In this document: positions 1-35,765 of the stretch, piece after piece
How the letters are laid out: every line of letters starts with the position of its first letter
Position numbering within the stretch: position 1 is the stretch's first letter
Origin: a virus
IMG/VR virus record: IMGVR_UViG_3300046520_000145
Span: 1-35,765 of that record
Reading direction: 5' to 3' (one strand)
DNA: 35,765 nucleotides
Translations under genes and position numbers: made by a program
The notes under the pieces: generated by a model
The model's database searches: none
What the model was told of the DNA's origin: nothing
Seen by the model: the letters and a program-made list of their open reading frames with translations, nothing else

Positions 1-1
1 C

Positions 2-763
2 GTCGAGAACGGCTTCTATATCGACGTCGGCGCCAACGATCCGACCCATGACTCGGTCACCAAAGCGTTCTACGACCACGGCTGGACCGGCATCAACGTC
101 GAACCGATGCCCAACTACTACGAAGCCCTGTGCCAGCAACGTCCCAAAGACACCAATCTGCAATGCGTGGCCGGCGAAAGCGCCGACAGCCTGACCTTCT
201 ATGGCATCGCCGGCACCGGCCTCTCGACCGTCGACCCGGCCATGGCGCAAATGCACAAAGACGCCGGCATGGACGTGCGCAGCCAAACCGTCCAGTCCCG
301 CACCCTGACCTCCATCTGCGAAGAACACGCCCAGGGCCGCCCGATCCACTTCCTGAAAATCGACGTTGAAGGCCACGAAGAAACCGTCCTGCGCGGCATG
401 GACTTCACCCAGTGGCGGCCATGGGTCATCCTCATTGAAACCCCGTGGGACCGCAACCAGGCCTGGGAAAGCCTCGTCACCGACGCCGGCTATCAGTCCA
501 TCCTGTTCGACGGCATCAACACCTACTACCTCGCCGAAGAACACCTGAACCTCAAACCCGCCTTCGACATTCCGCCCTGCAACCTGGATGAATTCCAGTT
601 CTGCAAAGGCCACAACTTCAGCCACCCCGTCGGCGACGCCGAACAGCAACTCGCCGCCGCCCTGCAACGCGCCGAACAGGCCGAAGCACAGCTGCGCGCG
701 ATGCAAAACAGCCGCACCTGGCAAGCCATCCAGAAACTCAAGAAAACCCTGCTGCGCGCCTGA
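2..763 (+). CDS. FkbM-family SAM-dependent methyltransferase, 5' end outside window
   Basis: The reading frame is open from base 2, so the gene starts before the window; 253 residues are visible. Near the start is the glycine motif IDVGAN, which binds S-adenosylmethionine, followed by a segment ending INVEPMP. Later comes FLKIDVEGHEETVLRG, the typical FkbM core, and then a hydrophobic strand ending IETPW. FkbM enzymes O-methylate sugars or other small acceptors, often in surface-polysaccharide or flagellin glycan loci. The last 45 residues are an Ala/Gln/Glu-rich helix, probably a coiled coil, not part of the catalytic fold. The acceptor cannot be told from the sequence. It is host DNA upstream of the tRNA used as attachment site. 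Confidence 0.88.
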   Translation, partial: VENGFYIDVGANDPTHDSVTKAFYDHGWTGINVEPMPNYYEALCQQRPKDTNLQCVAGESADSLTFYGIAGTGLSTVDPAMAQMHKDAGMDVRSQTVQSRTLTSICEEHAQGRPIHFLKIDVEGHEETVLRGMDFTQWRPWVILIETPWDRNQAWESLVTDAGYQSILFDGINTYYLAEEHLNLKPAFDIPPCNLDEFQFCKGHNFSHPVGDAEQQLAAALQRAEQAEAQLRAMQNSRTWQAIQKLKKTLLRA

Positions 764-799
764 CCTGACGCCTGCGCAAAAATAGTCTGAATTCAGGGG

Positions 800-827
800 T
801 TTACAGAACCAATCCAATCGCTATAAT
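800..827 (+). promoter_or_regulatory. sigma70-type promoter of tRNA-Thr
   Basis: TTTACA (800-805) and a perfect TATAAT (822-827) are separated by 16 bases. The -10 ends 13 bases before the first base of the tRNA, a normal distance for a stable-RNA gene. Confidence 0.75.
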
Positions 828-840
828 CGTCGCCCAACAC

Positions 841-917
<77 letters not shown>

Positions 918-925
918 TTAAAATC

Positions 926-959
926 AAAGGCTTGCAGCGATGCAGGCCTTTGTTTTTTG
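926..959 (+). terminator. phage-supplied Rho-independent terminator after tRNA-Thr
   Basis: AAAGGCTTGCA pairs with TGCAGGCCTTT (one G-T pair) around a GCGA loop, followed by GTTTTTTG. It lies inside the prophage just past attL. It therefore replaces the native tRNA terminator, which integration moved to 35131-35159. Confidence 0.85.
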
Positions 960-965
960 TCCCAG

Positions 966-988
966 ACGTAACAAGCCACGTAATAAGC
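966..988 (+). promoter_or_regulatory. candidate integrase arm-type sites, left side (two tandem copies)
   Basis: ACGTAACAAGCC (966-977) is followed directly by ACGTAATAAGC (978-988). The same 12-mer occurs at 34968-34979 near attR, with related copies at 35020 and 35035. Short repeats flanking the core on both sides of attP are how tyrosine integrases and their accessory proteins are positioned. Binding by this integrase is inferred. Confidence 0.65.
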
Positions 989-1066
989 ACTGCGAAAACC
1001 GTTCGATCAGCCTCTTGAGGATTGCTGATCCATGTCGGCGGGCCGACTGCCAATGGAGGCAAGCTC

Positions 1067-1885
1067 ATGAAACGAATGGTTATGGACTGGAAGTTCGCGC
1101 TTAATATCGTGTTAGCCCTCGCCGCCGTTTTGCTACCTGCTTATTTCTGGCAAGCAGACCTCTCTGCTTATTCGTTGACAGTCCGGCTCGTCTCATCCTC
1201 AGCCCTTGAGCTTCCCTCCGACTCCAAGATTCACGATATGCAAATACTCGTGAATGGAACGAAAATCGAAGCGCCTTATATTTACTCCCTGTTGCTGATC
1301 AATACCGGCTCGAAGCCCATCCCTACTGGGAACTTCGAAACCCCGCTTCAGATACGCACGATGAACGATGCGAAGCTAATTACGGCGCAGATCACTGGGT
1401 CCGAGCCAGCCGATATCCCGGTTAAATTGTCGATCGATGAGAACCAGGTAAAAATTTCACCTTTCCTTTCGAACCCCAAAGATCAAATTGCAATCACCCT
1501 TGTAAGTTCAGGACCATTGGAACTGACAACACAAGCTCGGATCGCCGGGGTGCGAGATGTCATTTTCGAAGATACGTCTCAAAACAAATCGCACCCATTA
1601 GGAGCGTTTTTTTTCGCCGCATTAGCTGTGCCGTGTATGGCGCTGTACCTGTTTTTCCTTCCGACATCGAGATCGCGAGGGGCAATCAAGATCGTGGGAG
1701 CGGTAAGGTATTTGACCACGGTTGTGTTCTTCGTATCAGCCGTGCATTTCGCTGCCAGGGTCAGCGGAGAACTCAACTACGCAGGGGGTTCTTCAGTCAT
1801 GGTGATCCTTCCTTTATTCATAATCGCCTGGATCATCATGGTATTCCTGGAGCGCAAAAACCGCGCTGAAGGCCCGGCCTCGTGA
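1067..1885 (+). CDS. membrane protein of unknown function, prophage cargo
   Basis: The protein has 272 residues and I do not recognise a family. The start ATG at 1067 is preceded by GGAGG with 7-base spacing; an upstream in-frame TTG at 1022 has no such site. A hydrophobic helix lies near residues 8-28. A roughly 150-residue polar, strand-rich region follows that is probably outside the membrane. Three more hydrophobic segments lie at the C-terminus, near residues 180-200, 217-235 and 242-260. The predicted topology is one N-terminal and three C-terminal membrane helices around an extracytoplasmic domain. It lies between attL and the cos-like region, separate from phage structural operons, so it is probably a lysogenic-conversion gene expressed on its own. 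Membrane-anchored cargo at this position could act in superinfection exclusion, but nothing in the sequence proves that. Confidence 0.7.
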   Translation: MKRMVMDWKFALNIVLALAAVLLPAYFWQADLSAYSLTVRLVSSSALELPSDSKIHDMQILVNGTKIEAPYIYSLLLINTGSKPIPTGNFETPLQIRTMNDAKLITAQITGSEPADIPVKLSIDENQVKISPFLSNPKDQIAITLVSSGPLELTTQARIAGVRDVIFEDTSQNKSHPLGAFFFAALAVPCMALYLFFLPTSRSRGAIKIVGAVRYLTTVVFFVSAVHFAARVSGELNYAGGSSVMVILPLFIIAWIIMVFLERKNRAEGPAS

Positions 1886-2439
1886 ATCGTCAACCTCAAA
1901 GCTCCCCACGAGGGCTCGATTTCCCTTCACCGCACCACTTTTTTTCAAGGGCTCCAGACGAGTCAGTTTGAGCCTCAGCGTATTTGGTGACAGGTCCGGT
2001 GACAGTTTGCGTGTAAGCGGGCTGTTACGGGTGCGAGAACCTGCCGCCACCCTCCCCCCATGCCATTTCCGTTTTTATGTTGACCCACGGGAAACCAGTA
2101 TTTTTGGTAAGTTTCCCCGGGGCAGCTCTGAAAGCCAGAAAGCACAAGGCTTCTTGGTTATTGGAATAGGTAAGTTTTAAGTAATATGTAGAAAGAACAT
2201 TACCTTTTACCTAGGTCAGAAATAGAAAATAAAATATCTATATAAATCATATAGTTAGCTAAAAATTACTCCCCTCCTTACTCAAAAAAGCTACTGCAGA
2301 GTAAGCGCTCAAAACCGCATCGCACGCGGGCTCTAGCTGATTCCTGACCTGTTCATACCTAAATTACTTGTTTCCCATGGGTCACCTGAAAAAAGAGCCT
2401 TGGGATCGCGCTCCTGGACGCTCGAAAAAACAGGGGGCG

Positions 2440-2525
2440 TGCAGGGTTCTGCAGGGTTTTCTCGATCCCTGTTCGCTCAGGAGAGGCCCAGCAGGCGCTG
2501 CCGGAGGATGGGTGCAGGGGTGCAG
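2440..2525 (+). repeat. TGCAGGG repeats beside the cos-like site
   Basis: TGCAGGG occurs at 2440-2446, 2450-2456 and 2513-2519, with TGCAG again at 2521-2525. The first two are 10 bp apart (one helical turn). They lie 25-110 bp before the cos-like sequence and could be binding sites for the small terminase subunit. This role is inferred from position only. Confidence 0.4.
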
Positions 2526-2549
2526 AAATTGAGACCGATTTAGCCCGCA

Positions 2550-2568
2550 GGCGTGGCGGGGGGACGAC
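2550..2568 (+). other. candidate cos site
   Basis: GGCGTGGCGGGGGGACGAC matches the 19-base P2 cohesive end, as I remember it (GGCGAGGCGGGGAAAGCAC), at 14 of 19 positions. It has the same orientation relative to the Q and P genes. It lies in a non-coding G+C-rich block between attL and the portal gene, where phiCTX and P2 have cos. The exact cut positions cannot be read from sequence alone. Confidence 0.5.
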
Positions 2569-2860
2569 GGCGCGCGCCAGGTGAAGCACGCCCCCATACG
2601 GTGCGCCTCCGACTTCACCCGCCTCACGCCGCTCCCCCGCAGTAAGCCGACCTTCGCCCCAACTCAGCGATAGTAGTTATGTAGGAAATCACCAAAATTT
2701 GGCCCCCTCTGTAACCAAGGCTCGGCAACGTAGAGTGGTCACTAGGAGTTTGAACAATGGCCTAACCATCTCTATTTAGAGAGATTTTTTCATCGACACA
2801 GATTTGTTAGGAGGGCAGGCAGACAAGCGGAGCAAGAAAGACCGGGAGGTTGTTTACTTT

Positions 2861-2876
2861 GGTGTATAGTTACACC
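2861..2876. promoter_or_regulatory. inverted repeat operator before the three-gene cargo operon
   Basis: GGTGTA-TAGT-TACACC is a perfect 6-bp inverted repeat with a 4-base spacer, ending 38 bases before the first gene. A TTGTTT and A+T-rich -10-like sequences surround it. Because the second gene of the operon has an XRE-type HTH, autoregulation through this site is a reasonable inference. Confidence 0.55.
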
Positions 2877-2914
2877 ATACAAATACCTTTTTTACCCCGT
2901 GCTCAGGCAGAAAA

Positions 2915-3733
2915 ATGACCAACCGTAACGGTATCCTTCTTCATTCGCCCCTCACTCACGCCATTGCATCGGTTCGATTTGCGCCATGGGCGAATCTGCC
3001 GAATAAGATTGCTGACATCCAGGACGAGCTGCGGGACATCGCGCCACTGCTGAACGCTGTCCAAATCCAAACAGACCCAAGCATGCTTGCTCATCATTCG
3101 CCTGCTAGCGGTTCCCACATCGCACAGGCATGGGTATTAATGTCCTTGGACAAAAGCTTTTGTATTCAATTTGCACCCGAACAACTATTGGTATTCGCCA
3201 CCAAATACACTAGATTTAGTGATTTTTTAAGTACTTACAGGCGGGCTCTAACTGTACTGTTAAAACACATGCGATTTGTAGATGTAATAAACATGGGCGT
3301 ACGTTATGTTGATAGAATTACGGCAAAGCCCGAAGAAAAAATTTCCGACTACATCTCTGACAAATGGCTTCCTCCGACATTAAATGGTCACGAACGTGCA
3401 GGAGGCACAGTATTTGGGGAGTACAGTAAAGATTCCATTCGCCTTAGAGTTACAGCGCAGTCTTTGCCTAATGCTCTCCCGATCCCAAATGATGTTCTTG
3501 GTATGATTTTGATGTCCCAAGGACAAATACCAGAGATGCAGCTTCAAGGTACATCCGACAAAGATTTAATATTAGACATGGATTCTGTAATATCTTTTTC
3601 GCCTCCTAGAAGAATGGAGACGGAGATGGTATGCATAAATCTTGATCGCCTCCATAGTGTTGCAAATGATTTTTTTAGAAATTCGGATACGATAACTGAT
3701 CACGCTTTCCGTGTATGGCAAGGAGAAAACTAA
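2915..3733 (+). CDS. TIGR04255-type protein, first gene of cargo cassette
   Basis: The protein has 272 residues. The opening HSPLTHAIASVRFAPW and the ending with LDRLH, FFRN, DTITDHAF and VWQ match my memory of the sporadically distributed TIGR04255 family (about 250-270 residues), whose biochemical function is unknown. It is probably soluble: no signal peptide or membrane helix is visible. Codons are visibly more A/T-rich than in the phage structural genes, which suggests separate acquisition. Its stop overlaps the next start as TAATG, so the two are translationally coupled. The ribosome-binding site is weak (AGG before the ATG). It begins a three-gene operon with a DNA-binding regulator, inserted between the cos-like region and the portal gene. 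Confidence 0.72.
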   Translation: MTNRNGILLHSPLTHAIASVRFAPWANLPNKIADIQDELRDIAPLLNAVQIQTDPSMLAHHSPASGSHIAQAWVLMSLDKSFCIQFAPEQLLVFATKYTRFSDFLSTYRRALTVLLKHMRFVDVINMGVRYVDRITAKPEEKISDYISDKWLPPTLNGHERAGGTVFGEYSKDSIRLRVTAQSLPNALPIPNDVLGMILMSQGQIPEMQLQGTSDKDLILDMDSVISFSPPRRMETEMVCINLDRLHSVANDFFRNSDTITDHAFRVWQGEN

Positions 3734-4422
3734 TGTTTGTCGACGCGCCTTCAATTCCGGTTGCAGATCAAACATCAATGCGTATGGGGGCCATAAATCG
3801 AAACTGGTCATCCGAAGCATATGCGCCAATTTCTGAGCGCATTGGCGATTACTATCGACAGGACATTACTCAAACTTCGTTTATATCCAAGCGAAGCGCG
3901 ATACTCGTTGTGAACTCCAACACAGTGATCATCGGTCAAAATCAGCACTCACTATATCTCTTTAGTGGGACAGCGGCTAATGACATACCGCTCGTTGATG
4001 CAGCTCCTTTGCCTTTCTCCGACAGATTGGAAACGGTACAAAAGCGACTTGGTCTTTCTATAACCCAAGTCGCTGAGCTTTTGGGGGTTACTAGAAAATC
4101 TGTTTATGACTGGTTTGATGGCAAAAGTAGCCCTCGGGCTTCTGCGATCCAAAAAGTAGAAGCTCTAAACGACATAATCAACGAGAGCCCTACTGGAATA
4201 GATATAACGCGATTAAAAACCGTGTGGAATATTCCTACAGATGGAGAATCCTTTCTTAACCTTTTGAAAGATGAAGCCATTCCGGTTGATCTGCTAAAAG
4301 AAAAGGCACTCGCTAAACTTTTAGCGTTAGGTCCACGGCTTGGAAAAGCTGACCTCACGCCGGGAAAGGTGAGACAACCTCTATCCACACTAATCGACAT
4401 AGACCGGTCCATTGATGTCTAA
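3733..4422 (+). CDS. XRE-type HTH protein, second gene of cargo cassette
   Basis: The start ATG at 3733 overlaps the previous stop (TAATG) and has AAGGAG seven bases upstream, giving 229 residues. The first 90 residues have no family I recognise. Residues near 97-140 form a helix-turn-helix of the XRE/Cro type: RLGLSITQVAELLGVTRKSV followed by YDWFDGKSSPR. A C-terminal helical part of about 85 residues follows. It is probably a DNA-binding regulator of its own operon, acting on the inverted repeat at 2861-2876. The extra domains suggest it may also contact or sense the partner proteins. It could instead be the antitoxin-like member of a toxin-antitoxin-style cassette. Base composition is A+T-rich like its neighbours. 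Confidence 0.75.
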   Translation: MFVDAPSIPVADQTSMRMGAINRNWSSEAYAPISERIGDYYRQDITQTSFISKRSAILVVNSNTVIIGQNQHSLYLFSGTAANDIPLVDAAPLPFSDRLETVQKRLGLSITQVAELLGVTRKSVYDWFDGKSSPRASAIQKVEALNDIINESPTGIDITRLKTVWNIPTDGESFLNLLKDEAIPVDLLKEKALAKLLALGPRLGKADLTPGKVRQPLSTLIDIDRSIDV

Positions 4423-5317
4423 TGATGACGCATTAAAGACGATAAAAGCTGCGGGCTGGTGGCAGGGCTCTATTCTGAGTTCTGCACAATTGGCTGCTGC
4501 ACATTCAGTACCAGATGGAGTCGATTACTGGGTATTGGCGTCACAGACATGCAATCTTTACAGTGCGGATTTCGACAGTATTCCCGTAGCCGAAATAGTG
4601 GCAGCGCAACGTATTGATGCTATAAATCCTGCTTTCGTAAAGGGGGACCACCCTCGTACGCTACATGTTCGAGGTGTTCTCGACGGCGAAGTAGCTTTTT
4701 TTAGCATTAATATATTGAATAGACTATGGATTCCGCGACAACTCCTTAGTCAACTAGCTCCGGAATTCCATCTTTTCGACGAGATGCCCGATACCAGTGC
4801 AGACTGGCGGAAAAATCAGTGGCTGAACCTTTTTTCCGGATGGCTAGGAAGAAGTTACACGCGTGTAGCATTACCAGATGAATTCAACGACGCATTGAAT
4901 TTATCGAAGATCAAGGACGTATTGAACACAAAGCTAGCGAAGCAGGGTGATAAACTCTACGGCATCTATTTGTCCATAGCGCCGGATAGCGATGAGCCAT
5001 GGGAAGGCATCACCGGTCTAATGCCACCTCCATATTCCCTTGCCATCAAGCTTGTCGTTGATGCCGGAGAGGATCCAGAGCCTCTAAAAAAAGCTCTCAT
5101 CGAGCAGCTTTTTGATCATAAAGTTTCCGACAACACTGTTGAGAATGGCGAGCAAATCACTCGTTCCGCGCTCGCAGAAAAACATGGCATTAGAATCATA
5201 AAACAGGGGATTGAAGCTCAAACCACTGAGCAGATTTCATTAGACGAGCTTCGTTACTATATTCGGTACTCCATGGTAGATCATCTGTCGAACGCGGCGA
5301 TGGCTGTACCTGAATAG
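4415..5317 (+). CDS. SQTC-motif protein of unknown function, third gene of cargo cassette
   Basis: The protein has 300 residues from ATG 4415, which overlaps the preceding stop by 8 bases. An N-terminal GWWQGSIL is followed by WVLASQTCNLYSADFDSIPV, and later by WLGRSYTRVALPDEFND. I associate this pattern (WxQG, SQxCDL, WLxRRYxRPAxPDxFN) with uncharacterised proteins of defence and accessory islands, but I cannot name a family. The conserved Cys in SQTC and the Arg/Asp around the WLGR segment are candidate functional residues. No signal peptide or membrane helix is seen. It is the last gene of the cargo operon and runs convergently into the portal gene, with 28 bases between stops. Confidence 0.62.
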   Translation: MSNDDALKTIKAAGWWQGSILSSAQLAAAHSVPDGVDYWVLASQTCNLYSADFDSIPVAEIVAAQRIDAINPAFVKGDHPRTLHVRGVLDGEVAFFSINILNRLWIPRQLLSQLAPEFHLFDEMPDTSADWRKNQWLNLFSGWLGRSYTRVALPDEFNDALNLSKIKDVLNTKLAKQGDKLYGIYLSIAPDSDEPWEGITGLMPPPYSLAIKLVVDAGEDPEPLKKALIEQLFDHKVSDNTVENGEQITRSALAEKHGIRIIKQGIEAQTTEQISLDELRYYIRYSMVDHLSNAAMAVPE

Positions 5318-5345
5318 CAAAGAGGGGTAGGCGAGCCCCTACGTA

Positions 5346-6392
5346 TCAAATTTCCTCAGGAGAAGTAAATTTTATTACTTCATCCCCCAACCATTCATTA
5401 ACCTGCTGCAAACGTGCCTGGATCGGCTCAAGCTCGTTCATCGCCCAAATCTGCGCCGCTTCTTTGATAGACCCAAACCCCCCCGCGTTTTGCGGAACAA
5501 TACCCATCAGTTGAGGGGGGATTCGCAGCGCTGCGAGCATGTCGTCGCGGCTGATGTTTTTGATCGAGCCGAATTCGTCTTTTGCCGCGACCTCACTGAC
5601 GGGGATTAACTGAATGCCGTCCTTCTTGCCGCCCGGGGCGTACATGAACAGATTCCGAAAATTGCCTGGTCCTTTGGCTGACTTCAGCGCGCTGCGCAAC
5701 GCGGAAACATCCGTCTCGTTCTGCGCGGTGTCGGTCATGTACATGATGAAACCGGCGTGACTCCCGTTGTTGTAGTACTTGCGCCGGAACAAGGTGGCGG
5801 ACTCGTTGAGCAGCGCACTCTGCAGAGCTGGTAGCCACTCCGGCAGGCCGTAGATTTCTTGGTTAATGTCCGCCTCGCGCTGGTGGTAAACGGTCCCGTG
5901 CTTGAATTCGTGCTCGTCGCGCCAGCCGCGCACCTGGTAATAGGTTTCGAGGTCCACACCGCGTCGCATGTACTTGCCCAAGGCGGGTTGCAGGCCGAGC
6001 GTGCTGCGCAGCATGTTCTCCCGCTTTTCCAGATAGCCGTTGCCACACCAGAGGAAGTCCAGGGCGAATTGCTCGAAGGTCTGACGTGAGAGCAATTTGT
6101 GGGGAATGAAGGTGCGGGCCAGCATGTTGCGTTTAAAATTCAGGCCCGATTGTAGAAACACGCTCGCCCGGGAGGACTTGGCCAGCCCGTCGAGGGACAT
6201 CGGCGGCTCGTACCACCGGCCGTTCAGCCAGCACTCCAGGTAGTCGAGAATCCCGCGCTCATCGAGCACAGGAGTCGGGTCTCCGAAGGTAAACGCCTCC
6301 ATCTTGCCGCCCGTTGCCGGCAGCATCTGGTCCGCGATCGCAGCCGGGGCTGATGTAGACATCTGCGTGGTATCGCTGCGGCTGTTGCTCAT
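5346..6392 (-). CDS. Q: phage portal protein (P2 gpQ-like)
   Basis: The protein has 348 residues, close to P2 gpQ (about 344). It forms the dodecameric portal ring through which DNA enters the capsid and to which the tail joins. The segment from residue 60 on (PPMSLDGLAK, then FKRNMLARTFIPHKLLS) and the C-terminal part from GNFRNLFMYAPGGKKDGIQ through IKNISRDDMLAALRIPPQLM to GGFGSIKEAAQIW are typical of the family. The ATG at 6392 overlaps the terminase stop as ATGA, so it is the second gene of a minus-strand P-Q operon. An in-frame TTG just upstream is less likely as the start. Confidence 0.95.
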   Translation of the reverse strand: MSNSRSDTTQMSTSAPAAIADQMLPATGGKMEAFTFGDPTPVLDERGILDYLECWLNGRWYEPPMSLDGLAKSSRASVFLQSGLNFKRNMLARTFIPHKLLSRQTFEQFALDFLWCGNGYLEKRENMLRSTLGLQPALGKYMRRGVDLETYYQVRGWRDEHEFKHGTVYHQREADINQEIYGLPEWLPALQSALLNESATLFRRKYYNNGSHAGFIMYMTDTAQNETDVSALRSALKSAKGPGNFRNLFMYAPGGKKDGIQLIPVSEVAAKDEFGSIKNISRDDMLAALRIPPQLMGIVPQNAGGFGSIKEAAQIWAMNELEPIQARLQQVNEWLGDEVIKFTSPEEI

Positions 6393-8152
6393 CAATAAAT
6401 CTCCATGAAGCCGGTATTCGTTGAGGTTTGGCCCTCAAGCGGTTCGTTCTGCAGTGCGTGGAACAGCGCCCAGGCGAGATCCGCGTGTCCGGTCTCGTCG
6501 GTGCGGCCTGCCGTGTAGGTGAATTGCCGGCCACTGGCCGTAATGGTTTTGCGGATCGCCATCAGCGACTGGGCCATGTCGATCCAGCCGGCATCGAACT
6601 CCAGGCGCCCTTTGTGGATAACGTCGTAAGCCTTGAGCACCAGGCGCGTCTTGACCTCGGGGGAATAGCTGAAGGTCGTCACATTGGGGAAAAACTGGCG
6701 CACCAGCTGCGCCACGCCAGATCCCATACCTGTGATGTCGATGCCGATGTATGTCACCCAATAGCGCATCGTAACCAGGCGGATCGCCTCGGCCTGCGCC
6801 GCGAAATCCATGCCCCGGAATTGGTGGCGCTCGAGCACGCGGAACTTTCCACCTGGAACAGTTGGCGGGGCCACGACCACCAGGCCCGAACTGTCTCCGG
6901 TCTCCGCTGGGTCGTAGCCAATCCACACCTGCCTATCGGCAAACGGCCGCGCGGCGAAAGGTTTGTAGTCCTCGGACCACTCAACCCAGCTGTCGACCAT
7001 GCAGGGCTGCAAGACGTTGAGGGGGAAGATGCTCGCTCCGTCGTCGACGAACTGGCACATGAGCAAGTTCGCGAAGGCGTCCGCGTTGTACTCGAGGCGC
7101 AGCTCCTCCAGGTCGAACAGATCACAGCCGCGCTGCTCGGCATCCAGGATGGTGACGATCTGGCGCCAGATCCGGTCCTCGCACAGTCGGCCCTGCTGCA
7201 GTGCGTCGTGCGACACGTCGAGTTTCAGCCGCTGGGCCACCGGCTTGCCCTTGTTGAAGCGCTCACCGGTCCAGAACGTGTAGGCCTCATGCGCCATGCT
7301 CGATGGTGTCGAGAAGTAGGTGCGGCGGTATTGCTTCTGCATCGCCATGCCGCTGGCGACCTTGTTCAGCTCGTTGAACTTGAAGGTCCAGAAGAATTCG
7401 TCGAAGTAGAAATTACCGTGGTAACCCTGAGCGGTTCGGGCGTTGGTACCGAGGAAATGCAGCTCGGCGCCATTGGCCAGAATGATCGGATCGCCTGTCA
7501 GCTCGACGCCGCAGACCTCGCGGGCGAACCCCTGAATGTACGCCTTGAAGATGTGCGCCTGATTCTTCGATGCGGATAGAAATATCTGATTGCGTCCGGT
7601 GACCAGGGCATCAATGAACGCCTCCCGGGCAAAGTAGTACGTGGCGCCGATCTGACGGCTTTTCAGAATTGCCCTGGTGCGCTGATTGCTCGCCCGGTAC
7701 CAGTCCAACTGATAGCCGAAGCACCCGTCTTTGAACGCCTCGGTCAGCTGCTCGATCTGCTCTTCGCTGAACTCGTTGCGAGCCGCTTTCTTCTTCGGCC
7801 CTTCGTTGCGTTTGGCCAGGTTTGGATTCAGGTCAGTGTCGGTACCGCCGGCCTTGTATCGCTCGATGCGGGCCTGTCGTTCAAGCTGGCGATGCAGCAG
7901 GTCAATTTCCTTGAAATCCCCTCCCGTCTTGCCGTCCTTGAGGATCAGTTGCACCAGGCGTGCTTCCAGTGCCCCACCGATGCGCTCGACGTTATCGGCC
8001 CGGTCCCATTCATCACGCGTTTTCCACGCATGAACGGTCTTTTCCTTTTCATCCAGCATTTCTGCAATCGCGCAGATCCGCAGACCGGTCCAGTAGAGGA
8101 ACTTGGCCTGACGGCGGTTATCGCGGATGGGTGTGGCTTCGGGTGTCGTCAT
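6392..8152 (-). CDS. P: terminase ATPase large subunit (P2 gpP-like)
   Basis: The protein has 586 residues, against about 590 in P2. It powers DNA packaging and cuts cos DNA. Residues 24-48 form an N-terminal HTH (ICAIAEMLDEKEKTVHAWKT). The ATPase shows a Walker A-like KSRQIGAT at about 164-171 and a Walker B-like FYFDEF at about 249-254. The nuclease half contains WIGYDPAETGDSSG and YIGIDITGMGSG, with acidic residues expected for an RNase H-like metal site. It starts the minus-strand P-Q operon, divergent from O, and the shared gap holds a late activator site. Confidence 0.96.
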   Translation of the reverse strand: MTTPEATPIRDNRRQAKFLYWTGLRICAIAEMLDEKEKTVHAWKTRDEWDRADNVERIGGALEARLVQLILKDGKTGGDFKEIDLLHRQLERQARIERYKAGGTDTDLNPNLAKRNEGPKKKAARNEFSEEQIEQLTEAFKDGCFGYQLDWYRASNQRTRAILKSRQIGATYYFAREAFIDALVTGRNQIFLSASKNQAHIFKAYIQGFAREVCGVELTGDPIILANGAELHFLGTNARTAQGYHGNFYFDEFFWTFKFNELNKVASGMAMQKQYRRTYFSTPSSMAHEAYTFWTGERFNKGKPVAQRLKLDVSHDALQQGRLCEDRIWRQIVTILDAEQRGCDLFDLEELRLEYNADAFANLLMCQFVDDGASIFPLNVLQPCMVDSWVEWSEDYKPFAARPFADRQVWIGYDPAETGDSSGLVVVAPPTVPGGKFRVLERHQFRGMDFAAQAEAIRLVTMRYWVTYIGIDITGMGSGVAQLVRQFFPNVTTFSYSPEVKTRLVLKAYDVIHKGRLEFDAGWIDMAQSLMAIRKTITASGRQFTYTAGRTDETGHADLAWALFHALQNEPLEGQTSTNTGFMEIY

Positions 8153-8200
8153 GGCGGCGATGCTGACGCCTCGCGCGCGTGAAGGCGTAGCGATGTGCCA

Positions 8201-8219
8201 TGTAGCCCACGGACTTACA
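8201..8219. promoter_or_regulatory. candidate late-gene activator (Ogr-type) site between P and O
   Basis: TGTAGCCCACGGACTTACA is TGT-N13-ACA. The same geometry recurs before V (14568) and before FI (18919), and the FI copy also shares TGTAG...TTACAA. P2-family late promoters are activated by Ogr/Delta zinc proteins at TGT/ACA dyads upstream of a weak promoter. One dyad in this 157-base divergent gap could serve both the P-Q and the O-to-X operons. Otherwise the gap holds no gene. Confidence 0.65.
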
Positions 8220-8309
8220 ACTGGCGCTGATTGCTCGTAACGACGCTACTGCCGACGATGCACCTCAACGCAACTGCATTCAGCAGCATCGCTTTGAGGA
8301 TTTCCCGAC

Positions 8310-9140
8310 ATGAAGAAATTTCGCAGCAACTGGTTCCGTGTCGCCGTTGAGGGCGCTACCTCGGACAAGCGCACCATCAAACGCAGCTGGCTGGAACAGG
8401 CTGCCAAAAACTTCAACCCGACGACCTACGGCGCTCGGATCTGGCTGGAGCATTTCCGCAGCTTGTTGCCTGACAGCCCATTCAAAGCCTACGGCGACGT
8501 GACGGCAGTCAAGGCCGAGGAAGTGGAGATCAACGGCCAGACCAAGCTGGCCCTCTTTGCCCAGATCGAACCAACCGCTGACCTGATCGCCATGAACAAG
8601 GCGAAACAGAAGATCTACACGTCCATCGAAATCGACGACAGCTTTTCCGACACCGGCGAGGCCTACATCGTCGGTCTCGCTGTGACCGATTCCCCCGCGA
8701 GTCTCGGTACCGATGTGCTCGCGTTTTCAGCGCAGAAACCTGAAGCCAGTCCGTTCAAAGACCGCCACTACTCCGCGACCTCGATGTTTACCGAGGCGGT
8801 GGAAACCGAACTCACCTTCGAAGAAATCGAAGAAAAGCCCGGTCTCGGTGCCCAACTTTTCAGCAAGGTGCAAGCCCTGCTCTCTGGCAAACAAGCCAAG
8901 GATGACGGCGAGTTCGCTCAGATCAGCCAGGCCGTTGAAGCCGTCGCCGAGCACGTCAAGGATCTGCCCGACCAGTTGGCCGCTGAGAAGAAATTCTCCG
9001 CAGATCTGAAAACCAACCTGGACAAGCTCAGCACTGAGTTCAACGAACTGATCAAGCGCCTGGGCGACACCCAGGACCACAGCCAAACCAAACGGCCAGC
9101 CGCGACCGGCGGCGACGGCGCTGTGCTGACCACCTACTGA
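8310..9140 (+). CDS. O: capsid scaffold and maturation protease (P2 gpO-like)
   Basis: The protein has 276 residues. It scaffolds procapsid assembly, cleaves capsid proteins and itself, and is lost from the mature head. The N-terminal serine protease triad of P2 gpO (Asp19, His48, Ser107) is seen here as Asp19 (TSDK), His48 (WLEH) and Ser105 (YTSIEI). The C-terminal 120 residues are charged and helical, with a coiled-coil scaffold part near residues 210-255. It is the first gene of the rightward head operon. Confidence 0.95.
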   Translation: MKKFRSNWFRVAVEGATSDKRTIKRSWLEQAAKNFNPTTYGARIWLEHFRSLLPDSPFKAYGDVTAVKAEEVEINGQTKLALFAQIEPTADLIAMNKAKQKIYTSIEIDDSFSDTGEAYIVGLAVTDSPASLGTDVLAFSAQKPEASPFKDRHYSATSMFTEAVETELTFEEIEEKPGLGAQLFSKVQALLSGKQAKDDGEFAQISQAVEAVAEHVKDLPDQLAAEKKFSADLKTNLDKLSTEFNELIKRLGDTQDHSQTKRPAATGGDGAVLTTY

Positions 9141-9177
9141 TCACTTCGGCCCCCTACAAGCTCCCCAGGAGAACACC

Positions 9178-10182
9178 ATGCGTAACGAAACACGACTTGC
9201 CTTCAACGGCTTCACCAAACAGGTTGCAGCGATCAACGCCGTCGGGTCGGTAGCGGAGAAATTCACCGTCACCCCTTCTGTTCAGCAGAAGCTGGAAACC
9301 GCGATTCAAGAATCCAGCGCCTTCCTGAAAAAAATCAACGTGCTGGGCGTCGACGAGAAAGACGGAGAGGCCGTGATTCTCGGGGTCGGCTCGACCATTG
9401 CTGGCCGTACTGACACCAGCCAAGCCGCCCGAAACCCTCGCGGCGTGAGTTCGCTCAAGAACGACACTTACAGCTGCAAGAAAACCGACTTCGACACCGC
9501 AATCCCTTACGCGCTGTTGGATGCCTGGGCGAAATTTCCGGACTTCCAGGCTCGCTTGTCCGGCGCGATCGTCGAGCGTCAGGCACTCGACCGCATCATG
9601 ATCGGCTTCAACGGCACCAGCGTTGCGGCGACTACCGATCGGACCGCACATCCGTTGCTGGAAGACGTAAACGTGGGCTGGCTGGAGAAATACCGCACCA
9701 AAGCGCCAGAGCGTGTGCTGAGCAGCGGTAAGGTCGCCGGCAAAGTCACCATCGGCCCGACCGGCGACTACAAGACCCTCGACGGTCTGGTTTACGACGC
9801 CATCCAGCTGCTGGACCCATGGCACCGCAAACGTCCGGATCTGGTCGTCCTGGTCGACCGCAACCTGCTGCACGCGAAATTCCTGGCCAACATCGAAGGC
9901 GCCGCCGACAACGAAAACGAGTTGGCAGCTGCGCGAATCCTTGCCAACGGCACATTGGGCGGCCTGCCGATCGAAGACGCACCATTCTTCATTGATGGCG
10001 GCATCATGATCACCACGCTGAAGAACCTGTCGATCTACTTCCAGATCAGCAGCCGTCGTCGCATGACTAAGGACGAGCCGGAGCGTGATCGCATCGCCGA
10101 TTATCAATCGTCGAACGAGGACTACGTGATCGAAGACTTCGGTCTCGGCGCCCTGGTCGAAAACATCGAAGAGGCCGCGTAA
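9178..10182 (+). CDS. N: major capsid protein (P2 gpN-like)
   Basis: The protein has 334 residues (P2 gpN about 357). It begins MRNETRLAFNGFTKQVAAIN, typical for this HK97-fold family, and contains the segments FLKKINVLGVDEKDGEAVIL and SSRRRMTKDEPERDRIADYQ. The start follows AGGAGAACACC. It is probably trimmed at the N-terminus by the O protease. It follows O by 37 bases and precedes M by 2 bases, the standard P2 order. Confidence 0.96.
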   Translation: MRNETRLAFNGFTKQVAAINAVGSVAEKFTVTPSVQQKLETAIQESSAFLKKINVLGVDEKDGEAVILGVGSTIAGRTDTSQAARNPRGVSSLKNDTYSCKKTDFDTAIPYALLDAWAKFPDFQARLSGAIVERQALDRIMIGFNGTSVAATTDRTAHPLLEDVNVGWLEKYRTKAPERVLSSGKVAGKVTIGPTGDYKTLDGLVYDAIQLLDPWHRKRPDLVVLVDRNLLHAKFLANIEGAADNENELAAARILANGTLGGLPIEDAPFFIDGGIMITTLKNLSIYFQISSRRRMTKDEPERDRIADYQSSNEDYVIEDFGLGALVENIEEAA

Positions 10183-10184
10183 AA

Positions 10185-10889
10185 ATGGGCCTCTCCCTCG
10201 CTCAACGTCACCGGCTGCAGGCGCTTGCCTCGCAGGAGGCTGCCGCCGCTTCGCCCGCCGTTTCGATGGCGGGCGGGACGGCCTACGAAATGCAACTGGC
10301 CCAACTGCTGCAGGATCGTCTGCGCCTGAAACAGATCCAGTCGAACGAAGGCAAAGCCGCGCTCAAGTTGCAGCTTTTGCCGGCTTACGTGCCTTACGTC
10401 GACGGTGTTCTGGCAACGGGCAACGGCGCTCAAGATGAAGTACTCACCACCATTATGATCTGGCGGATCGATGCTTCCGATTACAGCGGCGCGCTCGACA
10501 TCGCGGCCTACGTGTTGCAGCACAGCCTACTGATGCCCGATCGCTTCGAACGTACCACCGGCTGCCTGGTCGCTGAAGAAGTCGCCGAAGCGGCGTTGAG
10601 TTCTCAGAAAACCGGTGGCGGATTCGACCTGGCCATCTTGCACCGGACGATGGAGTTGACCTCAGAGCAAGACATGCCGGACGAAGCCAGAGCCAAGCTG
10701 TATCTGGCTACAGGGCGCGCCACGGTGGCTGGTCTGAGCGCCGATAACCCGGGCCAACCCGGTCAGGTAATGGCCGGTATTGAACTGCTGAAACGCGCCA
10801 TCGAGCTGAACAACAGCTGCGGCGGCAAGAAGGATCTGGAAGGCGCCGAACGCCTCCTGAAAAAGATTGCTCCCCCACCAGGGAGCTGA
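10185..10889 (+). CDS. M: terminase small subunit (P2 gpM-like)
   Basis: The protein has 234 residues (P2 gpM about 247). It recognises cos DNA and acts with the P ATPase in packaging and end cutting. The opening GLSLAQRHRLQALA, the LLPAYVPYVDGVL segment and the C-terminal repeat-like helical part (GIELLKRAIELNNSCGGKKD) match the family. It starts 2 bases after the N stop. Confidence 0.94.
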   Translation: MGLSLAQRHRLQALASQEAAAASPAVSMAGGTAYEMQLAQLLQDRLRLKQIQSNEGKAALKLQLLPAYVPYVDGVLATGNGAQDEVLTTIMIWRIDASDYSGALDIAAYVLQHSLLMPDRFERTTGCLVAEEVAEAALSSQKTGGGFDLAILHRTMELTSEQDMPDEARAKLYLATGRATVAGLSADNPGQPGQVMAGIELLKRAIELNNSCGGKKDLEGAERLLKKIAPPPGS

Positions 10890-10910
10890 CCGAGCGTACC
10901 CCGCAACCCC

Positions 10911-10973
10911 GGCGGCCCGGGGCTGAACAGCAGGTTTCTCTCCTTTCCTTGCTGTGACGCCCCGGCCACCGCC
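10911..10973 (+). other. long imperfect hairpin between M and L
   Basis: In the 100-base gap, GGCGGCCCGGGGC (from 10911) pairs imperfectly with GCCCCGGCCACCGCC (ending 10973). ACAGCA pairs with TGCTGT inside it, leaving a pyrimidine-rich loop. There is no T-tract, so a simple Rho-independent terminator is unlikely. It may be an RNA-processing or partial-attenuation element that sets the ratio of head genes. Confidence 0.5.
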
Positions 10974-10989
10974 GACTTAGGGCTGAACC

Positions 10990-11454
10990 ATGAGCGGATT
11001 TATTGCCACCGGCAGCACCGACGAACCTTTTGTCATCACCAATGACGGGTTCTGGCCTGACATCGATGTCGTACACCTGCGATCCGCTATTCGCTTGGAT
11101 GGCAGCATCACTGACGCACGCATTGAAGTCGTGACCGTCAACGCGTTGATCCAGGTGAACGGCGAACTGGCCAAGGTGAAGCTGAATCATGTGGAGAACG
11201 GATACACCACCATCGCGGCTATGCCGGCGTTCGAAGTGAATGGCGAAAGCCACTTCATCCACCTTTACCGCCGTTCGATCTATTGCAGCGTTGGAGCTGA
11301 GCTTGCTGAGCGATATCGCAGCTACGACACCAGCGTCGACGGCAACAAGAACGCGGACGAACTGACGCCTTCGGTCGATGAATACCGCCGCGACGCCCGC
11401 TTTGCCATTCGCGATCTTTTGGGCGTCGGCCATTCCACCGTGGAGCTCATCTGA
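10990..11454 (+). CDS. L: head completion protein (P2 gpL-like)
   Basis: The protein has 154 residues (P2 gpL about 169). It closes the filled head together with the portal and prepares it for tail joining. Typical segments are SVDEYRRDARFAIRDLLG and the early FWPDIDVVHLRSAIRLDG. The stop overlaps the next start (TGATG). Confidence 0.93.
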   Translation: MSGFIATGSTDEPFVITNDGFWPDIDVVHLRSAIRLDGSITDARIEVVTVNALIQVNGELAKVKLNHVENGYTTIAAMPAFEVNGESHFIHLYRRSIYCSVGAELAERYRSYDTSVDGNKNADELTPSVDEYRRDARFAIRDLLGVGHSTVELI

Positions 11455-11666
11455 TGACGACCTCCGTGTATGCCGCTCAGGGCGACACCGTCGACGCCAT
11501 TTGCTGGCGGATCTACGGCCGTACCGCCGGCATCACTGAGGCGGTGCTCGAGGCAAACCCGGGGCTATCAGATTTCGGCACGATCATTCCGCACGGCACC
11601 CTGGTGGCGCTTCCGGATATCGCACCACAAGCCCCCGAGCTGCAAATGGTGAACCTATGGGATTGA
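11454..11666 (+). CDS. X: tail protein X
   Basis: The protein has 70 residues, against 67 in P2 gpX. The LysM-like fold is visible in VYAAQGDTVDAICWRIYG with a later ANPGLSDFGTIIPHGTLVAL. It is needed for tail assembly, probably at the tail tip or baseplate. It is translationally coupled to L. Confidence 0.93.
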   Translation: MTTSVYAAQGDTVDAICWRIYGRTAGITEAVLEANPGLSDFGTIIPHGTLVALPDIAPQAPELQMVNLWD

Positions 11667-11728
11667 GCCACCAAACATCTCGCACGGACGTTCCACCACC
11701 TTCAACTTTGGACAGCGGAATCACGCGC

Positions 11729-12043
11729 ATGCCTGACAAACCGGATACATGGGCCTGGTTCGCTGCCTGGCTCGAACTGAACTGGCCAGCCATCTACTCG
11801 GGCGGACTCGCCTGTGTGATCGCTGCGCTACGGATCATCTACGGCGGCGGCACATGGCGCCGAGTTCTTCTTGAGGCACCGCTGTGCGGCACCCTTGCGC
11901 TTTCGGCAAGCCACGGCCTTTTTCTGCTCGGCATTCCAGCGACCACGGGCCCGTTCTTCGGTGGCGTAATCGGACTGCTCGGCGTTGAGGGAACCCGCGC
12001 GCTGGCCAAGCAGTTCTTCAACCGTAAGGTGGATCAGCTATGA
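11729..12043 (+). CDS. phage holin (lambda-family type)
   Basis: The protein has 104 residues from MPDKPDTWAW, the usual family start. A longer frame from 11657 overlaps the X stop but has no good ribosome-binding site. Hydrophobic segments cover about residues 10-35, 50-68 and 72-86, separated by a short polar turn containing YGGGTWRR. The holin sets lysis time by permeabilising the inner membrane for the muramidase encoded next. Its stop and the muramidase start overlap as ATGA. Confidence 0.88.
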   Translation: MPDKPDTWAWFAAWLELNWPAIYSGGLACVIAALRIIYGGGTWRRVLLEAPLCGTLALSASHGLFLLGIPATTGPFFGGVIGLLGVEGTRALAKQFFNRKVDQL

Positions 12044-12879
12044 ATGTTTTGCGCCATGGCGATCGCGGGCAAGAGGTCCGCACTCTGCAACAGCGCCTGA
12101 ACCTGCACGGCGCTGGACTGGACCCGGACGGCGATTTCGGTGATGCCACCGAGTCCGCGGTGCGTAATTACCAACGCAAGGTTGGGCTGGTAATTGACGG
12201 TATTGCCGGAACGAAAACCGCTCTGGCTCTGGCCGGCGCGGATTGCTCGAATCTACTGCAGCACGCCCTGTTGGTGAAAGCCGCTGCGCGCCTTGGCGTT
12301 GAGCTCGCAGCAGTCATGGCGGTCAACGAAGTCGAAAGCCAAGGCAGCGGTTTCCTGGACAACGGCAAGCCGAAGATTCTCTTTGAACGCCACATCATGT
12401 ATCGCCAACTCAGCACGCCGCGCGCACCTGGTGATGATCCAGACGATTTGAAGGCCAACGCCGACCAATTGGCTGTGCTCCAGCCCAACCTGGTCAATCC
12501 GAAATCCGGGGGTTATGCCGGAGGAACGGCAGAGCACCAGCGCCTGGCGAATGCCCGGCTGATTGACGATATTTGCGCGTTGGAGTCGGCCAGCTGGGGC
12601 GCCTTCCAGGTGATGGGTTACCACGCCGTGCGCCTCGGATACGCCAGCGTGATGGACTTTACCGATCGGATGGCCCGCAACGAGAACGAACAATTCGAAG
12701 CCTTCGTGCGTTTTATTGAAGCTGACCCGGCGCTGCTCAAGGCGCTGAAGGGCAAGAAATGGGCGGCGTTCGCCAAGGCCTATAACGGCCCCAACTACGC
12801 TCGCAACCTGTACGACACAAAGCTGGAGCGCGCCTATCAGCGTCACGCTGCAGGCTGCCCCATTCCGGAGGCCGCATGA
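12040..12879 (+). CDS. endolysin: N-acetylmuramidase with peptidoglycan-binding domain
   Basis: The protein has 279 residues. Residues 4-62 are a peptidoglycan-binding domain (LRHGDRGQEVRTLQQRLNLH with DGDFGDATESAVRNYQ). Residues 85-270 are the N-acetylmuramidase (DUF3380-type) domain. AVNEVESQG at 94-102 contains the candidate catalytic Glu97 or Glu99, and AFQVMGYHA and YNGPNYARNLYD follow. There is no signal peptide, so export depends on the holin. P2 instead uses gpK. This larger, two-domain enzyme is common in Pseudomonas phages. Confidence 0.93.
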   Translation: MNVLRHGDRGQEVRTLQQRLNLHGAGLDPDGDFGDATESAVRNYQRKVGLVIDGIAGTKTALALAGADCSNLLQHALLVKAAARLGVELAAVMAVNEVESQGSGFLDNGKPKILFERHIMYRQLSTPRAPGDDPDDLKANADQLAVLQPNLVNPKSGGYAGGTAEHQRLANARLIDDICALESASWGAFQVMGYHAVRLGYASVMDFTDRMARNENEQFEAFVRFIEADPALLKALKGKKWAAFAKAYNGPNYARNLYDTKLERAYQRHAAGCPIPEAA

Positions 12880-13082
12880 TTGACCAAGAACAGATCCGCA
12901 AGCTCAGCCCCGTCGATGGCGACGTCTTTCTCCTGCCGGCGGGCTCTCCCGTTGAACTGGCTCGGGCACTCGGTGAAGCGATCGCAGTCGCGAAACCGGG
13001 CGTAAAGGCTGTAGTCGTCTGCGGCGACGTGCGCAAACTCGATACGGCGGCGATGAATGCAGCCGGCTGGTACCGCGCATGA
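12876..13082 (+). CDS. small hypothetical protein in lysis cassette
   Basis: The protein has 68 residues. Its start overlaps the muramidase stop (ATGA) and its stop overlaps the Rz start. It begins MIDQEQIRKLSPVDGDVFLL and contains a VKAVVVCGDVRKLD segment; no signal or membrane helix is visible. The tight coupling inside a lysis operon suggests a real gene with a lysis- or tail-related role, but I do not recognise its family. Confidence 0.7.
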   Translation: MIDQEQIRKLSPVDGDVFLLPAGSPVELARALGEAIAVAKPGVKAVVVCGDVRKLDTAAMNAAGWYRA

Positions 13083-13510
13083 GCACGCTTCGCCAGGCGC
13101 TGTACGGGTTCGCCCTGCTGGCCTCGATCGCGCTGCTGATCTGGGCTCAGAGCCAGCGGATCGAGGTCGCAGATCAAAAAACAGGCCGGGCGCAAGATGC
13201 CGCTGATGCAGCGCTTGCTCGAGCGACGCGTAGCGAGGAGACGTCCGCTGCACTCCAGGCATCTCTGCAGGAAGAACGAACCGCCCAGACCGCATTGCGC
13301 AGCGTGCAAGACCAACTGCGGCAAGGGCTCGCCGCCCGCCAACGAACGATCGAGGACTTGAAACGTGAGAATGCCGAACTTCGCTTTTGGGCTGATCAGC
13401 CTCTCCCTGATGCTGCTCGCCGGATGCGCGAGCGCCCCGCAATCACCGGAGCCGCTGCTTATCGCGACTGGTTGTCCGGCCGTGGTGCCCTGCACCCTGT
13501 CGGCGACTAA
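13079..13510 (+). CDS. Rz-like spanin, inner-membrane subunit (LysB type)
   Basis: The protein has 143 residues. One N-terminal membrane anchor (residues 8-24, LYGFALLASIALLIWAQ) is followed by a long periplasmic coiled coil (about 25-105). The C-terminal ELRFWADQPLPDAARRMRER is the LysB/Rz signature. With the embedded Rz1 lipoprotein it bridges the periplasm and fuses the inner and outer membranes at lysis. Confidence 0.9.
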   Translation: MSTLRQALYGFALLASIALLIWAQSQRIEVADQKTGRAQDAADAALARATRSEETSAALQASLQEERTAQTALRSVQDQLRQGLAARQRTIEDLKRENAELRFWADQPLPDAARRMRERPAITGAAAYRDWLSGRGALHPVGD

Positions 13511-13631
13511 ACCGGACAAGAACGGCGCCCTGCTCAACGACCAGGACGTCACCGAGGACGATTGGGCCCAATGCGCTGCGCAGGTCGATATGGTTTACCA
13601 GCATCAGCAGGCCCAGGCAGGCCGACCATGA
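13371..13631 (+). CDS. Rz1-like spanin, outer-membrane lipoprotein, nested in Rz
   Basis: This frame begins inside Rz and runs past its end. From ATG 13371 it encodes 86 residues; an in-frame GTG at 13365 is an alternative. It starts MPNFAFGLISLSLMLLAGC, a signal peptide with lipobox LAGC and Cys19 as the lipidated residue. The mature part has Pro-rich and Cys-containing segments. Overlapping Rz/Rz1 frames are the classic spanin arrangement. Its stop overlaps the R start (ATGA). Confidence 0.88.
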   Translation: MPNFAFGLISLSLMLLAGCASAPQSPEPLLIATGCPAVVPCTLSATKPDKNGALLNDQDVTEDDWAQCAAQVDMVYQHQQAQAGRP

Positions 13632-14110
13632 ACAAACCAGAATCGCTACGCGCTCACCTGCTCGGCTCGGTACCGGAGTTAAAGAAAAACCCGGACCGCC
13701 TAATGGTGTTCATCGACAACGGCACCATGCGCAGCACCGCTGCCGTTGGGCTGTCGTTCGAATACAGCTACACGCTGAACCTGATCTTCACGGATTACGC
13801 TGGCCACCCCGACGCGATCGCCATTCCCTTGTTCGCCTGGATCCTGGTCAATCAACGGGAGCTGATGGAAAACGTCGAACGCAGTAAAACAGCCGTCGCG
13901 TTCGAAGCTGATGTCCTGGACAACAGCAAGGTCGACCTGTCGATCAAGTTGCCACTCACAGAGCGCGTGATCGTCAAACGTCAGGACGACGGCACGCTGC
14001 TCGTCAATCACCCACCAGAGCCTGTCGTCGATGATGAGCTGTTCTTCACACCGGGACTTGAGCTCAGGACTTCCAGCGGCGAGTTGATTTCGCAGTGGGG
14101 TAAACCATGA
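13628..14110 (+). CDS. R: tail completion protein R
   Basis: The protein has 160 residues (P2 gpR about 155). It begins NKPESLRAHLLGSVPELKKN, and the segments LMVFIDNGTMRSTAAVG and LSIKLPLTERVIVKRQDDG are typical. It acts in finishing the tail before joining to the head. Start and stop both overlap neighbouring genes by 4 bases. Confidence 0.92.
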   Translation: MNKPESLRAHLLGSVPELKKNPDRLMVFIDNGTMRSTAAVGLSFEYSYTLNLIFTDYAGHPDAIAIPLFAWILVNQRELMENVERSKTAVAFEADVLDNSKVDLSIKLPLTERVIVKRQDDGTLLVNHPPEPVVDDELFFTPGLELRTSSGELISQWGKP

Positions 14111-14559
14111 GCAATGACCTGCAGGCGCTGGAAACATGGGTTTCAGAGCTGATTGCCAAACTGGACGAGGGAGAACGCCGCAAGCTACTCAGCGTCGTCG
14201 CCCGGGATCTTCGTCGTAGCCAGTCGAAACGCATCACGACGCAGCGCAATCCTGATGGCTCAGGGTTCGCCCCACGCAAACCCAAGGACCTGCGTGGGAA
14301 AAAGGGCCGGATCAAGGGCAAAATGTTCACCAAGCTGAAATCTGCCCGTTACCTGCGCACCGAAAGCACCGCAAATGGCTTGTCCGTTGGCTTCGTGGGT
14401 CGCGTGAGCCGCATCGCCCGGGTTCACCAATACGGCCTGAAAGATCGACCCGAGCGCGGCCAATCGGATGTGCAATACGAAACGCGGCAGCTGCTGGGAT
14501 TCAGCGGCGACGAGCTGGAAAACATCCGAAATCTGCTCATCGATCACCTCACCAGTTGA
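14107..14559 (+). CDS. S: tail completion protein S
   Basis: The protein has 150 residues, the same length as P2 gpS. A basic central part (SQSKRITTQRNPDGSGFAPR followed by KPKDLRGKKGRIKGKM) and VGRVSRIARVHQYGL are characteristic of phage virion morphogenesis proteins of this family. It works with R at the top of the tail tube. It ends the operon segment before the V late promoter. Confidence 0.93.
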   Translation: MSNDLQALETWVSELIAKLDEGERRKLLSVVARDLRRSQSKRITTQRNPDGSGFAPRKPKDLRGKKGRIKGKMFTKLKSARYLRTESTANGLSVGFVGRVSRIARVHQYGLKDRPERGQSDVQYETRQLLGFSGDELENIRNLLIDHLTS

Positions 14560-14567
14560 CCCTCCCC

Positions 14568-14586
14568 TGTACGCACTCGCGCTACA
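14568..14586 (+). promoter_or_regulatory. candidate late-gene activator site before V
   Basis: TGTACGCACTCGCGCTACA is TGT-N13-ACA with the same spacing as the sites before O/P and FI. It lies in the 74-base S-V gap, where P2 also has a late promoter. The 3' half reads CGCTACAG. Confidence 0.6.
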
Positions 14587-14633
14587 GCCCCCCGCCGATG
14601 CAGCTCGCACGCGCGACCTGCAACATCGGCGGC

Positions 14634-15179
14634 ATGGACTCTCTTACTGAACTGACTCGACGCCTCGAAAACTTGATTCGTGCCGGCACTATCGCCGAGC
14701 TCGATCCGGAGAAGCCGCGTTGCCGTGTGAAAACCGGCGGCCTGCTGACCGATTGGCTGCCGTTCTTCGCCCTGCGTGCCGGCGAGGACAGCGATTGGGA
14801 CCCGCCAAGTGCCGACGAGCAATGCCTGGTGCTTTCGCCTTCGGGAAATCCGGCTCACGGCTTTGTGATTTTTGGTCTGTACAGCGATCGCTTTCCGGCT
14901 CCAGACAACGTGCCAACCCGGCGCCGGCGCCGCTACCGCGACGGCGCAATTGTCGACTATGACACCGCGAGCCACACGCTGACCGCCACGCTGCCCGAGG
15001 GTGGCAAGGTCGAGCTGATCGTACCCGGCGGTCTGAAAATCAAGGGTGATGTCGATATCGAGGGGCTGGTTAACGTGACCAAAGACGTCGTCGCCGGCGA
15101 ACAACAAATCAGCCTGGTCAATCACCGCACCTCGGGCGTGATGCGTGGCAATGCGCTCTCCGATGGGCCAGCCCCATGA
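14634..15179 (+). CDS. V: baseplate spike protein (P2 gpV-like)
   Basis: The protein has 181 residues from ATG 14634 (P2 gpV about 211). The N-terminal ELTRRLENLIRAGTIAELD and RCRVKTGGLLTDWLPFFALR match the OB-fold start of gpV. The C-terminal part is a short strand-repeat spike ending NHRTSGVMRGNALSDGPAP. It is the membrane-piercing tip under the baseplate. A longer frame from 14556 would cover the promoter region and is not favoured. The stop overlaps the W start. Confidence 0.93.
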   Translation: MDSLTELTRRLENLIRAGTIAELDPEKPRCRVKTGGLLTDWLPFFALRAGEDSDWDPPSADEQCLVLSPSGNPAHGFVIFGLYSDRFPAPDNVPTRRRRRYRDGAIVDYDTASHTLTATLPEGGKVELIVPGGLKIKGDVDIEGLVNVTKDVVAGEQQISLVNHRTSGVMRGNALSDGPAP

Positions 15180-15529
15180 TCGGCATGAACAGCAATACCG
15201 GCCGTAGCCTCGTCGGCAACGATCACCTGGTGCAATCGATCGCCGACATCCTCACCACCCCAATTGGCACCCGCGTAATGCGCCGCGAATACGGGAGCCA
15301 GCTCGCAGACCTGGTTGATTGGCCGCTCAACAACGCCACCCGCCTCCAGGCCTACGCAGCTACAGCCATCGCGCTGATGCGGTGGGAACCGCGGATCCGC
15401 TTGAGCAAGGTGCTGCTCGCGTTAGGTGAGGTAGCCGGCCAGGCGGTTCTCGACATCGAGGGCAGCCTCGTCGACACCAATGAACCATTGAGCCTGCGCG
15501 TACCGCTCAGTTTGGGAGCGACAGCATGA
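15176..15529 (+). CDS. W: baseplate assembly protein W
   Basis: The protein has 117 residues (P2 gpW 115; related to T4 gp25). It contains LVQSIADILTTPIGTRVMRR, followed by EYGSQLADLVDWPLN, with the conserved EYGS of the gp25-like family that starts sheath polymerisation at the baseplate. Start and stop overlap V and J by 4 bases each. Confidence 0.95.
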   Translation: MIGMNSNTGRSLVGNDHLVQSIADILTTPIGTRVMRREYGSQLADLVDWPLNNATRLQAYAATAIALMRWEPRIRLSKVLLALGEVAGQAVLDIEGSLVDTNEPLSLRVPLSLGATA

Positions 15530-16440
15530 AAACCTTCACCCCGATCGACCTGGCTCAGTTGCCAGATCCTGAAGTCGTCGAGCAGATCGACTACGAGCAG
15601 ATCCTTGCCGAACGCAAAGCGTACGCAGTGAGCCTTTGGCCGACGGAACAACAGGCGGAGGTTGCCGCGACACTCGCGGTCGAGTCCGAACCGCTCACCA
15701 AGCTCCTGCAGGAGAACGCGTATCGGGAGATGCTGCTGCGCCAGCGTGTGAACGAAGCATCGCTGGCGAACATGCTGGCCAAGGCGAAGGGCAAGGACCT
15801 GGAACAACTCGCCGGCAACGTCAACGTCGCACGCCTGGTCGTCACCCCGGGCGACAGCAAAGCGGTTCCGCCGATCATCGCGGTCATGGAATCAGACGAC
15901 GCCTTGCGCGAACGAGCGCAAATGGCATGGGAAGGGCTTTCAACTGCAGGACCACGAAACAGCTACATCCTGCACGCGCGTAGCGCAGATGGTCGTGTCG
16001 CCGATGCCTCGGCCGAAAGCCCATCCCCTGCCGTTGCAGTGGTAACCGTTCAGGCACTGCTAGGCGATGGCACTGCCTCCCAAGAGCTTCTCGATCTTGT
16101 CTTCAAGTATCTGAGCGACGAGGACAGGCGCCCCGTTGCTGATCGCCTCACCGTGCAATCCGCTGAAATCCTGCCTTACACGGTCGACGCCGTGCTGTTC
16201 CTGGCTACCACTGGACCGGAGGTTGAGCCTATACGCGCTGCATCCCAAGCCAAGCTGGCCGCTTTTGTCTCGCAACGTCGGCGCTTGGGTGTGGAGATAT
16301 CCGAGTCAGCTATTCATGCAGCCCTTCACGTCGAAGGTGTTCGAAAGGTAGTGCTGAATGGTTGGACTGACCTCGCCCCTACCACCGCGCAGGCGGCCTT
16401 TTGCACCGGCGTTTCCGTGACGATCGGGGTGCAGCTGTGA
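15526..16440 (+). CDS. J: baseplate wedge protein J
   Basis: The protein has 304 residues (P2 gpJ 302). It begins with a PIDLAQLPDPEVVEQIDYEQ segment, and SYILHARSADGRVADAS and SDEDRRPVADRLTVQSAE are typical of the baseplate J family. It forms the wedge periphery with gpI and gpW. Its stop overlaps the GTG start of I. Confidence 0.95.
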   Translation: MKTFTPIDLAQLPDPEVVEQIDYEQILAERKAYAVSLWPTEQQAEVAATLAVESEPLTKLLQENAYREMLLRQRVNEASLANMLAKAKGKDLEQLAGNVNVARLVVTPGDSKAVPPIIAVMESDDALRERAQMAWEGLSTAGPRNSYILHARSADGRVADASAESPSPAVAVVTVQALLGDGTASQELLDLVFKYLSDEDRRPVADRLTVQSAEILPYTVDAVLFLATTGPEVEPIRAASQAKLAAFVSQRRRLGVEISESAIHAALHVEGVRKVVLNGWTDLAPTTAQAAFCTGVSVTIGVQL

Positions 16441-17048
16441 GGACTCTGTTACCGCCCAACGCCAGCCAACTCGAGCAGCTGGCGGCCCAGGCATTGGCTC
16501 GCATTGAGCGTGTCCCCATTCCAATTCGCGACCTGGTGAATCCAGATCGCTGCCCGGTTGATCTGCTGCCCTACCTCGCGTGGGCATTTTCGGTCGACCG
16601 TTGGGATTCCAACTGGTCGGAGACGACCAAACGCCAGGTCATCAAGACCTCGTATTACGTCCACTCACGCAAGGGCACCATCGGCGCCCTGCGCCGTGTC
16701 GTTGAACCGCTGGGTTACCTGATCGAGGTGCAGGAGTGGTGGCAGACCGTGCCGGAAGGTGTACCGGGCACTTTCGCGCTGAAGGTCGGAGTACTCGACA
16801 CCGGCATCACAGAAGAGATGTACCAAGAGCTGACAAGGCTAATTGACGACGCCAAGCCCCTGACCCGTCATCTGACCGGCCTGGCAATCAGCCTGGAAAC
16901 CTCGGGCGGCTTTCACATTGCGGCCGCGCTACAAGAAGGCGACGAAATTGATGTTTACCCACCGGAGCCACGAGACATCGAAGTCTCGGGGGTTATCGGT
17001 CGTGGTGGGCGTGACCACACAATCGACACTCTGGATATTTACTCATGA
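16437..17048 (+). CDS. I: tail protein I (baseplate-to-fibre connector)
   Basis: The protein has 203 residues from GTG 16437, which overlaps the J stop as GTGA. The reading RTLLPPNASQLEQLAAQAL corresponds to the family start; the longer frame from 16401 lies inside J. Conserved segments are VDLLPYLAWAFSVDRWDSNW and SRKGTIGALRRVVEPLGY. It joins the baseplate wedge to the tail fibre H. Confidence 0.94.
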   Translation: MRTLLPPNASQLEQLAAQALARIERVPIPIRDLVNPDRCPVDLLPYLAWAFSVDRWDSNWSETTKRQVIKTSYYVHSRKGTIGALRRVVEPLGYLIEVQEWWQTVPEGVPGTFALKVGVLDTGITEEMYQELTRLIDDAKPLTRHLTGLAISLETSGGFHIAAALQEGDEIDVYPPEPRDIEVSGVIGRGGRDHTIDTLDIYS

Positions 17049-18409
17049 TCGACCAGACCTCGCAGTTCTTCGCCATCCTGACCAACATCGGCGCCGCCAA
17101 ACAAGCAAACGCCGATGCCCTGGGCATTCCATGGAAGATCACGCAGATGGGCGTGGGGGACGCCAATGGTGCTGACCCAATCCCAGCAGCTATTCAAACA
17201 ACGCTGATCAATGAACGACGCCGGGCTCCGTTGAATCAGCTCAGGGTCGACCCAGCCAACAACGCCGTCATCATCGCTGAACAGGTCATTCCTGCTGAGG
17301 TCGGTGGCTGGTGGATTCGGGAAATTGGTCTGTACGACGTCGATAACGACCTGGTGGCCATTGCCAACTGTGCGCCATCCTATAAGCCGCTGCTCACACA
17401 GGGCTCTGGTCGCACGCAAGTCGTCCGAATGAACCTGATTGTCAGCAACAGCAGCAGTGTCGAGCTCAAGATTGATCCGAGCGTTGTATTGGCGACCCGG
17501 GCGTATGTGGATCAAAAGGTTCTTGAGGAGCTGAACAAACAGGACTTCAAACATTCAGTGCTGGTGGCCACCACGGCCCACATCGCTATGAATGGTCTTC
17601 AAACTATCGACGGTGTTTCGGTGACAGCCGGCAAGCGCGTGCTTGTTAAGGATCAGGCAGCGGGCAAAGACAATGGCCTCTACATTGCTTCGGTTGGTGC
17701 TTGGGCACGTACCGACGATGTCGATGTGAGTGCCGAGATGACTCCTGGCCTGTTCGTTCACATCGAACAAGGCACGGCCAACAGCGACAGCATCTGGCAG
17801 CTGACAACGGACGCACCGGTGGTGCTGGGCACCACAGCGCTGACTTTCGAAATGGTCGTTGGGCGTACCGGCGTCACAGCCGGGACTTATCGTAGTGTGA
17901 CGGTCGACAAAAACGGTCGAGTTATCGGTGCCACCAATCCCACGACATTGGCCGGGAACGGCATTGTGGACGCCTATACCAAGGCTGAACTCGATTCGAT
18001 GATTGCGCAGGCATCGGAAAACAATCGGGGCACGGCGAAGGTCGCCACTGATGCGCAGATGCTGGATAGCGCGAACGACACCGTTATCGCTACACCGAAA
18101 AAGCTGCGTAAGGGCTTTGCTGTCAGCCTGACCGCGAACGGCTATATCACGCTCCCGAGTTGGCTGGGCGGGTGGATTGTTCAATGGGGCTCCGGGCTGT
18201 ATTCGAGCGATACGCCAGTCCCGTTTACGCTCGCTTTCCCTTCTGCGTGCCTGGCGGTTGTGGCGGGCGCCGGCAACTACAACGGCCCGAATGCGGCCTA
18301 TCAAAAAATCACCGCCATTGCCGCGTACTTGCCAACCAAAACTGGATTTACCGCCAGTAGTTCAACCGGTGTCGGTGCCAGTGGTGCGTGGCTGGCCATT
18401 GGAAACTGA
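17045..18409 (+). CDS. H: tail fibre protein (P2 gpH-like, shorter)
   Basis: The protein has 454 residues (P2 gpH 669). Residues 1-155 are the DUF3751-type attachment domain (SQFFAILTNIGAAKQANADA; GGWWIREIGLYDVDNDLVAI). A middle part of about residues 165-285 resembles a repeat unit of phage fibres (VDGVSVTAGKRVLVKDQA, and QTTDAPVVLG-like strands). The last 90 residues (from NGYITLPSWLGGWIVQWGSG) resemble gp53-like receptor-binding tips. It determines host range. Start overlaps I by 4 bases. Confidence 0.92.
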   Translation: MIDQTSQFFAILTNIGAAKQANADALGIPWKITQMGVGDANGADPIPAAIQTTLINERRRAPLNQLRVDPANNAVIIAEQVIPAEVGGWWIREIGLYDVDNDLVAIANCAPSYKPLLTQGSGRTQVVRMNLIVSNSSSVELKIDPSVVLATRAYVDQKVLEELNKQDFKHSVLVATTAHIAMNGLQTIDGVSVTAGKRVLVKDQAAGKDNGLYIASVGAWARTDDVDVSAEMTPGLFVHIEQGTANSDSIWQLTTDAPVVLGTTALTFEMVVGRTGVTAGTYRSVTVDKNGRVIGATNPTTLAGNGIVDAYTKAELDSMIAQASENNRGTAKVATDAQMLDSANDTVIATPKKLRKGFAVSLTANGYITLPSWLGGWIVQWGSGLYSSDTPVPFTLAFPSACLAVVAGAGNYNGPNAAYQKITAIAAYLPTKTGFTASSSTGVGASGAWLAIGN

Positions 18410-18418
18410 GGGGATCTT

Positions 18419-18850
18419 ATGCGCTTTTACAGTAAAGAAACGGGCTGCACCTATTTGCCTAGTGTTCATGGCGAACATATGCCGGACGACGCGGTACCAA
18501 TCTCCGAGGAGATTTACCTGTCGGTAATTGCCAACCCTGTACCCGGGAAAGTGCGAGGTCATAACGCCGAGGGGTTGCCTGTGCTGGTCGATGCCTTGCC
18601 GCCTGACAGTGAGGCGCTGGCCGACATTGAGCGACAGTGGCGCGACGGCGAGTTGTCGGGTGTGTTGTGGCTGCGCGAGCGTCACCGCGATCAGTTGGAA
18701 ATCGAAGGGCCGACCACGCTGACAGCTGAGCAATTCAACGTGCTGCTGGTTTACATGCAGGAATTGCGCGATTGGCCTCAGTCTCCCGATTTCCCCGATA
18801 GTCAGCATCGGCCAACCGCGCCGGGTTGGATCACCGAGCAGGCTCAGTAG
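18419..18850 (+). CDS. tail fibre assembly chaperone (APC type)
   Basis: The protein has 143 residues. ERHRDQLEIEGPTTLTAEQF followed by LVYMQELRDWPQSPDFP is the signature of phage tail assembly chaperones (Phage_tail_APC), found next to fibre genes in Pseudomonas phages. It occupies the position of P2 gpG but looks like a different family. It should help fold or trimerise the fibre tip of H. GAGGGGA lies before the start. Confidence 0.88.
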   Translation: MRFYSKETGCTYLPSVHGEHMPDDAVPISEEIYLSVIANPVPGKVRGHNAEGLPVLVDALPPDSEALADIERQWRDGELSGVLWLRERHRDQLEIEGPTTLTAEQFNVLLVYMQELRDWPQSPDFPDSQHRPTAPGWITEQAQ

Positions 18851-18918
18851 ACCTCCTGTGCTGAAGGGTTTCTGCGCGTTCCCGGCGCAGTTCACCCAGA
18901 CGTGTAATTTCCCCCCTT

Positions 18919-18937
18919 TGTAGAGCTACGCGTTACA
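18919..18937 (+). promoter_or_regulatory. candidate late-gene activator site before FI
   Basis: TGTAGAGCTACGCGTTACA is TGT-N13-ACA. It shares TGTAG at the left and TTACAA at the right with the O/P site. P2 has its F late promoter at this same place. Confidence 0.65.
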
Positions 18938-18973
18938 AACCCTTGCGCTCGCCGATTCAGCGCGCGCGCGGCA

Positions 18974-19006
18974 GCCTGTGCAGTGTCATTCCACTACTGC
19001 ACAGGC
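18974..19006 (+). other. perfect hairpin in the 5' leader of FI
   Basis: GCCTGTGCAG (18974-18983) pairs perfectly with CTGCACAGGC (18997-19006) around a 13-base loop. It ends 8 bases before the FI ATG, where a Shine-Dalgarno sequence would be, and no good one is visible (CACTCTCCC). There is no T-tract, so it is probably a translation or stability element. Confidence 0.65.
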
Positions 19007-19014
19007 ACTCTCCC

Positions 19015-20187
19015 ATGCCCACCGATTACCATCACGGTGTACGCGTCCTCGAGATCAACGAGGGCACCCGCCCGATCCGCACCGTCGCAACCGCCGTCGT
19101 CGGCATGGTTTGCACCGCCGAAGATGCCGATCCGATCGCGTTTCCTCTCAATCGCCCCGTTCTGCTAACCGACGTCCTTACCGCCAGCGGTAAGGCAGGT
19201 ATTCAAGGCACGCTCGCCAAAAGCTTGGACGCCATCGCTGACCAGGCAAGCCCCATCACCGTCGTTGTCCGTGTAGCCGAAGGTGCGGACGCTGCCGCGA
19301 CCACCACCAATGTGATCGGCGGCGTTTCTCCCAGCGGTCAATACACCGGTCTGAAGGCTCTGTTGGCTGCGGAGGCGCAGTTGGGCGTGCGACCTCGCAT
19401 CCTCGGCGTACCTGGTCTCGACTCACTGGCGGTGGCTACGGAGCTGGTGCTCACCGCACAAAAGCTGCGTGGTTTCGCATACGCCAGTGCCTGGGACTGT
19501 GAAACGGTCTCTGACGCCATCGCCTACCGGGAAAATTTCGGTGCCCGCGAGCTGATGACCATCTGGCCGGACTTCGTGAACTGGGACACCACGCTGAATG
19601 CCGATGCGCCGGCGTCGGCGATCGCACGCGCTTTGGGCTTGCGCGCCAAGCTCGATGAGCAGGTCGGCTGGCACAAAACCCTTTCCAACGTGGCAGTGAA
19701 TGGCGTGTCCGGACTGAGCCGGGACATTTACTGGGATCTGCAGAACCCGGCTACCGACGCCGGCCTGCTGAACGCGGCGGATGTCACCACCCTGATTCGT
19801 CGCGAAGGCTTCCGCTTCTGGGGCTCCCGTACTTGCAGCGACGACCCTCTATTCGCCTTCGAAAACTACACCCGAACCGCCCAGGTGCTGGCGGACACCA
19901 TGGCTGAGGGCCAATTCTGGGCGGTCGACAAGCCTATGCACGCGAGCCTGGTGCGCGACATCGTCGAAGGCATCAACGCCAAATTCCGCGAGCTGGTGCG
20001 CCTGGGCTACCTGATCGGCGGCGAGTGCTGGTACGACGAAGCCGCCAACGACAAGGACACCCTCAAGGCCGGCAAGCTGTACCTGGACTACGACTACACA
20101 CCGGTACCGCCGCTGGAGAACCTGAACCTGCGCCAGCGCATCACCGATCGCTACCTGATCGACTTCGCCAGCCGCGTCGGCGCCTGA
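19015..20187 (+). CDS. FI: contractile tail sheath protein (P2 gpFI-like)
   Basis: The protein has 390 residues (P2 FI 396), start ATG 19015 giving [20 protein letters not shown], the typical opening. The segments [18 protein letters not shown] and [19 protein letters not shown] match the sheath family. It polymerises around the tube and contracts at infection. The longer upstream frame from 18943 covers the leader hairpin and is not favoured. Confidence 0.96.
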
Positions 20188-20236
20188 TATTCATTCATCC
20201 GCGCGGCATTGGCCGCGCCTTTAGGAGAGCGCCCAC

Positions 20237-20752
20237 ATGGCTCTACCCAAAAAGCTCAAGAACATGAACTTGTACAACGACGGTGTCAGCTACGTCGGTG
20301 CGTGCAAGAGCGTCACCCTGCCCAAACTCGCCCGAAAGCTTGAATCCTTCCGGGGCGGCGGCATGGACGGTGGTGTGAAGGTCGACCTGGGTCATGGCGA
20401 CGACGGTATCCAGCTCGAATGGACCCTCGGTGGCTGGGACCTGACGGCACTGCGTCAGTACGGAGCGGTGTCGGCAAGTGGCGTCATGCTGCGATGGGCG
20501 GGCTCTATTCAGCGCGACGACACTGGTGAGGTTTCAGCCGTCGAGGTCGTCGTGCGCGGTCGGCACGAAGAAATCGACATGGGCGACTCGGAAAGCGGTG
20601 AAGACACCGAGCACAAGTTCACCACCACCTGCAGCTATTACAAGCTGACGATCGACGGCAATGAAGAGGTCGAGATCGACTTGCTCAACTTCATTTTTAA
20701 GGTCGATGGCAAAGACATGCTGGCTGAACACCGTAAGGCGATCGGCCTGTAA
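20237..20752 (+). CDS. FII: major tail tube protein (P2 gpFII-like)
   Basis: The protein has 171 residues (P2 FII 172). It begins MALPKKLKNMNLYNDGVSYV, and KLARKLESFRGGGMDGGVK and TCSYYKLTIDGNEEVEIDLL are conserved in the tube family. It forms the inner channel through which DNA passes. AGGAG precedes the start by 9-10 bases. Confidence 0.96.
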   Translation: MALPKKLKNMNLYNDGVSYVGACKSVTLPKLARKLESFRGGGMDGGVKVDLGHGDDGIQLEWTLGGWDLTALRQYGAVSASGVMLRWAGSIQRDDTGEVSAVEVVVRGRHEEIDMGDSESGEDTEHKFTTTCSYYKLTIDGNEEVEIDLLNFIFKVDGKDMLAEHRKAIGL

Positions 20753-20806
20753 TCCCAGCGTTCCCCGCCGGCTCGTCCGGCACCCTCTCTTTCATAGGAT
20801 TTCGAA

Positions 20807-21151
20807 ATGAGCACCTCCCAGAAAAACGACGCTGCAGACGCACCCGTTGAGAAGAACCCGAACCGCCCTGTCATCACACTGGACACTCCGATCGTCAGAG
20901 GCTCGACTGAAATCACCGAGGTGACGCTGCGCAAACCCGTCTCCGGCGAGCTACGCGGTGTTTCGCTGACCGACCTGCTGCAGATGGACGTCCTCGCGTT
21001 GCGCAAGGTCCTGCCGCGAATCACCACGCCGACCCTGACCGATCACGACATTGGTCTGATGGATCCGGCCGACCTGGTGCAGATGGCCACCGAGGTTGCC
21101 GGTTTTTTGCTGCCGAAGTCGGCGAAGGTGGATGCATCCCTCGTTGCGTAG
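20807..21151 (+). CDS. E: tail assembly chaperone E (zero-frame product)
   Basis: The protein has 114 residues (P2 gpE 91). It begins after a GGATTTCGAA leader. The family pattern is seen in ITEVTLRKPVSGELRGVSLT and LRKVLPRITTPTLTDHDIG. It coats the tape measure protein during tail assembly together with the E+E' fusion. The end of the gene carries the frameshift heptamer. Confidence 0.92.
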   Translation: MSTSQKNDAADAPVEKNPNRPVITLDTPIVRGSTEITEVTLRKPVSGELRGVSLTDLLQMDVLALRKVLPRITTPTLTDHDIGLMDPADLVQMATEVAGFLLPKSAKVDASLVA

Positions 21152-21279
21152 ATGACGCGATGGCGGATATCGCCGTGATTTTTCACTGGGGGCCAGCGGA
21201 AATGGATCCGCTGCCCCTGACCGAATTGATGGACTGGCGCGAACGCGCTCGCAAACGAAGTGGGGCGAAGGATGACTGA
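20807..21279 (+). CDS. tail assembly chaperone fusion E+E' made by -1 frameshift
   Basis: The heptamer T_TTT_TTG at 21103-21109 is in the E frame. A -1 slip enters a frame that stays open to the TGA at 21277-21279, giving a product of about 157 residues. The shifted tail reads on to MADIAVIFHWGPAEMDPLPL and then TELMDWRERARKRSG, which is the conserved E' (GpE) family sequence. This is the P2 mechanism. The E' stop overlaps the T start by 8 bases. Confidence 0.9.
21103..21109 (+). promoter_or_regulatory. programmed -1 frameshift site
   Basis: TTTTTTG reads as GGT TTT TTG in the E frame, so the two adjacent tRNAs can re-pair on TTT TTT after slipping back one base. It lies about 40 bases before the E stop, as in P2 and lambda-like chaperone genes. 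Confidence 0.88.
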
Positions 21280-24010
21280 CAAGCTGCGGCTGGAATTTCT
21301 GCTGTCGGCGATCGACAAGGTCACCGCGCCCCTAAAACAGATCAGCGCTGGGAGTAATGCTACGTCTCGCGCCTTGAAAGAGGCGCGGGACCAACTGAAG
21401 GAACTCAACGCCCAGCAGTCCAATATTTCCAGCTATACCCGCCAGAAGGAAGCCGTCCGCCAATCCTCCGAAGAATTGGCCAAGGCACAGGACAAGCTTC
21501 GCGGCCTGCGTGAGCAGCTGCAGAAGATGGACGCCCCTACTGCGGCTTTCCAGAAGGCGTTCGTCAACGCCTCCGCCTCGGTGGAAAAGCTGACAAACAA
21601 ACACACGGCGCAGCGATCAGAGCTGCAGCGCCTGATCCCCCTCATGAAATCGACCGGTGCTGATACCCGCAACCTCGGCACCACCGAACGCCGTTTAAAA
21701 ACCGAGATCGAAGCTGCGAATAAAGCCATCCAGGCTCAACGAGACCGCCTTTCTGCACTTGCCAAGCAGCAGGAACGGGTCTCGAAGGCACAGAGAAACT
21801 ATTCCAAGGGCAAAGAGCTCGCCGGCAACGCCGCTGTAGCCGGCGCGAGCGCAGGTGCAGTAGGTGCAGCGGTCGGCCTGCCGATCGTTGGGATGGTCAA
21901 AGACTATTCCCGTTTTGAAGATGCCATGGCGGGTGTTGCCAAGCAGGTCAACGGCGCCCGAGATGACAACGGTCAGCTCACTCAGACCTATTACGACATG
22001 GGCGCGGCCATCAAGAAGATGTCCGAAACCATCCCCATGGCGACTACCGATATCGCGGCGCTGGTGGAAGGCGGTGCGAGAATGGGCATCCAGGGCAAAG
22101 ACGACCTTCTGGAGTTCGCCCGCGTCGCGGCAACTGCTGCAACGGCTTTCGAGTTGCCTGCGGACCAGGTCGGCGAGAGCCTGGCGCGCATCGCCAGTCT
22201 CTACAAATTGCCTATCAAAAACGTCAGCCAGCTCGGCGACGCGATCAACTACCTCGACGACAACGCAATGTCGAAGGGTGGAGACATCATTGAAGTCATG
22301 CAGCGCACGGCAGGTATTACCGCGTCGGTTGGCATGTCGTTCAAGGACGCTGCCGCATTAGGCTCAACCTTCCTGACGCTTGGGGCATCCGCAGAGATCG
22401 CCGGAACCGCTACCAATGCCATGATCCGAGAGCTGGCTATCGCCACCCAGCAACCTAAGCGATTTGTCACCGGCCTCAAGTCGATCGGCCTGGAGGCGAA
22501 AGCCGTTCAGGATGGCATGAGCAAGGACGCAACGGGCACCATCCAGAAGGTGCTGGAAGCGGTCAACAAACTACCCAAAAATCAGCAGCTCGGTGTGATG
22601 ACCCAGTTGTTTGGAAAAGAATACGGCGATGACGCGGCGAAACTGGCGTCCAATATCGGCGAATACCGGCGCCAACTTGACCTGGTTAATGGAGCGGACA
22701 ACGCGCCCAAACGCGACGGCTCGATGCAGCGTGAGGGTGATATCCGCGCAGACCAGTTGTCCGCCAGATGGGAAATGTCGCAGAACCGCATGTTCAACCT
22801 GAGCAGCGCCCTGGGCGCCACTCTCCGACCGGCACTGATCCAACTGGTCACCGGATTTAACGGTGTCCTGGAGCGCGTCAACGCGTGGGCGACCGCTAAC
22901 CCGGGGCTTGTGCTGGGAATCCTCAAAGTCGCCGCCGGCATTGCAGCACTGTCGATCGGCTTCAGCACCGTGGCCCTCTCACTGGCGACAACCCTTGGCC
23001 CATTCCTCGCGGTGCGTTACGGCTTATCGCTGATCGGGATCCGTCTACCCTCTGTGATCGGGCTGCTATTCAACCTTGGCTCGAAAGTCCTGCCCTTTGT
23101 AGGTCAGGCATTCATGTGGGTTGGCCGATTGTTCATGGCCAACCCAATTGGCCTGGCCATCACGGCAATTGCCGTTGCTGCTTATCTGATCTACGCGAAC
23201 TGGGACAAGGTGAAGGCTTACTTCGTCAGTGCCTGGGCGGAAATCAAAGCGGGGTTCAGCGGCGGGATCAGCGGCATCCTGCAAACGCTCGCCAACTTCA
23301 GCCCTATTGGATTGATCTACCAGGCCTTCTCGGCGGTGATGAACTACATGGGTGTCGAGATGCCAGGCCGATTCACCGAGTTCGGGGGAATGATCATCGC
23401 GGGGCTCGTCGACGGCATCACGAACGCGATGGGTTCTGTGAAGACGGCGATCACCGACGCCGGTAGCAACACCGTCGACTGGTTCAAGGAGAAGTTGGGA
23501 ATTCATAGCCCCTCCCGGGTATTCGCCGAGCTCGGTGGCTTCACCATGGCCGGTCTTGCGCAGGGCGTCACTGCGGGCCAGAGCGGGCCTATGGAGGCCG
23601 TCAAGGCAGTAGGCGATCTGATGACTCAAGCCGGGACCGTGACCATGAGCGCAATAACCAATGCTGGAGCAGCGCTGAATCCAGCCGCAGCCATACCCGG
23701 CGCAAACAGCGAGAGTGGAGGCACGCTCGACTCGATCATCGGCATGGGCAAGCGCGTCGCCCAGGTAGGCGCGATTGCTATCGGAATGGGTGGAGCACAG
23801 GGCGCGATCGCAGTCGACAACCGCCCGCCAATCGGTGCTGCAGCAGCTCCAGCTGCGATGCAGATGGCGCCCGATCAAATCGTCATCAATATTCACGCCG
23901 CCCCTGGGATGGATGCCGCTGCGATCGCGCGCGCCGTGTCTGCAGAACTGGACAAGCGGCAGTATGCAAAACAAGCCAAGGGCCGCAGCGCCCTTTATGA
24001 CCAGGAGTAA
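21272..24010 (+). CDS. T: tail tape measure protein (P2 gpT-like)
   Basis: The protein has 912 residues from ATG 21272 (P2 gpT 815). It overlaps the E' end by 8 bases. The first 190 residues are a charged coiled coil. The family core includes ARMGIQGKDDLLEFARVAAT and GDIIEVMQRTAGITASVGMS. Several hydrophobic segments lie near residues 545-640, probably for passage through the host membrane. The C-terminal FKEKLGIHSPSRVFAELGGF is a common tape-measure motif. Its length sets tail length. Confidence 0.95.
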   Translation: MTDKLRLEFLLSAIDKVTAPLKQISAGSNATSRALKEARDQLKELNAQQSNISSYTRQKEAVRQSSEELAKAQDKLRGLREQLQKMDAPTAAFQKAFVNASASVEKLTNKHTAQRSELQRLIPLMKSTGADTRNLGTTERRLKTEIEAANKAIQAQRDRLSALAKQQERVSKAQRNYSKGKELAGNAAVAGASAGAVGAAVGLPIVGMVKDYSRFEDAMAGVAKQVNGARDDNGQLTQTYYDMGAAIKKMSETIPMATTDIAALVEGGARMGIQGKDDLLEFARVAATAATAFELPADQVGESLARIASLYKLPIKNVSQLGDAINYLDDNAMSKGGDIIEVMQRTAGITASVGMSFKDAAALGSTFLTLGASAEIAGTATNAMIRELAIATQQPKRFVTGLKSIGLEAKAVQDGMSKDATGTIQKVLEAVNKLPKNQQLGVMTQLFGKEYGDDAAKLASNIGEYRRQLDLVNGADNAPKRDGSMQREGDIRADQLSARWEMSQNRMFNLSSALGATLRPALIQLVTGFNGVLERVNAWATANPGLVLGILKVAAGIAALSIGFSTVALSLATTLGPFLAVRYGLSLIGIRLPSVIGLLFNLGSKVLPFVGQAFMWVGRLFMANPIGLAITAIAVAAYLIYANWDKVKAYFVSAWAEIKAGFSGGISGILQTLANFSPIGLIYQAFSAVMNYMGVEMPGRFTEFGGMIIAGLVDGITNAMGSVKTAITDAGSNTVDWFKEKLGIHSPSRVFAELGGFTMAGLAQGVTAGQSGPMEAVKAVGDLMTQAGTVTMSAITNAGAALNPAAAIPGANSESGGTLDSIIGMGKRVAQVGAIAIGMGGAQGAIAVDNRPPIGAAAAPAAMQMAPDQIVINIHAAPGMDAAAIARAVSAELDKRQYAKQAKGRSALYDQE

Positions 24011-24016
24011 ACGGAC

Positions 24017-24457
24017 ATGATGATGTCACTGGGCATGTTCATTTTCAGCCTTGAGACCCTGGCGTATCAGGAACTGCAGCGGCAGACCGAATGGCGTCAC
24101 GGCTCGACCTCTCGTATCGGTACCAATCCATCACGACAGTTCCTGGGCCGTGGCGACGACTCGATCAGCATGCCTGGAATTCTTCTGCCGGCGCTCGCTG
24201 GAACACCGCTGAGCCTCGACGCACTTCGCGCCATGGCGGATACAGGCAAGGCTTGGCCGTTGATTGAAGGCACCGGCAGGATCCTGGGCATCTGGGTGAT
24301 AGAGAACATCAGCGAGACCAAAACCCTGTTCTTCCAGGACGGCGCAGCACGGCGAATTGAATTCACCATTTCGCTCAAGCGGATCGATGATGGGCGCGTT
24401 GACCTGCTCGGCTCAGCCGTCAGTACAGCCGGCAACATTCTGAGGAAGATCCTGTGA
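24017..24457 (+). CDS. U: tail protein U
   Basis: The protein has 146 residues (P2 gpU 159). It opens with SLGMFIFSLETLAYQELQRQ, very like P2 gpU, and contains GTGRILGIWVIENISE. Three consecutive ATG codons mark the start (24017, 24020, 24023), so the exact N-terminus is uncertain by two residues. It is a baseplate/tail-tip component coupled to D. Confidence 0.94.
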   Translation: MMMSLGMFIFSLETLAYQELQRQTEWRHGSTSRIGTNPSRQFLGRGDDSISMPGILLPALAGTPLSLDALRAMADTGKAWPLIEGTGRILGIWVIENISETKTLFFQDGAARRIEFTISLKRIDDGRVDLLGSAVSTAGNILRKIL

Positions 24458-25734
24458 TTGACCAGGCACTGAGTCAGATCGATAGCTATCTGAATGATGC
24501 GCAGGCCGCCATGCGAGAAGCGAACTCCTACCCGCGTCCAATTTGCCGACTCGAGGTCGACGGACGCGACATCACAGCGGCGATCGAGCAGCGCCTGATG
24601 AGCATCGAACTGACCGACAACCGCGGACTCACGGCAGACCAGCTCGATGTCACGCTCTCGGATCATGACGGGCGTCTGGTTATTCCACCGAAAGGCGCAA
24701 CCCTGCGCTTATGGCTTGGCTGGAGTGATACCGGACTGGTGGACAAAGGCTCGTACACCGTAGACGAGACCGAACACAGCGGCGCGCCGGACCAGTTGAA
24801 CATCCGCGCGCGTAGCGTAGACCTGAGCGCGGGGCTGAAGGTCAAACGGGAACGCAGCTGGCATGACGAAACAATTGAGTCAGTCGTACAAGCCATCGCC
24901 GGGGCCTATGGCCTTGGTCCTCTGGTCAGCGCTGCGCTGAGCGCCATTCAAGTCGTGCACCTTGACCAGGCCAATGAATCAGACGCGAATCTGCTCTCCC
25001 GCTTGGGACAAGAGCACGATGCTATCGCCACAGTGAAAGCCGGCAAGCTGCTGTTCATGCCGATTGGCAATGCAACCAGCGCCAGTGGACTGAACCTGCC
25101 GCATATCACCCTGACTCGACGGGACGGCGATCAGCACCGGTTTCTGCAAGCGGATCGAGACAGCTACACGGGCGTGCGGGCGTTCTACTACGACGTCAAC
25201 AGCGCCGAAAAAAAAGAGGCCATTTCCGGCGGCGGCGACAATATTAAGGACCTGCGGCATTCCTATACCGACCAGAAAACCGCACTGGTCGCTGCCCGGG
25301 CTGAGTGGAACAAGCTGCAGCGGGGAACGGCAACACTCAGCTACTCGCTGGCGCGCGGTCGTCCGGATCTAACACCGGAGCTCACCTACTCCCTGACAGG
25401 CATCAAGCAGGAAATTGCGGACATTATCTGGCTGGGGGGCAACGTCAAACACAGTTTCACGTCGGACTCATTCACCACGAGTCTTGAGCTTGAATCAAAG
25501 TTGCCAGATGGTGACGAGGTAGCGGGGCTGGCTGACGATGCCAAGGATTACACGGGCATCGTCGCGTGGTACCGCGACAAGAAGAGCGGTAAGCAGCAAA
25601 AGCTTACCGAGGGTGACCAGAGCAAGCCGAAACGGCTGACACACCTGTATGAGAGCAAGAAATCGGCACAGCGTGCGGTCGAACGTGAGTACAAACGGCT
25701 GACCGCTAGCAAGGCAGTCGCCACCCCTTCTTAG
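24454..25734 (+). CDS. D: baseplate hub protein D (late control protein D)
   Basis: The protein has 426 residues from GTG 24454, which overlaps the U stop (P2 gpD 387). PICRLEVDGRDITAAIEQRL and LTADQLDVTLSDHDGRLVIP are the family hallmark of the T4 gp27-like hub. The C-terminal 75 residues contain two copies of a short motif: YYDVNSAEKKEA ... LRHSYTDQKTAL earlier, and WYRDKKSGKQQK ... THLYESKKSAQRAV. It is the last structural gene. Its stop overlaps the convergent small gene by 3 bases. Confidence 0.95.
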   Translation: MIDQALSQIDSYLNDAQAAMREANSYPRPICRLEVDGRDITAAIEQRLMSIELTDNRGLTADQLDVTLSDHDGRLVIPPKGATLRLWLGWSDTGLVDKGSYTVDETEHSGAPDQLNIRARSVDLSAGLKVKRERSWHDETIESVVQAIAGAYGLGPLVSAALSAIQVVHLDQANESDANLLSRLGQEHDAIATVKAGKLLFMPIGNATSASGLNLPHITLTRRDGDQHRFLQADRDSYTGVRAFYYDVNSAEKKEAISGGGDNIKDLRHSYTDQKTALVAARAEWNKLQRGTATLSYSLARGRPDLTPELTYSLTGIKQEIADIIWLGGNVKHSFTSDSFTTSLELESKLPDGDEVAGLADDAKDYTGIVAWYRDKKSGKQQKLTEGDQSKPKRLTHLYESKKSAQRAVEREYKRLTASKAVATPS

Positions 25735-25946
25735 CAGGCGTGTTGCTGACGGGACATCAAACGTGCACTTTGCTTTCCTTCATCGGCTACAGAAACCAAA
25801 GCATTCAGCACCTGGAGCAAGCGCTCTTGATCATCGTTGGATAAACGTCTGTAGCCGACAATCAACTCACGTTCCCATCTCGTTACGGGCTCCAACATTG
25901 CAAGCCCATCGGCTGCGGGTACGGGGGTGATGCAAATCGGTTCCAT
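25731..25946 (-). CDS. 71-aa SOS-controlled protein resembling the repressor tail; candidate antirepressor
   Basis: The protein has 71 residues, starting ATG 25946 on the minus strand, 18 bases after a full LexA box. It has no HTH. Residues 27-53 (containing ELIVGYRRLSNDDQERLL) align without gaps to repressor residues 79-105 (EVLSYFRDLSDYDKESLR), with 10 of 27 identical: E, R, L, S, D, E, L, A, S, V. The repressor has no self-cleavage domain, so an SOS-made partner that poisons its oligomers would explain induction, as Tum does for phage 186 by a different protein. The role is inferred. The motif could also reflect a widespread regulator tail. Confidence 0.7.
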   Translation of the reverse strand: MEPICITPVPAADGLAMLEPVTRWERELIVGYRRLSNDDQERLLQVLNALVSVADEGKQSARLMSRQQHAC

Positions 25947-25963
25947 CGCCTGTCATGCTCCAA

Positions 25964-25983
25964 TACTGTATGCACATACAGTA
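25964..25983 (-). promoter_or_regulatory. LexA (SOS) box
   Basis: TACTGTATGCACATACAGTA is a perfect 20-bp palindrome. It contains CTGT-N8-ACAG and closely matches the E. coli consensus TACTGTATATATATACAGTA and the CTG-N10-CAG core used by Pseudomonas. It sits directly before the 71-aa minus-strand gene and should repress it until DNA damage. Confidence 0.88.
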
Positions 25984-26028
25984 ACCATATCCAGCCATTT
26001 AGCCAATGGGGGTATCCATTCAGATACA

Positions 26029-26057
26029 AAAAAGCCCCGCTTCTGCTGGGGCTTTTT
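26029..26057. terminator. bidirectional Rho-independent terminator
   Basis: AAAAAGCCCC pairs with GGGGCTTTTT around GCTTCTGCT. T-runs are present on both strands. It ends repressor transcription coming from the right and isolates it from the LexA-controlled gene. Confidence 0.88.
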
Positions 26058-26089
26058 GGCTCTTAGTTCCTTCTAACTAGATATGGCTT

Positions 26090-26437
26090 TTAAGTCCTGG
26101 GGGCTGGTGTTGAGTCTTTCCCAACGGAAGCCATCGCGTAGGCCATACGGCGCAGCGACTCTTTGTCGTAGTCCGACAGATCGCGGAAATATGAGAGCAC
26201 TTCTGCCTCAAGCGGCGACAGCTGATCCGCAGCTGCAGGTAGACGCTCACCAAACAATACGTAGTGAACGTCCACCCCAGCTTTATTCGCTAGCAAAAGG
26301 TAGGGAGCATCAGGGCTCCGCTCATCTTTTTCGTAATTCAGCTGAGTGTTCTTTGCAATACCGCAAACATTTGCCAATTCCGTTTGGCTAACGCCCAGCC
26401 GCGCCCGCTCATCGCGAAGCCGAGCTCCAATGGTCAT
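26090..26437 (-). CDS. XRE-family prophage repressor (C type)
   Basis: The protein has 115 residues from ATG 26437 (MTIGARLRDERARLGVSQTE); an upstream in-frame ATG at 26470 lies in the operator and is less likely. The HTH spans about residues 5-60 (GVSQTELANVCGIAKNTQLN, then YEKDERSPDAPYLLLA). The last 40 residues are a helical tail that probably dimerises. There is no S24/LexA-type peptidase domain, so RecA-stimulated cleavage is not possible. It maintains lysogeny by blocking the divergent early promoter. Confidence 0.88.
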   Translation of the reverse strand: MTIGARLRDERARLGVSQTELANVCGIAKNTQLNYEKDERSPDAPYLLLANKAGVDVHYVLFGERLPAAADQLSPLEAEVLSYFRDLSDYDKESLRRMAYAMASVGKDSTPAPRT

Positions 26438-26457
26438 CAAAATTGCACCCTCATAGC

Positions 26458-26486
26458 TTGACAGTCCCAATTAATTGGACCAAGAT
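26458..26486 (+). promoter_or_regulatory. early promoter with palindromic operator
   Basis: A perfect TTGACA (26458-26463) is followed after 17 bases by CAAGAT (26481-26486). The spacer contains CCAATTAATTGG (26467-26478), a 12-bp palindrome. It lies between the divergent repressor and Cro-like genes, so it is the likely operator for both. Confidence 0.62.
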
Positions 26487-26514
26487 CGCCAGAATTCCAC
26501 ACTAAATCACACGA

Positions 26515-26736
26515 ATGAGCACTATGCCGAACACTGCTATCACCGAGCAAGCACTACAGCTAGCTCGAAGTAAGTTGGTCGCGCAGGGACTGTCTGCTGC
26601 TGATTTCGCCAAACGACACGACCTCAACCCCAGCACTGTTTATGCAGTGCTGAATGGTCAAAAAAAATGTTTGCGAGGCGAAGCTCACCGAGCGGCTGTG
26701 CTTCTGGGTATCAAAGACGGCGTGATCTCAAATTAA
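26515..26736 (+). CDS. small HTH protein, Cro/Cox-like
   Basis: The protein has 73 residues. The HTH is seen in LSAADFAKRHDLNPSTVYAV followed by LNGQKKCLRGEAHRAAVLLG, similar to Ner-like and other phage DNA-binding proteins. It is divergent from the repressor and first in the early operon, the position of Cro/Cox. It probably represses the repressor gene and may aid excision. There is no strong ribosome-binding site; ATG 26524 is an alternative start. Confidence 0.78.
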   Translation: MSTMPNTAITEQALQLARSKLVAQGLSAADFAKRHDLNPSTVYAVLNGQKKCLRGEAHRAAVLLGIKDGVISN

Positions 26737-26765
26737 TTGCATCCACCTTTTTGAGAAACCAGAAG

Positions 26766-27251
26766 ATGAAACGCACTGTTCTAGAAACCCGCCGGCAAGT
26801 TGTGAGCGCAGTCATTTGCGCGTACCCGGGCGGTCGTGATTGCGCAGCACCACGTCTAGGGATGTCGGTCAAAAAGTTCGACAACCACGCATATGAAAAC
26901 GCTGGTAGCCGCCCACTGACCGACGAGCAGATTTGCCTGCTGGAGTCGCAAACCGGCACCACTCACCTGCCCGACTTCGTCAGCAATCTGTATGGCGGTG
27001 TTTTTGTCCCCGTAGCTGAGGCAGGGCAGCTCGACAACCTCGACCTGTACGCGCGTTCGATCAACACCACCGTAAAGCGCGGGCTAGTTGACGCCATCAT
27101 CGCCAAGGCACTTCAAGACGGCGTCATCCAAGACGACGAGGTGCAGGACATCCTCGCGGCACATCGAGCACACGTAGCAGCCAGACATGAAGAGGTCACT
27201 GCGGTGATCGTTCTGCACCGGGAAAACCCGGGCAGCCTGGATACGAAGTAG
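26766..27251 (+). CDS. CII-like regulatory protein (YmfL/CP76 type)
   Basis: The protein has 161 residues from ATG 26766, preceded by AGAAG. The N-terminal TRRQVVSAVICAYPGGRDCA and the following LGMSVKKFDNHAYEN look like the HTH of phage regulatory CII/YmfL proteins. The segment PLTDEQICLLESQTGTTHLP and YGGVFVPV also fit. The C-terminal half is helical. It probably modulates the lysis-lysogeny decision. Confidence 0.75.
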   Translation: MKRTVLETRRQVVSAVICAYPGGRDCAAPRLGMSVKKFDNHAYENAGSRPLTDEQICLLESQTGTTHLPDFVSNLYGGVFVPVAEAGQLDNLDLYARSINTTVKRGLVDAIIAKALQDGVIQDDEVQDILAAHRAHVAARHEEVTAVIVLHRENPGSLDTK

Positions 27252-27317
27252 GCGCAAGAAGCGTCACCAATTCTCGGCTTTAGCCGAAAAGTCGCAATTT
27301 GCGATGGGGGAAACAAA

Positions 27318-27599
27318 GTGAGCACTTACAAACTGGTATGCCCGCATTGCCAAGGGCGAATGCGGATCCGCACAAGTGAAGGCACGCACATTTTTCTGCG
27401 TATTGCCTACCTGCAATGCACCAACGAAGCCTGCGGCTGGTCAGTTCGGGCTGAGTTCGAAATGACTCATGAAATGAGCCCCTCCGGTATGCCAAATCCA
27501 TCCGTTCGCCTGCCGGTCGCCCCAGTGGCGATTCGCAGGCACGCGATGAAAAAGGAAGGCGAACAACAAATGGACCTACTTGAGCTGGAGACGGCCTGA
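27318..27599 (+). CDS. ogr: Ogr/Delta-type late transcription activator
   Basis: The protein has 93 residues from GTG 27318, with GGGGG upstream. Cys8, Cys11, Cys34 and Cys39 form C-X2-C-X22-C-X4-C, the exact Ogr/Delta zinc pattern (VCPHC ... LQCTNEACGWS). Ogr binds upstream of late promoters and contacts the RNA polymerase alpha subunit. The three TGT-N13-ACA sites are its likely targets. In P2, ogr follows D; here it lies in the early operon, so early transcription would lead directly to late activation. Confidence 0.92.
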   Translation: MSTYKLVCPHCQGRMRIRTSEGTHIFLRIAYLQCTNEACGWSVRAEFEMTHEMSPSGMPNPSVRLPVAPVAIRRHAMKKEGEQQMDLLELETA

Positions 27600-27973
27600 T
27601 GAACATGATGACCACCGCGCAAAACTGTGAACACGAATACCGCGCCACCATGCAGAGCGCCGCGCTTTGCTTCATGCAACGCCACCAGGCTGAACACCTG
27701 GAAAATGACCAGCAGCTCTTCAACCGTACCGTCATGCACCTGCAGACAACGCTGGAAGTGCCTGCCTACCTTGCCGAGACACTTACGGGTTTGGCATTCG
27801 GCGAATTGCACTCCTGTGGTGGCCAGCGTCACCTTGATCTGAAGGGTAGTAGCGCATCTGTAGCGATACTCACCGATCCGGCCAACGGCAAATCCTTCGC
27901 TATTCCCGTCGCATTAATTTTTAAGCACCTGGTCGACGCTACCGAGCCTCAACCGACAGCCCCTTTCAACTAA
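27599..27973 (+). CDS. hypothetical early protein, 124 aa
   Basis: The start ATG overlaps the ogr stop (TGATG), so it is coupled to ogr. The first half is helical, with several Met, Gln and His residues (FMQRHQAEHLENDQQLFNRT). The second half has strands around SSASVAILTDPANGKSF. There are no membrane segments. I do not recognise a family. Coupling to ogr suggests a role in early-to-late control or replication. Confidence 0.72.
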   Translation: MNMMTTAQNCEHEYRATMQSAALCFMQRHQAEHLENDQQLFNRTVMHLQTTLEVPAYLAETLTGLAFGELHSCGGQRHLDLKGSSASVAILTDPANGKSFAIPVALIFKHLVDATEPQPTAPFN

Positions 27974-28037
27974 CCGAGTAGCACCACCTTTCGCGAGTGG
28001 GTTTGGGCAAGTTGCGCCCGAAATCAGGGAAAAAGCC

Positions 28038-28271
28038 ATGAATACAGCACTTTCCATCCGGATGGACCTTAGCAAAAACCTCGCTGAAGCCCTGCACCAG
28101 GAGCTGCGTGAGCGCCTTCGGATGGGCATTCAGGAGCATTGGTACTCGGATGAGTTTCGGCGCATCCCTGATGGCTTGCGGACCGGCGCAATTCTCTCTG
28201 CCTACCCCGCCTTGGCGGCTCAAAAAACAACTCTCGGCGCCCTTCAGGTCGCCATCAGAAAGCAGGCGTGA
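28038..28271 (+). CDS. hypothetical early protein, 77 aa
   Basis: The protein is a small, mostly helical, basic protein (LAEALHQELRERLRMGIQEH). Its TGA overlaps the GTG start of the primase-helicase gene, so it is part of the replication operon. There is no recognisable domain. It may be an accessory factor of the replication protein. Confidence 0.65.
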   Translation: MNTALSIRMDLSKNLAEALHQELRERLRMGIQEHWYSDEFRRIPDGLRTGAILSAYPALAAQKTTLGALQVAIRKQA

Positions 28272-31078
28272 AGATGGAACATCAAATGCGGGGCGATGTA
28301 CTGACCCGACTCGAAAATGACTACGGCCTGCGGCATCGCACAGGCACCGACTTCATGCGCGGTGGCACCTGCCCTGCCTGCTCGAAGAAGGAACTGTATT
28401 CGAGCTTCGAAAACCCGTGGTTCATCAAATGCGGTCGTGAGAGCAAATGCGGTCAGCAGTGGCATGTCAAAGAGCTGTATGCGGATCTGTTCGACGACTG
28501 GAGCAAACGTGCGCCGGCCACAGACGATCAACCGACAGCAAGCGCCCGCGCTTACATGGAGTTCGCTCGGGGCTTCAAGATCGAACTGGTAGCCGGACTG
28601 TTCACCCAGGAAAACTATTTTGATCGCGTCCTGAATATCGGGTCGGCAACGGTCCGTTTCCCCTTGGAGCGCGGCGGTTACTGGGAGCGCCTGATTGACC
28701 AGCCTCAGCGCTTCGGAAAGAAGAAAGCCCGATTCAAACCCGGGGAGTCGTACAAGGGTTACTGGTGGTGCTCACCGAATATCGACCTGTCACAGACCGA
28801 AGAGCTGTGGATCGTCGAAGGTATTTTTGATGCGATCGCCCTCGAGCACAACGCGATCGATGCAGTCGCGGCAATGTCGTCGAATGCTTTTCCCGAAGCC
28901 TCACTGAAAGCACTGGCCGTTGATCGAGCAGGCAATTTGCCGAGACTGGTGTGGGCACTGGACAACGAGCCTGGCGCGCACCGTTACACACGCAAATGGG
29001 TCGCTATGGCCCGGGCTTTGGGCTTTGAATGCACTGCGGCTCAAATTCCGCAGCGTGATGCGCGGAAGGTGGACTGGAACGACTTGCATCAGCGCTGGGC
29101 TTTCGTCAGTGATGAAGCCGATCGCCGCCGGCGCACCGAAGCGGACCTCGACGAGGCCCGCCACCACGGTGCCTTGCTTATCGCCGAGAGCGCGTCGGAA
29201 AAAGCGCTGTTGATGTACAACTGGCGCGAGCGCGAAGAATTCCACTTCGGCTTTGAGTCCCGCCTTTATTGGTGGAAGCTGGACATCAGCAAATTCAACA
29301 ACGCCATGCAGGCGCTGGAAACGAGCGAAAACCACGCAGAGCAGCAGCTGAACAGCAAAGCCATGCGGGAGAAAGCGCTGCGCATGTCGGGCTGCGTGGT
29401 CGAAATCGCGAACTGCTACCCCCAGGCGCTGTACTTCCAGCGCAATGAGATCACTGACGAGTCCTGGTACTTCTTCCGCGTCGACTTCCCGCACGACGGC
29501 AGTTCGGTAAAAAACACCTTCACCGGTGGACAGGTCGCAGCTGCGAGCGAATTCAAGAAGCGCCTGCTCGGTATGGCCGCCGGCGCGGTGTTCACCGGCA
29601 GCGGTCAGCAGCTCGACAAGATCATGAAGGACCAGCTGTTCGCGATCAAAACCGTTCAGACGATCGACTTCGTCGGGTACAGCAAGGAATACGGCTGCTA
29701 CGTGTACGGCGACGTGGCGATCAAAGATGGCCAAGTGGTCGACGTTAATGACGAGGAATTCTTCGAGTTCGGGAAGCTGCGCCTGAAAACCCTACAGCGC
29801 GCTGTACCGGTGCGAATTCAGCGCGACCCGAAGGAATACAGCGACGAATGGGCCAAATTGTTGTGGACGTGCTTCGGCGCTCAGGGCGTTGTCGCGCTGA
29901 CCTTCTGGTTCGGATCACTGTTCGCCGAGCAGATCCGCTCTAGATACGAGTCGTTCCCCTTCCTCGAAGCCACTGGTGAGGCCGGTGCCGGTAAAACCAC
30001 CCTGCTCAAACTGCTGTGGAAACTGCTCGGCCGCGCAAGCTACGAGGGATTTGACCCATCGAAATCCACCAAGGCCGGGCGTAGCCGGCTTATGGGGCAA
30101 GTGTCCGGCATGCCAGTAGTGCTGCTGGAGTCCGATCGGAGCGGCGACGACAAGTCCCACGCAAAGAACTTCGAATGGGACGAGCTAAAGGACTACTTCG
30201 GTGGCGGTACCTTGGCGACAAAGGGCGTTAAAACCGCCGGCAACGAAACGTACGAGCCGCCCTTCCGAGGCACGATCGCGATCAGCCAAAACGCGCCTGT
30301 CATTGCTTCCGAAGCCATCATGACGCGGATTGTGAAGCTGCACTTCGTGCGGCCAAACGTAACGCCTGAAAGCCGAGCCGCAGCTGACCGGCTGACTGCC
30401 CTGGACGGCAATCAGCTCAGCCACTTCCTGCTGCAGGCGGTGAAACGCGAAACCGATGTTATGTCCACGCTAGCCGACAAAATCCCCTCACACGAGGCCC
30501 GTTTACGCCGGCTGCACACCCATTGCATCAGTTGCGACACCGAGTACCCAGCCAACAACGAAAAGGCCGCATGCCAAAAATGCGGCAATCAGTTGAGAGG
30601 CTATATCCGCGTCGAACGGATCGTTAAAAACCATGCCCAGCTGCTCGGGCTGTTGGACTGCATCCGCTCGTTCGTACCCCTGAGTGATACCCAGATCAGC
30701 ACCACCCAGCGTTGCATCATTGCAATGGCGATCGAGCGCCAAAGCTCGATCAGCGCTGACCACCCTGTCGTCGCGGAATTCTGGGAAGTCTACGACTACC
30801 TCCAAGGCCTCGACGCCGATGGCCCGGTGGTCAACCACAGCAAAAAAGACAACGTCATCGCGATCAACCTCAACGAGTTCGTCGAACGGGCCGCAGAGCA
30901 CCGCCAGAAGCTGGCCGACGTCAGCGAGCTGCGCGATCGCCTAAAGGAGTCCCGCTGCCGCAAATTCCTGGAATCGAACAAAGCCGTCGACAGCGCGGTG
31001 CGCGCTTATCACGCGACGCGGAATAACAACACGATCACCAAATCACCCACCGTCAAGTGCTGGATGTTCCAGGCGTAG
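28268..31078 (+). CDS. primase-helicase replication protein
   Basis: The protein has 936 residues from GTG 28268, coupled to the preceding stop; ATG 28274 is an alternative. Cys35, Cys38, Cys55 and Cys61 form an N-terminal zinc site (TCPAC ... KCGRESKC) for primase template recognition. Residues about 178-193 hold a Toprim-type EELWIVEGIFDAIAL. Residues about 569-577 hold the Walker A GEAGAGKTT, followed by PVVLLESDRSGDD. A second Cys4 cluster lies near 754-774 (CISC ... CQKC). It combines primer synthesis and DNA unwinding and occupies the place of the P2 rolling-circle initiator gpA, which is not seen here. Confidence 0.88.
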   Translation: MKMEHQMRGDVLTRLENDYGLRHRTGTDFMRGGTCPACSKKELYSSFENPWFIKCGRESKCGQQWHVKELYADLFDDWSKRAPATDDQPTASARAYMEFARGFKIELVAGLFTQENYFDRVLNIGSATVRFPLERGGYWERLIDQPQRFGKKKARFKPGESYKGYWWCSPNIDLSQTEELWIVEGIFDAIALEHNAIDAVAAMSSNAFPEASLKALAVDRAGNLPRLVWALDNEPGAHRYTRKWVAMARALGFECTAAQIPQRDARKVDWNDLHQRWAFVSDEADRRRRTEADLDEARHHGALLIAESASEKALLMYNWREREEFHFGFESRLYWWKLDISKFNNAMQALETSENHAEQQLNSKAMREKALRMSGCVVEIANCYPQALYFQRNEITDESWYFFRVDFPHDGSSVKNTFTGGQVAAASEFKKRLLGMAAGAVFTGSGQQLDKIMKDQLFAIKTVQTIDFVGYSKEYGCYVYGDVAIKDGQVVDVNDEEFFEFGKLRLKTLQRAVPVRIQRDPKEYSDEWAKLLWTCFGAQGVVALTFWFGSLFAEQIRSRYESFPFLEATGEAGAGKTTLLKLLWKLLGRASYEGFDPSKSTKAGRSRLMGQVSGMPVVLLESDRSGDDKSHAKNFEWDELKDYFGGGTLATKGVKTAGNETYEPPFRGTIAISQNAPVIASEAIMTRIVKLHFVRPNVTPESRAAADRLTALDGNQLSHFLLQAVKRETDVMSTLADKIPSHEARLRRLHTHCISCDTEYPANNEKAACQKCGNQLRGYIRVERIVKNHAQLLGLLDCIRSFVPLSDTQISTTQRCIIAMAIERQSSISADHPVVAEFWEVYDYLQGLDADGPVVNHSKKDNVIAINLNEFVERAAEHRQKLADVSELRDRLKESRCRKFLESNKAVDSAVRAYHATRNNNTITKSPTVKCWMFQA

Positions 31079-31120
31079 GGCTGCAACCCGCGCCACAACC
31101 CCTGTAAGGAGAGAACCATG
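31078..31120 (+). repeat. 5' leader repeat, copy A
   Basis: GGG-CTGCAA-CCC, then a C-rich stretch, then CCCCTGTAAGGAGAGAACC and ATG. Copies B (31808-31842) and C (32002-32050) share the CTG(C/T)AA loop and the AAAGGAGARAACCATG end. Confidence 0.65.
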
Positions 31121-31408
31121 CAAATCAACCTCATAACCGGCCCTATGGCCTCCGGCAAAACCACAAAGCTGCGATCGATTCAGACCGAAATGGAACAGCA
31201 GGGCTTCCAACCTCTGGTCATCAGCGGCCCAGCAGCCACCCCTCAAGCTCTTGTGCGCACGATCGCTCAGCAGCTTGACCGATGCCTGACAGTGTTGGTC
31301 GACGACTGCAACCAGGAACAGATCGACGCGATCAAGCATTGGAAAGCCAAAACAGATCGAGATGGGCAGTTTGCGGATGTAGTCATTCACCTAGCTCGGC
31401 AGGCCTAA
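31118..31408 (+). CDS. small P-loop protein, 96 aa
   Basis: Residues 8-15 are a clean Walker A (GPMASGKT) and residues 58-64 (TVLVDDC) look like Walker B. At 96 residues it is far smaller than usual P-loop NTPases, so it may be a minimal or partner-dependent nucleotide-binding protein. It has a strong AAGGAG ribosome-binding site. It directly follows the primase-helicase gene, suggesting replication, but no family is recognised. Confidence 0.75.
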   Translation: MQINLITGPMASGKTTKLRSIQTEMEQQGFQPLVISGPAATPQALVRTIAQQLDRCLTVLVDDCNQEQIDAIKHWKAKTDRDGQFADVVIHLARQA

Positions 31409-31419
31409 AGGAGGACGAC

Positions 31420-31803
31420 ATGTCAGAAGCACCTACGAACAAACTCGAAAATCTGGAACTGCTGTTTGCCTTCGAGGATTGGGCCAAGCCACGAGGCTAT
31501 GACCTGTCCCGCGATCTCTCCGGAGCAAGCACCGAGTTTCAGAATCTGGAAACCCGCGCTGCGTGGCTGGGCTTCGAAGCGGCGCACGGTCCTGATGGAT
31601 GTCGTCCAGAAGGACAGCAGCTTTACGCACACCTCAAAAAGAGCAGCGAATACGCCCATCAGACAGACAAGCTTTTTCCAGTCCGGGTCAACAAAGCGCC
31701 CTATGACGACTTCGTCGTGCACGGCGGACCAGGTGGCGTTTATCGCCTGCGTGACGTGAATTTTTATGTGGTTGAGGACGGCAAACAATACCGCCTCAGC
31801 TGA
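31420..31803 (+). CDS. hypothetical protein, 127 aa
   Basis: The start ATG 31420 follows AAAGGAGG with good spacing. It begins MSEAPTNKLENLELLFAFED and has a helical first half and a strand-rich end (GVYRLRDVNFYVVEDGKQYR). The RAAWLGFEAA segment is common in small phage early proteins of unknown function. No membrane segments or metal motifs are seen. Confidence 0.72.
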   Translation: MSEAPTNKLENLELLFAFEDWAKPRGYDLSRDLSGASTEFQNLETRAAWLGFEAAHGPDGCRPEGQQLYAHLKKSSEYAHQTDKLFPVRVNKAPYDDFVVHGGPGGVYRLRDVNFYVVEDGKQYRLS

Positions 31804-31807
31804 CGCT

Positions 31808-31842
31808 GGCTGTAACCGCCCCCACGAAAGGAGAGAACCATG
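31808..31842 (+). repeat. 5' leader repeat, copy B
   Basis: GG-CTGTAA-CC, then a C-rich stretch and CACGAAAGGAGAGAACCATG. Compared with copies A and C the loop has one transition and the mini-stem is shorter. Confidence 0.6.
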
Positions 31843-31977
31843 CGCGACACGGATCAGCTTAAACAACCCGAACGCGAGGCCCTGGTTGGGCAATTGATCA
31901 GTGCAGTAGTGACGGTGGCGTTGATCGCCATTGTCGCGGTCCAGGTACTGGACCTGATGATCTGGATCCTCAACTGA
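31840..31977 (+). CDS. 45-aa single-pass membrane protein
   Basis: This short gene has the strong ribosome-binding site of leader copy B. It encodes MRDTDQLKQPEREALVGQLI and then a hydrophobic helix (about residues 19-42), ending WILN. The predicted form is one membrane helix with a cytoplasmic charged N-terminus. The function is unknown; small phage membrane proteins often act in exclusion or lysis control. Confidence 0.7.
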   Translation: MRDTDQLKQPEREALVGQLISAVVTVALIAIVAVQVLDLMIWILN

Positions 31978-31993
31978 AGATCCGAAAGAAGTC

Positions 31994-32023
31994 GGTGCCA
32001 TGGGGCTGCAACCCCATGGCACC
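31994..32023 (+). other. perfect 12-bp hairpin in leader copy C
   Basis: GGTGCCATGGGG pairs perfectly with CCCCATGGCACC around the loop CTGCAA. It has no T-tract and lies just before the AAAGGAG of the next gene. It extends the mini-hairpin present in the other leader copies. Confidence 0.75.
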
Positions 32024-32050
32024 TGCCACCCCTGAAAGGAGAAAACCATG
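32002..32050 (+). repeat. 5' leader repeat, copy C
   Basis: GGGG-CTGCAA-CCCC, then CACCCCTGAAAGGAGAAAACC and ATG. It has the same arrangement as copies A and B, here with the stem extended to 12 bp. Confidence 0.65.
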
Positions 32051-32290
32051 CAAGCTCAGACCCTCAACGGCAGCGCGGCCGAGGCTAACTCACCTCGGCT
32101 ACGGCCGACAATGGCCAGCCACCGGCTTGACCTGCCGAGCATTTGCGATATCTGCGGGAAGGCGCGATCAACGCGCACACACCGAACCTGCAGCCGCATT
32201 AGGCAACAACGCAAGGCAGAAGAATGGACGGCATTAATGGAAGAAAGGCTCGCTGCTCGAGCAGTTCGGGGCAAGCGCTACACACGTTAA
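32048..32290 (+). CDS. small zinc-ribbon-like protein, 80 aa
   Basis: Residues about 32-49 contain SICDICGKARSTRTHRTCS, with Cys-X2-Cys and then His and Cys as possible zinc ligands. A basic helical tail follows. This pattern (CDxCGK...H..CS..RQ) recurs in small Pseudomonas phage proteins of unknown role. It is probably nucleic-acid binding. The leader repeat and strong ribosome-binding site support it as a real gene. Confidence 0.75.
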   Translation: MQAQTLNGSAAEANSPRLRPTMASHRLDLPSICDICGKARSTRTHRTCSRIRQQRKAEEWTALMEERLAARAVRGKRYTR

Positions 32291-32338
32291 AGAAGCGTGT
32301 TGGCACCTAGTAAAAAGGTCGGCACGTTCTAACAACAA

Positions 32339-32371
32339 CGCCTCAGCGCAAGAACTACACTGCCTGAGGCG
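32339..32371 (+). other. inverted repeat before the DUF4224 gene
   Basis: CGCCTCAG (32339-32346) pairs with CTGAGGCG (32364-32371) around 17 bases in the 101-base gap. It could be an operator for integrase and excision gene control or a weak terminator; no T-tract follows. Confidence 0.5.
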
Positions 32372-32391
32372 TAACACCGCAGAGGAAAACC

Positions 32392-32595
32392 ATGTCGAGC
32401 AACGTCTTGATATTTGAGGACCTGCAGCGCATCACCGGTTACCAGCGCCGCTCCGACGTCGAAAGGACACTTATAGACCAGGGCGTCCGGTTATTCCGGG
32501 GTCGGACCGGGCCCTGGACAACGCTGGACCTCATCAACCAGGCAGCGGGTATGAATCCCGCTGCAGCAGAGCGATACGAAGCCGACATCTTATGA
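32392..32595 (+). CDS. DUF4224-type small protein, candidate excision/integration accessory factor
   Basis: The protein has 67 residues. LIFEDLQRITGYQRRSDVER matches the DUF4224 pattern of proteins encoded just before integrases. Its stop and the integrase start overlap (ATGA), so both are made together. It may act as a winged-helix recombination directionality factor. That role is inferred from position. Confidence 0.8.
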   Translation: MSSNVLIFEDLQRITGYQRRSDVERTLIDQGVRLFRGRTGPWTTLDLINQAAGMNPAAAERYEADIL

Positions 32596-33740
32596 GGAAA
32601 GCACGGAAGCGGAAGCATAATCCGCACATACCTAAGCATGTCGATCAGGCCGCCCTACCAGCGGCCATTTATTTCGACCATCGCGGCAGCGGAGTCTGGT
32701 ACACCCTTCATTACGACGAGACGGGAAAACAGCGCCGCAAGAATGTAGCGCCCGTAGACGTTTCGTTGGCAGAACTTCATCGGATCATGGACGAAGCGTC
32801 CAACGTCGATAGGGGAACGCTCCGCTACGTGTGCGAACAGTTTCACCTAAGCGACCGTTATAAAAAGCTCGCCCCCAAAACCCACGACGATTATTGCTAC
32901 TCCCGGGATGTTCTGCTGAACATCCCCACCAAACTGGGCAAGCCATTGGGCGCCTTGGCGGTAAAGAAATTCACACCTGCCCTGGTGCAACGTATTGTCG
33001 ATCGGCTCGCAGACGAGGGCACGCCATCAAAAGCCGCTCACGCATTGCGATATCTGCGCCGCGTGCTGCAGTGGGGACGCAATCGTGGATTTCTGGAAGT
33101 GAATCCAGCCCTGGGCATCGAAGCGCCCATTGAACGGAAGCAACGCAGGTTGCCACGACATAACGTGATGGACGTCCTCGTCGATCGAGCAGCAGCACGC
33201 GGACGTCTAGCGCGCAATGAGCCAGGTGGCTGTCCGGAGTACTTAGCCAGCGTGATGGAGCTGGCATACCTCTGTCGTCTACGCGGGATCGAGGTAGTGA
33301 CCCTCACGGATGCCAATGAGCTGGCCGAAGGAATTCTGACCAACCGGCGCAAGGGCAGTCGGGACAACATTGTCCGCTGGACGCCACGGCTACGCGCAGT
33401 ATGGGATAGCGCCAAGGCTCTTCGCGCTAGGACGTGGGAGCGCCGAAAAACGCCAATCCCGATTGTAGCGTCCAAGCGTTTTATCATTGTCGCCAGCCAT
33501 GGTGGCCCGCTTCGAAAAACAAGCCTTGACACTGCCTGGCAGCGATTCATTACTCTTGCAATCGCAGACGGGAACATTGATCCCGAAGACCGCTTTGCCC
33601 TGCACGATCTGAAGCGGCGCGGTATCACTGACACGGCCGGCACTAGGGCAGACAAACAGGAAGCCAGTGGCCACCGTGACTCAAAAATGATGGATGTCTA
33701 CGATCTGAGCCTTCCGGTGGTATCACCTTCTGGAGATTAG
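32592..33740 (+). CDS. int: tyrosine recombinase integrase
   Basis: The protein has 382 residues. Catalytic residues seen are Arg231 (CRLRGIE), Lys254 (NRRKGS), His338 (LHDLKRRG), His361 (ASGHRD) and Tyr370 (MDVYD). The second Arg of the usual H-x-x-R is Lys341, a variant found in this Pseudomonas phage integrase group. Residues about 70-180 form the core-binding domain, and the N-terminal 60 residues contain an arm-binding strand part. It integrates the phage into tRNA-Thr by the 46-bp core. The gene lies about 1.3 kb from attR, with one cargo gene between. Confidence 0.95.
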   Translation: MRKARKRKHNPHIPKHVDQAALPAAIYFDHRGSGVWYTLHYDETGKQRRKNVAPVDVSLAELHRIMDEASNVDRGTLRYVCEQFHLSDRYKKLAPKTHDDYCYSRDVLLNIPTKLGKPLGALAVKKFTPALVQRIVDRLADEGTPSKAAHALRYLRRVLQWGRNRGFLEVNPALGIEAPIERKQRRLPRHNVMDVLVDRAAARGRLARNEPGGCPEYLASVMELAYLCRLRGIEVVTLTDANELAEGILTNRRKGSRDNIVRWTPRLRAVWDSAKALRARTWERRKTPIPIVASKRFIIVASHGGPLRKTSLDTAWQRFITLAIADGNIDPEDRFALHDLKRRGITDTAGTRADKQEASGHRDSKMMDVYDLSLPVVSPSGD

Positions 33741-33801
33741 CAAGCAAGGAGTGATGCAGGGCGGTACTGTTATTGCTCCGAACGTTTTTAGGAGCTACCC
33801 A

Positions 33802-34956
33802 ATGCCAGAAGGAATGCCAACTCCCAAACAGCTTTGGAATGGAGAGATCCGTTTCTTTTCAATCGATACAGATGTCATTCAAAGCGCTGGGTACAACTTC
33901 GAAAAGGGAGCACTGAACCAACTGCACACACAACTTCCTAAAAACATGGAGTTGCAGTTGACGGAGATTGTGGCCAACGAAGTGGTCAATCATCTGATGG
34001 AGCCAGTACTGAAATCCATTCAGGAAATCCATAGTGCTGCAGCCAACCTAAAGCGTAAAACTGACCTTCCGATGGATCAGATGAGCGATCTTTTCAGTGG
34101 GTTTACTCCTACGGAGTCCGCCCGCGCATTCTTTCGCAAACGTGTAGAAGATTATGCGGAAAGGTGCGGTGGAAGCATCTTGGACATAGAACAAGAAGGA
34201 GTCTTGAGTGAGTTATTCCGCAGATATTTTGCTGTAGAGGCCCCGTTCGAATCAAAAACAGCAAAAAAATCGGAGTTCCCCGACGCAACGGCGTTGCTAA
34301 TTTTAGAAGCCTACGCAAAGGATCAACATGCCGAGGGAATAGTTGTTTCAAGTGATGGTGGCTGGCAGGCCTTCGCGAATCAATCTGAGTACCTTTACTG
34401 TGTCAGAACCTTGGACGAACTCACCGCACTGTTCACCGCAACAGGCGAAGTAGCCACAAAAATCCATGCTGCGATTCGAACTGCCATTGATGACAGCTGC
34501 TCGTCGTTACGTTCCGAGTTAAATAATGCTCTCAAAGAGCACGTTGGTAACGCCTCGTGGGATGTGGGGGAAATATTCTCCGATACAGGCTTCCGGGTCG
34601 AAGGGGAAGTTTATGACGTCAAGCTGCTCGATCACGACTTGATCATCGACGACACTTCTATATGGAACGACGAGGGTAATCCGTCCAGATGGTTGGTCGA
34701 GGTCACTGCTACCGTAAAGGTTGACGTGAATACCACATACAAGACTTACCTGTGGGACTCGATAGATCGCGAAGAGCTCGCCATAGGCTCCGACACGGTC
34801 GGCACTGAGGACGAGATTGAGGTGACGGCTTATCTCACGTGTACGAATGTCCAGCCTGAGTCGACTCCGCGACAGTGGGAGGTTGAGATAGAAATCGCCC
34901 CCGGGGAATACAGTGTTGACGTGGGTGAAGTGCAGACTTTTCCTTGGGAACAATAG
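33802..34956 (+). CDS. PIN-domain protein (DUF4935 type), prophage cargo
   Basis: The protein has 384 residues from ATG 33802, which has AGGAG seven bases upstream; the longer frame from 33751 has poor spacing. Residues about 15-210 look like a PIN nuclease: FFSIDTDVIQSAGYNF, LTEIVANEVVNHL, FPDATALLILEAYA and VVSSDGGWQAF give the expected acidic residues. The C-terminal 150 residues are a strand-rich domain of unknown type. PIN proteins cleave RNA, often as toxins or defence effectors. The base composition is more A+T-rich than the phage genes, and the gene stands alone between int and attR, so it is likely cargo acting against other phages. Confidence 0.82.
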   Translation: MPEGMPTPKQLWNGEIRFFSIDTDVIQSAGYNFEKGALNQLHTQLPKNMELQLTEIVANEVVNHLMEPVLKSIQEIHSAAANLKRKTDLPMDQMSDLFSGFTPTESARAFFRKRVEDYAERCGGSILDIEQEGVLSELFRRYFAVEAPFESKTAKKSEFPDATALLILEAYAKDQHAEGIVVSSDGGWQAFANQSEYLYCVRTLDELTALFTATGEVATKIHAAIRTAIDDSCSSLRSELNNALKEHVGNASWDVGEIFSDTGFRVEGEVYDVKLLDHDLIIDDTSIWNDEGNPSRWLVEVTATVKVDVNTTYKTYLWDSIDREELAIGSDTVGTEDEIEVTAYLTCTNVQPESTPRQWEVEIEIAPGEYSVDVGEVQTFPWEQ

Positions 34957-34967
34957 CGGCGGCCCTC

Positions 34968-35046
34968 ACGTAACAAGCCCCGCTAGCCCCATGAAAGGTA
35001 TGACCTCCCGAGGACCGCAACGTAATAACAAATCACGTAAGTCATT
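34968..35046 (+). promoter_or_regulatory. candidate integrase arm-type sites, right side
   Basis: ACGTAACAAGCC (34968-34979) is identical to the copy at 966-977. ACGTAATAACAA (35020-35031) and ACGTAAGTCATT (35035-35046) share ACGTAA. They lie 25-103 bases before the attR core, in an A+T-rich tract that could also bend with IHF. Confidence 0.6.
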
Positions 35047-35070
35047 GATTTTTATATTTAAAGCATCTTC

Positions 35071-35116
35071 CTTGTAATCAGTAGGTCCCGGGTTCGACTC
35101 CTGGTGCCGGCACCAT
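35071..35116 (+). repeat. attR core (tRNA-Thr 3' fragment)
   Basis: This is an exact copy of 872-917. It holds only the tRNA from the anticodon loop to CCA and is not a functional tRNA gene, since the 5' half is replaced by phage sequence. Confidence 0.96.
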
Positions 35117-35130
35117 ACGCAACATCGAAG

Positions 35131-35159
35131 AAGGCTCACCGAAAGGTGGGCCTTTTTTG
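35131..35159 (+). terminator. native tRNA-Thr terminator
   Basis: AAGGCTCACC pairs with GGTGGGCCTT around GAAA, followed by TTTTG. It lies 14 bases past attR and is the original terminator of tRNA-Thr, now 34 kb from it. Confidence 0.85.
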
Positions 35160-35302
35160 TTTGTGGGGCGCATCCAATTCTGATACCGCGCATCTACATA
35201 CCTCCCCGAAACGATGAGCGGTTACGGTCGAAAAGCTGTGAAGCGGCATAATGACAGCAGTGCTTATGCACAACCCTCTCCGCCGTTGCGAGCCCCTTTG
35301 TA

Positions 35303-35515
35303 ATGAACACCGAACGACGTTATTCGATCATCTTGGAGCACAGCGCCGAGGTGCTGCTTGAACATGCACCCATGGCGCAGATAGAGGCATTTTGGGACGC
35401 CAACGATACTCGCTACTTCGGGTTGCGCATGGAAGACGAACATAGCGCGCACGCACGAGTGATTGTTACGGACGAAGTCCCCGACGACGAAGATGTGGAG
35501 CTTTTTTGTCTGTAG
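35303..35515 (+). CDS. small hypothetical host protein, 70 aa
   Basis: The protein is acidic (MNTERRYSIILEHSAEVLLE; later TDEVPDDEDVELFCL). No domain is recognised. It is host DNA beyond attR, followed by a strong terminator, and convergent with the dehydrogenase gene. The ribosome-binding site is weak. Confidence 0.65.
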   Translation: MNTERRYSIILEHSAEVLLEHAPMAQIEAFWDANDTRYFGLRMEDEHSAHARVIVTDEVPDDEDVELFCL

Positions 35516-35538
35516 CAAATGTCGCGGGCAACATACAA

Positions 35539-35568
35539 AAAGCCCTCGTAGAAATACGAGGGCTTTGT
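35539..35568. terminator. bidirectional Rho-independent terminator
   Basis: AAAGCCCTCGTA pairs perfectly (12 bp) with TACGAGGGCTTT around GAAA, with A/T runs on both sides. It serves the convergent genes on each side. Confidence 0.88.
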
Positions 35569-35595
35569 TGTTTCTGGGGTTTGTAAGCCAAGCTT

Positions 35596-35765
35596 TTAGT
35601 GACCAGCGCTCTGCCCACCATCCACGTGCAGAATCTCACCAGTAACAAAGTTGGCGCTATCCAGATAAACAACCGCCTGAGCAATGTCACCGATCTCGCC
35701 CATATGCCCAACCGGGTGCAGATTCCCCAGCGCTTCATGCGTTTCCTCACCATGCATCGGCGTCT
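35596..35765 (-). CDS. short-chain dehydrogenase/reductase, C-terminal part only
   Basis: Only the last 55 residues lie in the window; the gene starts beyond it. GEIGDIAQAVVYLDSANFVT and then GEILHVDGGQSAGH is the classical SDR end (VTG-xxxxVDGG). These enzymes reduce or oxidise carbonyl/alcohol substrates with NAD(P); the active site and cofactor motif are outside the window. It is host DNA. Confidence 0.88.
   Translation of the reverse strand, partial: TPMHGEETHEALGNLHPVGHMGEIGDIAQAVVYLDSANFVTGEILHVDGGQSAGH

What the first reader, a model, noticed from the sequence alone, without database searches (positions are those of the whole stretch)
2861..5317. Three-gene cargo operon (TIGR04255 protein, XRE regulator, SQTC-motif protein) at the ctx-type locus: candidate undescribed defence system
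Seen: three overlapping genes, A+T-richer than the phage, behind a perfect inverted repeat, between the cos-like region and the portal gene. The middle gene has an HTH. Known: phiCTX carries its cytotoxin between cos and the portal gene, and P2-like phages carry anti-phage genes (tin, old, fun) at such cargo sites. TIGR04255 is sporadic with no known biochemistry. Inference: a self-regulated accessory system, plausibly against competing phages.
Basis: partly seen in the sequence, partly recalled or inferred. Interest (0 to 1): 0.82.

Follow-up and report, generated by a model that had tools for sequence, protein, structure and literature searches.

The report
Modular three-gene toxin–antitoxin-like phage cargo
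A prophage carries, in a slot known to hold anti-phage genes, a three-gene cassette that recurs across very different bacteria; comparison of its relatives suggests a control protein, an antitoxin and a swappable toxin, an undescribed family that plausibly protects the host cell from other phages.

Summary
The trio is real: 2915-3733 (TIGR04255), 3733-4422 (HTH protein), 4415-5317 (SQTC protein), 45% G+C against 59% for the phage, with overlapping stops and starts. The same order recurs in Pseudomonas, Vibrio, Acinetobacter, Mesorhizobium and cyanobacteria, on prophages, plasmids, a Tn7-like element and in defence islands (AbiE + viperin; retron I-A + RosmerTA; AbiD). Related Citexvirus phages have an empty or differently filled slot between the same cos-like element and the portal gene, the known P2 defence hotspot. 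In a wider sample TIGR04255 begins a tight three-gene operon (54 of 63 loci; controls 14 of 94) whose third gene is swapped. In several operons that gene is a known toxin (PIN, YhaV, MazF); in the PIN and YhaV cases the middle protein ends in the cognate antitoxin's tail. So I read the middle gene as antitoxin and repressor, the SQTC gene as an uncharacterised toxin, and TIGR04255 as control or sensor part. Toxicity and phage defence are inferred, not shown. No family model covers the SQTC protein, and no paper naming TIGR04255 was found in the library searched.

The parts
2512..2580 (.). cos-like element that bounds the cargo slot on the left
   Evidence: 82-84% identical to the same place in phages D14A, Dobby and Sirocco
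2851..2871 (+). direct repeat TGTTTACTTTGG/TGTATAGTT, period 12: likely operator of gene B
   Evidence: period-12 repeat in 12 of 18 HTH-type operons, 0 of 20 others; the window's own copy scores 7 of 10, under the threshold used
   Evidence: right arm absent in L010, L009, L048
2915..3733 (+). gene A, TIGR04255 family protein, 272 aa; proposed control or sensor part
   Evidence: NCBIfam TIGR04255 7e-26; AF2 pLDDT 79
3733..4422 (+). gene B, HTH protein, 229 aa; proposed antitoxin and repressor
   Evidence: HTH_3 6e-7; start overlaps A's stop; middle-gene antitoxin tails in related operons
4415..5317 (+). gene C, SQTC-motif protein, 300 aa; proposed toxin
   Evidence: no family match; 22-sequence alignment with invariant W15, C46, R81, W143, P154, Y207
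5346..6395 (-). phage portal gene that bounds the slot on the right
   Evidence: 75-77% identical to Dobby and D14A portal/terminase region

Best explanation
The trio is one version of a modular, three-gene toxin-antitoxin-like system headed by a TIGR04255 protein and carried as host-protecting cargo in the cos-portal slot of a Citexvirus-like (P2-type) prophage. Gene C is the toxin (chemistry unknown). Gene B is the antitoxin and, through its HTH, the repressor that binds the direct repeat at 2851-2871. Gene A is the constant control component that keeps the B-C pair inactive and probably senses infection, in the manner of the chaperone in toxin-antitoxin-chaperone systems. On infection by another phage the complex is disturbed, B is lost, and C stops growth before the phage completes. 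Shown by sequence: conserved trio, swappable third genes that include known toxins, antitoxin tails on the middle proteins of PIN and YhaV operons, the operator-like repeat, the cargo slot, defence neighbours. Inferred: toxicity of C, sensing by A, protection against phages.
For: Same gene order in distant bacteria. TIGR04255 heads tight three-gene operons at 54 of 63 loci, controls 14 of 94. Third genes include PIN (1e-8, 5e-9), YhaV (7e-46) and PemK/MazF (1e-18). Middle proteins of PIN operons end in the tail of stand-alone PIN antitoxins (E 1e-6 to 1e-8); that of the YhaV operon matches the PrlF antitoxin C-terminus (E 0.006, its only hit). Direct repeat in HTH-type operons only. Cargo slot in related phages; P2 hotspot literature (PMC9122126). 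Neighbours AbiE, pVip, retron I-A, RosmerTA, AbiD and Tn7-like proteins. Purifying selection on all three genes.
Against: No phenotype is known for any member. C has no family or fold match, so its toxicity rests on position only. The B of this window shows no known antitoxin tail. Most third genes are of unknown kind; known toxins are a minority. Defence neighbours were picked by reading, without a background rate. The role of A is analogy only; the aggregation-prone antitoxin expected of a chaperone system was looked for and not seen.
Confidence: 0.58

Rival explanations
1. It is a plain addiction or maintenance module: toxin, antitoxin and accessory protein that keep the prophage, plasmid or transposon in the population, with no role against phages.
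For: The trio rides on plasmids and prophages and third genes include type II toxins. The integrated phage already has a cargo PIN gene.
Against: Copies also sit in chromosomal defence islands, and an intact copy stays in a decayed prophage (L010). The slot used here is a known defence hotspot. The constant third component is not needed for simple addiction.
Confidence: 0.2
2. It is a defence system that is not a toxin-antitoxin: A and C form an effector complex that acts directly on phage nucleic acid or protein, and B is only a transcription factor.
For: A and C are the larger conserved proteins; B has a clear HTH and an operator-like repeat. The invariant Cys and the W, R, P and Y of C could be catalytic.
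Against: In operons with PIN, YhaV or MazF the middle protein has an antitoxin tail or antitoxin position, and the HTH is absent from most other middle proteins.
Confidence: 0.12
3. It is a lysogenic-conversion cassette for host fitness, stress or metabolism, unrelated to phage competition or to toxins.
For: No phenotype is known.
Against: No enzyme family match for any of the three genes; neighbours are defence or mobile genes; known toxins fill the third position in relatives.
Confidence: 0.07

Closest known systems
Type II toxin-antitoxin pairs (PrlF-YhaV, MazEF, two-gene PIN systems)
   Same: Third genes of related TIGR04255 operons are YhaV, PemK/MazF or PIN proteins, and middle genes carry the matching antitoxin tail in the PIN and YhaV cases.
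   Different: A constant first gene (TIGR04255) is added, the antitoxin has a new front part, and the toxin of this window is not a known family.
Toxin-antitoxin-chaperone systems such as CmdTAC (PMC11618068)
   Same: Three genes: effector, antitoxin and a third protein proposed to control the antitoxin and sense infection.
   Different: TIGR04255 is not known to be a chaperone; gene order starts with the control gene; no aggregation-prone antitoxin segment was found.
P2-like cos-proximal defence hotspot cargo (old, tin and others; PMC9122126)
   Same: Same place in a P2-type genome, next to cos and the portal gene, with variable content between relatives.
   Different: The trio itself is not named in the passages read; activity untested.
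RosmerTA (RmrA/RmrT)
   Same: HTH regulator paired with an effector; a RosmerTA pair lies near one trio (L046).
   Different: B matches RmrA over the HTH only (18 bits); A and C have no counterpart there.

Membership tests
TIGR04255 (NCBIfam) | whole-protein score above the curated cut-off of 30 bits | tested here: met
   91.5 bits, residues 10-268 of 272
Type II toxin-antitoxin system | third gene belongs to a known toxin family | tested here: not met
   C of this window matches no family; met only in relatives
Type II toxin-antitoxin system | adjacent antitoxin gene with DNA-binding domain and operator | tested here: inconclusive
   B has HTH_3 and HTH-type operons share a direct repeat; binding and neutralisation untested
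Type II toxin-antitoxin system | toxicity of one protein relieved by the other | not testable with these tools
   needs expression in a laboratory strain
Toxin-antitoxin-chaperone system | third component is a chaperone that binds the antitoxin | not testable with these tools
   A is predicted as a duplicated alpha/beta fold nearest phosphagen kinases (Z 9.1, rmsd 3.5, 181 aligned); binding untested
Toxin-antitoxin-chaperone system | antitoxin with aggregation-prone hydrophobic segment | tested here: inconclusive
   28% of middle proteins above the hydropathy threshold, 26% of other ORFs; window B below it
P2-type cos-portal hotspot cargo | variable content between cos and the portal gene in related phages | tested here: met
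   D14A empty, Dobby and Sirocco other ORFs, window trio
Known anti-phage systems in PADLOC-DB 2.0.0 | match of a system-defining protein | tested here: not met
   A and C none; B only to the HTH part of RmrA, capH and mad1 models; 22 C homologues none
MazF/CcdB fold for gene C | structural match over the domain | tested here: inconclusive
   MazF at Foldseek E 0.35; CcdB at Z 4.8, rmsd 4.5, 98 aligned; model pLDDT 65

The most novel reading that the evidence does not exclude
TIGR04255 is the common sensor or chaperone of a large undescribed class of three-gene immune toxin-antitoxin systems, into which unrelated toxins (PIN, YhaV, MazF, SQTC and several of unknown chemistry) have been plugged together with the matching antitoxin tails; the SQTC protein is a new toxin family.
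Probability: 0.42. Interest if true: 0.88.

Novelty: new variant of a known kind. Interest (0 to 1): 0.74.

Why it matters
TIGR04255 is a family without known function; it occurred in 30 of 398 sampled genomes of one phylum and 35 of 369 of its class. If it controls swappable toxin-antitoxin pairs, it would be a widespread three-part module, would explain why hypothetical small genes sit behind it so regularly, and would give a new toxin family to study. The proposal is directly testable: express third genes alone and with their middle gene.

Tried and rejected
Inverted repeat as operator: not conserved in close relatives. MazF- or CcdB-like fold for C: weak hits on a poor model, not claimed. 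Enzyme role of A from the phosphagen-kinase-like fold: Z is near the level reported for models without true relatives and no function follows; TBP was Foldseek's top hit. HEPN for the 117-125 aa third genes and NlpC/P60 for the 'GLTCATFV' third genes: motif impressions only, no Pfam support. Hydrophobic, aggregation-prone segment in middle proteins: no excess over other ORFs, absent in the window's B. PDB sequence searches with C, A and the 190-aa third genes gave nothing credible. Papers naming TIGR04255: none in the library searched, main texts only. The first comparisons of C with the 190-aa family were too shallow and were replaced by a deeper one. The MazF operon's middle-gene tail found no match in plasmids and no Pfam family, so its antitoxin nature is not claimed. 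Several viral scans for more relatives found none. L045 has B and C but no recognisable A.

Full report
What is there. The window is a virus record of 35,765 bases: a Citexvirus-like, P2-type prophage in the 3' end of a tRNA-Thr gene. The tRNA gene lies at 841-916 and its end is repeated at 35059-35116, 58 bp at 93%. Between a 68-bp element shared with Pseudomonas phages Dobby, D14A and Sirocco (2512-2580) and the portal gene (5346-6395, minus strand) lies the trio. Gene A 2915-3733, gene B 3733-4422 and gene C 4415-5317 overlap by 1 and 8 nt and have 45.4% G+C against 58.9% in the phage.

The slot. In D14A the element (468-534) and the end of the portal gene (678) are about 140 bp apart with only one small annotated ORF across them; Dobby has three other ORFs there and Sirocco others. 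The cos-proximal region between gpA and gpQ is a published defence hotspot in P2-like phages (PMC9122126). In two related phages, L009 and L048, the same trio sits instead between the integrase gene and the attachment site; in this window that second slot holds a PIN_12-domain gene, 33751-34956. L010 (Pseudomonas viridiflava) keeps an intact trio inside a decayed prophage. So the trio moves between cargo slots.

The trio is conserved. Protein C found five plasmid records, all with the order TIGR04255, middle gene, C: Vibrio (2), Mesorhizobium, two cyanobacteria. Protein A found an Acinetobacter phage with the trio, also present in different Acinetobacter virus contigs. In whole genomes C occurs in 12 of 299 Pseudomonas and 8 of 398 genomes of the phylum sample, and nearly all intact loci have A and B in front of it; exceptions are contig ends, one copy cut by an insertion sequence, and L045. 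Between close relatives synonymous sites are saturated or nearly so while 14-28% of non-synonymous sites differ, so all three proteins are under purifying selection.

Context. Copies lie inside a Tn7-like element with TnsA, TniB and TniQ proteins (L031), near phage integrases (L030, L044, L046), beside AbiEi/AbiEii and prokaryotic viperin (L043), beside a type I-A retron and RosmerTA (L046), and beside AbiD (L009). I chose which neighbours to test by reading them, so this is a description, not a rate.

A general pattern. TIGR04255 occurs in 30 of 398 genomes of the phylum sample and 35 of 369 of the class sample. At 63 loci, 54 have two tight same-strand genes behind TIGR04255; of 94 control ORFs 14 do (the control set may include spurious ORFs, which lowers its rate). 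The third genes fall into unrelated kinds: the SQTC family; a 190-aa family with the same QG...S[NHQ]xCD motif, homologous to C by profile comparison (probability 95%, E 2e-8; unrelated third genes E 0.2-0.5); a 130-170 aa family behind middle genes with a WDG motif; and known toxins, namely PIN in L120 and L138 (a PIN ORF also lies directly downstream in L133), YhaV in L130 (7e-46) and PemK/MazF in L083 (1e-18).

The middle gene as antitoxin. In L120 and L138 the last 37-63 residues of the middle protein match the end of antitoxin-position proteins from two-gene PIN-type pairs on cyanobacterial plasmids (E 1e-6 to 1e-8), whose toxins are 37-46% identical to the third gene. In L130 the only Pfam match of the middle protein is the C-terminal half of the PrlF antitoxin, next to its partner toxin YhaV (E 0.006, below the curated cut-off). 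The antitoxin tail therefore appears to travel with the toxin, joined to a new front part. By the same position rule B is the antitoxin and C the toxin in this window; this step is inference.

Regulation. Upstream of A in HTH-type operons is a direct repeat of period 12 (TGTTTACTTTGG/TGTATAGTT in the window). At least 8 of 10 matches are seen in 12 of 18 such loci, against 1.1 expected from shuffles and 0-2 for other periods, and in 0 of 20 operons without the HTH protein. The window's own copy scores 7. The repeat was noticed by eye before the test and some loci are related, so the nominal P values are too small. The inverted repeat at 2860-2877 is not conserved.

Structures. A is predicted with fair confidence (pLDDT 79, pTM 0.77) as a duplicated alpha/beta fold closest to phosphagen kinases (Z 9.1, rmsd 3.5, 181 aligned) and TBP; this is only slightly above the level reported for models without true relatives, so no function is claimed. 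C is poorly predicted (pLDDT 65) and its fold stays open.

Mechanism and verdict. Most likely this is a three-part toxin-antitoxin-like defence module in which A plays the part that a chaperone plays in CmdTAC (PMC11618068). What is shown are sequence facts; toxicity, sensing and protection are not. It matches no system in PADLOC-DB and is best filed as a new variant of a known kind.

Noticed in passing
window 33751-34956: 401-aa PIN_12-domain gene (5e-19) in the slot between integrase and attachment site: a second cargo gene, in the slot where related phages L009 and L048 carry the trio.
   Followed up: partly
window 1022-1885: 287-aa protein with apparent membrane segments just inside the left attachment site, A+T-rich, weakly like PHROG 29378 of unknown function: possibly a third cargo gene.
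   Followed up: no
window 841-916 and 35059-35116: tRNA-Thr gene and a 58-bp copy of its 3' part (93%): attachment sites, so the record holds the whole prophage with host flanks.
   Followed up: yes
L115, L117, L150, L080, L081 (third genes): TIGR04255 operons whose third gene has HxxWH and GLTC[AS]TF motifs like a cysteine peptidase or amidase; no Pfam match.
   Followed up: partly
L097, L103, L139 (third genes): TIGR04255 operons whose third gene is 117-125 aa with an 'ISKAYYGAF'-like motif that recalls HEPN proteins; no Pfam match.
   Followed up: partly
L135 downstream of the trio: A gene resembling a type III restriction-modification methylase starts 6 nt after gene C, read by eye only.
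   Followed up: no
L099, gene 5842-6825: Another TIGR04255 operon (WDG-type middle gene) directly behind phage tail genes similar to those of this window, so other versions of the module also ride on prophages.
   Followed up: no
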